DNA of 64,000 nt from Arthrobacter sp. OY3WO11 (GTDB lineage: Bacteria; Actinomycetota; Actinomycetes; Actinomycetales; Micrococcaceae): the NCBI RefSeq assembly GCF_001641125.1, contig NZ_LWLP01000001.1, forward strand, positions 582,147-646,146, in the 5' to 3' direction. The first letter of the stretch is position 1. Each line of letters starts with the position of its first letter. A model generated the notes under the pieces. The model made no database searches. It was not told where the DNA came from and saw only the letters and a list, made by a program, of their open reading frames with translations. This document shows positions 1-64,000 of this stretch, piece after piece. The translations under genes were made by a program, and so were the position numbers.

Positions 1-2
1 AT

Positions 3-956
3 CTAGCTGCCGAAGTGTGCGCGGGGTGGTCCTTCGGGGAGCTTGTCGAGGATGTCCTCGGCCACCCTGCGCACCTTGATGTTGCGGTGGCTTGAAGCCT
101 TGGCCAGGATGGCAAACGCCTCGTGGTAGGAGCACCTGTTCTGGGCCATGATTACTCCGCAGGCCACGTTGATGGAGGTCCGGCTGTCCAGGGCTGAGCG
201 CAGGTCCGTGGCGGTGGACCTGGCTGAATGCAGACTGACCGCAACTTCCAGGCTCTTTGCCGCGAGACCGGCGAAGCCGCGGGCTTCGGCAATGGCCTGC
301 AGCGGGAACGCCTTGGCGTCCTGGGCAAACAACGCCAGGGCGGCAGGTGTGTCAACCGGGCCGGACCCGTCGCCGTCGGCATCGGGTGCCACCCGAAGCC
401 TGATCCCCATGGCGCTGCCGAAACCTGCCATCTGCAGTTGGGTGGAATAACGCGGCCAGCGGAAATCACCGTTGCGCTGGAGAACTGCTACCGGATGGTG
501 GCCGGCCAGCACCTCGTGCAAAGGGCCCTCGCCAGCCTGCTGCTCCCACTCCAGGAGCTCCACAACGTCCCCTGAGGTGCCGGTAATTGCGGAACTCCTC
601 TTCGGCTGGTGGACCACAACGCCGCATTCGATCCGCAGGCCCGTGGCCCGGACAATTGTCCGGACGGCTGCGGCGGCGAGGACATCAAGGGAGTCGCGGA
701 GGCTGTGCGTCCCGCTGACCAGATCGAGGAGGAGGGCGTCCGGGGCGCCGCTGTCCGCAAGCCCTGTCTCGCCTGCCGGGGCCGGAGCCGCCGGCCCGGG
801 CTGGGCCGGTCGATGGCCCGCACCCTTCTGCGCACGAAGAGGGCCGGCGACGGCTGGGGGAGAGGCCTTGGTCTCAAAGGCCTCCTCGTCGCCGGCCCCG
901 TTTAGTACCCGTGCCCTGCGGGCCGGGAAAGCCGAACTTATGTTTTGTGCGTGCAT
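3..956 (-). CDS. GAF-ANTAR domain transcription antitermination regulator
   Basis: The 317-residue product has a GAF-like sensory region at about residues 80-257 and a C-terminal ANTAR RNA-binding domain at about 260-315, recognisable by the run TSINVACGVIMAQNRCSYHE. ANTAR proteins bind paired hairpins in mRNA leaders to prevent termination; the GAF domain probably senses a small ligand or redox state. The frame is open up to 1040, but the ATG at 956 is preferred because a GAGGGGG stretch lies upstream of it and the extra residues look non-conserved. The stop is at the very edge of the window, so the gene is complete. The target RNA cannot be told from this window. Family call is confident, start moderately so. 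Confidence 0.85.
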   Translation of the reverse strand: MHAQNISSAFPARRARVLNGAGDEEAFETKASPPAVAGPLRAQKGAGHRPAQPGPAAPAPAGETGLADSGAPDALLLDLVSGTHSLRDSLDVLAAAAVRTIVRATGLRIECGVVVHQPKRSSAITGTSGDVVELLEWEQQAGEGPLHEVLAGHHPVAVLQRNGDFRWPRYSTQLQMAGFGSAMGIRLRVAPDADGDGSGPVDTPAALALFAQDAKAFPLQAIAEARGFAGLAAKSLEVAVSLHSARSTATDLRSALDSRTSINVACGVIMAQNRCSYHEAFAILAKASSHRNIKVRRVAEDILDKLPEGPPRAHFGS

Positions 957-1034
957 TGCAGTCTCACACCCCCTCGTGAGACAAGTACTACGAGTCAGAA
1001 GACGTCTTGCCTCTGAGTTGAACTTAGTTCGGCC

Positions 1035-1050
1035 ATTCACCCCGGTGAAT
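1035..1050. promoter_or_regulatory. Short inverted repeat upstream of the ANTAR gene
   Basis: ATTCACC and GGTGAAT form perfect 7-bp arms around a 2-nt spacer, about 80 nt upstream of the ANTAR gene start. It could be an operator for that gene or chance; no second copy was noticed in the window. Confidence 0.3.
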
Positions 1051-1224
1051 CCGTAAGGAGTACCCGATTTTGAGATTAGGTACTACTTGGATATCTGCCC
1101 GGCGCCCCTCCTTTCCCCCGTTGCCGCAGGTGGGGTGCGAATAGGGCCTCGCAGTTGCCCGGCCTGCTTCCACTGCCAGTTTTCGTACGAATGCTTGACT
1201 CCTGCCGCGGCACGCTCAAGAATG

Positions 1225-1246
1225 TTTTCTATAACGTTATAGAAAA
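1225..1246. promoter_or_regulatory. 22-bp perfect palindrome, probable LacI-family operator
   Basis: Eleven bases (TTTTCTATAAC) are followed directly by their exact reverse complement (GTTATAGAAAA). The central CG and perfect dyad are typical of LacI-family operators. It ends 22 nt before the GTG of the GH51 gene, a position where a bound repressor would block transcription. The natural candidate to bind it is the LacI-type regulator at 3552-4556. The AT-rich palindrome stands out from its GC-rich surroundings. Confidence 0.7.
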
Positions 1247-1268
1247 AATGAGAAACGAGGATGTTTTC

Positions 1269-2795
1269 GTGACCGCTGCTGAACCAGCCACCGCCAAAAT
1301 CACCATGGACCCCGCCTTCGCCGTGGGGCCGGTCCGGCGGCGCACTTTCGGTGCCTTTGTGGAGCACCTTGGCCGTTGTGTGTACACCGGTATCTTCGAG
1401 CCGGAGCACCCGAAGGCCGACGACGACGGCTTCCGCAGCGACGTGCTGGAACTGACCCGCGAACTCGGAGTGTCCACAGTCCGCTATCCCGGCGGCAACT
1501 TCGTCTCCGGCTACCGCTGGGAGGACGGGGTTGGCCCGGCCGACAAACGTCCGGTACGGCTGGACCTCGCCTGGCACTCCACCGACCCCAACCTGGTGGG
1601 CGTGGACGAATTCGCCAAGTGGTCAGCCAAGGCAGGCGTCGAACCCATGATGGCCGTGAACCTGGGCACCCGCGGCACGCAGGAAGCGCTTGACCTCCTG
1701 GAGTACTGCAACATCGACGGCGGCACGGCCTTCTCGGACCAGCGCCGGGCCAACGGCGCGGAGAACGGCTACGGCATCAGAATGTGGTGCCTGGGCAACG
1801 AAATGGACGGCCCGTGGCAGATCGGCCACAAGAACGCCCTCGAATACGGGCGGCTGGCGGCAGACACCGCCCGCGGCATGCGGATGATCGATCCCGGCCT
1901 TGAACTTGTGGCGTGCGGCAGCTCCGGACCCACCATGGACACCTTCGGTGAGTGGGAGCGCGTTGTCCTCTCCGAAACCTACGAGCTGGTGGACCTCATC
2001 TCGGCCCACCAGTATTTCGAGGACTTTGGCGACCTGCAGGAACACCTCTCCGCCGGGCACCGGATGGAAGCCTTCATCCATGACATCGTGAGCCACATCG
2101 ACCACGTGAAGTCGGTGAAGAAGTCAACCCGGCAGGTCAACATCTCCTTTGATGAGTGGAACGTGTGGCACATGAGCCGCGACGAGTCCCGCGCACCCAC
2201 CGGGAAGGACTGGCCGGTGGCCCCGGTCCTCCTTGAGGACACCTACACGGTAGCGGACGCCGTCGTCGTCGGGGACCTGCTGATCACCCTGCTCAAGAAC
2301 ACGGACCGCGTCCACTCAGCCAGCCTGGCCCAGCTGGTCAATGTCATCGCGCCCATCATGACCGAGCCCGGCGGCCGCGCCTGGAAGCAGACCACCTTCC
2401 ACCCGTTTGCGCTCACGTCCCGCCACGCCTCCGGGACGGTGCTTCAGCTCGCCGTCGAGTCCCCGCTGGCCAGCGGCGGTAAGACCGCAGACTTCGCCGC
2501 CGTGTCCGCCGTCGCCACGTACGACGCTGACAAGGGTGAAGCCGTGGTGTTCGCCGTCAACCGCTCTGCCACGGATGCGCTGGGCTTGGACGCCGTGGTG
2601 TCCGGCCTGGGCAGCGTGCGCGTGCTCGAAGCGGTCACCTACGCCAACAAGGACCCGTACTGGCAGGCAACCGCTGATGATTCGACGTCGGTCCTGCCCA
2701 CGGAAAACGTCACCGTCAAAACTGACGGCGGCAGGCTCACTGTGGACCTGCCGGCCGTGTCCTGGTCCATGATCCGGCTGGCCGTCAACCAGTAG
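1269..2795 (+). CDS. abfA: GH51 alpha-N-arabinofuranosidase
   Basis: This 508-residue intracellular-type enzyme (no signal peptide) releases L-arabinofuranose from arabinan or arabinoxylan fragments. The acid/base is E178 in CLGNEMDGPW and the nucleophile is E296 in FDEWNVWH, the two conserved GH51 glutamates on the (beta/alpha)8 barrel; a C-terminal beta domain follows from about residue 380. Length matches the family. The frame opens at 1155, but GTG 1269 is preferred: a GAGG lies 8 nt upstream, and the earlier starts would put the operator palindrome inside the coding region. It is the first gene of a small group with an HhH-GPD gene and a LacI regulator. Control by that regulator through the 1225-1246 palindrome is inferred. 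Confidence 0.92.
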   Translation: MTAAEPATAKITMDPAFAVGPVRRRTFGAFVEHLGRCVYTGIFEPEHPKADDDGFRSDVLELTRELGVSTVRYPGGNFVSGYRWEDGVGPADKRPVRLDLAWHSTDPNLVGVDEFAKWSAKAGVEPMMAVNLGTRGTQEALDLLEYCNIDGGTAFSDQRRANGAENGYGIRMWCLGNEMDGPWQIGHKNALEYGRLAADTARGMRMIDPGLELVACGSSGPTMDTFGEWERVVLSETYELVDLISAHQYFEDFGDLQEHLSAGHRMEAFIHDIVSHIDHVKSVKKSTRQVNISFDEWNVWHMSRDESRAPTGKDWPVAPVLLEDTYTVADAVVVGDLLITLLKNTDRVHSASLAQLVNVIAPIMTEPGGRAWKQTTFHPFALTSRHASGTVLQLAVESPLASGGKTADFAAVSAVATYDADKGEAVVFAVNRSATDALGLDAVVSGLGSVRVLEAVTYANKDPYWQATADDSTSVLPTENVTVKTDGGRLTVDLPAVSWSMIRLAVNQ

Positions 2796-2859
2796 CCATC
2801 CGGACCCAGGGGAGGGGACAGCATGACGGCGGCGCCCCTCCTCTGGGAGGATGGGCGGC

Positions 2860-3435
2860 ATGGAACTGCACATCACGGGCGATCCCGCCGCGGACAAGTT
2901 GTTGAGCGAGGACGCCTTCGCGCTGCTGACAGGCATGCTGCTGGACCAGCAGGTGACCATGGAATCGGCCTTCGCCGGCCCGGAGAAAATCAGGACCAGG
3001 ATCGGGTCCGTGGAGCCCGGGGCGATCGCCTCCCAGGATTCACAGGCCTTCGTGGAGATGTTCAAGGAACGGCCGGCCGTCCACCGCTTCCCCGGCTCGA
3101 TGGCGGCGAGGGTCCAGGCGCTCGCCGAAACCGTGCAGAACGAGTGGGACGGCGACGCCACCGCCATCTGGACCAGGGGCAACCCGGACGGCGCCGAGGT
3201 GCTGCGCCGGCTGAAGGCCCTGCCCGGCTTCGGTGAGCAGAAAGCCAGGATCTTCCTTGCACTGCTCGGCAAGCAGTGCGGACTGCAGGCGCCGGGGTGG
3301 CGTGAGGCTGCCGGCCACTATGGAGAGGAAGGCTCCCATCTCTCCGTGGCTGACATCGTGGACCCGGAATCCCTCGCCAAGGTGCGGGCCAGCAAGCAGG
3401 CAGCCAAGGCGGCCGCGAAAGCTGCGAAGGCCTGA
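2860..3435 (+). CDS. HhH-GPD family base-excision-type protein
   Basis: The 191-residue product resembles the small actinobacterial proteins annotated as HhH-GPD-type base excision repair proteins. The N-terminal part (FALLTGMLLDQQVTMESAF) matches the helical start of the fold and ALPGFGEQKARIFLALLG at about residues 120-137 is the helix-hairpin-helix. I do not see the usual catalytic Lys of bifunctional glycosylases right after the hairpin, nor four clustered cysteines for an Fe-S cluster, so the activity is uncertain. The C-terminus is a short Lys/Ala-rich tail (KQAAKAAAKAAKA). ATG 2860 is preferred over 2851, which is too close to the GGGAGG. It has no obvious link with the arabinose genes around it. 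Confidence 0.75.
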   Translation: MELHITGDPAADKLLSEDAFALLTGMLLDQQVTMESAFAGPEKIRTRIGSVEPGAIASQDSQAFVEMFKERPAVHRFPGSMAARVQALAETVQNEWDGDATAIWTRGNPDGAEVLRRLKALPGFGEQKARIFLALLGKQCGLQAPGWREAAGHYGEEGSHLSVADIVDPESLAKVRASKQAAKAAAKAAKA

Positions 3436-3551
3436 CCTTCCCTTCATAAGCCGTGCCGCAGTGACCGTGCCTGACCGGCGCGTGCAGCCTGGCCGCCAAA
3501 TTCTGCAACGATGTATGGCAGGAACTGGCGGAACCACCTAAAGGAGCCATG

Positions 3552-4556
3552 ATGGCGGTCACCATGAATGACGTTGCGAGGGCGGCGGGGGTGTCGCTCA
3601 AGACGGTCTCCAACGTGCTCAACGACTACGAGTTCATTCGCCCTGCCACCAAGAAGCGGGTCCAGGACGCCATCGCGGAGCTGGGCTATGAGGCGAACCT
3701 GACGGCCCGGAGCCTGCGCTCGGGGAAAACCAGGATGCTCGGCCTGGTACTGTCCGACCTCTCAGCCCCGTACTACGCCGAACTTGCCTCCAGGCTGATG
3801 AAGGCCGCCTCCCGCCGCGGCTACCGGGTCCTGGTGGAGCAGTCGGACGCAGTGGGCGAGGTGGAACTGAATGCCCTGCAGGGCCCCTTCCGGCAGCTCA
3901 CCGACGGCTTGCTGTTCACCCCGCTGGTCATTGCCGCGGACACCATTGCCGACCGCCTGGGCAAGAAGCCCCTGGTTTTGCTGGGTGAACACATCCTGGA
4001 CCCCAGGTTCGACCTTGTCACCATGAAAAACGGCGAAGCCGCTGCAGCCCTCACCGCCCACCTGCTGGCGGGAGGCCGCCGCCGGATTGCCGTCATCGGG
4101 GCGCACCCGGACGAGTCCGCCGGCAGCGCGGGCCTGCGCCTCAACGGCTACCGCAAGGCACTTGATGAAGCCGGTGTACCTTTCGACGCGGCACTGGTGG
4201 CCCCGTGCGAGTGGCGCCGGGACAACGGCGCCGCCGCCGTAGCGGGGCTGCTGGACAAGGGGGTGGAGTTCGACGCCGTGTTCGGCCTGAACGATGTCCT
4301 GGCGCTGGGTGCCATGCACGAACTGCTGATCCGCGGCGTCCGGGTGCCCCAGGATGTTGCGGTGGCAGGGTTCGACGACATCGACGAGGCCCGGTTCGCC
4401 TCGCCTTCCCTGACCACCGTCTCCCCGGGCATGGAGGAGATCGCGGAACGCTCCATCGGCCTGCTGATCGACCGGATCGAGGGGCGGGAGGCGGAGGACC
4501 AGGCAGCGCACATCGAAGCCGAATTCCAGCTGAAGGTCCGCGAGTCGGCACCCTAG
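3552..4556 (+). CDS. LacI-family transcriptional regulator
   Basis: This 334-residue protein has an N-terminal LacI helix-turn-helix (MNDVARAAGVSLKTVSNVLN) and hinge, then a periplasmic-binding-protein-like sugar-sensing domain to the end (for example FDAVFGLNDVLALGAMHELL and VAGFDDIDEARFASPSLTTV). Such proteins are homodimeric repressors released by a sugar. Two adjacent ATG codons follow AAGGAG; the second (3552) has the better spacing of 5 nt. It lies downstream of the GH51 gene, whose leader carries a 22-bp palindrome, so it is the best candidate for an arabinose or arabino-oligosaccharide-responsive repressor. The effector is inferred from context only. Confidence 0.9.
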   Translation: MAVTMNDVARAAGVSLKTVSNVLNDYEFIRPATKKRVQDAIAELGYEANLTARSLRSGKTRMLGLVLSDLSAPYYAELASRLMKAASRRGYRVLVEQSDAVGEVELNALQGPFRQLTDGLLFTPLVIAADTIADRLGKKPLVLLGEHILDPRFDLVTMKNGEAAAALTAHLLAGGRRRIAVIGAHPDESAGSAGLRLNGYRKALDEAGVPFDAALVAPCEWRRDNGAAAVAGLLDKGVEFDAVFGLNDVLALGAMHELLIRGVRVPQDVAVAGFDDIDEARFASPSLTTVSPGMEEIAERSIGLLIDRIEGREAEDQAAHIEAEFQLKVRESAP

Positions 4557-4629
4557 GTGTTCTGAACCAGGTTTCGCCCGCCCAACCTCGGGGTACTTTT
4601 CCGGCAGAGCAACGAGGAAAGGTGGCCAC

Positions 4630-5184
4630 ATGATTGCCCTTCTTGTCATTGACATGCAGAACGCGTTTTTCGAGGCGCCGGAACTTGCCGCGCAGCAGGA
4701 GCAGCTGGTGGCGTCCTGCAACAGGCTGATGGAGGGCTTCGAAGCGAGCGGGCACAAAGTCCTGCTGGTGGGGACGGAACACGAGCGGGACAAATCCACC
4801 TGGTCACTGAACATGCTGGACGACGACCAAGGCTTCATTTTCCGCGGCACCAGCCAGGCCCAGGCGGTGTCCGGCCTCGCCGCCGCGGGCCTGCCCCAGT
4901 TGACCAAAACGCGGGACAGCGCGTTTGTGGGAACCAACCTGCTGGCCAGGCTGCGCAACTGGGGCGCTGAGGAGATCGTGCTCGCCGGGGTGTCCACGCA
5001 CAACTGCATCGCGCAGACCGGGGCGGATGCGTTCGCACACAACATCCGCGTCACGTACGCCAAGGATGCGATGGCCTCCGAGGACAGCCAGGACGCAGCG
5101 GACATGCTGCGTATCCTCTCCACGAGCTACCGCCAGCCCGTCCAGTCCAATGACGAGATCCTGGCGCGGCTCGGTCAGCCGTAA
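4630..5184 (+). CDS. Isochorismatase-family cysteine hydrolase
   Basis: A 184-residue member of the isochorismatase-like hydrolase fold. The catalytic triad is visible as D8 (LVIDMQNAF), K93 (TKTRDSAF) and C126 (VSTHNCIAQTGAD). Family members hydrolyse amides or enol ethers such as nicotinamide, N-carbamoyl compounds or isochorismate; the substrate cannot be deduced here. ATG 4630 follows a GAGGAAAGG ribosome-binding region. It stands alone between the LacI regulator and the urease operon, and a strong hairpin follows it. A role in releasing ammonia or urea next to urease is possible but unsupported. Confidence 0.85.
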   Translation: MIALLVIDMQNAFFEAPELAAQQEQLVASCNRLMEGFEASGHKVLLVGTEHERDKSTWSLNMLDDDQGFIFRGTSQAQAVSGLAAAGLPQLTKTRDSAFVGTNLLARLRNWGAEEIVLAGVSTHNCIAQTGADAFAHNIRVTYAKDAMASEDSQDAADMLRILSTSYRQPVQSNDEILARLGQP

Positions 5185-5256
5185 TACCCCGGCTGCCTCC
5201 GGCGGTGACGCCCGCTGCCGGTCTTCGCCGCTGAGCCTCCCCACCTTTTGGAGGGC

Positions 5257-5287
5257 ACGACGGCGCGTCCCGGCCACGCGCCGTCGT
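5257..5287 (+). terminator. Perfect 12-bp hairpin after the cysteine hydrolase
   Basis: ACGACGGCGCGT pairs exactly with ACGCGCCGTCGT across a 7-nt loop, about 70 nt after the hydrolase stop and about 160 nt before ureA. There is no U-run, as is common in high-GC actinobacteria. The rest of 5185-5445 shows no gene; it should hold the urease promoter, but I see no element strong enough to mark. Confidence 0.55.
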
Positions 5288-5445
5288 CCTCGCCTTCCAG
5301 AGCGTGAAACCTGGGGAAATTCAGCGGCCCGCACCGGTGCCTGGTGAGTGGAGAGCCGGGCATAACAAACCTGAAACGTGGCGGAAACGTCCGCAACCTA
5401 CTGTGGGTCCCACGCCGCCGCGAGCGGCCAGCTGAAGGGACCAAC

Positions 5446-5748
5446 ATGCATCTGATGCCGCGCGAGCAGGAAAAGCTTTTGATCGTGGTGGCCGCCGACC
5501 TCGCGCGCCGCCGCCAGGCCCGCGGCCTCAAGCTCAACTACCCCGAGGCTGTGGCCATCATCAGCTATGAACTGATCGAGGGTGCCCGCGACGGCCGCAG
5601 CGTTGCCGACCTCATGAGCTACGGGACCACCCTGCTGGGCAGGGAGGACGTCATGGAAGGGGTGCCCGAAATGATCCATGACGTCCAGATCGAGGCAACC
5701 TTCCCCGACGGCACCAAACTCGTCACCGTCCACGACCCCATCCGCTGA
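5446..5748 (+). CDS. ureA: Urease subunit gamma
   Basis: The 100-residue product is the full-length gamma subunit of nickel urease (urea to ammonia and carbamate), recognisable from [20 protein letters not shown] and [20 protein letters not shown]. The reading frame is open from 5344, but ATG 5446 gives the canonical N-terminus and is preceded by GAAGGGA. It opens the operon ureA-ureB-ureC-ureE-ureF-ureG-ureD followed by a nickel permease. The alpha, beta and gamma subunits are separate, as in most bacteria. Confidence 0.97.
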
Positions 5749-5759
5749 GAGGGCAGGCC

Positions 5760-6109
5760 ATGATTCCAGGAGAGTACGTCCTCCGGCCCGAGCCGGTGAC
5801 GGCCAACGCCGGGCGCGAGGCCATTGACGTCGGGGTGACGAATACCGGAGACCGGCCCGTGCAGGTGGGCTCGCACTTCCACTTTGCCGAGGCAAACGCC
5901 GCGCTGGCCTTCGACCGGGACGCCGCCTACGGGCGGCGCCTGGACATCCCCGCCGGGACCGCGGCACGGTTCGAGCCGGGGGACTCCCGAAACGTCCGGC
6001 TGATCGAACTGGCCGGAACCCGCGAGGTGTACGGGCTCAGCAATGCCGTCAACGGAAAGCTCGACGGCGGGACCCGCCCGGGCGGGTTCGTCACGGAAGG
6101 GGACGGCCA

Positions 6110-6113
<4 letters not shown>
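5760..6113 (+). CDS. ureB: Urease subunit beta
   Basis: A 117-residue beta subunit, starting [13 protein letters not shown] and containing the conserved [20 protein letters not shown] and [16 protein letters not shown] segments. It lies 11 nt after ureA, and its TGA overlaps the GTG start of ureC, so the three structural subunits are probably translationally coupled. Length and sequence are ordinary for the family. Confidence 0.97.
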
Positions 6114-7858
<1,745 letters not shown>

Positions 7859-7883
7859 TTTCTTCCAAGCCCTCGGAGACCCA

Positions 7884-8363
7884 GTGATCATCGAAAAAGT
7901 CCTCGGCAACCTGCACGAACTCCCGGACCCGGATACCTATGCCAACCTGCACCAGGAGAAAGTGGTGCTTCCCAGCGCCCAGCTGGTCAAACGGATCCAA
8001 CGCGCCACCACGGACCACGGCAAGGAAATCGGCATCCGGCTCCCGTCCGGCTCCGGCGACCTGCGCGACGGGGACATCCTGCACGTCGAGGACGCCAACA
8101 TGATCGTGGTGTCCGTGCTGCCCACCGACGTCCTGGTGATCGCACCGCGGACCATCCACGAGATGGGCGTCGTGGCACACTCCCTCGGCAACCGGCACCT
8201 CCAGGCCCAGTTCTTCGACGGTGCTTCGGAGTACGGGGCCGAGGTCATGGTGTGCGCCTACGACCACACCGTCGAGGACTACCTTCTCCACGTGGGTGCG
8301 CCCTACTCCCGGCAGGAACGCGTCATGCCCGTTCCTTTCCGCCATGCTGAACATTCGCACTAA
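7884..8363 (+). CDS. ureE: Urease accessory protein UreE (nickel metallochaperone)
   Basis: A 159-residue UreE that delivers nickel to the apo-urease complex. The N-terminal domain (MIIEKVLGNLHELPD) and the C-terminal metal-binding region with MGVVAHSLGNRHLQAQFFD are recognisable. It lacks the long histidine-rich tail found in some UreE proteins and ends FRHAEHSH. The start is GTG, 25 nt after ureC. A repeat element lies between this gene and ureF. Confidence 0.94.
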   Translation: MIIEKVLGNLHELPDPDTYANLHQEKVVLPSAQLVKRIQRATTDHGKEIGIRLPSGSGDLRDGDILHVEDANMIVVSVLPTDVLVIAPRTIHEMGVVAHSLGNRHLQAQFFDGASEYGAEVMVCAYDHTVEDYLLHVGAPYSRQERVMPVPFRHAEHSH

Positions 8364-8393
8364 ACCCCTCCCCGTTTCCCCGGCTTGGGACGC

Positions 8394-8516
8394 CGCGAGG
8401 GATATGGGGCCGTGCCCGTCCCCAGGCGCTCCCAATCCTCGCAAGCTCGGATCGGGGCCCTCGCGCCAGTGGGCCCCTCGCGCGGCCCGCCACGCCGCGG
8501 CCCCATATCCCTCGCG
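8394..8516. repeat. Urease-operon repeat, copy 1, with 21-nt terminal inverted repeats
   Basis: The 99-nt core 8406-8504 matches 9936-10034 at 92 of 99 positions by direct count. In this copy the ends extend into 21-nt arms (8394-8414 and 8496-8516) that pair at 20 of 21 positions, reading CGCGAGGGATATGGGGCCG outward. An internal pair GGGGCCC/GGGCCCC flanks a 10-nt loop. It fills most of the unusually long ureE-ureF gap in an otherwise tight operon. It has no coding signature; it may be a MITE-like or REP-like element or an RNA structure in the polycistronic message. Confidence 0.85.
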
Positions 8517-8549
8517 TCGCTTGCGCTTCTCACCTTGGGCGCGGCTTCA

Positions 8550-9218
8550 GTGAGCGGGTACCAGCTGGCGCTGCAGCAGCTTGGCGATTCCGCTTTGCCT
8601 ACTGGGGCCTTTGCTCACTCTCTTGGTTTTGAGACTTATGTCGACGCCGGTGTGGTCCGTGATGAGGCTTCTTTTGGAGTGTGGTTGTCCGCGTTCATCT
8701 TTCAGTCGCTTACTTACTCTGACGGGTTGGCCATCCGGTTCTTCTATGAGGGTGTTGACCTCGGTGAACTCGATGCTCTGCTCTCGGCGTCGCTGCTGCC
8801 GCGGCAGGTCCGGGAAGCCAGCGTCAAGATGGGCTTGCGGCTGCTCGAGATCGGGGCGGAGGTCTTCCCGTCGCCGGAGCTGGAACTGTACCGGGACCTG
8901 GTGACCACCGGCCGGGCCGCGGGGCACCAGCCGCTGGCGTTCGCCGTCGTCGCCCGCTCCCTGGGAGTGCCGCTGCCGGAAGCGCTCGCCGCCTACCTTT
9001 TTGCCACCGTCACCTCTTTGACGCAGAACGCCGTCCGCGCCATCCCGCTCGGCCAGAACGCCGGCCAGCGGCTGCTTCGGCAGGCGGCCGACGGCGTTGC
9101 TGCCGCCGTCGAACGGATACCGCACCTGACGCCGGACGACTTCGGGGCCGTCACCCCCGGACTGGAAATTTCACAAATGCGGCACGAACGCCAACGTGCC
9201 CGGATGTTCATGAGCTGA
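8550..9218 (+). CDS. ureF: Urease accessory protein UreF
   Basis: The conserved UreF start [20 protein letters not shown] lies at about residues 8-27 if translation begins at GTG 8550, giving 222 residues, normal for the family. The frame is open back to TTG 8385, but that extension would be encoded by repeat copy 1 and has no UreF character. No convincing ribosome-binding site precedes GTG 8550, so the element may have replaced the original leader. UreF is the GTPase-regulating part of the UreDFG activation complex. The body through [20 protein letters not shown] is typical. Confidence 0.9.
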
Positions 9219-9244
9219 CCGTGTTTATAAATTCAGGAGGAACC

Positions 9245-9862
9245 ATGGCTGAACCCATCAAAATCGGCATCGGCGGACCCGTCGGGGCGGGCAAGACCCA
9301 GCTCGTGGAGCGGCTCACCCGGCACATGAGCGGCGAGATCTCCATGGCCGCCATCACCAACGACATCTACACCATCGAGGACGCCAAAATCCTGGCCGCT
9401 AACGGCATCCTCCCCGTGGACCGCATCATTGGCGTCGAAACCGGCGGCTGCCCGCACACCGCCATCCGCGAAGACACCTCCATGAACACCGCCGCCATCG
9501 AGGAACTCAAAGCCCGCCACCCGGACCTGCAGGTCATCTTCGTCGAATCCGGCGGCGACAACCTCTCCGCCACCTTCAGCCCCGAACTCGTGGACTTCTC
9601 CATCTACATCATCGACGTGGCCCAGGGCGAAAAGATCCCCCGTAAAGCCGGCCAGGGCATGATCAAGTCCGACCTCTTCATCATCAACAAAACCGACCTC
9701 GCACCCCACGTCGGTGCCGACCTCGCAGTCATGGAAAGGGACTCCAAGGAATTCCGCGGAGCCAAGCCGTTCTGCTTCACCAACCTCAAAACCGACGAAG
9801 GGCTCGACGCCGTCATCGAATGGGTACGGCGCGACGTCCTGATGCTCGACCTGGCCTTATGA
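9245..9862 (+). CDS. ureG: Urease accessory GTPase UreG
   Basis: A 205-residue SIMIBI-class GTPase that powers nickel insertion. The P-loop [11 protein letters not shown] is at about residues 8-18; [17 protein letters not shown] carries the Cys-Pro-His metal motif; [13 protein letters not shown] and [14 protein letters not shown] (G4 motif) follow. ATG 9245 is chosen over 9221 because AGGAGGA sits just upstream at correct spacing. Its stop overlaps the ATG of ureD (ATGA). Confidence 0.97.
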
Positions 9863-10902
9863 GCACGACGGCGGCCGCAACTCAGACGATCCCGGCACCA
9901 GAGTCCGGGCTGGGTCCGGCGGCTTCGCCGAATTTGGGGCCGTGCCCGTCCCCTGGCGCTCCCAATCCTCGCAAGCTCGGATCGGGACCCTCGCGCCAGT
10001 GGGCCCCTCACGAGTGCCACCACGCCGCGGCCCCCAAATCCGGCCTCGCCGCCTCTGCAGTCAGGTCACCGATGGGCGAGCTGGAGCTTCGGGTCGCCGT
10101 GCGTGGTCAGAGGTCCGTGGCCGCGCATCAGTATCATCGGGGCGCCTTGAGGGTGTTGAGGCCGCACTATCTCGATGACTCGGGGCAGGTTTGTTATGTG
10201 GTCGTGAATCCTGGCGGGGCCTATCTTGGCGCTGATCTTTTCCTGCTGGATGTTGAGGTTGCTGACTCTGCCTCTTTGCTGCTGACTACCCAGTCCGCTA
10301 CGAAGGTGTACCGGACTCCTGGATCCTTCGCCGAGCAGCGGATGAACCTCCGGCTGGGGGAGGGGGCCCGGCTGGAGCTCATGCCGGACCAGCTCATCGC
10401 CTACCGGGAGGCCAGCTACCGGCAGCACACGCACATCACTGTGCGGCCGTCGTCGTCCCTGGTCATGGCTGAAGTGGTGACTCCGGGATGGTCGCCGGAC
10501 GGGGCCGCCTTCCGGTACGAGGAGGTCCGGCTGCGCAACAGCATCCGGGTGGAAGGACCGGACGGAAACCGGCTCCTGGCCCTGGACAACCTCCTGATCC
10601 GGCCGCCGGCAGGCGACGTCACGGGCATGGGGTTCATGGAGGGCTTCAGCCACGTGGGCTCGCTGCTGGTGGTGGATCCACGGGTGGACCAGGCGCTCGC
10701 CGACGACCTGAACGCCCTGGCCCCGGACCACGGTGCCCGCACCGGCATTTCCCTGACCCGTACGGTTTCGGGGACCACCGGCCTGGTACTGCGCGCCCTG
10801 TCCAACAGCACGGGGGAACTGAACAACCTGCTTGCTGCCTGCACGTCCCTCCTCCGGAAACGGTGGCACCGGCAGGAACCGCTGAACCTGAGGAAGCACT
10901 GA
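9859..10902 (+). CDS. ureD: Urease accessory protein UreD with repeat-encoded N-terminal insert
   Basis: UreD scaffolds UreF and UreG on apo-urease. The conserved body begins about residue 72 ([16 protein letters not shown]) and continues through [24 protein letters not shown] and [17 protein letters not shown] to the end. ATG 9859 overlaps the ureG stop, the expected coupled start, and yields 347 residues. Residues about 26-58 are translated from repeat copy 2, whose 99-nt core is exactly 33 codons without a stop. Alternatively translation starts at ATG 10072 (276 residues, normal UreD length) and the repeat is untranslated, but that ATG has no clear ribosome-binding site. Family certain, start unresolved. 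Confidence 0.9.
9918..10053. repeat. Urease-operon repeat, copy 2, inside the ureD reading frame
   Basis: The core 9936-10034 is the second copy of the 99-nt element at 8406-8504. Outside the core the flanks are different from those of copy 1 but again complementary to each other: GGCGGCTTCGCCGAATTTGG on the left (9918-9937) roughly pairs with CCAAATCCGGCCTCGCCGCC on the right (10034-10053). So the outer stem is kept while its sequence differs. In the ureD frame the core is open. Confidence 0.85.
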
Positions 10903-10904
10903 CG

Positions 10905-11957
10905 ATGGCCGTCACGAACATCACCACGCTCTACCGGGACCGGGAGGCACTGCCGCTGCGGACCCGCCTGTTGTTCACCTTCGGTGCCGTGGCCGCACTG
11001 CACGCGGCCGCCGTCGTGCTCCTGCTGGCCGGCAACGCCGCCGGATCCGGTGCGGAGCCGCTCATCTGGGGGCTGGTGCTCACGGCCTACCTGGCGGGCG
11101 TCAAGCACAGCTACGACTGGGACCACCTCGCTGCGATCGACAACTCTACGCGCAAATTCGTGGCGCAGCGCCAGGACCCGGTCAGCGTGGGCTTCGCCTT
11201 CAGCCTCGGGCACAGTTCGGTGGTGACGCTGGCGGGGATCCTGGTGATTGCCGGCGCCGGCATGGTGGGCCAATTGATGCAGGACGGGACCACGGGCAAT
11301 CTGGTGCTAGGCCTGATTGGAAGCGGGGTTTCGGGGCTGTTCCTGCTGGCGATGGGCCTGTTCAACGGCTCGGCCTTCGCCCGGTCAGCGCGGGCCTACC
11401 GCCGGGCGCGGGCGGGGGCGGAGGTAGACCCCAGAGACCTTGAACCCCAGGGACTTGTGGCGCGGCTGCTGGCCCGGCCGCTGTCCAGGGTGCGGCGGCC
11501 GCGGAACATCTACGTGATCGGATTCCTGTTCGGGCTGGGCTTCGATACCGCCACCACCATTGGGCTGCTGATGATGACGACGGCGGCCTCGCTGGCCGGG
11601 GTGCCACCGTTCGCGCTGCTCGCGCTTCCGCTGGCGTTCACGGCCGCGATGACCCTTTGCGATTCGCTGAACGGGGTGGCCATGATGCGGATGTACCGTT
11701 CTGCCCTGGACAACCCGCAGCGGCGGCTGGGCTTCGATGCCGTGGTCACCGGCATCTCAGCGGTGTCCGCCCTGTTCATCGCGGTGATCACGCTGGGCGG
11801 TTTCGCCAACGCCGCCTTCGCGCTGGAGGATCCCCTGACGGTGTGGCTGGGATCCATCGACCTGGGCGACGCCGGCCTGCTGCTGGTGGCGCTGCTGCTG
11901 GCCGTGTGGGGAGCAGCGGGAGTGAAGGGGCGCCTGGCGGGCAGCGGCAGGCACTAA
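10905..11957 (+). CDS. HoxN/NixA-family nickel (cobalt) permease
   Basis: This 350-residue membrane protein has about eight hydrophobic segments and the family signature H-x4-D-H in HSYDWDHLAAIDN, plus FSLGHSSVV and LGFDTATTIGLLMM, the other conserved transmembrane motifs. It starts 2 nt after ureD, so it belongs to the urease operon and most likely supplies Ni2+ for urease. The cytoplasmic loop rich in Arg/Ala/Glu between the fourth and fifth segments is normal. No urea transporter is present in the operon. Confidence 0.93.
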   Translation: MAVTNITTLYRDREALPLRTRLLFTFGAVAALHAAAVVLLLAGNAAGSGAEPLIWGLVLTAYLAGVKHSYDWDHLAAIDNSTRKFVAQRQDPVSVGFAFSLGHSSVVTLAGILVIAGAGMVGQLMQDGTTGNLVLGLIGSGVSGLFLLAMGLFNGSAFARSARAYRRARAGAEVDPRDLEPQGLVARLLARPLSRVRRPRNIYVIGFLFGLGFDTATTIGLLMMTTAASLAGVPPFALLALPLAFTAAMTLCDSLNGVAMMRMYRSALDNPQRRLGFDAVVTGISAVSALFIAVITLGGFANAAFALEDPLTVWLGSIDLGDAGLLLVALLLAVWGAAGVKGRLAGSGRH

Positions 11958-11993
11958 GCGGCACAGGCGCTGCGCGGAAAAGGGCTGGGCAGT

Positions 11994-12446
11994 TCAGGCG
12001 GCCACCCGGCCCCTGGTCTGCCGGTGCTGCCTGCTCTTCCCCTGGGCCCGGCGCGGCGCGCGCGTGCCCGCGAGGACCTGCCCGCCGTCCGGAATGGCGG
12101 AGTCTGCGTGGACCTGGACTCCGTGCTCGATCAGGACCCCGGAGCCGATCCGCGAATGGCTGCCGATGTTCACCCGGTTTCCAATCACCGTTCCCCGTCC
12201 GATGCGTACGCCGTCGCCAATAATGGCACGCTCGCCGATCGTGGCATCCCGGTCAATCCAGCTGCCGTGGCCGATCCGGCACCCGGAACCCACCTTTGCT
12301 CCCGGCTCCACATACGTCATTGGTCCGACGCGGGTACTTTCCGGGACCGAGGCTCCGGGGGCAACGAGCCCGCCGCCGTTGGCATGCCGGACGTACCGGG
12401 TGACCTTCCCGGCGTCGTCCTCCACTGAAACAAACTTCGCGTTCAT
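11994..12446 (-). CDS. Hexapeptide-repeat (left-handed beta-helix) protein
   Basis: A 150-residue protein with successive hexapeptide repeats from about residue 30 to 115, for example ATIGERAIIGDGVRIGRG and TVIGNRVNIGSHSRIGSG, which build a left-handed beta-helix. Such proteins are acyltransferases, nucleotidyltransferase tails or gamma-carbonic anhydrase-like proteins; I see no residues that decide between these. The last 25 residues are basic (APRRAQGKSRQHRQTRGR). It converges with the nickel permease. An 8-bp inverted repeat (CGTTAACC at 12456-12463, GGTTAACG at 12489-12496) lies just upstream and may be a regulatory site. Confidence 0.75.
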   Translation of the reverse strand: MNAKFVSVEDDAGKVTRYVRHANGGGLVAPGASVPESTRVGPMTYVEPGAKVGSGCRIGHGSWIDRDATIGERAIIGDGVRIGRGTVIGNRVNIGSHSRIGSGVLIEHGVQVHADSAIPDGGQVLAGTRAPRRAQGKSRQHRQTRGRVAA

Positions 12447-12455
12447 TCAATCCCT

Positions 12456-12496
12456 CGTTAACCGGAGCGGCACTTCAGCCGCACATTGGGTTAACG
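12456..12496. promoter_or_regulatory. Inverted repeat CGTTAACC-N25-GGTTAACG
   Basis: Perfect 8-bp arms separated by 25 nt in the short gap upstream of the hexapeptide gene and downstream of the TreS-like gene. It could be an operator or a weak terminator stem; the arms contain the AT-rich GTTAAC, unusual for this genome. Confidence 0.35.
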
Positions 12497-12543
12497 GTTC
12501 ACAACTCAAAGGGATTCCCGAACGGCGCCGGGCAGCTCTTCCG

Positions 12544-14844
12544 CTACGGCGAGACCTCCGCGTGCTGCGCGCCTTCTTCCGGGTCAGGGGCGGCATCCTC
12601 CTCCGTCAGCAGCAGGGCCGTCCCCTGGTAGGCAGGCAGTTCGAGGAAGAAACTGTGCAGATCGTCAACCTGGCCAACTGTGGCGCCGCTGAACAGGTCG
12701 TGTACGGTGGCGCCGGGTACCAGGTGGCTGGACTGGATGCTGCCGGAAATGTCCTGGTCGGAGAAATTCAGCACGGTCACCTCCAGCGCTCCGCTCCCAA
12801 GCTGGATGACCATCACCAGCAGGCCACGGTGCGAAACGCCCGGCACGTCCAGCAGGGCCCCGGTGGCGATGCCGTGTTCTTCACGGACAGCCAGGATCTG
12901 CTGGAGCCGCCTGGCGTAGGAGCCGGGGTTCTGCAGCTGGTCGGGGAGCGGGCCGTAGAGGCTGCGGGCCCGCGGCATGCCGGAGGAGGAGGATTCCGCA
13001 TCCGGGCTGGTGCCCATGATGTCGTGCGCCCCGCGGTTGATCCAGCGGGTGTCGCCCTGGGCCGTGAGTTCCTCGACGCGCTTGCGGTCCAGCGCGGTGA
13101 TGCCGGCAAGGTCCCAGCCGGACAGGGCAAAGACGCCGGGCTGCAGGGCGTTGTACATGGAGAGGAGGATGTGCACATCCAGGATCTGCGCCTCCTGCTC
13201 CGGAGTGATCGCGTCAGGGTCCTGGACCCCCAGGGCGGCCATGATGAAGCTGACCGTTGTACAGGCGATCCCGTTGGTGGTGAACAATGCGTTGTAGGGG
13301 GCGTTCTCCCCGGTGAGGCGCTCACGCATGGTCTGCTGGACTTGCTCCGCGAGCTGTGCTCCCGTGAGCTCCTGGCCGTTGAGCTCGAACATCTCGTCCC
13401 GGTGCCCGGCAGCGAAGTGCATCAGCTCGTAGGTCAGTTCGTCATGGTTCTGCAGTGCGTGGACCAGCGACGCCTGGTCCACTCCGATCTCCATGGACAG
13501 GCGGAGCGTCAGGCGCAGCAACTCGGTATCTGCGGTGACCAGCGCGTAGTGGTACGCCGGCCGTGTGATGAAGTCGTAGGAAAGGTCCGGGCCTGCTTCC
13601 GAGGTGGCCTTGATGTCGTCGATGGTCAGGTTCAGCTCCTGGAAGGAGAACCCTCCCACCTTGCGGATCATGGACCCGATGAGCTGGTTGGCTGCCTCGG
13701 ACAGCGGGTGCCCCTCGGACCAGCCCGGCTGCTCCTCGGCGCTTTTCTCCACGCCCAGGAAGCCGTTCGCATCAAGCCTGAGCGCGCCGGTGCCAAGGTC
13801 AACCAGGGAATGCAGCGCGTCACCAACCACCAGGCGCATCCCGGCGAAGGTGGGATCCAGCCAGTTGATGGAGGGCTGGCCCGCCTTGAAGTAGTGGAGG
13901 TAGACCCAGCGGCGGGTTTTCCCTGTGGTGTCAACGATCGCCCGGGTGGCGCTCCAGTTCGTTTCCTTGACGCCGGGCTCGTAGAAGATGACCCGCTGCA
14001 GCCGACCGATGATGTATCCGGCCTTCTGCAGGGCCTGTTCGGAATCGGGGCTCAGGTTTACCGAGTCCTGCCCTTCGGGGACGTCCGGGAGCAGGTGCCA
14101 GTCCTCCTCCGGGATGTCGATCATGTGGTAGATCCCCGGGTAGTCCCGGAAATTCATTTCGGCGAGGCGGAAGTCGGCGCCCTTCCCGGTGTGGCCGGGA
14201 ACAATGTCATCAATAATCGTTCCGCCGTGGTCGGCGGCCACCGTGCACATCGAGCGGAATTCGTCCTCCGTGCCAAACACCGGATCGATCGCCATGCTGA
14301 TCCGGTCAAAGTGCCCGTCCACGCTGGGGGTCTGGGACCAGCCGCTGATGCCGCCGGCCAGTTTGACCGGGCCCGTGTGGATGGCCCTGATCCCGATTTC
14401 GCTGAAAGCTTCCCACATGGCCGGATCGCCCAGGGCAGAGAGGAAGGACTGGCTGGACCTGGTGATGAAGGAGAGGGGGTACGCGGTGAACCACACCGGT
14501 GCGCGCTCGACGGCGGCCCGGGGGTTGGGATGTGCGTAGGAGTTCTGCCACATGCTGGCCTGCCCTGAGAGCTGCCGGGCAAGCGTGTTGGCGTCTCCCA
14601 GCATGGCCTGGTTCCGCAGCCATTCGACGTACGCCGCATTCCGTCCATCGAATTCGAAGGACGGCCTGGTGGCAAAGTATTGGCGCCGGCGCGCGGTCGG
14701 CCTCAGCGCCTTGGGGCGGGCCGGATAAAGATGTTCATCGAAATTGACGTCCGGGTCCACTGAGGGTTCAGCAGCTGCTTCCTCGTTTTCGCCGGCAACG
14801 GTCTCCGCTTCAAAAACTCCGTCGCTGGTCTTCGGTTCCCGCAT
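12544..14844 (-). CDS. GH13 trehalose-synthase-like glycosidase
   Basis: The 766-residue protein has an acidic N-terminal stretch, a GH13 barrel and a C-terminal beta domain. The catalytic set is D358 in [10 protein letters not shown]403 in [12 protein letters not shown] and D468 in [10 protein letters not shown]; the last resembles trehalose synthase (NHDELTLEM) more than amylase. Region I reads [11 protein letters not shown] rather than the usual D-x3-N-H, a feature of a divergent subfamily. It probably interconverts maltose and trehalose or acts as a related transglucosidase; a sucrose- or trehalose-active hydrolase is an alternative. No signal peptide. ATG 14844 is preceded by GAGGA. It stands alone, with a 200-nt leader containing the palindrome ATTCGCGCGAAT at 14937-14948. 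Confidence 0.8.
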
Positions 14845-15048
14845 TGAGTCCTCTTTCTACAGTTGGTCCCGCGGTCCCAAGGCGTAGTGCCTGGCCACCC
14901 GGCTCTTAGTCCAACGTACCCGGGGGCGGCCGGACTATTCGCGCGAATTACGAAACTACCAAGTAGAAACTAAGACACAAGGTTCGCGGCGGCCGTGTCC
15001 ATTGCCGGGGGGGTGTGTTTGCGGCCGGCCTGTTCCTACACTGGGGTG

Positions 15049-15489
15049 ATGATCACAGTCGCTGGAAGCGTGGAAACCAACCTGTCCGCAGAGAAGGCCT
15101 TTGCCTTTTTGAGCCAGTTCGAGAACACCCCCAAGTGGGATCCCAACACTCCTGTCATGGATAAAGTCACTCCGGGGCCGGTGGCCGTGGGGCACAAGTA
15201 CCACGCCGAAGCCGAGTTCCGGGGTAAGAGGCAAAGCCTGGTCTACGAGGTCATCGAGCTGACGGACAACCACATCAAGCTGCGCGGCGAGAACAAAACA
15301 GTCACCTCCTTCGATTCCATCGACGTCAGCCCCGAGGGGGCCGGCTCGGTGGTGAAGTACACGGCCGAGTTCAGCATCAAAGGACCCGCCAAGATCATCC
15401 AGCCGCTCCTGAAGCCTGCCTTCATGTCGCTCCGGGATCCCGCCCTGAACGGGATCCGGGACACGCTCAACTCGCTGGCAGCAGCCTGA
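15049..15489 (+). CDS. SRPBCC / polyketide-cyclase-like small protein
   Basis: A 146-residue protein of the START-like SRPBCC fold, with the typical opening ITVAGSVETNLSAEKAFAFL followed by FENTPKWDPN and a C-terminal long helix (LRDPALNGIRDTLNSLAA). These proteins bind hydrophobic ligands; function here is unknown. GTG 15046 and ATG 15049 are both possible starts. Its last 23 nt overlap the end of the convergent carboxylesterase gene. Confidence 0.75.
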   Translation: MITVAGSVETNLSAEKAFAFLSQFENTPKWDPNTPVMDKVTPGPVAVGHKYHAEAEFRGKRQSLVYEVIELTDNHIKLRGENKTVTSFDSIDVSPEGAGSVVKYTAEFSIKGPAKIIQPLLKPAFMSLRDPALNGIRDTLNSLAAA

Positions 15490-17002
15490 CGGCTTCGAAG
15501 AACTCCCGGATCTCCCGGCGGGGGTCGGCGGCCACTCGGGGCTCCTCGTCCAGGATCATCGTGGCCCGCAACGTACCGTACTCCGGCCAGGCCAGCCCGG
15601 GTGTTCCGGGATTTCCGGCCTGAGCGAAGGAAGCCCACGCGCCGCTCATGGCGTTGCTGAGTGACGTTGGCGCCTTGCCGCGCGTGAGGAAGGCTGCCTG
15701 GGGGCTGTCCACGTGCCGGAACACAAAAGGGATGTCCAGCGCGTGGCAGGCTCCCAGCTTTCCGCCCATGGCAGGGCTGCACCAGGTGAAAAGGTAGGAG
15801 TAGTTCCTGCCCTCGGATCCGCTCCGCGCGTCGAGGAGCCTGTTGCTGGGCTGCCGGTAAACAGAATCTGCAATGGCGGCCTCCAGGAGCTCCTTGCCTG
15901 CCGGTTCCCTGTCCGACAGCCGGGTGAGCGCCGCCGCATAGCCGGAGGCCGCCGTCGGCGGGACCCAGGCGCCGGACAGCACGGCTGCGGCACGGTCCGG
16001 GTAGTCCGGATCCGCTGCAGTGTCAGGACGCATCTCGACGGCGAATGAGCCCTCGTTCAGGTTGGTGCCGATCAGCAGGTCCACCCCGGTGTTGAGTCCG
16101 CCGCGAACCGCGTCCAGGGGCGGCAGCGGAAGCGAGGGTGTGCCAACGGTGGGCTGGAATGGCAGCGGAACGGCGAATGTCGCTGCCGCCGTCCGCTGCA
16201 CCAGTTGCTCCTGCGCATCCAGGATCCGTTCAACGGGCAGGGCAAGAATCTCCCCGGCCCGGGCCATGTCCAGGCCGCACAGCTCCAGGAACTCCCCGCA
16301 CACGCGGGCGGACTCCTGCTGGGTGCGGTAGCGTTCCGCGGTGCCGCTTTGCATGATGGCGCGCCTGAAAAGGCCCGACGACGGCATGCCCAGGAGGGTG
16401 CCGACGGCCGCCGCCCCGGCCGACTCCCCAAACAGCGTGACGTTGCCGGGGTCGCCGCCGAAAGCCCCAATGTTGCCCTGCACCCAGCGCAGCGCTTCGA
16501 CCAGGTCCAGGAGGCCGAGGTTTGAGGAATCCTCGTAACCTGGCCCCAGAACGTCCGCCAGGTGCAGGAAGCCCAGTGCGCCCAGCCGGTAGTTGACCGT
16601 AACCACCACCGTGCCCGTCGCAGCGGCGAGGCTGCCGCCGTCGTACATTGCGTCACTGTTGGAGCCCGAGAGGTAGGCGCCGCCATGAACCCACACCATC
16701 ACGGGCCTGGCAGTGCCCATCCCGGGCGTCCAGATGTTCAGGTTGAGGCAGTCCTGCTCGCTCCACGTCCGCGGTTCCTGGCCCGGCGGGGCGGGGGACT
16801 CCGGGTTCTGCGGCGCTGCCGGACCGGGCGCCGTGCAGTCTCGCACCCCCTGCCAGGGAGCTGCAGGTACCGGCGGGCGGAAGCGCCGGGATCCTGACGG
16901 CGGCCCGGCGTACGGTATCCCCAGGAAACGGTGGACGGTTGCTTCTTCCACAGTCACCGTGGTTCCGCGGACGGTTCCCGTGCGTGGGTGGGCGTCTGTC
17001 AT
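15467..17002 (-). CDS. Type B carboxylesterase
   Basis: A 511-residue alpha/beta hydrolase of the carboxylesterase type B (COesterase) family. The N-terminal signature FLGIPYAGPPSGSRRF, EDCLNLN-like EQDCLNLNIW, the oxyanion motif VMVWVHGGAYLSG and the nucleophile elbow FGESAGAAAVG (Ser194) are all present. No signal peptide is visible. ATG 17002 gives the standard family N-terminus; the frame is open further upstream but without family character. It lies downstream of the GH1 gene on the same strand and may be co-transcribed with it. The substrate is unknown; ester cleavage on plant phenolics is possible. Confidence 0.88.
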   Translation of the reverse strand: MTDAHPRTGTVRGTTVTVEEATVHRFLGIPYAGPPSGSRRFRPPVPAAPWQGVRDCTAPGPAAPQNPESPAPPGQEPRTWSEQDCLNLNIWTPGMGTARPVMVWVHGGAYLSGSNSDAMYDGGSLAAATGTVVVTVNYRLGALGFLHLADVLGPGYEDSSNLGLLDLVEALRWVQGNIGAFGGDPGNVTLFGESAGAAAVGTLLGMPSSGLFRRAIMQSGTAERYRTQQESARVCGEFLELCGLDMARAGEILALPVERILDAQEQLVQRTAAATFAVPLPFQPTVGTPSLPLPPLDAVRGGLNTGVDLLIGTNLNEGSFAVEMRPDTAADPDYPDRAAAVLSGAWVPPTAASGYAAALTRLSDREPAGKELLEAAIADSVYRQPSNRLLDARSGSEGRNYSYLFTWCSPAMGGKLGACHALDIPFVFRHVDSPQAAFLTRGKAPTSLSNAMSGAWASFAQAGNPGTPGLAWPEYGTLRATMILDEEPRVAADPRREIREFFEAVRLLPAS

Positions 17003-17109
17003 GGTTGACACCTTAGGTCTTTCCCGGAGGCGGACAGGAATTGCTCCGGCACTTCCGCTGCATGGTGGGGTGGGGGCCCCGCGATCCAGTAAGTGGGTTG
17101 TGGTGTTGG

Positions 17110-18387
17110 TCAGGCCAGCTGGGCAGCAGGCTCCCGCACTGCCTGCGCAGCAAACTCCCGGGCCCGTCCGCCCAGCCAGTGGGCGCTTTCCTTCGGGATC
17201 CGTTCCTGGGTTTCCCGGTCCACTGCAATGAGGCCGAATTTCGGTCCGTAGCCGAACACCCATTCGTAGTTGTCGAAGGCCGTCCACGCAATGTAGCCCC
17301 GGACAGCGATGCCGTCAGCAATGCAGGAGGCAACGCCGTCGACCGCCGTCCTGAGATAGCCCACGCGCTGCGTGTCATCCTCGGTGGCCAGGCCGTTCTC
17401 CGTGACCATCACGGGAATGCCGGCGATCCGGTGTGCCTCCCTGATGGTCACCTCGAGGGCCTGCGGGTAGATTTCCTCACCCATCTGGTTGGTTTCCGCG
17501 CCGTCCGGTGCCGGCTCGTGCCCGTCCGGGCCGTAGACAGTGCGGCCGTAGGTCTGGATCCCCACAAAGTCGTCGCCGCGGGAGGCTTCCAGAAAGCGCT
17601 CGTTGACGTTGCGGCGCACGCGGTCAGCGATTTCCTGGCCGCCCTCGATGGACTGGATGTCAGAGTTCGCGAGCGTCCAACCAACCAGCAGCTCCGGCCG
17701 GCGGGCCTTGATGGCAGCGGTGGCGGCACGGTGCGCAGCCAGTTTCACCTCGAATCCGGCCTCCGTGGAGCAAAACTGGAAGGGTGCCACGGTGCTGGCG
17801 TCCACGCCGAGGCGCTGGGCTGCTGCGGCCCACACCGGCACGGAGCCGCGGTTTTCCGGGGCTTCCCCGCCGATGCCGAAGGACTCCAGCAGCCACGGCA
17901 GGTTCGGCTCATTCAGGGTGCAGGCGACGCCGATAAGGTCCCCCAGATGCGTCATCACCCGATCGCAGTAGCGGGCAAAGAGCTCCGCAGTCCGGGAGCC
18001 TTCCCAGCCGCCGAGGGCCAGCAGCCAGCGCGGGGACGTGAAGTGGTGGAACGTGACCACGGGGACGAGGCCATGCTCGTGGCAGGCCTCGAGCATGCGG
18101 CGGTAGTGGTCCAGCTCGGCCGTGGAGAAGAGTCCTTCTTCCGGCTCGATGCGCGCCCATTCGACGGAGAAGCGGTAGCTGGTGAACCCCAGGCTTGCGA
18201 TCAGTGCGATGTCCTCGCGGTAGCGGTGGTAGTGGTCCACCGCATCTCCCGACGGTTCGGAGAACATGCTGCCGGGGAGGTGCTCCAGGAACCAGGTGTC
18301 GCTGTTGACGTTGTTCCCCTCCACCTGGTGGCCGGCGCTGGCGACGCCCCAGAGGAAGTCCTGCGGGAATGGTGATGCCGTGGTCAT
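17110..18387 (-). CDS. bglA: GH1 beta-glucosidase
   Basis: A 425-residue cytoplasmic GH1 enzyme. The acid/base is E160 in TLNEPN and the nucleophile is E330 in VMVTENGLA; the N-terminal FPQDFLWGVASAGHQVEGN is the GH1 signature. It cleaves beta-glucosides or related beta-glycosides. It is transcribed divergently from the ABC transporter operon, and the shared 224-nt promoter region contains a box also found in front of the second rhamnosidase gene, so it likely belongs to the IclR-linked glycoside module. Removing the glucose left after rhamnosidase action (as in rutin) would fit, but is inference. Confidence 0.93.
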   Translation of the reverse strand: MTTASPFPQDFLWGVASAGHQVEGNNVNSDTWFLEHLPGSMFSEPSGDAVDHYHRYREDIALIASLGFTSYRFSVEWARIEPEEGLFSTAELDHYRRMLEACHEHGLVPVVTFHHFTSPRWLLALGGWEGSRTAELFARYCDRVMTHLGDLIGVACTLNEPNLPWLLESFGIGGEAPENRGSVPVWAAAAQRLGVDASTVAPFQFCSTEAGFEVKLAAHRAATAAIKARRPELLVGWTLANSDIQSIEGGQEIADRVRRNVNERFLEASRGDDFVGIQTYGRTVYGPDGHEPAPDGAETNQMGEEIYPQALEVTIREAHRIAGIPVMVTENGLATEDDTQRVGYLRTAVDGVASCIADGIAVRGYIAWTAFDNYEWVFGYGPKFGLIAVDRETQERIPKESAHWLGGRAREFAAQAVREPAAQLA

Positions 18388-18474
18388 GTGGTTCCTTTCG
18401 GGTCAGCGCCGACGAACAGCGCACGGGGCCTCTCTGCCCTGGCTTCCAATCCTTTCCCGTGAGGTGACCGGGGC

Positions 18475-18497
18475 CACAATACTTTTTCAATCAATGA
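18475..18497. promoter_or_regulatory. 23-bp shared box, copy 1 (probable IclR-type site)
   Basis: The segment starts CACAATACTTTTTCAATC and ends AATGA. It matches 27705-27727 at 20 of 23 positions in the same orientation, and nothing similar was seen elsewhere. It sits between the divergent beta-glucosidase and ABC-transporter genes. A regulator binding site or conserved promoter core are both possible. Confidence 0.6.
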
Positions 18498-18611
18498 CAT
18501 TCTCATGTGAGCGCCCAGTACGCCCGGCCGATGCTGGTGGAGAGCCGGCGAGCAGCCAGCCCCCAAAACTGTTCTTCTCCGATGTCACATCAGAATGCAA
18601 AGGCGCACTAC

Positions 18612-20168
18612 ATGAAACTCCTGAACTCCACTGCCCGTGCGAGCTCCGCCGTTCTGGCCGGCGCGCTCCTGCTGGGATCGTTGACCGCCTGTGGCGGCGG
18701 CTCCAGCCAGGCCACTGCAAAAGTGGATACCAGCACGCTGACCCTCGCCATCGACAGCGACTCGGCCTCGTTCGGCTTCGACCCGCTGCGCGTCTCGGCT
18801 GCCCAGCGACAGTTCTTTGAGGGCCTCTACGAAAGCCTGATGGCTTTGCAGCCGGACGGCTCGGCCGGTCCGGGCCTGGCCAAGGAGTTCAGCTACAACG
18901 CAGACAACACGGTCCTGACGCTCACCCTCAAGGACGATGTGACCTTCACGGATGGCTCAAAGCTCGACGCCGAGCTGGTCAAGGCGAACCTGGACCGCCG
19001 GTCTGACCCCGCATTGAGCGCGTACTCGGCAGTTGCCAAGGGCGGCGCCCAGGAAATCACCTCCGTTGACGTGGTCAGCCCCACCCAGGTGGCCCTGACC
19101 TTCGCCAAGCCCCAGCCGGGATTCGAGAAGAACCTGGCATCCACCACCGGCATGATCGTGGGCAAGAACGGCGTCGCCGACTCCGCCAGCCTCGCCGCGA
19201 CCCCGGCAGGCTCCGGCCCCTACACGCTGGATCCCTCCACCGTGAAGGGCAACAAGTATGTCCTGGTGAAGAATGCGGACAGCCCGGAAGCTTCCAAGTA
19301 CGCCTTCGACAAGGTCATCTTCAGTGTGGTCCAGGATCCCCAGGCGCGGGCAAACGCGCTGGTGTCCGGCCAGGCGGATGTGGCAATGCTGACTTCCTCC
19401 ACCGTCGACTTCGCCAAGTCCAAGGGAGTAGGTGTGTCCCAGATCGGCGGCACGGTCAACACCATGATCTCCTTTGACAAGATCGGCAAGACCGCCCCGG
19501 CGTTCGCCGAGGAGAAGGTCCGCCAGGCGATCCAGTACGCCATCAACCGCCAGGCCCTTGTGGATGCGCTGCACAAGGGTGACATCCCCGCCTGGAACGC
19601 CCTGCCCAAGGACTCCGCCGGCTTCACCAAGGACCTCGAGACCACGTTTGCCTACGACCCGGAAAAGGCCAAGAGCCTGCTGGCCGAGGCCGGCTACCCG
19701 GAAGGCTTCGACTTCACCATCATCGCCAGCGCCCAGACCCAGACGGACCTGCAGGCAGTCCAGAAGGACCTCGCCGCCGTCGGAATCACCATGAACGTAA
19801 AGATGGCCTCCTCCACTGACGAAGCCTTCGCCGCCGTCGCCACAACGCCGCTGGGCTATGCGCCACTGAACTGGGACAACCCCGTGGGCGTGATGTACGG
19901 CGTGGTCCTCAACGGCTTCACCAACGTCCAGAAGGCCACCGACGAGCAGCTCAGCGCCGCCACCGGCGAGCTGGCCACCGCCAAGGAGGACGCCGCCGTC
20001 AAGGCCGCGGCCACCAAGCTGAACACCCGGCTGGTGGAATCCGGCTGGATGATCCCGCTGTACGAGGCGCTCACCAACCAGGGCTACAACACCAAGAAGG
20101 TGGCCCCGGTGGAGTTCGCCGGCACCAACGCCTACCCGCTCCTCTCGTCCTACAAGCCGGCCAGCTGA
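18612..20168 (+). CDS. ABC transporter substrate-binding lipoprotein (family 5)
   Basis: The 518-residue product is an extracellular solute-binding protein of the peptide/nickel/opine family. A lipoprotein signal ends at the lipobox LTACGGG, and the mature protein contains FGFDPLRVSAAQRQFFEGLY and the family-typical VRQAIQYAINRQALVDAL. ATG 18612 gives a proper signal sequence; the upstream extension from 18507 does not. It is the first gene of an operon with two permease domains, two ATPase domains and a GH78 rhamnosidase, so the ligand is more likely a glycoside or oligosaccharide than a peptide; many family-5 proteins bind sugars. A strong hairpin follows it. Confidence 0.9.
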   Translation: MKLLNSTARASSAVLAGALLLGSLTACGGGSSQATAKVDTSTLTLAIDSDSASFGFDPLRVSAAQRQFFEGLYESLMALQPDGSAGPGLAKEFSYNADNTVLTLTLKDDVTFTDGSKLDAELVKANLDRRSDPALSAYSAVAKGGAQEITSVDVVSPTQVALTFAKPQPGFEKNLASTTGMIVGKNGVADSASLAATPAGSGPYTLDPSTVKGNKYVLVKNADSPEASKYAFDKVIFSVVQDPQARANALVSGQADVAMLTSSTVDFAKSKGVGVSQIGGTVNTMISFDKIGKTAPAFAEEKVRQAIQYAINRQALVDALHKGDIPAWNALPKDSAGFTKDLETTFAYDPEKAKSLLAEAGYPEGFDFTIIASAQTQTDLQAVQKDLAAVGITMNVKMASSTDEAFAAVATTPLGYAPLNWDNPVGVMYGVVLNGFTNVQKATDEQLSAATGELATAKEDAAVKAAATKLNTRLVESGWMIPLYEALTNQGYNTKKVAPVEFAGTNAYPLLSSYKPAS

Positions 20169-20176
20169 TACCCGCC

Positions 20177-20223
20177 CCTGCCGGGCGGGCCCTCCCCATC
20201 AAACGGGGGGCCTGCCCGGCAGG
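20177..20223 (+). terminator. Long GC hairpin between binding protein and permease
   Basis: CCTGCCGGGC pairs with GCCCGGCAGG and the helix continues for about nine more pairs with two G-U wobbles, giving a stem of roughly 19 bp around an AT-richer loop (ATCAAAC). There is no U-run. Located directly after the binding-protein stop and before the permease start, it probably lowers downstream expression or protects the upstream mRNA rather than fully ending transcription. Confidence 0.6.
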
Positions 20224-20244
20224 GCCTGACCGATGGAGGTCACC

Positions 20245-21186
20245 ATGGAACTTTTCATCACCAAACGCCTGCTGATGGCACTCGCCACCGTGCTGGTGGT
20301 CGCGGTGCTGGCATTCATGCTGGTGCACGCTATGCCCGGCAGTCCCGGAGCCGTGTCCCTCGGCGCCGGCGCCACCCAGGAGGCCATTGACGAGGTCAAC
20401 CAGCGACTCGGCTGGAACGATCCCCTGGTGGTCCAGTTCTTCAGCTGGCTCGGCGCGGCGGTCCAGGGCGACTTCGGAATCTCCCTCATTGACGGACGGT
20501 CGGTCAGTGCGGACCTTGCGAGCAGGCTCCCTGTCACAGCATCGCTTGCTGCCGGAGCCACGCTGCTCAGTGCTGTTCTTGGGATTGGGCTGGGCGTCAC
20601 CGCGGCTGTCCGCGGCGGCATGGTGGACCGCATCATCGGCGGCGTCTGCGGGATGGCCGTGGCACTCCCGGCCTTCTGGATCGGCATCATCTTCGTTTAC
20701 CTCCTGGCAGTCCAGTCCTCCGTTTTCCCGGCCACCGGCTATGTTCCGTTCGAGGTCTCTCCACAGGACTGGGCGCTGTCCCTGGCCCTGCCGGTGATAA
20801 CCCTGGCCGTGGGTGGCGCCGCCTTCATCGCCCGGCAGACCAGGGCTTCCATGCTCGAGGCGCTCCAGCAGGAGCACATCCGGACCCTCCGGGCCACGGC
20901 CACGCCCACCTGGAAGATCCTGTACGTCCACGCCCTGCGCTACGCCAGCCTCCCCATCGTGGCCGGCATCGCGCTGCAGTTCATCCAGCTTTTCGGCGGC
21001 TCCGTCATCGCCGAGCAGCTGTTCGCCATGCCCGGCCTGGGCCAGGCGGTCCAGAACTCCGTCAGCACCCATGACGCCCCGTCCGTGCAGGGCGTGGTGG
21101 TGATCGCTACCGTGGTGGTGGTCGCCGTCAACCTGGTGCTGGAACTCGCCACCAAGTTCCTCGACCCGAAGTTGCGTGCCTCATGA
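20245..21186 (+). CDS. ABC transporter permease (DppB/OppB type)
   Basis: A 313-residue inner-membrane permease with about six transmembrane helices, beginning ITKRLLMALATVLVVAVLAF, and with the ATPase-contacting EAA-like loop ASMLEALQQEHIRTLRATA. ATG 20245 has TGGAGGT in front and is chosen over 20233. The stop overlaps the ATG of the next gene (ATGA). It pairs with the permease half of the following fusion protein. Confidence 0.92.
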   Translation: MELFITKRLLMALATVLVVAVLAFMLVHAMPGSPGAVSLGAGATQEAIDEVNQRLGWNDPLVVQFFSWLGAAVQGDFGISLIDGRSVSADLASRLPVTASLAAGATLLSAVLGIGLGVTAAVRGGMVDRIIGGVCGMAVALPAFWIGIIFVYLLAVQSSVFPATGYVPFEVSPQDWALSLALPVITLAVGGAAFIARQTRASMLEALQQEHIRTLRATATPTWKILYVHALRYASLPIVAGIALQFIQLFGGSVIAEQLFAMPGLGQAVQNSVSTHDAPSVQGVVVIATVVVVAVNLVLELATKFLDPKLRAS

Positions 21187-23291
21187 TCCCCAACGTTGCT
21201 CCTGCCTCCGCAGACTCAGCGGAGCCGACGACGGCTGCCGTCCCTCCGAGGGCACCCCGCCAAAGTTCGGCGAAGAAATTCGCCGGCAACAAGCTGTTCG
21301 CCTCTCCGGCGAGCGTCGCCGGGGTGGCCTGGTTGGCCGCACTGGTGGCCGCCTCGCTGACCGCACCGCTCTGGCTGCCCTACAAAACCGAGGACCAGGA
21401 CTTCACTGCCGTCCTGTCCGGCCCCACCGCCGCCCACTGGCTCGGTACCGACGAACTCGGCCGGGACCTCCTCAGCCGCATCTTCGCTTCGGCGGCCGGT
21501 ACGCTGGGAACGTCCATGATCACGGTGATTGTCGCCGTCGGGCTCGGCACCCTCCTGGCGATGCTGGCGGCAGCCGCCGGTGACCGCGTGGAGACCGTCA
21601 TCAGCCGCGTTACCGAAGTCACGATGTCCCTGCCCGGCACGGTGATCATCCTTGCCGTCATCGGCGCCGTGGGTACCAACATCCCGCTGATCATGGCCAT
21701 CCTCGGTGTGCTGATCTCCGCAGGCATGTACCGGGTGATACTGGGCCAGGCCAAGTCCCTGCAGTCCCAGCTCTACGTGGACGCAGCCAAAGTGGACGGC
21801 GTCAGCACTATGGGCATCAGCCTCCGGCATGTCCTGCCCGGACTGACGAACACCATTGTGGTGCAGTCGGCCCTGATCTTCGCCGTCGGCATGCTCATCC
21901 AGGCCGGACTGGCGTTCATCGGCTTCGGCCCGCCCATTCCCGAACCGAGCTGGGGCGGCATGATCCAGGGCGCCTCCCAGAACGTCTATAACGCCCCGTG
22001 GCTCATGGTTCCCACCGGTGCCGTGCTGGCGCTGACGGTCCTCTCGGCCAATGCGATCGGCAACGCCCTCGGCAAGGCACCCAACAGCACGGCGTCGCAC
22101 CTGCCTTCCGCCGCGGCCCGGCGTCGACGGACCATGTCCGTAAAAACAGCGGTTGCGGCCATCGCCGCAACCGCGCCAACTCCGGCAGGCAGCACGGCCG
22201 CGAAGAACACGCTTAGCGTGCGCAACCTCTCCGTCGGCGTTGACTCCACAGGTGCGGGCAACGGAGTCCGCCTGGTCACCGACGTCTCCTTCGACGTCGA
22301 ACCCGGCACCGTGCTGGGCCTTGTTGGGGAATCGGGCTGCGGAAAGACCATGACTGCGCTGTCCCTGCTGGGGCTGCTGCCCTCCGGAGTTTCCGTGACC
22401 GGCGGACAGATCCTCTGGAACGGCAGGAACCTGGCTGCTGCAACGGACAAGGACATGGAAAGCGTCCGTGGACGTGAGGTCGCGCTGATCTCGCAGGAAC
22501 CCATGCGCGCCCTGGACCCGATGTTCACGGTGGGCTACCAGCTCACCGCCGCCATCCGGCGCCTTCGGGGAATGGGCAGGGCCGAGGCGAAGGCCGAAGC
22601 GGTGGGCCTGCTGGAGAAGGTGGGCATCGTGGACGCCGCCCGCATCCTGAAGACCTACCCGCACCAGATCAGCGGCGGCATGGCCCAGCGCGTTGCCATC
22701 GCCCTGGCCCTCTCCGGCCGGCCCCGGCTGCTTGTTGCGGACGAGCCGACCACCGCGCTGGACGTCACCGTGCAGGCCGAGATCCTCTCCTTGCTGCGCG
22801 GCCTGGTGAAGGACACCGGCATGTCCGTGGTGATGGTCACCCACGACCTCGGCGTCGTGGCCGACCTCTGCGACCAGGTGGCTGTAATGTACGCCGGCGA
22901 GGTGGTGGAGAACGGCCGGACGGACAGCATCCTGGAAAACCCGCGCCACCCCTACACCCTGGCCCTGCTGGCCGCGGACCCGCACGCCAACCACGCCGCT
23001 GACATGCCCGAGCGTCTGGCCACCATCAACGGCCAGGTGCCCCAGCCCAAGGACTGGCCAAGCACTTGCCGGTTCGCCGCCCGCTGCCAGTTCGCCGGCT
23101 CCGCCTGCGTGGTCCCCATCCCGCTGCTCCCCTCCGGAACCGGGGACGGACTGGTGCGCTGCGTCAAAGCGGACGAACTCGCCGTCGAGGGCCTGGACTG
23201 GGTGGCCACCGAGGTTGCCAGCCACCATGTCCTGAACCTGGTGGAAACCCCGGCTGTTGCAACCCGGACTGTAGAAAAGGATCATGCATGA
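21183..23291 (+). CDS. Fused ABC permease (DppC type) and ATPase (DppD type)
   Basis: This 702-residue protein joins two subunits that are normally separate. Residues about 35-300 form a DppC-like permease ([23 protein letters not shown]-like loop [20 protein letters not shown]). After an Ala/Thr-rich linker, residues about 340-660 form an ABC ATPase with Walker A GESGCGKT near residue 385, signature [10 protein letters not shown] near 496 and Walker [13 protein letters not shown]. The C-terminal Cys-containing [14 protein letters not shown] is typical of oligopeptide-type ATPases. No stop or frameshift separates the halves. ATGA overlaps link it to both neighbours, so it is part of a coupled operon. 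Confidence 0.92.
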
Positions 23292-24295
23292 GCACCGCAA
23301 CGTCAGTCCGTCCGGAAGCGCCGCTGCCGGCCGCCGCCCAGCCCCTGCTGGAGGTCAGGGACCTGGTGGTCCGCTACGGACGTGGACGAAAGGCAGGCGC
23401 CGCTCCCGCCGCCGTCGACCGTGTCAGCTTCAGCATCGCCCCCGGTGAAACCGTGGGACTGGTGGGGGAGTCCGGCTCCGGCAAGTCCACCATCGGCAAA
23501 GCGATCCTGGGCCTGCAAAAGGTCTCGGGCGGGTCCATCACCTACCAGGGCAAGGACATCACGTCCGCCGGCGCGTCCCAGCGCAGGGCACTGGGCGGGG
23601 AACTGCGGGCCGTCTTCCAGGACCCCAATTCCTCGCTGAACCCCCGCAACACCGTCGGCTCCTCGCTGGCTGAGCCGCTCCGGCTCCGCGGAGTGGGGGC
23701 GGCCGATGCCCGGCAGCGCGCCGAGGACATGCTGGAACGCGTGGGACTCCCGCGCGAGGCCGTGGACCGGTACCCCAGCCAGTTCTCCGGCGGCCAGCGC
23801 CAGCGTATCTCCGTGGCACGCGCCCTGATCTGCGATCCCAAGCTGGTGGTCTGCGACGAAGCTGTCAGCGCACTGGACCTCTCCACCCAGGCGCAGGTGC
23901 TGAACCTCCTGGCCGACCTGCGCGATGAGCGGGGGCTTGGCTACCTTTTCATTGCCCACGACATTGCCGTGGTCCAGTTCCTGGCCCAGCGCGTGGTGGT
24001 CCTCTACCGGGGGCAGGTCATGGAAAGCGGACCCGCCGCCGCCGTTACGGAGGACCCCAAGCACCCCTTCACGCAGGCGCTCGTGGCAGCATCTCCGGTG
24101 CCGCGGCCCGCCGAGCAGGCGGCACGCCGGGAAGCCCGGGAGTCCCTCGGCGTCCGGACCGGGGCGGCTGCCACTCCCGGCCCGGGAGGGTGCCCGTTCC
24201 GGCTGCGGTGCCCACTGGCTACAGACCTCTGCGCCACCGAGCGGCCCGCGCTCCGGCAGGTAGGCGGCTCCGCCGTCGCCTGCCACTACGCCTAG
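23288..24295 (+). CDS. ABC transporter ATPase (DppF/OppF type)
   Basis: A 335-residue ATPase with Walker A GESGSGKST near residue 63, Q-loop region FQDPNSSLNPRNTV, signature QFSGGQRQRISVARAL near 166 and Walker B LVVCDEAVSALD, plus the C-terminal oligopeptide-type Cys motif CPFRLRCPLATDLC. It partners the fused ATPase encoded just upstream. ATG 23288 overlaps the preceding stop; the frame extends further back but inside the fusion gene. Confidence 0.93.
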   Translation: MSTATSVRPEAPLPAAAQPLLEVRDLVVRYGRGRKAGAAPAAVDRVSFSIAPGETVGLVGESGSGKSTIGKAILGLQKVSGGSITYQGKDITSAGASQRRALGGELRAVFQDPNSSLNPRNTVGSSLAEPLRLRGVGAADARQRAEDMLERVGLPREAVDRYPSQFSGGQRQRISVARALICDPKLVVCDEAVSALDLSTQAQVLNLLADLRDERGLGYLFIAHDIAVVQFLAQRVVVLYRGQVMESGPAAAVTEDPKHPFTQALVAASPVPRPAEQAARREARESLGVRTGAAATPGPGGCPFRLRCPLATDLCATERPALRQVGGSAVACHYA

Positions 24296-24333
24296 ACAAC
24301 TTTTCGCCACCTTCAGAACGGACCGCTCCTTCC

Positions 24334-26628
24334 ATGACACCCACCCCCTGGCACGCAGCCATGATCACCCCTGCCGAGGACTTCGACGGCGCCCCGCTCC
24401 TGCGGAAGGCATTCCGGCTTGCGGAGGGGCACGGCGCGGTTGCCCGGGCCACCCTGCGGGCCACGGCGTTTGGTGTGTATGAGGCCCTTATCAACGGCGT
24501 TCCGGTGGGCGGGGACGTCCTGAGCCCCGGCTGGAGCTCGTACGAATGGAGGCTCCGCTACCGCAGCTACGACGTGACGTCCCTGCTGGGGCCCACCACT
24601 GTGGTCGGGGTGTCCCTCGGGAATGGCTGGTACCGCGGGCGGCTGGCCTGGCACGGCATGTCCAACCTCTACGGCAGCGAGCTGGGCTTCTTCGGACAGC
24701 TGGACATCGAGTTCGAGGACGGACACATTCAGACTGTGGCATCCGATTCCTCCTGGCAGTCCGGCCCTTCAGCGACCACCTTCAATGACCTCTACGACGG
24801 GCAGACCATCGACGCCCGCCGGAACCAGAACGGCTGGGCCGAACCGGGCTTTGACCCCGGCACTGGTCCCGGCAGCTGGGCGGGCGTCCGCGCTCTGGAG
24901 TTCGACGTCGGCCGGCTGGCTGAGCCGGTCAGCCCGCCTGTGGTGCGCAGCGAGGTCCTCAAGCCGGTGGAGATCTTCACCTCGCCCAGCGGCAAAATAC
25001 TGGTGGACTTCGGACAGAACATGGTGGGCTGGCTCCGGTTCACCGTCCAGGGCGAGGCAGGGCACACCATCACCGTCCGCCACGCCGAAGTGCTCGAGGA
25101 CGGCGAGCTGGGTGTCCGGCCGCTCCGCTCCGCCAAGGCCGCGGACACGTTCATCCTGTCCGGCGGCGAGGACTTCTTCGAACCCACCAAGACGTTCCAC
25201 GGCTTCCGCTACGCCGAAATCACCGGCTGGACCGGGGAGCTCACGGAAAACTCGCTGGAGGCGGTGGTGGTCCACTCGGACCTTGAGCGTACAGGCACCT
25301 TCGAGTGCTCCAATGAGCTGGTCAACAAGCTGCACCGCAATATCGTCTGGGGCCTGCGCGGCAACTTCCTGGACCTGCCCACCGATTGCCCCCAGCGGGA
25401 CGAGCGGCTCGGCTGGACCGGCGATATTGCGGTCTTCGCGCCCACCGCGGCCTTCCTCTACGATGTCAGGGGCTTCCTGCAGGATTGGCTCCTGGACCTC
25501 GCCGCCGAGCAGAAAGCGGCCGATGGCCTGGTGCCCATCACCGTGCCGGACGCCCTGAAGTACTGCCCGCAACCGCCCGAATTCCCGGCGCCGGAGTCTT
25601 CCGCGCTGTGGAGCGAAGCGTCCGTCTGGGTGCCGTGGGCGCTCTGGGAGGCCTACGGCGATGACACCGTCCTGAAGAACCAGTACGAATCCATGACCAC
25701 GCACACCCGCCGGGTGGAGGGCCTGCTCTCACCCACCGGACTCTGGGACACGGGTTTCCAGTTCGGCGACTGGCTGGACCCGGACGCCGAGCCGGACAAG
25801 CCGTGGGACGCGAAGGCGGACACCGGCGTCGTGGCCACCACGTGCATGTTCCGCACCGCTTCCATCACTGCCCAAACGGCGCGGCTGCTGGGCCTCGAGG
25901 AGGACGCCAAAAACTTCGAACAGCTGGCCGCGCGCGTCCAGGCCTCGTTCCTTGAGCACTACGTTGCCGCCGACGGCACCATCCAGAGCGACTGCACTAC
26001 CGTCTACGCACTCGCGATTGCCTTCGGGATCCTTCCCACGAGCGGGCTCCGCGATTTCGCCGGTGAACGCCTCGCCGGTCTGGTCCGGAAAAATGATTAC
26101 CGCGTCTCCACTGGCTTCGCGGGCACGCCGTTCATCACCCACGCCCTCACCGACACCGGACACGTGGACGAGGCCTACCGCCTGCTCCTGGAGGAGGGCT
26201 GCCCATCCTGGCTCTACCCCGTGACCATGGGAGCTACCACCGTGTGGGAACGCTGGGACTCGATGCTTCCTGACGGGAGCATCAACCCCGGCCAGATGAC
26301 GAGCTTCAACCACTACGCCCTGGGTGCGGTGGCCGACTGGATGCACAAAACGGTCGGCGGCATCAGCCCGCTGGCGCCGGGGTACAGCAAGGTTCGGATC
26401 GCACCCGTGCCGGGCAACGGAATCGACTGGGCAAAGACCTCACTGAAGACCCCGCACGGAACCGTCCGCGTGGAGTGGAAGCTCGACGACGGCGCGTTCA
26501 CCCTCGAGGCGACTGTCCCCGAGGGGGTGGCGGCCGACGTCGTACTTCCGGACGGTGAGCCCCGCACCGTCCAGGGCGGCACCCACCGCTTCACCTCCAC
26601 CGCGGCGGCCGTCGCGACGCGGGGGTAG
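24334..26628 (+). CDS. GH78 alpha-L-rhamnosidase (first)
   Basis: A 764-residue GH78 enzyme without signal peptide. It starts directly in the carbohydrate-binding beta domain (FRLAEGHGAVARATLRATAF), has the pre-catalytic ILVDFGQNMVGWLRF and the catalytic-barrel signature LPTDCPQRDERLGWTGD with the conserved acidic residues, then the ATTVWERWDSM segment and a C-terminal beta domain. It releases terminal alpha-L-rhamnose. It lacks the extra N-terminal fibronectin-like domain present in the second rhamnosidase at 27804-30557. It lies 38 nt after the ABC ATPase, so import and hydrolysis of rhamnosides are probably coupled. Confidence 0.93.
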   Translation: MTPTPWHAAMITPAEDFDGAPLLRKAFRLAEGHGAVARATLRATAFGVYEALINGVPVGGDVLSPGWSSYEWRLRYRSYDVTSLLGPTTVVGVSLGNGWYRGRLAWHGMSNLYGSELGFFGQLDIEFEDGHIQTVASDSSWQSGPSATTFNDLYDGQTIDARRNQNGWAEPGFDPGTGPGSWAGVRALEFDVGRLAEPVSPPVVRSEVLKPVEIFTSPSGKILVDFGQNMVGWLRFTVQGEAGHTITVRHAEVLEDGELGVRPLRSAKAADTFILSGGEDFFEPTKTFHGFRYAEITGWTGELTENSLEAVVVHSDLERTGTFECSNELVNKLHRNIVWGLRGNFLDLPTDCPQRDERLGWTGDIAVFAPTAAFLYDVRGFLQDWLLDLAAEQKAADGLVPITVPDALKYCPQPPEFPAPESSALWSEASVWVPWALWEAYGDDTVLKNQYESMTTHTRRVEGLLSPTGLWDTGFQFGDWLDPDAEPDKPWDAKADTGVVATTCMFRTASITAQTARLLGLEEDAKNFEQLAARVQASFLEHYVAADGTIQSDCTTVYALAIAFGILPTSGLRDFAGERLAGLVRKNDYRVSTGFAGTPFITHALTDTGHVDEAYRLLLEEGCPSWLYPVTMGATTVWERWDSMLPDGSINPGQMTSFNHYALGAVADWMHKTVGGISPLAPGYSKVRIAPVPGNGIDWAKTSLKTPHGTVRVEWKLDDGAFTLEATVPEGVAADVVLPDGEPRTVQGGTHRFTSTAAAVATRG

Positions 26629-26651
26629 GCGCTGCCGCCGCGGACCTCCGC

Positions 26652-26779
26652 ACCCTCTCGCAGATAATGTGCGTTTTTCGGCGACCCTCTCTCGGATGAT
26701 GCGCTGTTTTCCCGAACCCTCTCGCAGCCGATGCGGTCTTTTCGCCGACCCCTCGCACATCCGGTTGGGGGTGCGGTCG
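26652..26779. repeat. 32-bp tandem repeat, three units plus a degenerate fourth
   Basis: Units start at 26652, 26684, 26716 and 26748, each opening ACCCTCTCGCAG or a close variant and (units 1-3) containing a GATG/AATG-TGCG centre and a TTTTC-rich end. The period is exactly 32 nt. The array fills the gap between two convergent genes (rhamnosidase and IclR). No function is evident; it could be a terminator region or a satellite of a dispersed intergenic repeat. The remainder of this 208-nt gap shows nothing else. Confidence 0.8.
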
Positions 26780-26836
26780 TCCGAAGACGGCAGATGATAG
26801 AGGGTTGCCTGAAAAGGCGCAGGAAGGGATAGAGCG

Positions 26837-27667
26837 TCAGCCTTGGGAGTGGGTCCGCGCGTCAGGGCTGGCCTCCGCGTGGTGGCCGAGGTTTCGCGAG
26901 ACCGCACGTGCCGCGGCGCGGACGGCCGGGGCCAGGACATTGGGGGGAGTGGAACCGTCCGGGACCACGATGGACAGTGCGGCCACCACCGAGCCCTGGG
27001 CGTCGAAAATGGGCGAGGCAACCGAGACGGTCCGGGAGGGCAGGCTGCGGCGGATCATGGCAATGCCGGTGCGCCGGACGTCAGACAGGGTCCGGCGCAC
27101 CTGCCCCTCGGGCATATCGGGAACTCCTGGCTCGTTCTCAGGGGGCTTCCGCAGGATGGTTTCCTGGAACTGCTGGTCGGCGCCGGCAAGCAGGACCAGC
27201 CCGACGGCGGTGGACCGCAGCGGAGCCCGGCCGCCCACCCGGTATGCCACCTCGGTTGCGTCCTTGGAGGACAGCCGTTCGATCAGCACCGCCTGCTCGT
27301 TGTCGCGGACAGCCAGCAGGACATGGTGGCGGGTCACCTCGAACAGGTCCTCCAGGTAGGGGAGCGCGATTTCCCGCACGCCGTGCCCGCGAGGCGACAG
27401 GGACGCGACCTCCCACAGCCGTACCCCCACGACGTACCGGCCGTCGTCGAGCCTTTCCAGCGCGCCCCACGCGACCAGCCGGGCAATCAGCCGCAGCGCG
27501 GTGGGTGCGGGCATCCCGGCGTAGCGGGCCATCTCGGAGAGCGTCAGGGCCCGACGGCGGTCGGAAAAGACGGCGAGCAGGCTCAGCGCGCGGTCGATCA
27601 CTGGCTCGCCCTGCTTGGGCCGCTTGCCGCGGGCGGGGGTGGTTTCGGTGTCCGGCTGGGCCGTCAT
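26837..27667 (-). CDS. IclR-family transcriptional regulator
   Basis: A 276-residue regulator with an N-terminal winged helix (VIDRALSLLAVFSD, LTLSEMARYAGMPAPTALRL) and a C-terminal IclR effector domain (RSTAVGLVLLAGAD, VASPIFDAQGSVVAALSIVV). ATG 27667 leaves the expected N-terminus. It is divergent from the second rhamnosidase gene and separated from it by 136 nt containing box copy 2 (27705-27727). Because the same box occurs in the beta-glucosidase/transporter promoter, this protein is the best candidate to control both divergent units, probably responding to rhamnose, a rhamnoside or an aromatic aglycone. Confidence 0.92.
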   Translation of the reverse strand: MTAQPDTETTPARGKRPKQGEPVIDRALSLLAVFSDRRRALTLSEMARYAGMPAPTALRLIARLVAWGALERLDDGRYVVGVRLWEVASLSPRGHGVREIALPYLEDLFEVTRHHVLLAVRDNEQAVLIERLSSKDATEVAYRVGGRAPLRSTAVGLVLLAGADQQFQETILRKPPENEPGVPDMPEGQVRRTLSDVRRTGIAMIRRSLPSRTVSVASPIFDAQGSVVAALSIVVPDGSTPPNVLAPAVRAAARAVSRNLGHHAEASPDARTHSQG

Positions 27668-27704
27668 GGCTTGCTTCCTTGCAATGTCCGTACGTGAGCT
27701 ACCC

Positions 27705-27727
27705 CACAATACTATTCCAACCAATGA
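27705..27727. promoter_or_regulatory. 23-bp shared box, copy 2 (probable IclR-type site)
   Basis: The segment starts CACAATACTATTCCAACC and ends AATGA, matching 18475-18497 at 20 of 23 positions. It starts 38 nt upstream of the iclR-type gene's ATG and ends 77 nt upstream of the rhamnosidase ATG, a position suited to autoregulation and control of the divergent operon. Confidence 0.6.
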
Positions 27728-27803
27728 AAGTAGCGTGTGGGGCGCACGGGCCAGCGCAGGAAGCTGGGATAGTGACCGCCACTCGTTCAGGAGCCCGCCC
27801 GCA

Positions 27804-30557
27804 ATGACCTCCACCAGCCTCGACGCAGACGGCAAAACCCGGCCCAGGGAACGGCCGGAGCCCACCCGGCTCCGCGTGGAACACCTGCGGGAGGCTTTCG
27901 GGATAACGGTAGCCAAACCCCGGATGAGCTGGGCGCCACCTGCCGGCACGGTCCAGCAGACCGCCTACCGGATCACGGCAAGCAACGGCTGGGACACCGG
28001 CCGGGTGGCGTCCGCAAAGCATCTGGCGGTCCCGTATTCCGGCCCGGCGCTGCAATCGCGCAGCCGGTTCGAGTGGCGGGTGCGGACGTGGAACATCAGT
28101 GGTAACGGCACCGAAACCGTAAGCGCGTGGTCCGAACCGATGCCGGTTGAACTGGGGCTCCTGCATCCCTCCGACTGGGCGGCGCAATGGATCGGCCCCG
28201 AGGAACCGGACGGCCCGGCCCCCGGCGAACGCCCCGGTTATGCCCTCCATAAGACCTTCATCCTGGACGGGGCGCCGGAGACCGCCCGCGCCTACGCCAC
28301 CGCCCACGGGATCTACGAGCTGTTCCTGAACGGTGAGAGGGTGGGCGACCAGCAGCTCACCCCCGGCTCCACCAGCTACAACACCACCCTCCAGGTCCAG
28401 GCCTACGACATCACGGCGCTGCTGCGGCCCGGCACCAACACCATCAGGGCCGTCCTCACCGACGGCTGGCACCGCGGAACCTTCGGATACACGCGCGACG
28501 CCGACATGTACGGCAGCAGCACGGCCCTCCTTGCGCAGCTGGATATACAGTCCGGGGAAAGCAGGACCGTCATCGGCACCGACGGATCGTGGCAGGTGTC
28601 CCGGACGGAGATCCTGAGCGCGGACCTGATGGCAGGGCAGCGGACGGACTTCCGGTTGCTGGACAGCACGGCCGACGACGGCGCACCTTGCGGAAGTGCC
28701 GCGGAGGCCGGTGCCGCCGTCGTCCGCCCCGGGAGCTACGAAAAGCTGACCGGACCCGTGGCGCCGCCCACCCGGATCGTGGACGAGCTCGTGCCGGTAT
28801 CCGTCACCCGGCTGGCCAGCGGCCACCAGGTGGTGGACTTCGGCCAGAACATCCACGGCTGGGTGCGGCTCAGCAGGCTGGGCGGGCCGGGCGAGCTGGT
28901 AACCCTTGTCTACGGCGAGGCGCTGGACGCCGACGGCGAGGTGACCCAGGACCATCTGCGGCCGCACGACTTCCGCCACCCGGGGCAGTTCCTGCCTGCC
29001 GGGCAGGTTGACATGGTGACGGCCTCGGGCGCGCCAGGGGAGATGTTTGAACCGCGGCACGCCACCCACGGCTTCCAGTATGTGTCCGTGCAGGGCCTTG
29101 CCCCGGACCTCGCGGCGGAGGACATCAGCGCCTGCCTGATCCACACCGATCTGGAGCCACTGGGCACCTTCACCTGCAGCGACGAGCGGCTGAACAGGCT
29201 GCACGGGATTGTGGACTGGAGCTTCCGGGACAATGCCTGCGAGGTGCCCACCGACTGTCCACAGCGCGAGAAAGCCGGTTGGACGGGGGACTGGCAGCTG
29301 TTCGTGCCCACCGCCGCGTACCTCTACGACGTCACCGGCTTCTCGCGGAAATGGCTGCGGGACGTCCGTGCCGATCAGTGGCAGAACGGCGTCATCGCCA
29401 ACATCTCGCCGTCGCCCGGCCCCGGGGTTACCTCCGCTGAGTTCATGGCGTTCACCAACGGGTCCTGCGGCTGGGGCGACGCGATCGCGATGGTGCCCTG
29501 GGAGATCTACCTGGCCACCGGGGACGCCGGGATCCTGGCTGAAAACTGGGACGCGATGAACCAGTGGCTCGGCTTCGTCCGCAGCACTGCGGAGTCACAG
29601 CGGCACCCGTCCCGGGCCGCTGCCGGCCCGGTTCCGGCACCGCACGAAAAGTACCTGTGGGACACCGGCTTCCACTTCGGCGAATGGATGGAGCCGGACG
29701 GTCCGGAACCGGACCTGTTCGCCGCCCGCTCCGCAGACCACGGCATCGTGGCCACCGCCTATTACCGGAACACCACTGCGGTCATGGCCCAAGCTGCTGC
29801 GGTCCTGGGCCGGGCGGAGGAAGGGCGGGCACTGGCGGAACTTTCGGACAACGTCCGGCAGGCGTGGGAGAAGGAATACCTGGACCCGGCCGGCCAGGTA
29901 ACCCAGCCAAGCCAGGCCAACTGTGTCCGCGCCCTCGCCTTTGACCTGGTCAGCCCCCAGCGCCGCTCCAGTGTCACCGCCCAGCTGGCCTCGCTCATCC
30001 GAAGCGCCGGCACCCACGTGGGCACCGGCTTCCTGGCGACGCCCTACCTGCTTCCCGTTTTGGCGGACAACGGCGAGCTGGGCCTGGCCTACGAGCTCCT
30101 GATGCAGGATTCCGAACCTTCCTGGCTGACCATGGTGGACCGCGGCGCCACCACCATGTGGGAGCTCTGGAACGGCATCGATGCCGACGGCGCCGCGCAC
30201 CAGTCTCTCAACCACTACAGCAAGGGCGCCGTGGTCTCCTTCCTGCACCGCTATGCGGCAGGCCTCAGGCAGGCGCCCGGCAGTGCGGGATATCAACGGA
30301 TCATCATCGAGCCGCGCCCCGGCGCAGGCCTGACCTCCGCGGCAACGTCCCACATCGGTCCGCAGGGACGCATTGACGTGGCCTGGGAGATCGACGACGG
30401 CGTGCTGGCACTTCGGGCCACGGTACCTTCCGGAACAACCGCCGAAGTCCGGCTTCCCGGTGAACCTGTGGCCATCGTCGGCCCGGGGACCGATTCCTTT
30501 GTGGTCGCCGCGGACGGCTCCACACCACACTTCCACCAAGCAAGGAGCACACCATGA
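27804..30557 (+). CDS. GH78 alpha-L-rhamnosidase (second, large form)
   Basis: The 917-residue enzyme has the full GH78 layout: N-terminal fibronectin-like domain ([20 protein letters not shown]), Bac_rhamnosid_N beta domain ([20 protein letters not shown]), the [16 protein letters not shown] module, the barrel with [20 protein letters not shown] and [12 protein letters not shown], and a C-terminal beta domain. There is no signal peptide. ATG 27804 is chosen as the first codon giving a GH78-like N-terminus. Its stop overlaps the start of the next hydrolase (ATGA). Two different rhamnosidases within 6 kb suggest distinct linkages or aglycones. Confidence 0.93.
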
Positions 30558-31567
30558 CAGTGGACGCAGCCAACGACACCACCGGCATCACCGGGACTGG
30601 ACAGCGGACTGAACAGCCGGAGCCTGCCCGCCCGGGCGGCGTGGACGTCCCGCCTTTTCCCGTCTTCGACGCGCCGGGTGTTCCCGAACACGTCTCGGAC
30701 GTGTCCGCGGTACACCGGGAAGTCACGTACGCCCGGGCCATCGGTTTCCGGCCGTTGAAGATGGACATCTGGCTGCCCCGGCAGGCAGCCGGGCCCGTTC
30801 CGCTGGTGGTATGGGTGCACGGCGGTGCGTTCCAGCTGGGCGACCGCCGCGAACTGCCGCCCACCTTCGCCCCCGACTCCGTGTTCCGGCTGCTCAACGA
30901 GGCCGGCATCGCCTGCGCCACGGTTGACTACCGGCACTCCCTGGAAGCACCGTTCCCGGCGCAACTCCACGACCTCAAGGCCGCCGTCCGCTACCTCCGG
31001 GAATACGCGGATCACCTCAACATCGATTCCGATCGCTTCGGCGCCTGGGGCGAATCAGCCGGTGGGCATCTGGCGGCGCTCCTGGGACTGACCGGGATCC
31101 GGGAGGACCTTGACGGCGGCCTGGGTGCGCAGGGCCACGCCAGCGGCGTCAGCGCCGTCGTCGACTTTTACGGCGTATCCTCGCTGGTGGACATACCGCC
31201 CATGGACATGCCGGAGGGCGTGTTCCCGCCGGCATTGACGGCCGCCGTCCCGGCAGGGATGTCCCTGCAGCCCGAGCAGATGCTGGTGGGTGGCTCCGAT
31301 GACCGGGACCTGCTCGCGGCCGCCAGCCCTGTCAGTTACGTGGCCCCCGGGGCACCGCCGTTCCTGCTGGTCCATGGCGACAGCGACGGCCTGGTCCCGC
31401 ACTCGCAAACCGACCTGCTGGCAGCCGCGCTCGCCGATGCCGGAGTGGAACACGACGTGGTGACCATTAGGGGCGGCGACCACTGCTTCTTCGGTGCCGA
31501 GGACCAGCTGGACGCCATCCTGGCCGCCGCCGTCGGCTACTTCTCCTGGAAGCTGGGCCGGCCATGA
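30554..31567 (+). CDS. Alpha/beta hydrolase (BD-FAE-like esterase)
   Basis: A 337-residue esterase of the alpha/beta hydrolase fold. The oxyanion motif [13 protein letters not shown] and nucleophile elbow [14 protein letters not shown] (Ser168) are intact; [19 protein letters not shown] carries the Asp and GGDHCFFG the His. Similar proteins de-esterify acetylated or feruloylated plant glycosides. Coupled by ATGA overlaps to the rhamnosidase upstream and the second hydrolase downstream, it probably removes acyl groups that block rhamnosidase action. Confidence 0.87.
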
Positions 31568-32517
31568 CTGCCCCGGAATGGGATATCACGGCTGCCAGCC
31601 CCGCCGGTGATCTGGCGCCGGACGCAGGTTTTGCCCAGCACCTCGCTGCCCCCGAAGGCCCGCAGACCCTGGACCCTTCGCAACCGCCGCCGGTGGGGCC
31701 GGACGTCCCCATCCGCATGGCCACCGCCAACGGCCGCCACGGCCCGGTCCGGATCCGCATCTACGGTGAAGCCACGTCCCCGCCCGGCCCCGCCCTGATG
31801 TGGCTGCACGGCGGAGGGTTTGTCAGCGGCAGCCCTGACATGCCGGAGTCGGATTACCTGGCCCGTGTGCTGGCCCGGGCGGGGACGCCTGTATTGTCCG
31901 TTGAATACCGGCTGGCCCGCGACGGGGTCTGCTTCCCGGTCCCGCACGACGACGCCCTGGCCGCCTGGTTCTGGGCGCACGAGAACGCCGAATCCCTGGG
32001 GCTGAATCCTCGCTTGCTGTGCCTGGGCGGTGCCGGTGCCGGCGGCAACCTTGCCGTGGGCGCCGCGCTCTACCTGGTGGACGCCGGAAAACCGCTGCCA
32101 GCGAAACTTGTCCTGGCATACCCCTTCCTCCACGCCGAGCTTCCGGCGCCCGCGCAGGGTCTGGACCAGGACGTTATGGCGGGACTGCCGCGCCACCTTC
32201 GCTTGACGCCGGAGGACTGCGTGCGGCAGGCCGAGAATTACATCGGCGGTCCGCTGAGCATGGCGTCGTCCTACGCGATGCCGGGCTACGCCGACCCTGC
32301 CGGACTGCCGCCCACAGCGATCCTGGCCTGCGAGTACGACGACGTCCGCGGCTCCTCGGAGCGCTTCGCCTCCGACCTGCAGCGGGCCGGCGTCCCGGTT
32401 GCCTACTTCCTCGCTGAAGGGGCAGTCCACGGGCATCTCAACCTGGCCGCAGGCACCCCGGAGGCACAACCTGCCCTGGACTTCCTTGCGAAGGAGCTGG
32501 CTTCGGCGGCGGCCTGA
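31564..32517 (+). CDS. Alpha/beta hydrolase lacking the usual catalytic serine
   Basis: A 317-residue HSL-like alpha/beta hydrolase with the oxyanion motif [12 protein letters not shown] and the plausible Asp ([13 protein letters not shown]) and His ([10 protein letters not shown]). The nucleophile elbow, normally GDSAGGN, reads GAGAGGN at residues 156-162: the serine position is Gly158 (codon GGT, one transition from AGT). The frame is otherwise intact and codon use is like its neighbours, so it is not an obvious pseudogene. It may be a non-catalytic partner, use another residue, or be a recently inactivated copy. It is the last gene of the rhamnosidase operon. Confidence 0.8.
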
Positions 32518-32527
32518 CGGCCCCCTT

Positions 32528-33304
32528 TTATTGCCGGGTGAGCGCCTGGTCCGCTCTGGTGGGCAGCGGAGCGTCTCCCGCCTCGTGCGTACTCGACCAG
32601 ATCTGGCCCATCTCTTCCGTGGACTGTTCAACGATTCTGCTCATGGCCGCGTGGGCTGCCCCCGCCTCGCCGCGCTGGATCGCGCTGGCAACGTCCACGT
32701 GCAGCTGCAGGGCTTCGTGGTCCGGCAGGTGCGGCATCAGGCCATGCTCCGTCCGGCCGGTGAGGACTTCCGCCACGAGGTTTTGCAGCTGGGAAAACAT
32801 GGGATTGCCGGAGGCTTTCAGCACCGCGGCATGGAACTCAACGTCCAGCCGGAGGAACTCCTCCTGGTCTCCGCGTTGGCCGGCAGCCCATAAGCGCGCT
32901 GCCTGGGAGACGAGTTCGCTGCCGGCATCCCAGGAGGCACGTTCGGCCGCGAGTCGGGCAGCCTGCGGCTCAACGGCTCCGCGGAGTTCATTGAGCGACT
33001 GCAATTGCTCCAGCCGGTGGGAGGAGGCCAGACGCCAGCGGATCACCTGTGGATCGTAGAGGTTCCAGGATTCTTCCGGCTGCACTACCGTGCCGAACCG
33101 GCGCCGGGATTCAAGCATGCCTTTGGACGACAATACCCGCGCGGCCTCCCGCACTACCGAGCGGGACACACTGTGCTGCGCCTCCAGCTCATCCAGCCGC
33201 AGAACGGAATTCGGAGCAAAACGCCCGTCCGCGATGGCAAGCCCCAAGCTCTCAACCAGCGCAGCATGCAGGTCGATTGGGGACTCCGCCTTTGGGGTTT
33301 TCAT
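32528..33304 (-). CDS. GntR-family regulator (FadR/FCD subfamily)
   Basis: A 258-residue regulator with an N-terminal GntR winged helix (LRLDELEAQHSVSRSVVREA) and an all-helical FCD ligand domain carrying the metal-type acidic/His residues in RLDVEFHAAVLKASGN and LPDHEALQLHVDVASA. This subfamily includes DgoR, the galactonate repressor. It is divergent from the ABC transporter/galactonate operon that follows, so it most likely represses it and is relieved by a sugar acid. The 140-nt promoter region contains an imperfect dyad at 33325-33344. Confidence 0.92.
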   Translation of the reverse strand: MKTPKAESPIDLHAALVESLGLAIADGRFAPNSVLRLDELEAQHSVSRSVVREAARVLSSKGMLESRRRFGTVVQPEESWNLYDPQVIRWRLASSHRLEQLQSLNELRGAVEPQAARLAAERASWDAGSELVSQAARLWAAGQRGDQEEFLRLDVEFHAAVLKASGNPMFSQLQNLVAEVLTGRTEHGLMPHLPDHEALQLHVDVASAIQRGEAGAAHAAMSRIVEQSTEEMGQIWSSTHEAGDAPLPTRADQALTRQ

Positions 33305-33324
33305 GGATAAATCATACGGCTCTC

Positions 33325-33344
33325 TTACAAAGGGTTGTCTAAGT
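33325..33344. promoter_or_regulatory. Imperfect dyad, candidate GntR operator
   Basis: CTTACAAAGGGTTGTCTAAG has CTTA/TAAG ends and an inner ACAA-N4-TTGT pair. It lies 21 nt upstream of the GntR gene start and 100 nt before the binding-protein gene. The inner pair is similar in style to FadR-family sites, but the match is weak. Confidence 0.35.
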
Positions 33345-33444
33345 CTGCCTTATTTCTCTATGATCGCTTCCATGGCAGATGTAAAGATGCATTTGCAGGG
33401 CGGCTGGACAGTGACGTCAGCCCTCAGAAAACAAGGGAGTCGTA

Positions 33445-34737
33445 ATGAAGCGACGTTCAATTGTGAAGTACGCGGCCGTCGCCGCAGCACTTTCAATGGG
33501 CCTGACCGCATGCAGTGGCAGCGGCAGCGACGATGCCAAGGAAGCGGGCACCGTTCGCGTGACCTTGGCCAACCATGTATGGACCGAAGGCATCAAGGCA
33601 GCCATCCCCGAATTTGAGCAGTCCAGCGGGCTTAAGGTCGAACTGACCCAGCTCGGTGAAGACCAGCTCTCCGACCAGTACAACGTCAAGCTCAACGCCG
33701 GCAGCGACGAAATCGACGTCATGATGTACCGTCCGCTGCAGGAAGGCAAGGCGTTCGCGAAGAACGGTTACCTCGCGGACCTGACCGAAAGAGTGTCCTC
33801 TGATTCCGGTTGGGACTGGAAGGACTACCAGGAAGGCCCGGTCAAGGCCACCACCGTGGACGATAAAGTTGTGGGCGTCCCCATCATCACCGAACGCGAA
33901 GTGTTGTACTACCGCAAGGACCTGCTGCAGGCGGCCGGCCTGGAAGTTCCCAAGACGATGGAGGAGCTCGAAGCTGCTGCGAAGGCAATCAAAGAGTCTT
34001 CGCCAGACACTGCGGGCTTCGTTGCCCGCACCGGCAAGTCTGCGGCAGTCACCCAGTTCTCCAGCTTCCTGTATAGCTTCGGCGGCGACTTTACCGACTC
34101 AAGCGGCAAGTCCGCTGTCAACTCCGATGCCGCGAAGGAAGCCTACGCCTACTACGGCGGCCTGATCCGCAACTACGGCCCCGCCAACGTCAGCACCGAC
34201 ATGAGCTGGCCCGAGGCGATGGCAATTTTCACCCAGGGCAAGGCCGCCTTCTACACCGAGGCGGATTCGCTCTACAAGAACGCCACCGACCCGGCCAAGT
34301 CAAAGGTTGCCGACACTGTAGGTTTCGCTGCCCTGCCGGCCGGCCCCGCTGGTTCGAAGCCGTACAACATCCCGTCCTGGGGCCTGGCCGTGAACGAAGC
34401 GTCCGGCAACCAGGAGAACGCCTGGAAGTTCATCCAGTGGGCAACCAGCAAGGAACGCACCCTTGCCGCCCAGAAGGCCGGTGTCCCCGGACCCCGGGCT
34501 TCCGTGTGGGCTGATGCCGAGGGAACCTCCACGTACCCGAAGGACCTCGCCGAAGCCATCGCCGTCAGCGCAAAGAACGGGGTGGGCCACGACCGTCCCG
34601 AGGTTGTCACCGTAGGCAAGGCCCGCGAAATCGTGGGCGAGCCGATCGTCGCCAGCATCACCGGCGCGGATCCGGCTGCCGCAGCCGATGCTGCCCACGA
34701 AGCCTTCCAGAAGTTCCTGGACAGCGAAAAGAAGTAA
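33445..34737 (+). CDS. Sugar ABC transporter substrate-binding lipoprotein (family 1)
   Basis: A 430-residue MalE/UgpB-type binding protein with a lipoprotein signal ending in LTACSGSG. The mature region (RVTLANHVWTEGIKAAIPEF, EIDVMMYRPLQEGKAFAKNG, YNIPSWGLAVNEASGNQENA) is typical of family 1. ATG 33445 is preceded by AAGGGAG. It heads the operon with two MalF/MalG-type permeases and four sugar-acid catabolic genes, so the ligand is probably a sugar acid such as galactonate or an oligosaccharide precursor. No ATPase gene is in the operon; a shared MsiK-type ATPase elsewhere would be needed. Confidence 0.92.
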   Translation: MKRRSIVKYAAVAAALSMGLTACSGSGSDDAKEAGTVRVTLANHVWTEGIKAAIPEFEQSSGLKVELTQLGEDQLSDQYNVKLNAGSDEIDVMMYRPLQEGKAFAKNGYLADLTERVSSDSGWDWKDYQEGPVKATTVDDKVVGVPIITEREVLYYRKDLLQAAGLEVPKTMEELEAAAKAIKESSPDTAGFVARTGKSAAVTQFSSFLYSFGGDFTDSSGKSAVNSDAAKEAYAYYGGLIRNYGPANVSTDMSWPEAMAIFTQGKAAFYTEADSLYKNATDPAKSKVADTVGFAALPAGPAGSKPYNIPSWGLAVNEASGNQENAWKFIQWATSKERTLAAQKAGVPGPRASVWADAEGTSTYPKDLAEAIAVSAKNGVGHDRPEVVTVGKAREIVGEPIVASITGADPAAAADAAHEAFQKFLDSEKK

Positions 34738-34784
34738 CGCCTCCGGCCTGTGCGCCTGCGTCTATCGCAGCCTGCATCACAGCC

Positions 34785-34817
34785 CTGCGGGACGGCAGCC
34801 TTGTTGCCGTCCCGCAG
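34785..34817 (+). terminator. Perfect 13-bp hairpin between binding protein and permease
   Basis: CTGCGGGACGGCA pairs exactly with TGCCGTCCCGCAG over the loop GCCTTGT, about 48 nt after the binding-protein stop. No U-run follows. It occupies the same place as the hairpin at 20177-20223 in the other transporter operon, suggesting an attenuator or mRNA 3-prime stabiliser that raises binding-protein levels over permease. Confidence 0.65.
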
Positions 34818-34852
34818 CGGCCCGCGACCCCCCCCAAATCCTTAGGTGAACC

Positions 34853-35806
34853 ATGTCTGTAACGAACGCCGCCCGCAGTGCTCCGGCCCGCAGCGCCGGC
34901 CGCCCTCCCAGCTTGGGAGGGAATATCTCCGCCTGGTCCAACCGGCACCGCAAATGGCTTTTTGCGGCCCCCGCGATGATCTTCGTCGGCGTGCTGATTG
35001 TGTTCCCGCTGGTGTGGACCCTGTACCTCAGCCTGACCGATTCGCAGGGCTCCGTCCGCGCCGCTACAGAGTTCATCGGCCTCCAGAACTACCTCACCGT
35101 CCTCACTGACACTGACCGGTTCTGGCCGGCGGTGGGCCGCACAATGACGTTCACCGGTGTTGCGCTGGTCTGCGAGGTGGTGCTCGGCATGGGTATCGCA
35201 CTGCTCCTTTGGCGCCCCTTCCGCGGGGAAAAGTGGGTCCGGGTGGCCATCCTGCTTCCGCTGGTGGCAACCCCGGTTGCCGTCGGCATGATGTGGCGGC
35301 TGATCTTCGACCCCAACATCGGCTTCGCCAACCAGCTGCTCGGCATGATCGGCATTCCGCCGCAGCCCTGGCTTTCCGGGCAGGACACCGCTCTTGGGAC
35401 CACCATCTTCATGGACGTGTGGCAGTGGACCCCCATGGTGGTGCTGATCCTTCTTGCCGGCCTGACATCGCTTTCCGATGAACCCGACGAAGCGGCAAGG
35501 GTGGACGGCGCCAACGCCTTCCAGCGCTTCTTCTACATCACGCTGCCCCTCATGATGCCCACCGTCATTGTGGCCATCCTGCTCCGCGGCATCGATGCCC
35601 TGAAGACCTTCGACATCCTGTACGCCACCAAAGGCAAAGGCGGAGGATCCTTCAACGAAGTGGAAACCCTGAACGTCTACGCCTACGGCCTGAGCTTCGA
35701 CTACAACCAGTACGGGCTCTCCTCCGCGGTGCTGATCCTGTTCTTCATGATCATCATCGGCTCCATGTGGCTGCTGACCATGCGCAAGAAAGCGGTAAGC
35801 AAATGA
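34853..35806 (+). CDS. Sugar ABC transporter permease (MalF/UgpA type)
   Basis: A 317-residue permease with about six transmembrane helices (first at WLFAAPAMIFVGVLIVFPLV) and the ATPase-contact loop EPDEAARVDGANAFQRFFYI. ATG 34853 follows TTAGGTGAACC. Its stop overlaps the start of the second permease. It forms a heterodimer with that protein. Confidence 0.93.
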   Translation: MSVTNAARSAPARSAGRPPSLGGNISAWSNRHRKWLFAAPAMIFVGVLIVFPLVWTLYLSLTDSQGSVRAATEFIGLQNYLTVLTDTDRFWPAVGRTMTFTGVALVCEVVLGMGIALLLWRPFRGEKWVRVAILLPLVATPVAVGMMWRLIFDPNIGFANQLLGMIGIPPQPWLSGQDTALGTTIFMDVWQWTPMVVLILLAGLTSLSDEPDEAARVDGANAFQRFFYITLPLMMPTVIVAILLRGIDALKTFDILYATKGKGGGSFNEVETLNVYAYGLSFDYNQYGLSSAVLILFFMIIIGSMWLLTMRKKAVSK

Positions 35807-36684
35807 CCGTCCTGACCCCCAACCAAACGTCAGCAGGAAAGCCCCAGGTGCTTCACCGCCGTCGTAAGCCGCTGGCGACCCGCGCCTACAAAGCCTTCCG
35901 CGTTGCAGCCCTGATCGCAGTGGTGCTGTTCCTGATCGCACCGTTGTTCTGGATGCTGTTGGCATCCTTCAAGACCAACGTGGATATCTACGACACCGGC
36001 AAGGCCCTCTTCTTCTCACCCACCGGCGAGAACTACGCCAACGTGCTCCAGCGGAACAATTACTTCGTCTTCATCTTCAACAGCTTCTGGGTGGCCTTCG
36101 TTTCCACCGCACTGTCGATCGTGCTCGGGGTTCCCGCCGCCTACGCGATGAGCCGCTTCACCATGCACCGTTCGGCCCTGGTGGTCCTGATGGCCCGCGT
36201 CATTCCGGGTGTTTCCCTGCTGGTGCCCTGGTACTACGTTTTTTCCAACCTGCGCATGGTGGGCCGGTTCGAAGTGCTGATCCTCAGCCACATGTTCGTC
36301 GCGCTGCCGCTGATTGTCTACATCATGATGAGCTACTTCGATTCCCTGCCACTGGAGCTGGAGGAGTCCGCCCAGGTGGACGGGCTCACCCCGATCGGCG
36401 CCTTCCGCCGCATCACGCTGCCGCTTTCAGTCGCCGGAATCGCCACGGCGGGGATTCTCTCGTTCATCTTTTCCTGGAACAACTTCATGTTTGCCCTGGT
36501 GCTTTCCGGGGCCAGCACCAAGACGCTGCCCGTCGCCATTTTCGACTTTGTCTCCTATGCCAGCATCGACTGGGGCGGGCTGATGGCCGCGGCCACCGTG
36601 GTCACCATCCCGATCATGATCATTGCGCTCTTCACGCAGAAGTACATCGTGTCCGGCCTCACCGCCGGTGCGACCAAGGGCTAG
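35803..36684 (+). CDS. Sugar ABC transporter permease (MalG/UgpE type)
   Basis: A 293-residue permease with a basic cytoplasmic N-terminus, six predicted transmembrane helices (VAALIAVVLFLIAPLFWMLL first) and the EAA loop ELEESAQVDGLTPIGAFRRI. ATG 35803 overlaps the preceding stop (ATGA). Ends TAGATKG, 7 nt before the galactonate dehydratase start. Confidence 0.93.
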   Translation: MTVLTPNQTSAGKPQVLHRRRKPLATRAYKAFRVAALIAVVLFLIAPLFWMLLASFKTNVDIYDTGKALFFSPTGENYANVLQRNNYFVFIFNSFWVAFVSTALSIVLGVPAAYAMSRFTMHRSALVVLMARVIPGVSLLVPWYYVFSNLRMVGRFEVLILSHMFVALPLIVYIMMSYFDSLPLELEESAQVDGLTPIGAFRRITLPLSVAGIATAGILSFIFSWNNFMFALVLSGASTKTLPVAIFDFVSYASIDWGGLMAAATVVTIPIMIIALFTQKYIVSGLTAGATKG

Positions 36685-36691
36685 GAAACAT

Positions 36692-37840
36692 ATGACCCTC
36701 ATCAGCAGGATCGAAACCTTCCTCGTCGCGCCGCGCTGGCTCTTCGTCCGGATCGAGACCGCGAGCGGGATCGTCGGCTGGGGCGAAGCAACCTGCGAAG
36801 GCCGCAGCGAAACCGTCCGCACCGCCGTCGAGCAGCTCGCCGAACTCCTGATCGGCAACGACGCGCTCCGGATCGAGGACCACTGGCAGGTGATGACCAA
36901 AGGGTCCTTTTACCGCGGCGGCCCCATCTTGGCCAGCGCGGTCTCGGGCCTTGACCAGGCCCTCTGGGACATTGCCGGCAAGTACTTCAACGCGCCTGTC
37001 CACCAGCTCCTGGGCGGCCACGTGCGCGACCGGATCCGGATGTACGGGTGGGTGGGCGGTGACGAGCCCAGCGAGGTCGCCGAACAGATCAGCGCCCAGC
37101 TGGAGGTGGGCCTCACCGCCGTCAAGATGAACGCAAGCGGACGCATGAGCCCCATCGCCTCCGTCGCAGAGATCGACGGCGTCATCCGCCGTGTCGCCGC
37201 AGCACGCGAGGTCCTTGGCGAGCACCGCGATGTTGCCGTCGACTTCCACGGCCGCCTCAGCCTTGCCAATGCCCGGCGCGTGGCGCCGCTGCTGGAACCG
37301 TACCGGCCCTTCTTCCTGGAAGAACCCGTCGTCCCGGAAAACACGCACCTGCTGCGCGAGTTCACCTCGTCCACCACCACGCCGGTTTCGACCGGTGAAC
37401 GGCTCTACAGCAGGCAGGAGTTCCTGCCCGCCCTTCAGGCAGGTATCGCCGTGGCCCAGCCGGACCTCTCGCACGCAGGCGGCATCACCGAGGTCCGCAA
37501 GATCGCCTCGCTGGCTGAAATCTACGAAGTCCAGCTGGCGCCGCACTGCCCGCTGGGGCCGCTGGCCCTGGCCGCATGCCTCCAGGTGGGTTTCGCGACG
37601 CCGAACTTCCTGATCCAGGAACAGAGCATCGGCATCCACTACAACCAGGGTGCCGAGGTCCTTGACTATGTGGTGGATAAGTCCCCGCTGAAGTTCGTGG
37701 ACGGGCACATCGAACGGTTCACCGGCCCGGGGTTGGGAATCGAGATCGACGAAGCCGTGGTCCGTGCCGCAGACAAGCGCGGGCATGCCTGGCGCGGTCC
37801 CATCTGGCGCAACACCGACGGTGCCTTCGCCGAGTGGTGA
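36692..37840 (+). CDS. dgoD: D-galactonate dehydratase (enolase superfamily)
   Basis: The 382-residue protein closely follows the DgoD pattern: RWLFVRIETASGIVGWGEAT, FYRGGPILASAVSGLDQALW, VAVDFHGRLS, FFLEEPVVPEN, TGERLYSR, DLSHAGGITE, LAPHCPLGPLALAACLQ and EQSIGIHYNQG. The Asp/Glu/Glu metal ligands and the catalytic His pair are in these segments. It dehydrates D-galactonate to 2-keto-3-deoxygalactonate. It is followed by the aldolase and kinase needed for the next steps, which supports the assignment; related aldonates cannot be excluded. Confidence 0.92.
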   Translation: MTLISRIETFLVAPRWLFVRIETASGIVGWGEATCEGRSETVRTAVEQLAELLIGNDALRIEDHWQVMTKGSFYRGGPILASAVSGLDQALWDIAGKYFNAPVHQLLGGHVRDRIRMYGWVGGDEPSEVAEQISAQLEVGLTAVKMNASGRMSPIASVAEIDGVIRRVAAAREVLGEHRDVAVDFHGRLSLANARRVAPLLEPYRPFFLEEPVVPENTHLLREFTSSTTTPVSTGERLYSRQEFLPALQAGIAVAQPDLSHAGGITEVRKIASLAEIYEVQLAPHCPLGPLALAACLQVGFATPNFLIQEQSIGIHYNQGAEVLDYVVDKSPLKFVDGHIERFTGPGLGIEIDEAVVRAADKRGHAWRGPIWRNTDGAFAEW

Positions 37841-37893
37841 CGGCCGGGATTGCGGGCAGGCAGTTGGACACACCTAAGAAGGAGAATCCCAGT

Positions 37894-38568
37894 ATGGAGA
37901 ACACCCTGACCCCTCAGGCGCTGCTGGCCGGGGTAGGTAGGACCCGGCTGCTTGCCATCGTGCGGGGCACCGACGGCGCGGCGGCGGCAAAGGCAGCCCT
38001 CGCCGCCATGGAGGAGGGCTTCCAGTACGTCGAGATTGCCCTCACCACTCCGGGCGCGCTGGCGGCCATCAGCGAGGTGCGGGCGGAAGCTCCCGCCGAA
38101 TGCTTTGTGGGTGCCGGAACAGTGCTGACGAAGCAGGACGTCGACGACGTCGCCGTGGCCGGCGGCCAGTTCATGGTCACTCCGTCACTCGCGCCGTCCA
38201 TCGAAGAAGCTGCCAGCCGCGGCCTCGCGGTCCTGGCCGGGGCCCTGACGCCGAGCGAGGCCTTCGAGGCTATGAACCGCGGCGCCACCGCGGTCAAGCT
38301 CTTCCCTGCCTCCATTGGCGGACCCGGCTACCTCAAGGCGCTCCGCGATCCCTTCCCGGACATCCCGTTCATCGCGGTGGGCGGCGTAGGGCTCGATGAG
38401 GCGGCTGGATATTGGAGCGCCGGGGCCATCGCCGTCGGGCTCGGCGGCCCGCTCTTCGGTGACGCCGGATCCGGTGGCGACCTTGCTCCGATGCGGGAGC
38501 GCGCCCGCCGCTTCGTTGCCCTCGCGGCTGAATACGGCGGCCGGGCAGCTGCGGAGCGCCTGCCGTGA
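37894..38568 (+). CDS. dgoA: 2-dehydro-3-deoxy-6-phosphogalactonate aldolase
   Basis: A 224-residue class I aldolase of the KDPG/KDPGal family. E47 in VEIALTTP and the Schiff-base lysine K135 in AVKLFPAS are present, with the phosphate-binding FVGAGTVLT and IAVGGVGLDE. It splits the phosphorylated keto-deoxy sugar acid to pyruvate and glyceraldehyde 3-phosphate. ATG 37894 has AAGGAG upstream. Context with a galactonate dehydratase favours KDPGal over KDPG specificity. Confidence 0.88.
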   Translation: MENTLTPQALLAGVGRTRLLAIVRGTDGAAAAKAALAAMEEGFQYVEIALTTPGALAAISEVRAEAPAECFVGAGTVLTKQDVDDVAVAGGQFMVTPSLAPSIEEAASRGLAVLAGALTPSEAFEAMNRGATAVKLFPASIGGPGYLKALRDPFPDIPFIAVGGVGLDEAAGYWSAGAIAVGLGGPLFGDAGSGGDLAPMRERARRFVALAAEYGGRAAAERLP

Positions 38569-39554
38569 CTGCCGGCGTCGGTACCGCTCCGGTTGACCTC
38601 CTGACCCTCGGTGAATCCATGGTCTCGCTGCGCTCCGCCGGTCCGCTCTCAACCGGCGGTGCCCTGACCATGCATGTGGCCGGCGCCGAGTCCAACGTGG
38701 CCGTTGGCGTCGCCAGGCTTGGCCACAGCGTCAGCTGGGCAGGTGTGGTGGGCGCGGATCCACACGGAGAGTTCATCCTCCGCCAGCTCCGCGCCGAAGG
38801 CGTCGTGCTGCAGCACCGCGAAGACCCCGCCCGCCGGACCGGAGTCATGTTCCTTGAACAGCGCACTGCCGACATCACCCGTGCCTTCTATTACCGCTCC
38901 GCTTCAGCCGGATCAATGCTGGGCCGGGAAGACGTGGACCGTGCCCTCGAGCCAGGGGCACGCATCCTGCATCTGACCGGCATTACTGCCGCCCTCAGCC
39001 CCGAAGCCCGTAAAGCCGTGGAGTACGCCGCGGAACGCGCTGCCGCCGATGGCCTGGTGGTGTCCCTCGACGTCAACTACCGCAGCAAGCTATGGTCCCG
39101 GGAAGAAGCGCGGGAAGTGCTGACACCACTGGTCCGCCATGCCACCATTCTGATTGCATCCGACGACGAACTGGGCCTGGTGGCCACTCCGCCGGCCGGC
39201 GGGGAAGACCCGGGCGCGCATGAAGCGGCGATGGCGGCGGAACTCCTGGGACTCGGAGTGCGCGAAGTGGTGGTCAAGCGCGGGGCGGCCGGCGCCGGTG
39301 TCCACAGCCTGGACGGGCGTTGGGAGACCCCGGCGGTATCCGTCACCAGCGTCGATACCGTGGGCGCCGGCGACGCCTTCACTGCCGGTTACCTCTCCGC
39401 CCTGCTCGACGGCGCCGATATACCCGGACGCCTCGAGCGCGGTGCCCTCACCGGAGCCTTCGCTGTCAGCACTGCAGGGGACTGGGAAGGCCTGCCTTCC
39501 CGCGAAGAACTGACACTGCTCGCAACCACGCCCGGCGGAACCACCCAGCGCTGA
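38565..39554 (+). CDS. PfkB-family sugar kinase (2-keto-3-deoxy sugar acid kinase)
   Basis: A 329-residue ribokinase-fold kinase. The start is GTG overlapping the aldolase stop. Signature 1-like [16 protein letters not shown] and signature 2 [17 protein letters not shown] with catalytic D270 are present. In this operon it should phosphorylate 2-keto-3-deoxygalactonate (or -gluconate). E. coli DgoK belongs to a different kinase family, so this is a functional replacement typical of actinobacteria and archaea. Confidence 0.9.
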
Positions 39555-39609
39555 CCTTTCCGGGCTAAACCCGGCCTCCCATCCCTTCCATCAAGAGAGC
39601 CCCATCGCT

Positions 39610-40839
39610 GTGAAAATCATTGCCGCTGACGTCTTCGTGACCAGTCCCTCCCGCAACTTCGTGACCCTCCGGATCACCACCGAGGATGGTGTGACCGGTA
39701 TCGGTGACGCCACGTTGAACGGGCGCGAGCTCGCTGTGGCCGCCTACCTCAAGGAACATGTTGCGCAGTTGCTGATCGGTAAGGATCCGCACCGGATCGA
39801 GGACACCTGGCAGTTCCTGTACCGGTCCTCCTACTGGCGCCGGGGCCCGGTGACCATGGCTGCGATTGCTGCCGTGGACATGGCGCTGTGGGATATCAAG
39901 GGCAAATTGGCTGGCATGCCGGTCTACCAGCTCCTGGGCGGGGCATCCCGGAACGGGCTGCGCGCCTATGGCCACGCCTCGGGAGCTGACCTGCCGTCCC
40001 TGTTCGATTCGGTCCGGGAGCATCTGGAGCTCGGGTACAAGTCCATCCGCATCCAGACCGCTGTCCCCGGCATCAAGGCCGTCTACGGTGTGGCCGCGCA
40101 GGCCCAGGCCTCGGGCGAACGCTATGACTACGAGCCGGCCGGCCGCGGCGCGTTCCCGGTGGAGGAGGACTGGGACACCCGGGCCTACCTCCGCCACCTG
40201 CCCACCGTGTTCGAGGCGGTCCGGAACGAGTTCGGCCCGGAGATCCCGCTGCTGCACGACGGCCACCACCGGATGACGCCGATCCAGGCCGCGAAGCTGG
40301 GCAAGGCGCTGGAACCGTATGACCTGTTCTGGCTGGAGGACTGCACCCCGGCCGAGAACCAGGAAGGCCTGCGCCTGGTCCGCCAGCACACCACCACCCC
40401 GCTGGCCATCGGTGAAATCTTCAACACCGTCTACGATTACCAGACCCTCATCAAGGAGCAGCTGATCGACTACGTCCGCGCCGCGTCCACCCACTTCGGA
40501 GGGATCAGCCCGCTGAAGAAGGTGATGGACTTCGCCGCGCAGTACCAGATCAAGTCCGGCTTCCACGGCCCCACCGACATTTCACCGGTGGGCTTCGCCG
40601 CGCAGCTGCACGTGGGCCTTGCGATCCACAACTACGGCATCCAGGAATACATGCAGCACTCGGACAAGACCAACGAGGTCTTCGAGCAGTCCATGACCTT
40701 CAAGGACGGCTACCTGCACCCGGGCGACAAGCCCGGCATCGGCGTCGAATTCAACGAGGAAGCCGCGGCTGCGTTCCCGTACCAGCAGGCCTACCTGCCC
40801 TACAACCGCCTTATCGACGGAACGGTCCACGACTGGTAG
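39610..40839 (+). CDS. ManD-type mannonate dehydratase family enzyme (enolase superfamily)
   Basis: A 409-residue member of the ManD/RspA group: [40 protein letters not shown], the [11 protein letters not shown] metal/acid segment, [12 protein letters not shown] and [12 protein letters not shown]. Members dehydrate D-mannonate or D-gluconate, often weakly. Start GTG 39610 follows AAGAGAG. It is 55 nt downstream of the kinase and is the last gene before a terminator, so the operon can feed two different aldonates into the same kinase/aldolase pair. Confidence 0.87.
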
Positions 40840-40898
40840 GGGTGCCGCCCGCCAGTTGCCTTCGGTGGATGGCGGCGGGTTGGCGTTACTGCCCGGGG

Positions 40899-40926
40899 AG
40901 CCCCCTTGGAAGACGCCCAGGGGGCT
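40899..40926 (+). terminator. Hairpin with short T-run after the dehydratase
   Basis: AGCCCCCTTGG pairs with CCCAGGGGGCT (one mismatch) and is followed by TTT. It ends the sugar-acid operon about 60 nt after its last stop codon. The rest of 40840-41112 has no gene and should hold the promoter of the following operon. Confidence 0.65.
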
Positions 40927-41112
40927 TTCGCCTGCCGTCCTCCAGGTGTCGGGGCGGGAAAGGCGAAAAGCCTGAAGCCGTTTCATTCAGTGAAACCGCC
41001 CATGCGGACACCGCCGGCCGTCCCCCACAGTTGAGTCAGAACGCGGTCCACATCACAGGCCCGCAGGCACAACAAAACGGGACGGAACGGCGCGGTGCAC
41101 ATGGAGTCGACG

Positions 41113-41982
41113 ATGACGGCAGGGCGGATCCTCAAGGGAATTGAGTTTGCACACCCGGATGGCTTTGCCCCGCTGCTGCTGGACCTGTACCTGCCCGCCG
41201 GTTCCGATTCCGTTTCTGATGCCGCTTCCGGATTCCCCGCTGTCATCCACTTCCACGGCGGCGGATGGCAGACGGGGGAGCGGTCATCGCTGGGACCCGC
41301 CGTGGACGGTTTCGGACTGAGCCCCATCGAGCAGCTGGTGGAGGCCGGCTTCGTGGTGGCGTCGGCCGACTACCGGCTCAGCGCCGTTGCCACGTTCCCA
41401 GCCCAACTGCTGGACGCCAAGGCCGCTGTCCGCTGGCTCCGCTCGCATGCTGCCGAATACAGCGTGGACCCGGGCCGGATCTACGCCTGGGGAGACTCGG
41501 CCGGCGGCCACCTGGCCAGCCTGGTGGGACTCACGGCGGGTGCCGGCACGGACGGTGAAACCGACGACAACATCGCGGCCGTCGCTGCCTGGTACCCGCC
41601 CACAGACCTGAACCGCATGGGAGAGCAGGCCCGGCCGGACGCCGTCGCCCGCGCCGACGACCCGGGATCGCGGGAGGCGCTGCTCATCGGCGCCCAGCCC
41701 GCCGATGCACCGGACCTGGCTGCAGCGGCCAGCCCCGTTACCTACGTGCGTGACGGCGCCCCGCCGTTCCTCCTCATCCATGGCACTGCCGACCGGTTCG
41801 TCCCCGCAGCCCAGTCCACTACCCTCGCCGGCGCGCTCCAAAAGACGGGCGCCGACGTCGAACTTCTCCTGCTGGAGGACGCGGACCATATGTGGTCCCT
41901 TCCGGACGGGAGCCAGGCTGCCGCACGGCAGGCCACCGCCGCCACCATCGATTTTTTCCGCCGCCAGGCGCGGAAACACTGA
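41113..41982 (+). CDS. Alpha/beta hydrolase (BD-FAE-like esterase)
   Basis: A 289-residue esterase with the oxyanion motif IHFHGGGWQTGE, the elbow WGDSAGGHLASLVG (Ser129), Asp in LIHGTADRFVP and His in EDADHMWSLP. GTG 41095, ATG 41101 and ATG 41113 are all possible; 41113 is chosen because GGAG sits 6 nt before it. It is the first gene of an operon with an FAH-family protein, an FAD hydroxylase and a DUF3500 protein. It could cleave a plant ester or, if the quercetin hypothesis holds, the depside released by quercetinase. Confidence 0.85.
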   Translation: MTAGRILKGIEFAHPDGFAPLLLDLYLPAGSDSVSDAASGFPAVIHFHGGGWQTGERSSLGPAVDGFGLSPIEQLVEAGFVVASADYRLSAVATFPAQLLDAKAAVRWLRSHAAEYSVDPGRIYAWGDSAGGHLASLVGLTAGAGTDGETDDNIAAVAAWYPPTDLNRMGEQARPDAVARADDPGSREALLIGAQPADAPDLAAAASPVTYVRDGAPPFLLIHGTADRFVPAAQSTTLAGALQKTGADVELLLLEDADHMWSLPDGSQAAARQATAATIDFFRRQARKH

Positions 41983-42036
41983 TCTCTTCGCAATCTGCCG
42001 GCGCGCTCGCGCCCGGCAAGACCTGAAAGGCCCTCC

Positions 42037-42933
42037 ATGCAGTTCATCGGCATCACCCACCACGGCGAACCCTGGGCAGCCGCCCTGGCGGACTCCCGGG
42101 TTTTCCCACTCGCCCCCGTCAACGACTTCTGGTCCGACCCCAGCGGCTGGCTGGACAAAGCCGCCTCACTCCCACCTGCCGTGTCCGCTTCCCAGGGTTC
42201 CGCTTCCAACGCGTCCGACGCCGGCAGCTGGCAGGCGCGGAGCAGCGTCACCGAAGTGCCCCTCGTCCCCGCCTCCGCACGGGTAATCTGCGTAGGCCTG
42301 AACTACAAGGCCCACGCTGCCGAGGGAAGCTACAACGACCAGGAGCTGCCGCCGTACCCCACCCTGTTCGGCCGCTGGACGGCGTCCCTCTCCGTAGGCA
42401 ACGTCCCCGTCCCGGTACCCGCCAGTGAAGCCGGCCTGGACTGGGAGGGCGAAGTTGCCGCGTACATCGGTCGGCGGGTGGAATCCGCGGACGAGGAATC
42501 CGCGGCCGAGGCCGTCTTCGGCTACTCCACCTTCAACGACATCACCTCCCGCACCGCGCAGAAACTCACCTCCCAGTGGACACTGGGCAAGAACGGCGAC
42601 TTCAGCGGACCCCTCGGACCGCTGGTCAGCCGCGACGAGGTGGGAGACCTCCGCGACGGGCTCCAGGTCCGGACCCGCGTCAACGGCGTAGAGGCCCAGA
42701 ACGGCAACACCAGGGACATGATCTTCTCCGTTCCCGAAATCATTGCGTTGATCAGCCAGACCTTCACCCTGCATCCCGGTGACGTGATCGCCACCGGCAC
42801 CCCGGAAGGCGTTGGCTACGCCCGCACCCCGCAGTGGCTCCTGCAGCCCGGTGACACCGTTGAGGTGGAAATCGACAGGCTCGGCACCCTGGTCACTCCC
42901 GTGGGAGACCTCACGCTCCGGAGCCGTGCCTGA
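42037..42933 (+). CDS. Fumarylacetoacetate hydrolase family protein
   Basis: A 298-residue FAH-superfamily enzyme. The C-terminal domain shows VGLNYKAHAAE, the metal-binding acidic residues in LDWEGEVAAYIGR, FNDITSRTAQ, TLGKNGDFSGPLGP and GDVIATGTPEGVG. Members hydrolyse or decarboxylate dicarbonyl ring-cleavage products such as acylpyruvates. The N-terminal 75 residues are variable. TGATG couples it to the next gene, an aromatic hydroxylase, supporting a role in ring-fission product hydrolysis. Confidence 0.9.
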   Translation: MQFIGITHHGEPWAAALADSRVFPLAPVNDFWSDPSGWLDKAASLPPAVSASQGSASNASDAGSWQARSSVTEVPLVPASARVICVGLNYKAHAAEGSYNDQELPPYPTLFGRWTASLSVGNVPVPVPASEAGLDWEGEVAAYIGRRVESADEESAAEAVFGYSTFNDITSRTAQKLTSQWTLGKNGDFSGPLGPLVSRDEVGDLRDGLQVRTRVNGVEAQNGNTRDMIFSVPEIIALISQTFTLHPGDVIATGTPEGVGYARTPQWLLQPGDTVEVEIDRLGTLVTPVGDLTLRSRA

Positions 42934-44765
42934 TGGGCGCCCTGGCCGCCGCTTCCCGGGAACAGCTCCCGGGGGAGGCGCAGGTCCTGATTTCCGGCGG
43001 GGGTCCCAGCGGTCTGTTCCTCGCCCTGGACCTCGCGGCGCGCGGCATCCCCAGCACCGTGATTGAGCCCCGCAGTTCCGTGGACCACACCAGGCCGCGG
43101 GCCAAAACCACCAACGCGCGCACCATGACCCACCTCCGCCGGCTCGGCCTGGCGGACGCACTGCGCGCAGCGGCGCCGCTCCCGGTGGACTATGCGCAGG
43201 ACGTCATCTTCTGCACCCGCCTCGCCGGACCCGCAGCCCATGAGCTGCGCCGGTTCCGGAACTCCTTCCAGCTGGTCCCCGGCCGCTACGGCCCGCAGCC
43301 CGAATGCGGGCAGCAGGTCCCGCAGCCCGTCCTCGAGGAGGTGCTCCGCGCCGCCGCAGCCCGCAACCCGCTGGTCACCTTCATCACCGGGTGGAGCGTC
43401 ACGGAAGTACGGGAAGTTCGGGGTGCGGCAGGCCAAGGCGCCGCAAGTCCGGACGTTCAAGCCACCGGAATCCAGGCCACCGCACCGCTGTACGCCGCCG
43501 TCGTCGCGGACGTCTCCGGCAGCACGGCGACCATCCGGAGCAGCTATGTGATCGGTGCCGACGGCGGTTCCTCCGCGGTGCGCCGCAGCCTGGGCATCCG
43601 GCTGGAAGGAAGCTCCGCTGCACTGTCCAACATCAGCATCCTGTTCCGCTCCAAGGAGCTTGGCGCGGCCATCACCCTGGATTCCGCCGTCCAGTATTGG
43701 GTGGTTGGGTCAGAGGCCGCCGGCATGGTTGGACGAATGGACCTGGCCGATACCTGGTGGGCCATCATTCAGGGAGTGGACCCCAGCAAGCATGTGGCCC
43801 CTGGCGGCGCCGCCGCCCTGGTCCGCTCCCTGGTGGGGACGGACGTTGCGGACATTGACGTCGACGTGGTGGCCACGGATCCCTGGACGGCGCGCATGCT
43901 CCTTGCCCCGCAGTACAGCCGCGGGAACATCTTCCTGGTGGGCGACGCCGCGCATTTGAACCCGCCCTGGGGAGGACACGGCTTTAACACCTGCGTTGGC
44001 GACGCCGCCAACCTCGCCTGGAAGCTTGCCGCCGATATTCAGGGCTGGGCAGGCCCAGGCCTCCTGGACAGCTACGGCCTGGAACGGCGCCCGGTGGCGG
44101 CGCGGACCATCCGCGATGCCGCCGCAAACGGCAAGGCTCTGGCGTACCACTTCGCCGATCCCCGGCTGGACGACGACGGCCCCGAGGGCGGTGCGGCACG
44201 GCGGGCGGCATATGAAGCGCTCGCTGTTAAGCAGAGCGAGTTTGATTCCCTGGGCCTGGTGCTGGGTTATACCTACGCTGATTCCCCGGCAGTGGCGCCG
44301 GACGGGTCTCCGGTCCCTGCCGAGGACCCCATCCGCTATGTTGCCTCTGCTACCCCCGGCGCACTGCTTCCGCACGCCTGGCTGCAGGATTCCACGTCCC
44401 TGTACAGCCGGCTGGGCGGAGGCTTCACCCTTATGGCCGACGACGGCGCGCTGGGCGGGGTGCACGGAGGCCATGCTTTCGCCGAGGTTCTGGAGGCCGG
44501 TGCCCGGCAGGGCATTCCGGTAACGGTAGCTGTGGTGGGTCCGGCCGACGACGGCACCCCGCTGTCCGAACTGTGGGGCGCCCCCGCGGTGCTGGTCCGT
44601 CCCGACCAGCACGTGGCGTGGCGCGGGAGTTCAGCCGAGGCCGCAGCGGCAGCCTTGTCCGTTGCAGCCGGCTTCGCACCAGCCGGGGCATCACCGCAGG
44701 GCACATCATTCAGCAGCAGCCAGGACGAAGCCAGGAGCAACTATGTCGACGCCGTCATTCCGTGA
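42933..44765 (+). CDS. FAD-dependent aromatic hydroxylase (PheA/TfdB/MhpA type)
   Basis: A 610-residue group A flavoprotein monooxygenase. The Rossmann FAD motif ISGGGPSGLFLALDLAARG is at about residues 18-36, the DG motif in VIGADGGSSAVRRSLGI near 210, and the GD motif in LVGDAAHLNPPWGGHGFN with D338. The last ~150 residues have the thioredoxin-like fold of phenol hydroxylases. It hydroxylates a phenolic ring with NAD(P)H and O2. ATG overlaps the FAH stop and its 3-prime end overlaps the DUF3500 gene by 23 nt. Substrate unknown; phloroglucinol-type acids would fit the neighbourhood. Confidence 0.9.
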   Translation: MGALAAASREQLPGEAQVLISGGGPSGLFLALDLAARGIPSTVIEPRSSVDHTRPRAKTTNARTMTHLRRLGLADALRAAAPLPVDYAQDVIFCTRLAGPAAHELRRFRNSFQLVPGRYGPQPECGQQVPQPVLEEVLRAAAARNPLVTFITGWSVTEVREVRGAAGQGAASPDVQATGIQATAPLYAAVVADVSGSTATIRSSYVIGADGGSSAVRRSLGIRLEGSSAALSNISILFRSKELGAAITLDSAVQYWVVGSEAAGMVGRMDLADTWWAIIQGVDPSKHVAPGGAAALVRSLVGTDVADIDVDVVATDPWTARMLLAPQYSRGNIFLVGDAAHLNPPWGGHGFNTCVGDAANLAWKLAADIQGWAGPGLLDSYGLERRPVAARTIRDAAANGKALAYHFADPRLDDDGPEGGAARRAAYEALAVKQSEFDSLGLVLGYTYADSPAVAPDGSPVPAEDPIRYVASATPGALLPHAWLQDSTSLYSRLGGGFTLMADDGALGGVHGGHAFAEVLEAGARQGIPVTVAVVGPADDGTPLSELWGAPAVLVRPDQHVAWRGSSAEAAAAALSVAAGFAPAGASPQGTSFSSSQDEARSNYVDAVIP

Positions 44766-45987
44766 TTACCTCTTTGCCCCCGATCATCCCCGCGTCGCGG
44801 AGATCAGGGGCCTGGATGCCCGCGGGTACGCCGAGGCGGCAAAGCTGGACTCCTTCGCCGGTCCCATGATCGAGGGTTGGAAGAAGCTGTACCCGCAACC
44901 CTTCGTGGGCATCACCAGCGACGGCGTGCGGCGTGAGGGGTTGTTTCCGCTGGCGCCGGCCAGGGCTGGCGAGGAGGCGCCCACCGCGGAGATGGTGGCG
45001 GCAGCCCGGAAGCTCCTGGGAGTGGCGGCGCCCGAACAGGCGAAGAAGCTCACCTACGCCGTGGACGCCCCGGAATGGCAGAGCTGGGCGAACCCGGAAT
45101 TCATGCAGCACGATACCGGCCTGCGGCTGGATGAGCTGGAGACGCCGGTCCGCGACGCCGCCCTGGCTGTGGTGGAGGCATCCCTGAGCGCTGAGGGCTT
45201 TGAACTGGTCCGCAACCTGATGCGCATCAACGGGTTCCTGGGGGACCTGGTGGAGCTGCCGCTGCTGATGAACGAGTTCAGCTACAACTTCGCGTTGTAC
45301 GGAGAGCCGTCGGAAACTGAGCCCTGGGGATGGCAGATCTTTGGCCACCATGCCGCGCTCAACTGCCTGGTGGCGGGGACCCAGCTGGTCATCTCCCCGG
45401 TGTTCATGGGCGCCGAACCGGACATGATCGACGACGGCCCGTACAAGGGCGTCCGGGTCTTCAAGGAGCGGATCGCCCTGGCCCGCGAACTGATGGCGGC
45501 GCTGCCGGCGGACCTGCGGGCGGAGGCCACCGTGTACGAAGCAATGGTGGATCCGGCGATGCCGGAAGGCCGTATCCATCCCGGCGACGAACGCCACCTT
45601 GGAGGGTGTTTCCAGGACAACCGGGTAATCCCCTACGAAGGCATCCGGGTCAGCGACATGCCGGCCGAAGCCCGCGCCCTCCTGGACGCCGTAGTGGACG
45701 ACTTTATTGCCTACCTGCCAGCAGGCCCCCGCGCCGCCCGCCGCCGGGAGATCCGCGAGCAGTACGGCGAGAGCTTCTTCAGCTGGATCGGCGGCTGGGA
45801 AGGCCAGGACGCGTTCTACTTCCGGCTGCAGAGTCCCGTGGTGGTGCTGGAACTCGACCACCACACGGGGGTTTTCCTGGACAATGACCAGCCTGCCCCG
45901 TTCCACATGCACACCGTGGTCCGCACACCCAACGGGAACGACTACGGCCGCGAACTCGTGAAGCAATACCCATTGATTGCTCCGTAA
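44743..45987 (+). CDS. DUF3500 family protein of unknown function
   Basis: The 414-residue product matches the DUF3500 pattern as I remember it; no biochemical function is known to me. It has no signal peptide. Histidine/acidic clusters that could bind metal occur in GWQIFGHHAALN, RIHPGDERHLGG, VLELDHHTGVFLDND and PFHMHTVVRTPNGNDYG. ATG 44743 is preceded by CCAGGAG inside the end of the hydroxylase gene, so translation is coupled. Its place beside FAH, aromatic hydroxylase and quercetinase genes suggests an enzymatic role in aromatic catabolism, possibly the missing ring-opening or hydrolytic step. This is inference. Confidence 0.72.
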   Translation: MSTPSFRDYLFAPDHPRVAEIRGLDARGYAEAAKLDSFAGPMIEGWKKLYPQPFVGITSDGVRREGLFPLAPARAGEEAPTAEMVAAARKLLGVAAPEQAKKLTYAVDAPEWQSWANPEFMQHDTGLRLDELETPVRDAALAVVEASLSAEGFELVRNLMRINGFLGDLVELPLLMNEFSYNFALYGEPSETEPWGWQIFGHHAALNCLVAGTQLVISPVFMGAEPDMIDDGPYKGVRVFKERIALARELMAALPADLRAEATVYEAMVDPAMPEGRIHPGDERHLGGCFQDNRVIPYEGIRVSDMPAEARALLDAVVDDFIAYLPAGPRAARRREIREQYGESFFSWIGGWEGQDAFYFRLQSPVVVLELDHHTGVFLDNDQPAPFHMHTVVRTPNGNDYGRELVKQYPLIAP

Positions 45988-46049
45988 CTGCCGTTTTCAG
46001 GGTCCATACCGACACCTACTCAGCAGTCGATGGTTCTTAAAACCCAAAT

Positions 46050-46079
46050 GGCCCGGACTTCCCTTCGGAGGTCCGGGCC
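46050..46079. terminator. Bidirectional terminator between convergent operons
   Basis: GGCCCGGACTTCC pairs with GGAGGTCCGGGCC (one G-U) around the loop CTTC; the left flank AAAACCCAAAT gives a T-rich run for the minus strand and TTCT follows on the plus strand. It separates the DUF3500 operon from the quercetinase gene. Confidence 0.8.
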
Positions 46080-46127
46080 TTCTGGTGTGCCTGTGGTTGC
46101 TGGGGGTGTGTATTCGCTTCGGGAGCG

Positions 46128-47198
46128 CTAGGAGATCTCCAGTGCGACGCGGCGCTGCGGCGGCGGGCCCACCACGGTGAGGTCCATTTCGGCCTGGGCG
46201 CGCCCGAAGCCCTCCATGTCCATGTAAGGGGTCCCGCCTTCGGTGTACATGTAGTCCTCGGTGGGCTTGTTGAAGTACTCAAAGAACCCGTTGAAGACCG
46301 ACGGCGTGAGGAACCCCAGCATCTGGGTGTTGTGCGAGTCCAGGGCGAAGGAGTGGACGGTGCCGGCCGGGGCGTGGACAAAGTCGCCCTTGGTCAGCAG
46401 CATTTCCCTGCCGTTGGCGTACAGCCACATCCGGCCTTCCGTGCAGATGAAGTTTTCGGTGTGTTCGGAATGGAAGTGCAGCGGAATGTAGGGCGTCTTG
46501 GCTCCCTTGGTGTGCACGGCGAAGTAGTTCGAGCCGGTGTTGGCCGGCCGGGACAGGTAGGTGAACATCGTCTGGTAGCTGGCCAGCCGCTCGCCTTCGT
46601 GGGCGCTGAGGAAGTAGGGGCTCTGCGTGGGCGGCAGGCCGGCGTCGTGCTTGAAGGAAGGTTCCACGCGCTCAACGTCGGGGAAGGTGATCCCGAACTC
46701 CGCCCCCACCTCAGCCTGTTCCTGGAGGCCGGCCGTGCGGCCTGCACGGACCGGGGGGACGTGCGAATCGACAGGGGTGCCCACCCGCTCGTAGTAAGCC
46801 TCAGCCCCGCCCGGCGTCATCCAGTTCAGGAAGCGGGTGTAGTGGCTGGCCATCCGGTACGCGTGAGGCGTGTTCGGCGGGATGACCACGGAGTCGCCCG
46901 GGGTGAGGATGCGGCTTTCGCCGGGCAGCCAGACGTGAAGGATCCCGTCGAAAACGTAGAGCGTCTTGTGCTCCACCTTGTGGCTGACGAATGGCGACTC
47001 TGCCCCCATGCCGCCGGAGATGTAGGCGGCGCTGAAGATCCCGACGGTGTCTGCTGCACGGGCAATGACCGTCACCAGCTGGCCGTTGATTTCGTAGCGT
47101 GCGCCTTCGCCCGAGGCCATGTAGTAGGGGACGGCTTCGCCGGGCAGCGCGTTGGCAACCGGGAGCTGCTTGTTCATTTCCTCAACGCTGAGGGACAT
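46128..47198 (-). CDS. Quercetin 2,3-dioxygenase-like bicupin
   Basis: A 356-residue double-cupin protein resembling quercetinase, which opens the flavonol ring with release of CO. The C-terminal cupin has a complete metal set: H-x-H-x4-E in HFHSEHTENF and the later His in AGTVHSFAL. In the N-terminal cupin the equivalent segment reads PFVSHKVEHKTLYVFDG, where the first His aligns with Val and the Glu with Lys, although NTPHAYRM is kept; this half may be inactive. ATG 47198 is preceded by GAAGGAA. The family also includes other cupin dioxygenases, so the substrate is inferred. Confidence 0.82.
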   Translation of the reverse strand: MSLSVEEMNKQLPVANALPGEAVPYYMASGEGARYEINGQLVTVIARAADTVGIFSAAYISGGMGAESPFVSHKVEHKTLYVFDGILHVWLPGESRILTPGDSVVIPPNTPHAYRMASHYTRFLNWMTPGGAEAYYERVGTPVDSHVPPVRAGRTAGLQEQAEVGAEFGITFPDVERVEPSFKHDAGLPPTQSPYFLSAHEGERLASYQTMFTYLSRPANTGSNYFAVHTKGAKTPYIPLHFHSEHTENFICTEGRMWLYANGREMLLTKGDFVHAPAGTVHSFALDSHNTQMLGFLTPSVFNGFFEYFNKPTEDYMYTEGGTPYMDMEGFGRAQAEMDLTVVGPPPQRRVALEIS

Positions 47199-47273
47199 GG
47201 GTTCCTTCTTTCCAGTCAGCCGGCCATCGCCGGAGCGTAACCTCCATCATGGGTGGCTGGCGGCAGTGGCCAC

Positions 47274-47351
47274 GAGCCAGGTTTCCAATGGGTGAAAGCC
47301 CAACCTGGCTCTTAGTGACGGCTGCGGAAGCGGCGCAGTTCCGCTTCCGCA
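47274..47351 (-). terminator. Two consecutive perfect hairpins after the DUF4193 gene
   Basis: On the minus strand after the DUF4193 stop there is first an 11-bp stem (TGCGGAAGCGG/CCGCTTCCGCA, 47323-47351, loop 7 nt), then a 10-bp stem (GAGCCAGGTT/AACCTGGCTC, 47274-47311). Together they probably insulate the quercetinase gene from upstream transcription. Confidence 0.65.
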
Positions 47352-47364
47352 TGGCCCGGCAACC

Positions 47365-47664
47365 CTAGGACTCGCACTCCTTGCAGTACTTCCTGCCGTC
47401 CTTTTCCCTGGCGAGCTGGCTCCGGTGGTGCACCAGGAAGCAGGACATACAGGTGAATTCATCGGCCTGGACCGGGATCACCTGGATCAAGAGCTCCTCG
47501 TTGGACAGATCCGCTCCGGGCAGCTCGAAGTTGTCCGCGAGCTCGGTCTCGTCAACGTCGGCAATGGCCTCCCGTCGGCCCGACTTCTCGGTTTTCAACT
47601 CCTCGAAGCCGCTGTTCGGCTCGTCCTCGGGTGTCACCCGCGGAGCGTCATAGTCAACTGACAT
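47365..47664 (-). CDS. DUF4193 family protein
   Basis: A 99-residue acidic protein of the actinobacterial DUF4193 family. The N-terminal half is charged (GFEELKTEKSGRREAIADVD); the C-terminal part has two Cys pairs, FTCMSCFLVHHRSQL and KYCKECES, likely a zinc ribbon. ATG 47664 has AGGAGA upstream; the longer frame from 47730 is rejected. Function unknown; the family is common and conserved in actinobacteria. Confidence 0.88.
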   Translation of the reverse strand: MSVDYDAPRVTPEDEPNSGFEELKTEKSGRREAIADVDETELADNFELPGADLSNEELLIQVIPVQADEFTCMSCFLVHHRSQLAREKDGRKYCKECES

Positions 47665-47751
47665 TGGTGCGTTCTCCTGTCGGCTGGATGCAGTTCGTCC
47701 TGAACAGAGCAACAACAGAACGTGGGCCAAGGATATTCCCCGCCCGACGTA

Positions 47752-47771
47752 TAGGTAGACTGACCTACCTA
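47752..47771. promoter_or_regulatory. TetR-type operator palindrome
   Basis: TAGGTAGACTGACCTACCTA has perfect 7-bp arms with a 6-nt spacer and lies 24 nt upstream of the TetR gene start. Size and position are typical of TetR autoregulation; it probably controls the TetR-transporter pair. Confidence 0.75.
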
Positions 47772-47795
47772 CTGTTGTCCATCAAGGAGTTTCCT

Positions 47796-48416
47796 TTGTC
47801 CGCTCGGGATACTGCTGCGCACACGCCCGTACCGTCGCTTGCCCCGCCGAAGCGTCCGGCCCGCGCGCTACTGCTTGATGCTGCAGCGAGGCTCTTCTAT
47901 GCCCAAGGCGTGGCCGCCACCGGTATCGACACCATCACCGCCGAAGCCGGGGTGGCCAAGAAGAGCCTCTACAACAACTTTGCTTCCAAGGCCGAGCTGG
48001 TAGCGACGTACCTCGAGGCCCGGCATGCGGAATGGCTGGGGCTGTACAGCCGGCGGCTGGAGGATGCCAGGAATCCCCGCGAGCGGGTGCTGGCCATCTT
48101 CGATGCCTACACGGACCATGCCAACGCCGCCTACCTCAACGGGTTTCGCGGATGCGGACTGCTCAATGCGGCAGCGGAACTGCCCGCAGGGGCGCCGGGC
48201 CGGCTGGCGGTCCGGAAGCACAAGGAAGAGGTTGAGGAGCTGCTCGTACTTCACGTGACCGAGGTGCTGCCGGCCGGAGACGGGCGCGCCGCCGGACTGG
48301 CCCGGCATCTGGCCTTCCTCCTGGAGGGCGCCATGGCCCGGGCCGGGCTCGAGGGCAATGACGCGTGCCTGAAAGAGTGCCGGACCATCGCTGCCCGGCT
48401 GCTGGCGGAGCTGTGA
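47796..48416 (+). CDS. TetR-family transcriptional regulator
   Basis: A 206-residue regulator with an N-terminal TetR helix-turn-helix at about residues 25-70 (LFYAQGVAATGIDTITAEAG, VAKKSLYNNFASKAELV) and a helical C-terminal ligand domain. The start is the rare codon TTG 47796, supported by AAGGAG with 6-nt spacing; the open frame upstream would run through the operator. Its stop overlaps the GTG of the EamA transporter (GTGA), so it likely controls that exporter through the 47752-47771 palindrome. Confidence 0.9.
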   Translation: MSARDTAAHTPVPSLAPPKRPARALLLDAAARLFYAQGVAATGIDTITAEAGVAKKSLYNNFASKAELVATYLEARHAEWLGLYSRRLEDARNPRERVLAIFDAYTDHANAAYLNGFRGCGLLNAAAELPAGAPGRLAVRKHKEEVEELLVLHVTEVLPAGDGRAAGLARHLAFLLEGAMARAGLEGNDACLKECRTIAARLLAEL

Positions 48417-49399
48417 ACACGGCAGCCAGTTCCGCCAACGCGCCGCTCTGGGGCGCTTTGTGCGTGGTGGCGGCTTCCGTGCTGTGGGGCACCACGGGCA
48501 CGGCTGCAACGTTTGCGCCGTCCGTGAGTCCACTGGCCGTCGGTGCGGTGGCCATGGGAGTCGGCGGGCTGCTGCAGGCACTGTACGCAGCCAACGCGAT
48601 AACTGGGCAGTGGCCGGGCCTGCTGGACCGCTGGCGTTTGGTGACCCTCGGCGCGGCGGCGGTGGCCGTGTATCCGCTGGCCTTCTACAGTTCGATGCGG
48701 CTTTCCGGCGTGGCGGTGGGAACGGTGGTGTCCATCGGGTCCGCGCCGGTGGCGGCCGCGCTCATCGAGCGCTTCGCCGACGGTAAACAGCTCACCCGCC
48801 GGTGGATAGCGGGCGCGTTGCTGGGCGTCTCGGGCGCAGCCTTGCTGTCCTTCGCCGGGCACGCGCCGGCCGGTTCCCCAGGCGGTTCCTGGACGTCCCT
48901 GGCCGGGATTGCCTTGGGCCTGCTGGCCGGCGCCACCTATGCCTTGTATTCCTGGGCAGCACACCGCCTGATCGGCGGCGGGCTGTCGTCGCGGGCGGCC
49001 ATGGGGGCCGTCTTTGGGCTTGGCGGGCTGCTGTTGATGCCCGTGCTGGCAGTCACGGGCCGGCCCCTGGTTGAGTCGTGGGTCAATTTCTCGGTGGGCG
49101 CCTACATGGCCCTGGTCCCGATGTTTGCCGGGTACGTCCTGTTTGGATGGGGCCTGGCCAGGATCCGGGCCAGCACCGCCACCGGGATTTCCCTGCTTGA
49201 AACCGTGGTGGCCGCTGGACTGGCGGTCCTGGTGTTGGGTGAACGGCTGCCTCCGCATGGCTGGCTTGGCGCCGCCGTCGTCCTCTTCAGCCTCTTTATC
49301 CTGGCGCCGCGGCAGTCAGCCCGCGTGACGCTTCGGCCGCCGTCTCCGGCCGGGGAAAGGCTTGCTGAGCAGCAGGCCGGTGCCCAGCCCCACGAGTGA
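48413..49399 (+). CDS. EamA/DMT-family transporter
   Basis: A 328-residue membrane protein with ten predicted helices and two EamA repeats (WGALCVVAASVLWGTTGTAA first; LAGIALGLLAGATYALYSWA second). The family exports metabolites such as amino acids or toxic compounds. GTG 48413 overlaps the TetR stop, so the two are co-transcribed. The last 84 nt overlap the 3-prime end of the opposite-strand DUF3040 gene. Confidence 0.9.
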   Translation: MNTAASSANAPLWGALCVVAASVLWGTTGTAATFAPSVSPLAVGAVAMGVGGLLQALYAANAITGQWPGLLDRWRLVTLGAAAVAVYPLAFYSSMRLSGVAVGTVVSIGSAPVAAALIERFADGKQLTRRWIAGALLGVSGAALLSFAGHAPAGSPGGSWTSLAGIALGLLAGATYALYSWAAHRLIGGGLSSRAAMGAVFGLGGLLLMPVLAVTGRPLVESWVNFSVGAYMALVPMFAGYVLFGWGLARIRASTATGISLLETVVAAGLAVLVLGERLPPHGWLGAAVVLFSLFILAPRQSARVTLRPPSPAGERLAEQQAGAQPHE

Positions 49400-49609
49400 A
49401 AGCCCCAGGACCACCAGCGCAACGATCTGGCCGCTGACGCCGGCGATCAGCAGCACCAGCCCGGCAAGGCCTGCGAGCGCGCCGAAAAAGAGGTCTGCCC
49501 TGAACCGGGGCGCGGGGTAGCCGGAGAGCAGCTCCATGGCCAGGTGGGGGTCGTCGGCGATCAGCCCCAGCTCCAGCTCCTTGAGCAGCCGCCGTTCCTC
49601 GTCGGACAT
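49316..49609 (-). CDS. DUF3040 family small membrane protein
   Basis: A 97-residue protein typical of actinobacterial DUF3040: a cytoplasmic start MSDEERRLLKELELGL, then two hydrophobic helices (LFFGALAGLAGLVLLIAGVS and IVALVVLGLSLVGLGTGLLL) and a basic tail. ATG 49609 gives the standard N-terminus. Function unknown. Its C-terminal 28 codons are antisense to the end of the transporter gene. Confidence 0.82.
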   Translation of the reverse strand: MSDEERRLLKELELGLIADDPHLAMELLSGYPAPRFRADLFFGALAGLAGLVLLIAGVSGQIVALVVLGLSLVGLGTGLLLSKPFPGRRRRPKRHAG

Positions 49610-49710
49610 TGGCACGGGATGCCCCCGGTTTCGGCTAAACGGGATATCGGTATTGACGCTAAAACTCCCATGCCGCTGCGTCAAGAGGCCCGGCTGCATC
49701 GCCGCAAGCA

Positions 49711-50235
49711 TCAATCCAGGACGTCGTACCGCAGCACATTCCCCAGGACCCTCACGCCCTGGGTGGGGACGTGCGGGGTGGACTTGGCCGGCGGCATCAG
49801 GTGTGCAACGGGCAGCCCGGCGAGCAGGAGGCAATGGTCCGCTATGAGCCTGCGGTGGCAGCGCCACCACACGGTTTCGCTGCACATGATGGCAGTCTGT
49901 TCTGACTTTGCCGCAGCAACGAGCTCTTCCGCTGCAGCGGCGAAGACCGCGGTGCGCATGTAGGCGGCGTAGGCCCGGAACGACTCATTGCGCAGGGCAA
50001 CATCGGGGGAATCGGGAGGAAGCTTGCGGAAACCACCAAGCCGCCGTTCCCAGCGGTAGCGGATTCCCGCTTCCGGCAGCCACGCCTCCATGCTGTCCTT
50101 GCCGAAGTGGGGGTGCTTCCTGCTGCCCGGCCCGATCCGGACGTCCACCAGCGACGCCACACCGGCATCCTGCAGGCGCGAAGCGAACTCCGCTTGGGAA
50201 GCGGTCCCGTGACCGACAGTGAACAGGGCCCTCAC
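49711..50235 (-). CDS. DUF488 family protein
   Basis: A 174-residue DUF488 protein: FTVGHGTASQAEFASRLQDA, VASLVDVRIGPGSRKHPHFG, GIRYRWERRLGGFRK and the Cys/His-containing IMCSETVWWRCHRRLIADHC. The family is widespread and its role is unclear; the conserved Cys-His-Arg segments suggest an enzyme or nucleic-acid-related function. GTG 50235 is the family-consistent start. No operon partner is visible. The gap to the 4-alpha-glucanotransferase gene (236 nt) shows no further gene. Confidence 0.85.
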   Translation of the reverse strand: MRALFTVGHGTASQAEFASRLQDAGVASLVDVRIGPGSRKHPHFGKDSMEAWLPEAGIRYRWERRLGGFRKLPPDSPDVALRNESFRAYAAYMRTAVFAAAAEELVAAAKSEQTAIMCSETVWWRCHRRLIADHCLLLAGLPVAHLMPPAKSTPHVPTQGVRVLGNVLRYDVLD

Positions 50236-50471
50236 GCAAGCAATGATAGGCACGGCTCCGAGCCCTCTCCCAACAGGCCGGGCTGAAGGGACCAGCCGCC
50301 GGGAAGCAGCGGCTCCCCGCATGTGACCAGGCCATAATCCACGCCGGGTTTCGTCTCTGCGCCGCCCTGCAATAATCTGAACCAATCGGTTGTGCGCGGG
50401 GGTGCAGGCGCCCGGTGCAACAGGCAGCACTGTAAGTTCGGGCGACATCACACCAGACGAGGCGGACACGC

Positions 50472-52709
50472 ATGACGGCTTCAGACCAGCAGCACCCACA
50501 GCGCACAGGGATCCCAACAGACCCTCCCGGGCTTGCGCCCGCGGCGGGCGGGGCTGCTGCCGGCGTGGCCGTGGACCCCCATTTGCTCCAGAAACTGGCC
50601 GATGCGCATGGCGTGGGCACCTCGTTCCAGGGCTGGGACGGCCTGCCGCACACTGTGGCTGAAGAGACGCTGGTCAAGGTCCTGGCTGCCTTGGGGGTAC
50701 GCGCGGACACGAACCAGGCCATCGAGGCCGCACTGGCGGAAGCCGAACTGGCGCCCTGGCGGCGGATGCTGCCTCCCGCCGTCGTCATCCAGCAGGGTGA
50801 ACCTGCGCTGGTCCCGGTCCATGTGCGCGACGGCGCCGCAGTGCAGCTGGGCATCTCCCTTGAAGGCGGATCCGGCTCTGTTGCCGCGGTCCAGGAGGAC
50901 GTCCGGGAACAGCCGCGGGATGTCGACGGCGTGGCCACCCGCCGTCTTACCTTCGCCCTCCCGCAGGACCTGCCCCTCGGCTGGCACACCTTGACCGCCC
51001 GTGCGGGCAACATAAGCGCGGAGGCCACCCTGGTGGTGACGCCGCGCCAGCTCACCACCGCGCAACCGCTCGAGCAGCGCCGCGGCTGGGGGCTGGCTAC
51101 ACAGCTGTATTCCGTCCGGTCCAGGCGTTCCTGGGGGATCGGTGACTTCGCCGACCTCGCCGACCTTGCCGCCATCAGCGGCGAACGCGGGGCCGACTAT
51201 GTGCTGGTCAACCCTCTGCATGCGGCCGAACCCGTGCCGCCGGTGCAGCCTTCGCCGTACTCGCCGTCCACGCGCCGGTTCTTCAACCCGCTCTACATCC
51301 GCATTGAAGCTGTGCCCGAGCTGGCGTACCTGAAGCCGCGCCGGCGCGCCGCGGTGGAGAAGCTCCGGGAGGAAGTGTCCGGGCTGAACAAGGATGGCGG
51401 GCGGCTGGACCGGAACGCCGTCTACGCAGCCAAGCTCCAGGCCCTGGAAATGCTCTACCATGCACGCCGTTCCCCGGCCCGGCAGGCTGCCTTCGATGAG
51501 TTCTGCCGCATCTCCGGCCAGGGACTGGACGATTTTGCGCTGTGGTCCGCCATCCGGGAGGATCTCGCGCCGGATGACCCGCTGTGGACCGATCCCGCCT
51601 GCGCGCTGGGCACCCGGGAGGCCGAGGCGCTGCGGGAAAAGCTGGGGGACCGGATCGGGTTCCACCGGTGGCTGCAGTGGATCTGCGATGAACAGCTCGA
51701 AGAAGCCCAGAGGGCTGCGCTGCGTTCCGGCATGAGGCTTGGGGTGGTGCACGACCTCGCCGTAGGCGTGGACCACAGCAGCGCCGACGCCTGGACCCTG
51801 CGCGGCGTGCTGGCTCCCGCCACCAGCGTGGGCGCCCCGCCTGACATGTACAACCAGCAGGGCCAGGACTGGGGACAGCCCCCATGGCATCCGGCGCGAC
51901 TGGCCGAGGCCGGCTACATCCCGTTCCGGAACATGCTGGCCACCGTTCTGCGGCATGCAGGCGGGATCCGGGTGGACCACATTCTTGGCCTGTTCCGGCT
52001 CTGGTGGATCCCGGTGGGCAATGCCCCGGGTGACGGCGCGTACGTGCGCTACGACCACGAGGCGCTGATCGGCATCCTCGCCCTGGAGGCGCAGCGTGCC
52101 GGGGCCGTGGTGATCGGCGAGGACCTTGGCACCTTCGAGCCCTGGGTGCGCGACTACCTGGCTGCCCGCGGCATCCTGGGGACGTCCATCCTTTGGTTTG
52201 AGTACGACGGCGACTCCCCCCTTGCGCCCGAAAAGTACCGGACGCAGGCGCTCGCCAGCGTCAACACGCACGACCTTCCGCCCACTGCCGGCTACCTCGC
52301 CGGGGACCATGTGGCGCTGCGCAGCGGTCTGGGTTTGCTGGAGCGGTCCGAGGCGGAGGAACGTGCCGAGCACAACGCGTCCCTGGAGAAGATGCTCGCC
52401 CTGGTCCGGGAACGTGGCTACCTGCCCGGGACAACCGAGGGCGGGCAAGCGGAGACGGAAGAGCAGACCATCGAGGCGCTGCACCTCCTGCTCACCCAGA
52501 CGCCGTCGGTCCTGCTGGGTGTTGCCCTTGTGGACGCGGTGGGGGAGCGGCGGGTCCAGAACCAGCCCGGCACCACCGAAGCGCTGTATCCAAACTGGCA
52601 GGTTCCGCTGGGCGGGCCGGACGGCAAGCCGGTGTTCCTCGACGATCTTCCCGCGAATGTCCGGTTCAACTCGCTGCTGGCCGCGGTGGAAGGGGCCCTG
52701 CGCAGCTGA
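50472..52709 (+). CDS. malQ: 4-alpha-glucanotransferase (amylomaltase, GH77)
   Basis: A 745-residue GH77 enzyme that transfers glucan units between maltodextrins. After an N-terminal beta-domain extension of about 190 residues, the barrel starts at RGWGLATQLYSVRSRRSWGI; catalytic segments are GGIRVDHILGLFRLWWIP (nucleophile Asp), VIGEDLGTFEP (Glu) and VNTHDLPPTAGY (Asp). The long N-terminal domain is usual for actinobacterial MalQ. It converges with the alpha-amylase gene, from which it is separated by a terminator, and the two together point to starch use. Confidence 0.95.
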   Translation: MTASDQQHPQRTGIPTDPPGLAPAAGGAAAGVAVDPHLLQKLADAHGVGTSFQGWDGLPHTVAEETLVKVLAALGVRADTNQAIEAALAEAELAPWRRMLPPAVVIQQGEPALVPVHVRDGAAVQLGISLEGGSGSVAAVQEDVREQPRDVDGVATRRLTFALPQDLPLGWHTLTARAGNISAEATLVVTPRQLTTAQPLEQRRGWGLATQLYSVRSRRSWGIGDFADLADLAAISGERGADYVLVNPLHAAEPVPPVQPSPYSPSTRRFFNPLYIRIEAVPELAYLKPRRRAAVEKLREEVSGLNKDGGRLDRNAVYAAKLQALEMLYHARRSPARQAAFDEFCRISGQGLDDFALWSAIREDLAPDDPLWTDPACALGTREAEALREKLGDRIGFHRWLQWICDEQLEEAQRAALRSGMRLGVVHDLAVGVDHSSADAWTLRGVLAPATSVGAPPDMYNQQGQDWGQPPWHPARLAEAGYIPFRNMLATVLRHAGGIRVDHILGLFRLWWIPVGNAPGDGAYVRYDHEALIGILALEAQRAGAVVIGEDLGTFEPWVRDYLAARGILGTSILWFEYDGDSPLAPEKYRTQALASVNTHDLPPTAGYLAGDHVALRSGLGLLERSEAEERAEHNASLEKMLALVRERGYLPGTTEGGQAETEEQTIEALHLLLTQTPSVLLGVALVDAVGERRVQNQPGTTEALYPNWQVPLGGPDGKPVFLDDLPANVRFNSLLAAVEGALRS

Positions 52710-52743
52710 GTGCGACGCGGGCTCCCCTCCGGGGCACAACACT

Positions 52744-52798
52744 GCGGGGTCACTTCCAGCCCATCCGGAACTCCGGAAAGGGCGGAAAGTGACCCCGC
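52744..52798. terminator. Bidirectional terminator between the malQ and amylase genes
   Basis: GCGGGGTCACTT pairs exactly with AAGTGACCCCGC; the intervening sequence can form a smaller TCCGGA-based hairpin. GTTGCTTT follows on the plus strand. It sits midway between the two convergent stop codons. Confidence 0.7.
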
Positions 52799-52804
52799 GT
52801 TGCT

Positions 52805-55800
52805 TTAGCTGGCCGTCATCACATGTGTGACGTGGTCGTAGCGGAAGGTGACCGGGCCGCCGTCGTGCTCGAAGACGATGTTGGCACCCGGCGACGCACC
52901 GCCCGCGCCGTAACTGTCATTCCAGGACCGGTCCAGGGCGGCCTTGAATTCATACGTGCCGGCAGGCAGGGCCGGCGCGGACAGCTTCCACACGAGGTCG
53001 GCCGGATCGAGCACGAGCTGTGCCTGGTCGCAGGCAGGTTCCCAGTCCGTGGCGCAGCCAAGCTCACTGTTCATGCTCCCCGCAGCCGCCACAGCCCCGG
53101 GCTGCTGCGAGGCGTAGACGGCGCTGAGCAGGTGCGTGCTGTTGTCGTAGCGGAACGTCACTGGGCCGCCGGGATGGTCCAGCGTGATGTTCGGCCCGTT
53201 GAATGCGCCGCCGGCCCCATAGTTCTCGTCCCAGCCGCCGTTCAGCGCTGCCTTGTACTCGTACTGGCCCGCGTCAAGATTCACCGTGAGCCGCCAGATC
53301 TTGTCGGCCGGGTCCAGCGTCATCTTGGCCTGTGAACAGGTGGGATCCCACGGCAACGTGCAGCCCATGGCCTCGTTCAAGGACCCAACCACGGTCACCG
53401 AGCCAGGCTGCGGCGCATCGCCCACCGTGACAGTCCGGATTTCACTGGCCACGCTGAAACCGGGGCCGGCCATTGTGGCCCGGTACGCAACCTTGGTGCC
53501 GTCAGCGAGGCCCGAGACGTCGTCCGCGGCCGAGTACACGGGCGAGGACTCGTCGGTGGCCACCGTGGTCCACTCGCCGCCGGCCACGCTGCGTTCGAAG
53601 GTCACCACGTGGCTTGCCTTCTCCGGGTCCACGGTGGCACTGAGTTCCACGGAGCCCTCGGCGCTGCTGCCCTCCAACGGCTTCTGCAGCGTCACGACGG
53701 GAGCGGGCACGCTTGCCGTGCGTGGCTGCGAGCTGGCGGTGTGCCCGCCGTTGTCCAGTACGGTGGCGCGGTACTCGACGGGTGTGCCGGCGTCCAGCGC
53801 GGCCACGTCATGGAACACCTGGTACGGCGCGGTGTCGTCCGTGCCAATGGGCGTCCACCCGCCGCCTGCCGTCCTGGCCTCAAAGGTGACCTCGTAGAAC
53901 GAGGAACCGCCGACGTCGGCCGTCACCTTGAGGCGCCCGTTGTCGCCGGGAGCCGCTGCCGGGTCCTGGAGGACGACGGCGGGCGCGGCCTTGGAGTGGG
54001 GGATCCGCCCGGAGGACTGGTACACCACGGCGGAGAGCGGCGGGACCGTGACCGTCAGCGTGCCGGCCTCCGACGTCTTGGTTTCGGCCGCAGCGTCGCC
54101 GTAGATGCGGGTGTAGTTGCGCTTGGCGATGTACGTGGGGACCTCTGCGGTCTGGGCCTGTTCGCTGTTGTTCAGGGCCACCACGTACTCGCGCTGGTCC
54201 CCGGCATCCGTGCGGGAGAAGGCGTAGATGCCCGGGCCTTCGGAGGCGTAGCGGTGCTGGTGGGCGCCGTCGCGCAGGGCCGGGTGCTCCCTCGTGAGGG
54301 CGGCCAGCTCGCTGATCTTGCTGTAGAGCGGGTGCCCGGTGTTGAAGTTGTCGGTGGCGTGCGTGGCATCGGTGCCCAGCAGGTCGTCGTCGAGGTATTC
54401 CGGAACCTGGCTGGCGAACAGCGTCTGGCGGGCGTCCTGGTCCCCGCCGGGGCCGGTGAAGCCCTGCTCGTCGCCGTAGTAGACCACCGGGTTGCCGCGG
54501 GAGAAGTACATCAGCTCGTGGGCGAGCTGGTCGCGTGCCACCTGCTCGACGTCGGACGATCCGGGGTTGTCCGCGGCGATGAAGCTGCCAATACGGCCCA
54601 TGTCGTGGTTCCCGAGGAACGTTGGCAACTGGTAGACGTTCGAGTCCGCATCCGTGTACCAGTCATCTCCGGAGAAGAAGGTCTCCAGCGTGCGGGCGTC
54701 CTGGCTCTTAGACGCGAAGCCGCGGGCTGCTTCCTGGAAGGGGAAGTCCAGGACGGCCTGCATCTGGTTCCGGGTTGTGTACTGGGAGGTGAAGCTCTTG
54801 GTGGTGTCGAAGACCTCGCCGAACATGAAGAACTCGTCCTTGCCCTGGGCTTTGGCGTAGCTGAGGACGTCCGGGCCGAACTCCTGCCAGAACTCGTTGT
54901 TGACGTGCTTCATGGTGTCTATGCGGAAGCCGTCAACGCCGAACTCGCCGATCCAGGCCTGGTAGATGTCCTTCATGCCGTCCACTACGGTGGGGTGCTC
55001 CGTGAACAGGTCGTCCAGGCCGAAGAAGTCGCCGTAGTAAGCGTCCTCGCCGACGAAGGTTGTGTCGCCCCGGTTGTGGTACAGCGTGGGGTCGTTCAGC
55101 CAATCGGGGACTTTCAGCTCTTGCTCGTTGGGGTCCAGGACCGGGATGTAGGGGAAGGAGGTTTGCGGGTCGAGTTTCGGGAAGCTGTCCGAGCCGGCGT
55201 AGTCGCGGTCATCGAACACCTCGCCGCCCGCGGTCTTGTACGGCACTTCGTCCTTGGAGACGTAGCCCTTACGGGCGCCCTCCTCATAGCCGATGACGTC
55301 CGCTGTGTGGTTGGTGATGATGTCGAAATAGACTTTCATGCCGCGGGCATGGGCCTCGTCGATGAGGGCCTTCAGCTCATCGTTGGTGCCGAGGTGCGGA
55401 TCGATTTGGGTGAAGTCCGTAATCCAGTACCCGTGGTATCCGGCGGACTTGTCCTCGGGCTGGACCGCCTTGTTCTTGAAGCTTGGGGTGAGCCAGATGG
55501 AGGTGGTGCCCAGGCCCTGGATGTAGTCAATCTTCTCGAGCAGGCCGGCCAGGTCTCCGCCGTTGTAGAACCCCTTTTTGGTGGGGTCGAAGCCGGACAC
55601 CATGGGATCGCTGCCCAGTCCGCCGTCGTCGTTTGCGGCGCTCCCGTTGTTGAAGCGGTCGGCCATGACGAAGTAGAAGTTCTCGTCCGTGACAGGAGCG
55701 CGGAGTGAGTGGAAGGCCGACGCCGGGCCGGGGTCTTTCGGGCCGGGTGCGGCCTGGGCGGGGAGGACTGCCGCTGAAACGGCGACGGCGGCCGCCAGCA

Positions 55801-55984
55801 GCCCTGCAGCTGAACGAAAGGCGATGGCTTTGGCGGCGGTTTTGGCCGTGGTGCGGGCGGTGGTGCTGACCCGGTCGGCCCGGTCGGCCCGCTCGGCCCG
55901 TTCGGACTGGGAGGGAGGGGCGGGTGGTGAAGCGGCGGATGTGCGGGCGCGCGAGGGCACGCTGGAATGGGTGCGGGATAACAA
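52805..55984 (-). CDS. Secreted GH13 alpha-amylase with two C-terminal X25 modules
   Basis: A 1059-residue exoenzyme. A long N-region rich in Arg/Ala precedes the signal hydrophobic core (LLAAAVAVSAAVLPAQA). The GH13 barrel spans about residues 90-560 with D356 (GFRIDTMKH), E390 (FMFGEVFD) and D461 (LGNHDMGRI). Residues about 640-855 are beta-sandwich linkers, followed by two X25 starch-associated modules at about 860-955 and 965-1055 (GSLNEAMGCTLPWDPTC; GSMNSELGCATDWEPAC). The start TTG 55984 lacks a good ribosome-binding site; GTG at codon 9 is an alternative. A cre/LacI-type operator lies 116 nt upstream. Pullulanase-type activity cannot be excluded. Confidence 0.9.
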   Translation of the reverse strand: MLSRTHSSVPSRARTSAASPPAPPSQSERAERADRADRVSTTARTTAKTAAKAIAFRSAAGLLAAAVAVSAAVLPAQAAPGPKDPGPASAFHSLRAPVTDENFYFVMADRFNNGSAANDDGGLGSDPMVSGFDPTKKGFYNGGDLAGLLEKIDYIQGLGTTSIWLTPSFKNKAVQPEDKSAGYHGYWITDFTQIDPHLGTNDELKALIDEAHARGMKVYFDIITNHTADVIGYEEGARKGYVSKDEVPYKTAGGEVFDDRDYAGSDSFPKLDPQTSFPYIPVLDPNEQELKVPDWLNDPTLYHNRGDTTFVGEDAYYGDFFGLDDLFTEHPTVVDGMKDIYQAWIGEFGVDGFRIDTMKHVNNEFWQEFGPDVLSYAKAQGKDEFFMFGEVFDTTKSFTSQYTTRNQMQAVLDFPFQEAARGFASKSQDARTLETFFSGDDWYTDADSNVYQLPTFLGNHDMGRIGSFIAADNPGSSDVEQVARDQLAHELMYFSRGNPVVYYGDEQGFTGPGGDQDARQTLFASQVPEYLDDDLLGTDATHATDNFNTGHPLYSKISELAALTREHPALRDGAHQHRYASEGPGIYAFSRTDAGDQREYVVALNNSEQAQTAEVPTYIAKRNYTRIYGDAAAETKTSEAGTLTVTVPPLSAVVYQSSGRIPHSKAAPAVVLQDPAAAPGDNGRLKVTADVGGSSFYEVTFEARTAGGGWTPIGTDDTAPYQVFHDVAALDAGTPVEYRATVLDNGGHTASSQPRTASVPAPVVTLQKPLEGSSAEGSVELSATVDPEKASHVVTFERSVAGGEWTTVATDESSPVYSAADDVSGLADGTKVAYRATMAGPGFSVASEIRTVTVGDAPQPGSVTVVGSLNEAMGCTLPWDPTCSQAKMTLDPADKIWRLTVNLDAGQYEYKAALNGGWDENYGAGGAFNGPNITLDHPGGPVTFRYDNSTHLLSAVYASQQPGAVAAAGSMNSELGCATDWEPACDQAQLVLDPADLVWKLSAPALPAGTYEFKAALDRSWNDSYGAGGASPGANIVFEHDGGPVTFRYDHVTHVMTAS

Positions 55985-56099
55985 GGGGTGAGACCTTCCT
56001 GGGAGCGTCGCTGCTGTTCAGGCTTGCCGGGGAAAAACAGGCGGCAATGATGGGTGCGGTTCACAGGAAAGCCAGCCTTTCCGTGAGCCACGTCACAAC

Positions 56100-56113
56100 T
56101 GTAAGCGCTTGCA
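56100..56113. promoter_or_regulatory. cre-like LacI-family operator upstream of the amylase
   Basis: TGTAAGCGCTTGCA is a near-perfect 14-bp dyad matching the TGxAAGCGCTTxCA form bound by CcpA/MalR-type LacI-family regulators. It lies in the amylase leader (gene on the minus strand) and probably mediates maltose or catabolite control. No matching regulator gene is adjacent. Confidence 0.7.
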
Positions 56114-56175
56114 CTGAATAACTCCAGTGATTGTGCGAAGGCGTCCGGGGCTGGCCCGCGCTTCTCCCGCACTGC

Positions 56176-56198
56176 CTGCCCGCCTCAGAGGCGGGCAG
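56176..56198. repeat. Perfect 10-bp hairpin at the edge of the tandem array
   Basis: CTGCCCGCCT and AGGCGGGCAG pair across a 3-nt loop, immediately before the first CAGTGCTCA unit. It may be part of the repeat structure or a terminator. Confidence 0.5.
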
Positions 56199-56480
56199 TC
56201 AGTGCTCAAACGACAGTGCTGCTCCGGGTTGTCGCCTTTTAGTGCTCACCTGTGATCAGCAGCGGGCCTTCCTCCAGTGGCCGTCAGGCAGTGCTCACGC
56301 GGCAGCCCTGCGCCGCATACTCGACTGGCAGTGCTCACGCGGCAGCCCTGCGCCGCATACTCGACTGGCAGTGCTCACGCGGCAGCCCTGCGCCGCATAC
56401 TCGACTGGCAGTGCATATGTAGCGGTCCTGCTCCCGATGCCGTCCGGCAGTGCCTATCTGGCAGTCCCTCCCAGCCTTTC
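56199..56480. repeat. Tandem array: three perfect 40-bp units with degenerate flanks
   Basis: Perfect units occupy 56289-56328, 56329-56368 and 56369-56408, each beginning CAGTGCTCACGCGGCAGCCC and ending ACTCGACTGG. Degenerate units beginning (C)AGTGC lie upstream (56200, 56214 and about 56240) and downstream (56409, 56448). Together with the cre-like site and hairpin this accounts for the 517-nt gap 55985-56501; there is no gene in it. Units abut without spacers, so it is a minisatellite, not a CRISPR. Confidence 0.85.
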
Positions 56481-56501
56481 CCAGGGCTCAGCCGGGGGCA
56501 G

Positions 56502-57548
56502 CTAGCTTGCAGGCACCAGGGCGGTGGGCGAGGGGGTCTGGAGATTGTGGACTACCTCTCCCGGGCAGCCTGTGAGGGCGTCCAGGGCAAAGGTGGCCAC
56601 GTTGTCGGACCGCTCATGGGCCACGTGGAGCCAGTTCCCCCTCACCAAGTGGTGACGAGGCCAGTTTCCCCCGCTGGGCGTGTCCTTGACGGGAATCAGT
56701 TCCGTCCCGCCGGCACCAACCTCGAGCACGCTGATGATGTTGGAGCCGCGAACGCCCACGAATGCATAGGAGCCTTGGAAGCCGAGGCAGATTTCCGCGC
56801 CGGAGTCGTCCGGGAGGCTGCCGCCCGAGGTTGCCGGACCGCGGAAGACCAGCTCGAAGGTCCCCGCTTCCGGCCTCACGATGAACACTTCGACGGAGTA
56901 CTCGGACACCACGAACACGTTTCCGTTCGGATGCTGCACCAGGTGCCGGGGGCCACTGCCGAAGGGGAGGACAACTTCGTGGTCGGCCACCAGGCCCGTG
57001 CCCGGCACGTAGTTCCACACCCGAAGCGTGTCGTGGCCCAAATCCGTTGTCATGATGCGTCCGTCCGCCAGCATCAGGCTTGCGTGGGCGCGGCTCTGCC
57101 GGAGCTCATTTGGATTCAGGCCCGCGTGGGGATCCACGGAGGGCGCAGCAGGGAGACGCCCCGTCATCCCGCCGTCGGCATCCAGTTCGAAGAGCAGGAC
57201 CTGCCCGTCGCCCCAGCAGGTTACGGTGACGAAGCGGCCCTGCCGGTCCACAGCGACATGGCACGTTGCTTCTCCGGCGGCTTGCGGGTCGCCAAGGGGC
57301 TCCAGCCCGAAGTCGCCTGAGCGGCGGAAAGCCCGGACCATTTTGCGCTGCTCGGCCACTGCGTACACCACAGGCAGGGTGGGATGAACGGCGACGAACG
57401 ACGGCGAGTCCGTCTTCGCCGCAGTCCCCCTCCATTCGAGGCTTCCGTCAGGGTTCGCGGCCAGGGCGCCGATGCCGTCAGCACGGCCTCCTCCGTCGGG
57501 GGTGTAGGTACCGGTCCAAATAACGGGGTGCTGGGCAGGCAGAGTCAT
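56502..57548 (-). CDS. Lactonase family beta-propeller protein
   Basis: A 348-residue seven-bladed propeller of the 6-phosphogluconolactonase/lactonase (cycloisomerase 2) family: WTGTYTPDGG start, SFVAVHPTLPVVYAVAEQRK, CHVAVDRQGRFVTVTCWGDG, GSGPRHLVQHPNGNVFVVSE and GGNWPRHHLVRG. It probably hydrolyses a sugar lactone. ATG 57548 is the family-consistent start; the frame extends upstream only as a shadow. It is divergent from the methyltransferase gene. Confidence 0.85.
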   Translation of the reverse strand: MTLPAQHPVIWTGTYTPDGGGRADGIGALAANPDGSLEWRGTAAKTDSPSFVAVHPTLPVVYAVAEQRKMVRAFRRSGDFGLEPLGDPQAAGEATCHVAVDRQGRFVTVTCWGDGQVLLFELDADGGMTGRLPAAPSVDPHAGLNPNELRQSRAHASLMLADGRIMTTDLGHDTLRVWNYVPGTGLVADHEVVLPFGSGPRHLVQHPNGNVFVVSEYSVEVFIVRPEAGTFELVFRGPATSGGSLPDDSGAEICLGFQGSYAFVGVRGSNIISVLEVGAGGTELIPVKDTPSGGNWPRHHLVRGNWLHVAHERSDNVATFALDALTGCPGEVVHNLQTPSPTALVPAS

Positions 57549-57601
57549 GGGTCCATCCTGCCAATAAATGGATGCTTTGCGGTGCACGTGCCCACTAACA
57601 T

Positions 57602-57631
57602 GGCCTGCAGCCACGCCATTGGCTGCAGGCC
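57602..57631. promoter_or_regulatory. Perfect 11-bp inverted repeat just upstream of a ribosome-binding site
   Basis: GGCCTGCAGCC and GGCTGCAGGCC flank an 8-nt spacer and end 4 nt before the GGGAAGGG of the methyltransferase gene. It may be a leader hairpin affecting translation or an operator between the divergent genes. Confidence 0.55.
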
Positions 57632-57648
57632 CTCGGGAAGGGATGATG

Positions 57649-58461
57649 ATGCGAACTTTCGACGCGATTGCCGCGCCCCACGCCCTTGCTCCCATCGTGT
57701 CCGCCCTGCGGGCAGCGGGCTGTGTTTTCGCGGAAGATGAGGCGCAGCTGCTGGTAGCCGAGGCGCCGGATTCCGAATCACTCGTGGAATGGGTGGACAG
57801 CCGCATTTCCGGTATGCCACTCGAATACATTCTTGGGTGGGCGGACTTTTGCGGGGAACGCATCGCCGTGGACCCGGGAGTTTTTGTGCCCCGGCGCCGG
57901 ACAGAACTGCTGGTTCACCAGGCCGTAAGCCTGCTGCGGGACCGGCCGTCTTCACCGCCGCCTGTTGTTGTCGATCTTTGCTGTGGGTCGGGCGCTGTGG
58001 GTACGGCCATTGCCCGGCTGTACCCGGAGGCGGAACTGCACTCAGCCGACATCGATCATGCCGCCGTGAACTGTGCCCGCCGCAATGTGGACGCCGTGGG
58101 CGGTCGCGTATACCAGGGTGACCTTTTCGCAGCACTGCCGCCCGGGCTTCACGGACGGGTGCGGATACTTGCCGTCAACGCACCATATGTCCCCACCGAG
58201 GCGATAAGAACCATGCCGCCCGAAGCGCGCCTTTATGAGTCGCGCGCAGCGCTCGACGGGGGCGATGACGGGTTGGACTTCCACCACCGTGTGGCAGCGG
58301 ATGCCCTTGAATGGCTTTTGCCTGACGGGCACCTGCTGATCGAGACCAGTAGGCAGCAGGCCGGGCGAACAGCCGGGATTGTGGCTGGGGCAGGGTTCAC
58401 CGTCTGTACCGTCCATTCTGATGAGCTGGAAGGGACTGTAGTGGTCGGTTCGCCGCAATAA
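57649..58461 (+). CDS. PrmC/HemK-related protein (glutamine-N5) methyltransferase
   Basis: A class I SAM methyltransferase of 270 residues, related to PrmC, with motif I VVDLCCGSGAVGTAIA and acidic residue in LHSADIDHAAV. The catalytic motif, NPPY in PrmC, reads NAPY here (VNAPYVPTEAI), a variant I associate with a PrmC-related subfamily of unknown substrate. Three in-frame ATGs at 57643, 57646 and 57649 follow GGGAAGGG; the last has the best spacing. The upstream inverted repeat may influence translation. No partner genes. Confidence 0.82.
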   Translation: MRTFDAIAAPHALAPIVSALRAAGCVFAEDEAQLLVAEAPDSESLVEWVDSRISGMPLEYILGWADFCGERIAVDPGVFVPRRRTELLVHQAVSLLRDRPSSPPPVVVDLCCGSGAVGTAIARLYPEAELHSADIDHAAVNCARRNVDAVGGRVYQGDLFAALPPGLHGRVRILAVNAPYVPTEAIRTMPPEARLYESRAALDGGDDGLDFHHRVAADALEWLLPDGHLLIETSRQQAGRTAGIVAGAGFTVCTVHSDELEGTVVVGSPQ

Positions 58462-58577
58462 TGCGGCTGCGGAGCCGGCCAAGTTCAAGGAGCGCTTGAC
58501 TGGCCGTTTGGTGAACGTCGTGGTGCCGATCGTCGGTATTGCGCAGTCCCGCCGCTCTTGGGTGCCTCGGAGGTCCC

Positions 58578-60869
58578 TCACTCCCGTTGTGTTCGCGGTG
58601 GCGGGGGTGGTCTGAAGTAGTGGTTCCGTTGCGGTTTTCGCTGGGGGTCGATGTGTGGCGGGGGTGTGAACCAGGGTGTGCCGTGGCGGGACGTGATGGT
58701 CCATTGTTCTTTGTGTACGAGGTGGTGGTGCGCTGAACAGAGAAGTGCGCCGTTGTCGGTGGTTGTGGGTCCGCCGTCTGACCAGTACGTGATGTGGTGG
58801 GCTTCGCACCACGGTGCGGGAATGGTGCAGTTGGGGAAGGTGCAGCCTTGATCGCGGGCAGTGAGGGCCAGGCGTTGGGCCGGGGTAAAGAGTCGGGTCT
58901 TGCGTCCTAGGTCCAGGATCTCGCCGCGGGTGCCCAGGACGGCGGGGATGATGTCCGCGTCGCAGGCGATTTTGCGCAGGGTGGCGGCGGCCACTGGACC
59001 GGTGAAGACGAAGTTCCCCGCCCCGGAACGCGGTCCTGTTCCGGTCACGGTGCTTGTATTCGCGCATGAGCCTGCCCCGGTGCGTGCCCCAGGGTCAGTG
59101 CCTGTGCCGTCGCTGGCGCTTGTATCACTGCGTGTGCTTGCACCGCCTGCGCCTCGGCTCCACGAGCCTGTTTCCTGGCCTCCGGAGTTGGTGGCTCGGT
59201 GGGGGAAGAGGTCCTGGTAGTTGATGGTGGCAATGATCTGGGGCCGGTTGCCGCCGGTGATGGGCAGGGCGTTGGTGGTGAGCCCTGCTTTGACGGCGCC
59301 GATGATTCCGTCGAGTTGTTTTTGAGGGCGGGTGCGACGTTCCAGGTCCGGGCCCGGGTCCTGGTGCGCGTCGTTCCAGGCAGTGTCCTGCACGGTCCCA
59401 CTTCCGTCTCCGCTTGCGGAGGCCAGGACCGTGTCCACTGCGGTGCCGCTGCCGGCGACTGTCCAGATGCATGGCCCGATGTCTGTCCCGCTGCCTGCAT
59501 CAGTATCGATGTCGGGTCCTGTCCCGGCGGGGACGGAGGTGCGGGGGTTGGTGGCGGCGTTCATGGCGGTGAGGAGGTGTTCGTACTGGTCTGTGGTGGC
59601 AAAAATCTCGAGGCGGTGCAGGCCGTGGCGGGGTTTGCGGATGAACGCGCCCTGGGTGTGGCGGAGGGCTTCTTCGCTGGGTTCGGTGCCGTCGGCGTCG
59701 ATGGTCTCGGTCCAGCGCTGGGCCAGGCGGGCCAGGAAGTCGGGGTCGGCGGTGGCCGCGGCGGTGGTGAGGGCGTGTTCAATCCGGTCCAGGACATCCG
59801 GAGTGGTGTGGTGCCGGATCCGGTCCAGTGCAGCGGTGATGATCGTCCCGGCGTAAGAGGACACCACTGGCGCTGATGCCCGCGACGGCGAGCCCCCATC
59901 CGTACCCTCGTCCGTGCTTTCGCCAGTGTCCGCGGCTGTTTCCTCAGGAGTCGCTGTGCCAACGGCTGGCCCGGCCATGAATGGGGTGGCTGCCGGGGCA
60001 AGGGCGCTTGCGAGGTGTGGCCGGGCCGGTGGGAGGGGTTCGCCGGTGAGGCTGGCGCCGGGCAGGGCCTGGTCAGCGAGGGCGAGGCGGCGGCGGGCCT
60101 CGCGCAGCGGGATTCGGAGCCTGAGACGGAGGAACTCCGCGGTGTTCCTGCATCCGTCATCGGCAGGCGAAGTCATGACCGGCACTGCGGCCCTTGTCCC
60201 GGTTCCTGCAGCGGGAGGGGCCACCCCAGCAGCCGAAGTGGCTGCGCTGGGTGTCGGGTCGCCGGGTGTCCGGTCGCAGGGGTTCGGTTCGCTGGGCTCC
60301 GCGTTGGCCGGTGTGGCCTGGCCCGGCCAGCCGGCGTCTGTCTCCTTGAGTGTTTCGACGCTGTCATCCCATCCGGTGACCCAGCCCCGGGACCGGGCGG
60401 ACCGGGCGGCAGTTGCCGCGGTGATCGCCTCGCTTCGCGTCCGGTCCACAGCGCGTGCAGCGAGTAGCTGCAGGCATTCAACACTCCGGGCGAGTTCCTC
60501 AACCTGGCCGGCGAAGTCGGAAGCCTCAACATAGTCGGCCACCGCAAGGGCATCCGGGGCAGCCAGCGCCGCAGCATTGAGGAGGTCCCCGATGCCAGCC
60601 AGACCTGCTCGCGGCTGTTCTCCTGCTTCCTCGACACGTCCGGAGGCACCGTCAACAGTCGGTGCGGGGAGCGAAAACGGCCCAACGGCAAGGGCCGGAG
60701 TACATTCCCCAGCTACTGCAGAGCGGTGGCTGGGGACAACAGGCCGGGTGCTTGACGCAGGCGGAGGGCTTGTTGTTCTAGGTATGCCAGGTGGAGCGAG
60801 GGAACCTGCGTTGGAGAGCAGGGCGGTGCACCCGCCGAACTCCGCAAGCTGGTTCCTCATCACCTTCAT
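58578..60869 (-). CDS. DUF222/HNH endonuclease family protein (13E12 type)
   Basis: A protein of about 763 residues with an N-terminal DUF222 region (NAAALAAPDALAVADYVEAS; HTTPDVLDRIEHALTTAAAT) and a C-terminal HNH nuclease: ARDQGCTFPNCTIPAPWCEA, HHITYWSDGG, DNGALLCSAHHHLVHKEQW. Two Gly/Thr/Asp/Ala-rich low-complexity inserts interrupt the core. The family is multi-copy in actinobacteria and related to the REP13E12 repeats of mycobacteria, so it may be mobile or horizontally spread. The start is uncertain: ATG 60869 or 60860 are favoured over 61052, whose extension would cover the DnaA-box hairpin. Confidence 0.82.
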   Translation of the reverse strand: MKVMRNQLAEFGGCTALLSNAGSLAPPGIPRTTSPPPASSTRPVVPSHRSAVAGECTPALAVGPFSLPAPTVDGASGRVEEAGEQPRAGLAGIGDLLNAAALAAPDALAVADYVEASDFAGQVEELARSVECLQLLAARAVDRTRSEAITAATAARSARSRGWVTGWDDSVETLKETDAGWPGQATPANAEPSEPNPCDRTPGDPTPSAATSAAGVAPPAAGTGTRAAVPVMTSPADDGCRNTAEFLRLRLRIPLREARRRLALADQALPGASLTGEPLPPARPHLASALAPAATPFMAGPAVGTATPEETAADTGESTDEGTDGGSPSRASAPVVSSYAGTIITAALDRIRHHTTPDVLDRIEHALTTAAATADPDFLARLAQRWTETIDADGTEPSEEALRHTQGAFIRKPRHGLHRLEIFATTDQYEHLLTAMNAATNPRTSVPAGTGPDIDTDAGSGTDIGPCIWTVAGSGTAVDTVLASASGDGSGTVQDTAWNDAHQDPGPDLERRTRPQKQLDGIIGAVKAGLTTNALPITGGNRPQIIATINYQDLFPHRATNSGGQETGSWSRGAGGASTRSDTSASDGTGTDPGARTGAGSCANTSTVTGTGPRSGAGNFVFTGPVAAATLRKIACDADIIPAVLGTRGEILDLGRKTRLFTPAQRLALTARDQGCTFPNCTIPAPWCEAHHITYWSDGGPTTTDNGALLCSAHHHLVHKEQWTITSRHGTPWFTPPPHIDPQRKPQRNHYFRPPPPPRTQRE

Positions 60870-60916
60870 GGGACAACTTTGCCAAAGACCACTGACAAAA
60901 AGGTTGGCTAAAGCGG

Positions 60917-60970
60917 CTATGTGGATAACGCGGGATGCTGGGTGCCAGCCTGGGCGGGTTATCCACATAG
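60917..60970. promoter_or_regulatory. Inverted pair of perfect DnaA-box-like 9-mers
   Basis: CTATGTGGATAAC (60917-60929) and GTTATCCACATAG (60958-60970) are exact reverse complements separated by 28 nt. Each arm contains TTATCCACA, the consensus DnaA box of E. coli, in opposite orientation. It lies just upstream of the DUF222-HNH gene. It could be a DnaA titration/regulatory site, a recombination-related hairpin of a mobile unit, or an operator. Confidence 0.55.
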
Positions 60971-61140
60971 GCGTGGAGCCGTCTTGGCAAGTCGCTGTCG
61001 AGGTGACAAACCGGTTCAGGGTTAAGACGCCGCTGGCCGCCGCGTCCCCCAAGGATCGCGACGGCCAGCAAAGCCATTCAGTTGTAGCACAGGCAAGCGG
61101 TTAATACGTTGTCAAACGTAAGCCGGTCTGCCGCGAGCCG

Positions 61141-61632
61141 TCAGAGCTGCTTCTTAGGACTCGGATCATTCTCGTCCGAGGTGCCGAGGTTGTGCGTTTC
61201 GGGGTGCGTACTGTGCGCGGGGATGTGGCCCTCGCCAAGGTCGTCGCCGCCCGGGGTACCGGCAACACCAGTGCCAGTAGTTCCAGGAGTGCCGAAGCCG
61301 CCCGAAGTACCCGGAGCGCTGGTGCCGGAAGCGCCGGCCGTTGTGCCGTCGTCGGACGTTGAGGACTTCTTCTCACCGGAGGAACCCTCGCGATGCATTG
61401 CGGAACCAATGACTGTGCCTGCCCGGCGGGCGGCCTCGCTCAGCTGGTCCGCAACTTCAGGAGCCTTTTCCTTGATGGTCTCCGTTGCCACGGCAACCTT
61501 GTCCTGGACAGGCTTGCTGTCCCAGATGCCGGCGGCCCTGGCCTTGAGCTTGTCGTACGCTGCCCGGCCCGACCGAGATCCGAGCACGTATCCGGCGGCA
61601 ATTCCTACGCCCAAAAGAAGTTTGTTTTTCAT
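61141..61632 (-). CDS. YtxH-like small protein with disordered C-terminus
   Basis: A 163-residue protein with a short N-terminal membrane segment (LLLGVGIAAGYVLGSRSGRA), a helical amphipathic part (KPVQDKVAVATETIKEKAPE) and a long Gly/Thr/Ser-rich disordered tail. The N-terminal half resembles YtxH-type stress proteins. Function unknown. ATG 61632 follows GCAGGA. It is downstream of the GlsB-like gene but separated by a good terminator. Confidence 0.7.
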   Translation of the reverse strand: MKNKLLLGVGIAAGYVLGSRSGRAAYDKLKARAAGIWDSKPVQDKVAVATETIKEKAPEVADQLSEAARRAGTVIGSAMHREGSSGEKKSSTSDDGTTAGASGTSAPGTSGGFGTPGTTGTGVAGTPGGDDLGEGHIPAHSTHPETHNLGTSDENDPSPKKQL

Positions 61633-61688
61633 AATGAAATCCTGCTCCCTGAAAAGATTCAGTTCCGGCCAGAGAGGCCGGTAGATAG

Positions 61689-61726
61689 AAAAACCGGCCC
61701 GGGGATGTTGTCCCCAGGCCGGTTTT
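61689..61726 (-). terminator. Rho-independent terminator after the GlsB-like gene
   Basis: AAAACCGGCC pairs with GGCCGGTTTT and the stem continues inward with GGGGA/TCCCC. On the minus strand it is followed by TTTTTCT. It terminates transcription of 61744-62010. Confidence 0.85.
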
Positions 61727-61743
61727 CCTGGCTGGCGCGGCAG

Positions 61744-62010
61744 TTAGCTGCGTGCGCCACGCTTGGTGACCATGCCGTATACCAGCAGCACGATAAGTGC
61801 GCCGCCGATGGCCAGCAGCCACGTCTGCAGGGAGAAGAACTCCTGCAGTCCGGTGCCAAAGATCATTCCGCCGATCCAGCCGCCGAGGAGTGCTCCAACG
61901 ACGCCCAGGACCAGGGTGATGATCCAGCCGCCACCCTGACGGCCCGGGAGGATCGCCTTGGCGATCGCGCCAGCAATAAGTCCGAGAATTAGAAATGCAA
62001 TGAATCCCAT
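61744..62010 (-). CDS. GlsB/YeaQ/YmgE family stress-response membrane protein
   Basis: An 88-residue protein with three hydrophobic segments and the family pattern FLILGLIAGAIAKAILPGRQ followed by GGWIITLVLGVVGALLGGWI. These transglycosylase-associated membrane proteins are induced by stress. ATG 62010 has AGGAAGAGGAA upstream. A 20-bp dyad at 62077-62096 lies in its promoter region. Confidence 0.9.
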   Translation of the reverse strand: MGFIAFLILGLIAGAIAKAILPGRQGGGWIITLVLGVVGALLGGWIGGMIFGTGLQEFFSLQTWLLAIGGALIVLLVYGMVTKRGARS

Positions 62011-62076
62011 TTTTTGTTCCTCTTCCTAAGTAAAGGAGGCCTCCGGATCCCGGAGACACTTCATCCTTCTGCCTCA

Positions 62077-62096
62077 ATAGTAATCATGCTTACTAT
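62077..62096. promoter_or_regulatory. Perfect dyad ATAGTAA-N6-TTACTAT upstream of the GlsB-like gene
   Basis: Seven-bp perfect arms with the spacer TCATGC, in an AT-rich patch 67 nt upstream of the gene (minus strand). Its symmetry suggests a dimeric stress regulator site. The remaining part of 62011-62142 holds only the leader. Confidence 0.6.
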
Positions 62097-62142
62097 CTAT
62101 TTGCCAACCCCGGTTGGAAGAAAAAGCCCATTTCAGGGCTGT

Positions 62143-62976
62143 TTAATGCCCCGTGACGTCTGAATCGTTGCCGGCACCGGGGCCCTCATCGAGGATAGCC
62201 AATTCCGCTAGATCCTGCGGATCGAGGGCGAAATCGAAGATATCCAGGTTTTCCCTCATCCGCTCCGGACTGGCGGTTTTTGGAATCGTTACAATTCCGT
62301 GCTGAACGTGCCACCGCAGGACCAGTTGGCCGGAAGTTTTCCCGTACTTTTCGCCGAGCTGGGAGAGGATGGGAGCGCCGAGCAGGCCCGCGCCGGAGCC
62401 ACCCAGCGGGCTGTAGGACTCCGTGACGATGCCGTGCTTTTCATGGAATTCCCGCTCGGCAGCGCGCGTTATTGCCGGGGACAGCTGGATCTGGTTGAGG
62501 GCCGGAACAACATCCGTTTCGGCCATCAGCCGCTCCAGGTGGGAAAGCTTGAAGTTGGAGACCCCGATGGAGCGCACTTTTCCCTCCGCCTGCAGCCGTT
62601 CGAAGGTCCTCCAGGTGGAGATGTACTCGTCCCGCGCCGGCAGGGGCCAGTGGATCAGCAGCAGGTCCACATAATCCAGTCCAAGCCGCTTTAAGGACCC
62701 CTCCAGTCCTTCCACCGCCCTGTCGTTGCCCTGGAATTGGCCGTCCAGCTTGGTGGTAATAAACAGCTCATCACGGTCCACGCCGCTGGCGCGGATGCCA
62801 TTGCCCACACCCTGCTCGTTGCCATACTTCACGGCCGTATCGATGTGCCGGTACCCGGCTTCCAGGGCTTGTACGACGGCGGTGGCCGCCTGGTCATCGT
62901 CCAGCGGCCAGGTGCCGAGACCCACCTGCGGAATGGAGTGGCCGTCATTGAGTGTGATCAGCGGTGCACCTGTCAT
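62143..62976 (-). CDS. Aldo/keto reductase (2,5-diketogluconate reductase-like)
   Basis: A 277-residue NADPH-dependent reductase of the AKR5-like group. The tetrad is visible: Asp and Tyr in YRHIDTAVKYGNEQGVG, Lys in LFITTKLDG and His in DLLLIHWPLP; the cofactor region is near VTIPKTASPERMRENLDIF. It reduces small carbonyl compounds. It stands alone, 29 nt downstream of the rhamnogalacturonan lyase gene end on the same strand. Substrate unknown. Confidence 0.9.
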   Translation of the reverse strand: MTGAPLITLNDGHSIPQVGLGTWPLDDDQAATAVVQALEAGYRHIDTAVKYGNEQGVGNGIRASGVDRDELFITTKLDGQFQGNDRAVEGLEGSLKRLGLDYVDLLLIHWPLPARDEYISTWRTFERLQAEGKVRSIGVSNFKLSHLERLMAETDVVPALNQIQLSPAITRAAEREFHEKHGIVTESYSPLGGSGAGLLGAPILSQLGEKYGKTSGQLVLRWHVQHGIVTIPKTASPERMRENLDIFDFALDPQDLAELAILDEGPGAGNDSDVTGH

Positions 62977-63005
62977 TGGAACAGTCTCTCCCCTAAACGG
63001 CTGTG

Positions 63006-64000
63006 CTAGTCCCTGAATGCCCTAAGAATATTGTCGGCGTTGTACTGGAGGGACACGCGGGCGGTATCGGATACAGCATCCGGGCCCTTCTGCTGCGACA
63101 GGAAGTTCACAAAGCGCTGGATGGCCTGCGCGGCCCTCGCGGCGTCGCCGTCTTGAACCGCCGTCGCTGCCTGCTTGGTGCTGGCTGCCAGCTGGCTGGC
63201 CACGGGTCCGGACACGTCCCCGGAATCCACCAGGTCTTCAAGGGCGTGCTGCAGGGCTTTCACGCTCCCGGGCAGCCATGCGGCGCGCAGGGGTACGCCG
63301 GCGAAATCCATGTCCGAGGCAAGGTAGAAGTCCGTGTAGGACGGCTGGTTGTAGGTGGTGTTCTGCCGTGCAACCTCGGCGCGGTACTGGGGATCGTGCA
63401 TGAGGGTGTAGAGCTTGTGGTTGGTCACCTCGGTGCTGAGGTACATGCGCAGCGCCGAACTGTCAGCCGTCCGGACCAGCATCTCTTCACGCCAGTCGCC
63501 CACCACGTCTGCCACCAGGCTGGGCGTACCCTTGGTGCCGTTGTTGGTGCGGGTGCCTTCAGCGGTCAGCAGCCGGCCCCGCTTCCAGTCGTCAATGGTG
63601 GGGGTCTGCTCGCCTGAGCCGTTGATGATCTGCGTGGTCATGTCCGCGGCCCACTTGATGCTCATGTTCGTGCCGGGGACGTTTTTAGGATCGGTAGTGA
63701 GCTTATCGCCGTCGGCTGACTGCATGCCGATGGCCCAGTTCTCGATGCCGGGAACGGTAGGGTCCACGTCGCCGATCATGCCGCGTCCGGTGTCCTTTCC
63801 GGAGTAGGCGCCGAAGAGCACCTCGCCGGTGGCGGCGTCGCGCATGGCGTACCCGTAGGGAGCGTAGGTGCCGCCCTCGTGGACAGTAAAGATCTCCTTG
63901 CCCGGCCGGGCGGGGTCGATGTCCGTCACGTGCATGGCGTCGCCGTGGCCCAGGCGTGCTTCCTCGCCCGGTGTGGCGCTGCCTTCGGGCATCGTGTCGA
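63006..64000 (-). CDS. Rhamnogalacturonan lyase (PL11), C-terminal part, with FIMAH-like domain
   Basis: The gene runs off the right edge of the window; about 331 C-terminal residues are present and the frame stays open to the end. LGHGDAMHVTDIDPARPGKE, GDWREEMLVRTAD and YTLMHDPQYRAEVARQNTTY are typical of PL11 rhamnogalacturonan lyases, whose beta-propeller binds calcium. The last ~85 residues (KALQHALEDLVDSGDVSG onward) form a helical FIMAH-like domain. It cleaves the rhamnogalacturonan I backbone outside the cell and fits with the GH78 and GH51 enzymes in the window. Confidence 0.88.
   Translation of the reverse strand, partial: DTMPEGSATPGEEARLGHGDAMHVTDIDPARPGKEIFTVHEGGTYAPYGYAMRDAATGEVLFGAYSGKDTGRGMIGDVDPTVPGIENWAIGMQSADGDKLTTDPKNVPGTNMSIKWAADMTTQIINGSGEQTPTIDDWKRGRLLTAEGTRTNNGTKGTPSLVADVVGDWREEMLVRTADSSALRMYLSTEVTNHKLYTLMHDPQYRAEVARQNTTYNQPSYTDFYLASDMDFAGVPLRAAWLPGSVKALQHALEDLVDSGDVSGPVASQLAASTKQAATAVQDGDAARAAQAIQRFVNFLSQQKGPDAVSDTARVSLQYNADNILRAFRD

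Follow-up and report, generated by a model that had tools for sequence, protein, structure and literature searches.

The urease operon of Arthrobacter sp. OY3WO11 carries two copies of a palindromic repeat that probably belongs to a family of mobile or recombining coding palindromes, in which arms of ~12-20 bp surround a conserved core and which would work in free-living actinobacteria much as the Rickettsia palindromic elements (RPE) do. Members of this family are dispersed in Arthrobacter-type Micrococcaceae, keep the reading frame and their own structure, turn over between related species and, in one case, have been copied within a genome; they appear to persist as a mobile or recombining selfish repeat.

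The two copies were located in a 64,000-nucleotide stretch of the genome (hereafter, the window), where both cores are 99 nt long and, as the original prediction had it, identical without gaps at 92 of 99 positions (Table 1). That prediction also credited copy 1 with arms pairing at 20 of 21 positions; the arms are complementary, but a recount yields 18/21 Watson-Crick pairs (19/21 with G-U) and, counting outward from the GGGG/CCCC pair, 16/16 and then 18/20. A 14/16 arm match like that of copy 1 was reached by 0 of 200,000 random pairs of window segments. The arms of copy 2 are unlike those of copy 1 (8/16 and 5/16 positions identical) and pair with each other, as proposed, but well only after a one-base shift: 11/12, 16/20 and 17/21 positions are paired in a register one base off the ends of the 99-nt core, and 5/9 in the unshifted register, which is not unusual (P 0.08). 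Predicted folding of both copies is stronger than that of 200/200 dinucleotide shuffles (z -4.97 for copy 1 and -4.26 for copy 2). Pfam identified UreE, UreF, UreG (CobW/HypB/UreG), UreD and UreC around the two copies and gave no match for the leader ORF that contains copy 1, and a scan of positions 7800-10300 with the Rfam 15 covariance models returned no match up to E 1. A whole-genome DNA search with the core found two full-core places and two partial matches, a low copy number of two full-length copies.

Table 1. Coordinates of the two urease-operon elements and the reading frames that contain them (window positions).
Feature	Positions	Strand	Remarks
Left arm, copy 1	8390-8405	+	Pairs with 8505-8520; 14/16 pairs, 12/12 beside the core; arm positions covary (45 long elements)
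Core, copy 1 (99 nt, long form)	8406-8504	+	Between ureE and ureF, within ORF 8344-8553
Nested 58-nt repeat module, copy 1 loop (TCCCC...GTGGGCCC)	8419-8476	+	Net +57 nt relative to the short form, which is without the module
Right arm, copy 1	8505-8524	+	Included in arm pairing count
Leader ORF (69 codons + stop)	8344-8553	+	ATG inside ureE, through copy 1, to TGA (8551-8553) overlapping the ureF GTG
ureF (GTG restart)	8550-9218	+	Pfam PF01730, E 1.1e-41
ureD ORF (347 aa)	9859-10902	+	ATG overlaps ureG stop; copy 2 is codons 26-59, N-terminal of the UreD domain (residues 114-318)
Left arm, copy 2	9916-9935	+	Similar arms at ureD of other species and near a dodecin gene
Core, copy 2 (99 nt, long form)	9936-10034	+	In frame in ureD
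Nested 58-nt repeat module, copy 2	9949-10006	+	Module also found on its own at other loci of the genus
Right arm, copy 2	10035-10055	+	Included in arm pairing count

The comparative sample consisted of 107 urease operons of the genus, that of the window and 106 fetched; of the 121 genus genomes, 14 lacked a ureG match at E <= 1e-60 and contributed no operon. An element finder allowing cores of 36-110 nt and 2 and 3 end mismatches, with which decayed copies are missed, located 129 elements in the 107 operons, 60 at the ureE-ureF junction and 69 at the ureG-ureD junction. The finder core is 2 nt shorter than the 99-nt core of the original prediction, and two operons had no ureD match, leaving 67 of the 69 ureG-ureD elements testable for frame.

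At ureE-ureF, 60/60 elements lie within an ORF that starts inside ureE; this leader ORF ends within 12 nt of the ureF start in 57 of the 60 and is fused to ureF in the other three. The expected frame, set by ureE and not picked for openness, contains 0 stops in 2964 codons, versus 7/2961 and 57/3020 in the other two forward frames. At ureG-ureD, 66/67 elements fall in the open ureD frame, with a start near the ureG stop in 62, and stops number 4/3857 in the expected frame versus 85/3852 and 95/3857 in the other two. The ureG-ureD exceptions are L051 and four operons from one region of the tree (L077, L109, L118 and L126), in which a later ureD start may be in use. Spacing tells a similar story: ureG-ureD distances are multiples of three in 62/67 occupied and 35/38 unoccupied junctions, and ureE-ureF distances leave a remainder of 1 modulo 3 in 56/60 occupied and of 2 in 41/47 unoccupied junctions. 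The element itself is read in ureD in all three forward frames (32, 20 and 2 of the 67 testable cases) and inverted in 13. Both window copies are thus probably not intergenic, and the original prediction, which took them to separate accessory genes, had not considered that both sit in a conserved open reading frame. Judging from this conservation of frame, the codons encoded by the element are presumably translated. Openness of the core in all six frames was considered as a special trait and discarded as evidence, because shuffles are equally open: it does not exceed what composition would produce (P 0.36 and 0.55 for the core, 0.018 and 0.46 once the arms are included).

These frame data bear directly on whether the family might be a REP- or MITE-like intergenic repeat unrelated to translation. 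Copies in the grpE-dnaJ spacer, after glpK and near a dodecin gene would suit such a repeat, but the depletion of stops in the expected frame and the spacing modulo 3 at both urease junctions, together with in-frame copies in argD and in the linker of a PTS protein, make it highly improbable.

The ureF start is split at most occupied ureE-ureF junctions, whereas at most unoccupied ones the frame continues into ureF from inside ureE; L087 has a split ureF start without an element. Among 42 element-free operons with a short ureE-ureF spacer, 35 read from a start codon inside ureE straight into ureF, 2 are fused although no start was recognised, 3 have a stop close to the ureF start and the remaining 2 show neither arrangement. 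The spacer is long in 5 other element-free operons.

A GTGA, ATGA or TTGA overlap marks the ureF start in 51/60 occupied junctions, and this tight overlap with the leader-ORF stop is what one would expect of a translated regulatory hairpin, melted by ribosomes on the leader ORF or on the 5' end of ureD so as to set the yield of UreF and UreD through translational coupling. The covariation of the stems and the repeated occupation of both urease junctions (60 and 69 elements across the 107 operons) also accord with this mechanism. We nevertheless consider it distinctly unlikely, given that the element is absent from many relatives, that 13/69 ureG-ureD copies are inverted, that the same family occurs in unrelated genes and that coupled starts exist without an element (e.g. 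L087 and L050). The related proposal that the element might tune the urease proteins (UreE/UreF/UreD) as an RNA is weakened by its absence in close relatives.

Constraint on the elements acts on the nucleic acid. Departures from the consensus track nucleotide columns and not codon position 3, whichever frame is read, and the difference profiles of the two main frames are correlated (rho 0.79 for short and 0.68 for long elements). Conservation at the peptide level was ruled out, as the differences fall column-wise across frames. Alignments took 67 distinct sequences of the 84 short elements and 45/45 long ones. In the 45 ungapped long elements 96.0% of cells are paired, versus 85.9% in shuffles and 41.6-45.8% in slid controls, and the covariation score of 0.288, versus 0.120, was reached by 0/500 shuffles, which leave relatedness in place. 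Double changes occur at 17/32 pairs of the long elements, inner stems included, which covary as well as the arms do (pairs 34-74 and 45-58), and at 9/19 pairs in the short elements (n=67). Further pair types in the long elements are not above shuffles (29 versus a mean of 30.2; 453/500 shuffles at least as high). Over arm positions 1-14 the mean paired fraction is 0.73, versus 0.49 in shuffles (shuffle maximum 0.53); since entire arm types recur, the arm cells are not independent of one another. Among 100 distinct arm pairs, each of positions 1-10 is paired in a fraction of 0.70-0.98, versus 0.46-0.82 in shuffles. Imperfect arms, with <=9/12 positions paired, are found in 45/129 elements in a fixed register and in 23/129 with shifts of up to 2 permitted. 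The contention that the outer stem is kept while its sequence changes is therefore borne out by covariation, in both the arm and the stem tests across the urease elements.

The urease elements come in two lengths, with finder cores of 40 nt in 84/129 and 97 nt in 45/129. The difference amounts to 19 codons, the long form having a 58-nt module in place of 1 nt, and both lengths preserve the frame. The module is also found alone elsewhere in the genus, with the same ends by eye, in 18 of 20 fetched loci (2/20 are without it), and the long form is therefore read as a short form whose loop contains another dispersed repeat. By eye, the lone module directly follows a TAA or TAG triplet in ~10/18 loci (L289-L308); it is sometimes tandem (L294 and L303), and in this genome it lies at about 1400-1600 of locus L003.

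The family is not restricted to urease, a possibility ruled out by copies in argD, a PTS linker, cysD and non-coding sites. Gene names outside the window were recognised by us from the sequence and not by family search. A pattern scan of named genomes returned 22 loci, all titled Arthrobacter, Paenarthrobacter or Pseudarthrobacter, and a pattern scan of the family 16/295; the pattern used for both had one extra free base and mainly matched a one-base-longer sub-type. By our reading, 22/22 named loci are in frame: 13 forward and 6 inverted in argD, and 2 inverted and 1 forward in a PTS linker. The argD copies lie at the N-terminus and the PTS copies in a fructose PTS protein, in the linker that joins its EIIA and EIIB parts. 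Among the matches listed, the element also occurs in cysD N-termini and in an acyltransferase-like linker; 4 loci of this survey gave no element with its finder. A survey of argD starts flagged 5/30 loci, the element in L256-L260 being missed through the choice of start; the length of element-free argD starts varies. Non-coding copies occupy the grpE-dnaJ spacer, the stretch after glpK and a spot beside the dodecin gene, and after glpK in some relatives the arms and element form a terminator-like hairpin with a T run (L144).

Several further copies were observed. Searching this genome with a covariance model added a third copy, a distant short form that lies after glpK and has long complementary arms (L216, about 1060-1135; G000:C1:2430063-2430130). 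One grpE-dnaJ spacer from another genus of the family holds two inverted, unlike short copies (L236, about 987-1068 and 1272-1354), and two genomes without a ureG match (G043 and G087) have a short element beside a dodecin gene (L166 and L171). A second palindrome, of GGTCGAGC...GTCGAGACC type, seems to be read in frame in the argD start slot, with the peptide VVELVET or close to it (L272, L274, L275, L279 and L281-L283), and is present in urease spacers of species without the element (L057, L069 and L113); these permissive slots seem to be open to several repeats.

Searches of taxonomic range with a short-form model used stricter filters and E <= 0.01, so that weak copies are missed and some weak matches are perhaps due to chance. 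They matched 92/121 genomes of the genus, 39/295 genomes in the family sample (6/32 genera, own genus counted) and 9/198 genomes in the order sample, of which 6 belong to the own genus and 3, at E 0.005-0.01, lie outside the family and are probably chance matches. A wide distribution is not supported by these searches. Of 150 matches listed for the genus, 84 are at urease junctions and 66 elsewhere, a concentration in the urease operon that would not be expected if the repeat were purely selfish.

Occupancy, orientation, form and arms all change quickly. On a four-gene tree built by a quick method, with 54/104 inner branches starred, occupancy requires a minimum of 17 changes at ureE-ureF and 24 at ureG-ureD, orientation 12, and form 15 and 19. 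The 7-nt arm label requires 34 and 40, with no shuffled-label control behind these counts and, as the labels are 7 nt long, with single substitutions inflating them. The original prediction pointed to relatives for empty sites, and urease junctions without the element do exist; both are empty in L038, the closest of the sampled species (92% identity across the concatenated genes). By eye, L128 compared with L132, and L137 with L126, look like deletions in which short repeats or arm remnants remain.

The suggestion of a non-autonomous mobile unit holds as far as dispersal and copying are concerned: in genome G117 an 87-nt unit at ureG-ureD recurs, identical at 87/87 positions, at the unrelated spot beside the dodecin gene. 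A similar unit is shared at 84/85 nt between G043, which has no ureG match, and G001. Against a mobile family stand its low copy number in this genome and the fact that neither a target-site duplication nor active movement was identified; the empty/filled pairs compared by eye contain deletion remnants and no clear duplication.

An alternative is that the element itself is immobile and that homologous recombination within the conserved ure genes exchanges whole urease spacers among species. The neighbouring species L132 and L134 differ across the whole spacer, and UreG across the genus sample is 86-99% identical to that of the window, both of which agree with this account, and part of the turnover may indeed be whole-spacer exchange. 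As a full explanation it is doubtful, since neither the identical unit found at an unrelated locus of one genome nor the copies in genomes without a ureG match would follow from it.

Alternatively, template switching in the hairpin could regenerate complementary arms on site, in which case a change of arms needs no new element copy. Such repair has been proposed for coding palindromes elsewhere (PMC6649704), and the 44 different 8-nt arm combinations among the elements, with pairing above shuffles at positions 1-10, would fit it. However, arm types recur across sites and species as units extending past the stem, and about five of the 129 elements look chimeric by eye (L065, L068, L085, L086 and L120, the call for L085 resting on one mismatch), with the left arm of one type, the right arm of another and the mismatch kept. 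We regard template switching as unlikely. In those five elements with mismatched arms, a core recombination between two types of element seems to have taken place, and the arms can travel with the core, as the identical arms at unrelated loci illustrate, so that a mechanism building complementary flanks, which the original prediction had raised, is not needed as a default.

For the mobile or recombining coding palindrome that we favour, new copies would arise by copying of the whole armed unit, existing copies would swap halves by recombination within the conserved core, and copies would vanish by deletion. Selection would then retain frame-keeping copies where extra residues are tolerated, as in N-terminal extensions of translationally coupled genes and interdomain linkers, and would also retain copies in non-coding sites such as a terminator. 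A more speculative reading, which we rate as quite improbable, makes the element an exchangeable translated hairpin cassette, usable on either strand and in several frames, with arms replaced wholesale, and kept at coupled starts since translation through the hairpin sets downstream yield; if it were true, cassette swapping would be how different species tune UreF and UreD (and ArgD).

Stand-alone coding palindromes have been placed in Rickettsia, Wolbachia, an archaeon and mitochondria in reports including PMC2229807, PMC6649704 and PMC2996958. A family in free-living high-GC soil actinobacteria informs which gene positions accept such insertions, and the 107 operons, in which the same slots are found empty, filled, flipped or chimeric, amount to a natural experiment in the conversion of selfish DNA into protein sequence. 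For annotation, the starts of UreD, ArgD and CysD in this group can bear extensions encoded by the repeat, which also makes up most of the small ORF before ureF. Among the matches listed in searches of open-licence literature for Arthrobacter or actinobacterial repeats and coding palindromes, none describes this family in its title or at the start of its abstract.

Among known systems, REP are characterised in PMC12306157 as short, multi-copy palindromes near gene ends, usually extragenic and of 14-40 nt in E. coli, and REP counts are tabulated there for Arthrobacter livingstonensis. The urease elements depart from this description, being longer, in a conserved frame and few (4 DNA matches in the genome, 2 of them partial), although the nested 58-nt module alone looks REP-like. 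The enterobacterial RU and ERIC are small hairpin repeats, some with open frames and intragenic (PMC2229807, PMC2759123); they belong to other taxa, and the terminal repeats and duplicated targets tabulated for such repeats in PMC2229807 were not identified here. PARCEL are tandem coding palindromes, with one such ORF noted in PMC2996958 on an Arthrobacter chlorophenolicus plasmid, and are set apart by description, as they form tandem domains in one plasmid ORF whereas the elements here are single, dispersed and in chromosomal housekeeping genes. Palindromic insertions that stand alone and in frame are also cited in PMC2996958 for housekeeping genes of other lineages, Wolbachia and Methanocaldococcus jannaschii.

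The nearest likeness is to RPE, hairpin repeats of ~105-146 bp given in PMC2229807 as both intergenic and in frame in protein genes. Like RPE, the elements form hairpins, with a short unit of 87 nt, somewhat below 100-150 bp, and long forms that fold well and measure ~131-139 nt with arms; they are inserted in frame in conserved genes (ureD, the ureF leader ORF, argD, the PTS linker and cysD) and are also found outside genes (the grpE-dnaJ spacer and after glpK). Unlike RPE, they are of low copy number in high-GC, free-living actinobacteria, combine a conserved core with changeable, covarying arms, use the same slot in both orientations and several frames, and fall into two length classes with a nested second repeat. 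By description, and not by sequence, the family would thus appear to work like RPE as these are portrayed in PMC2229807 and PMC6649704.
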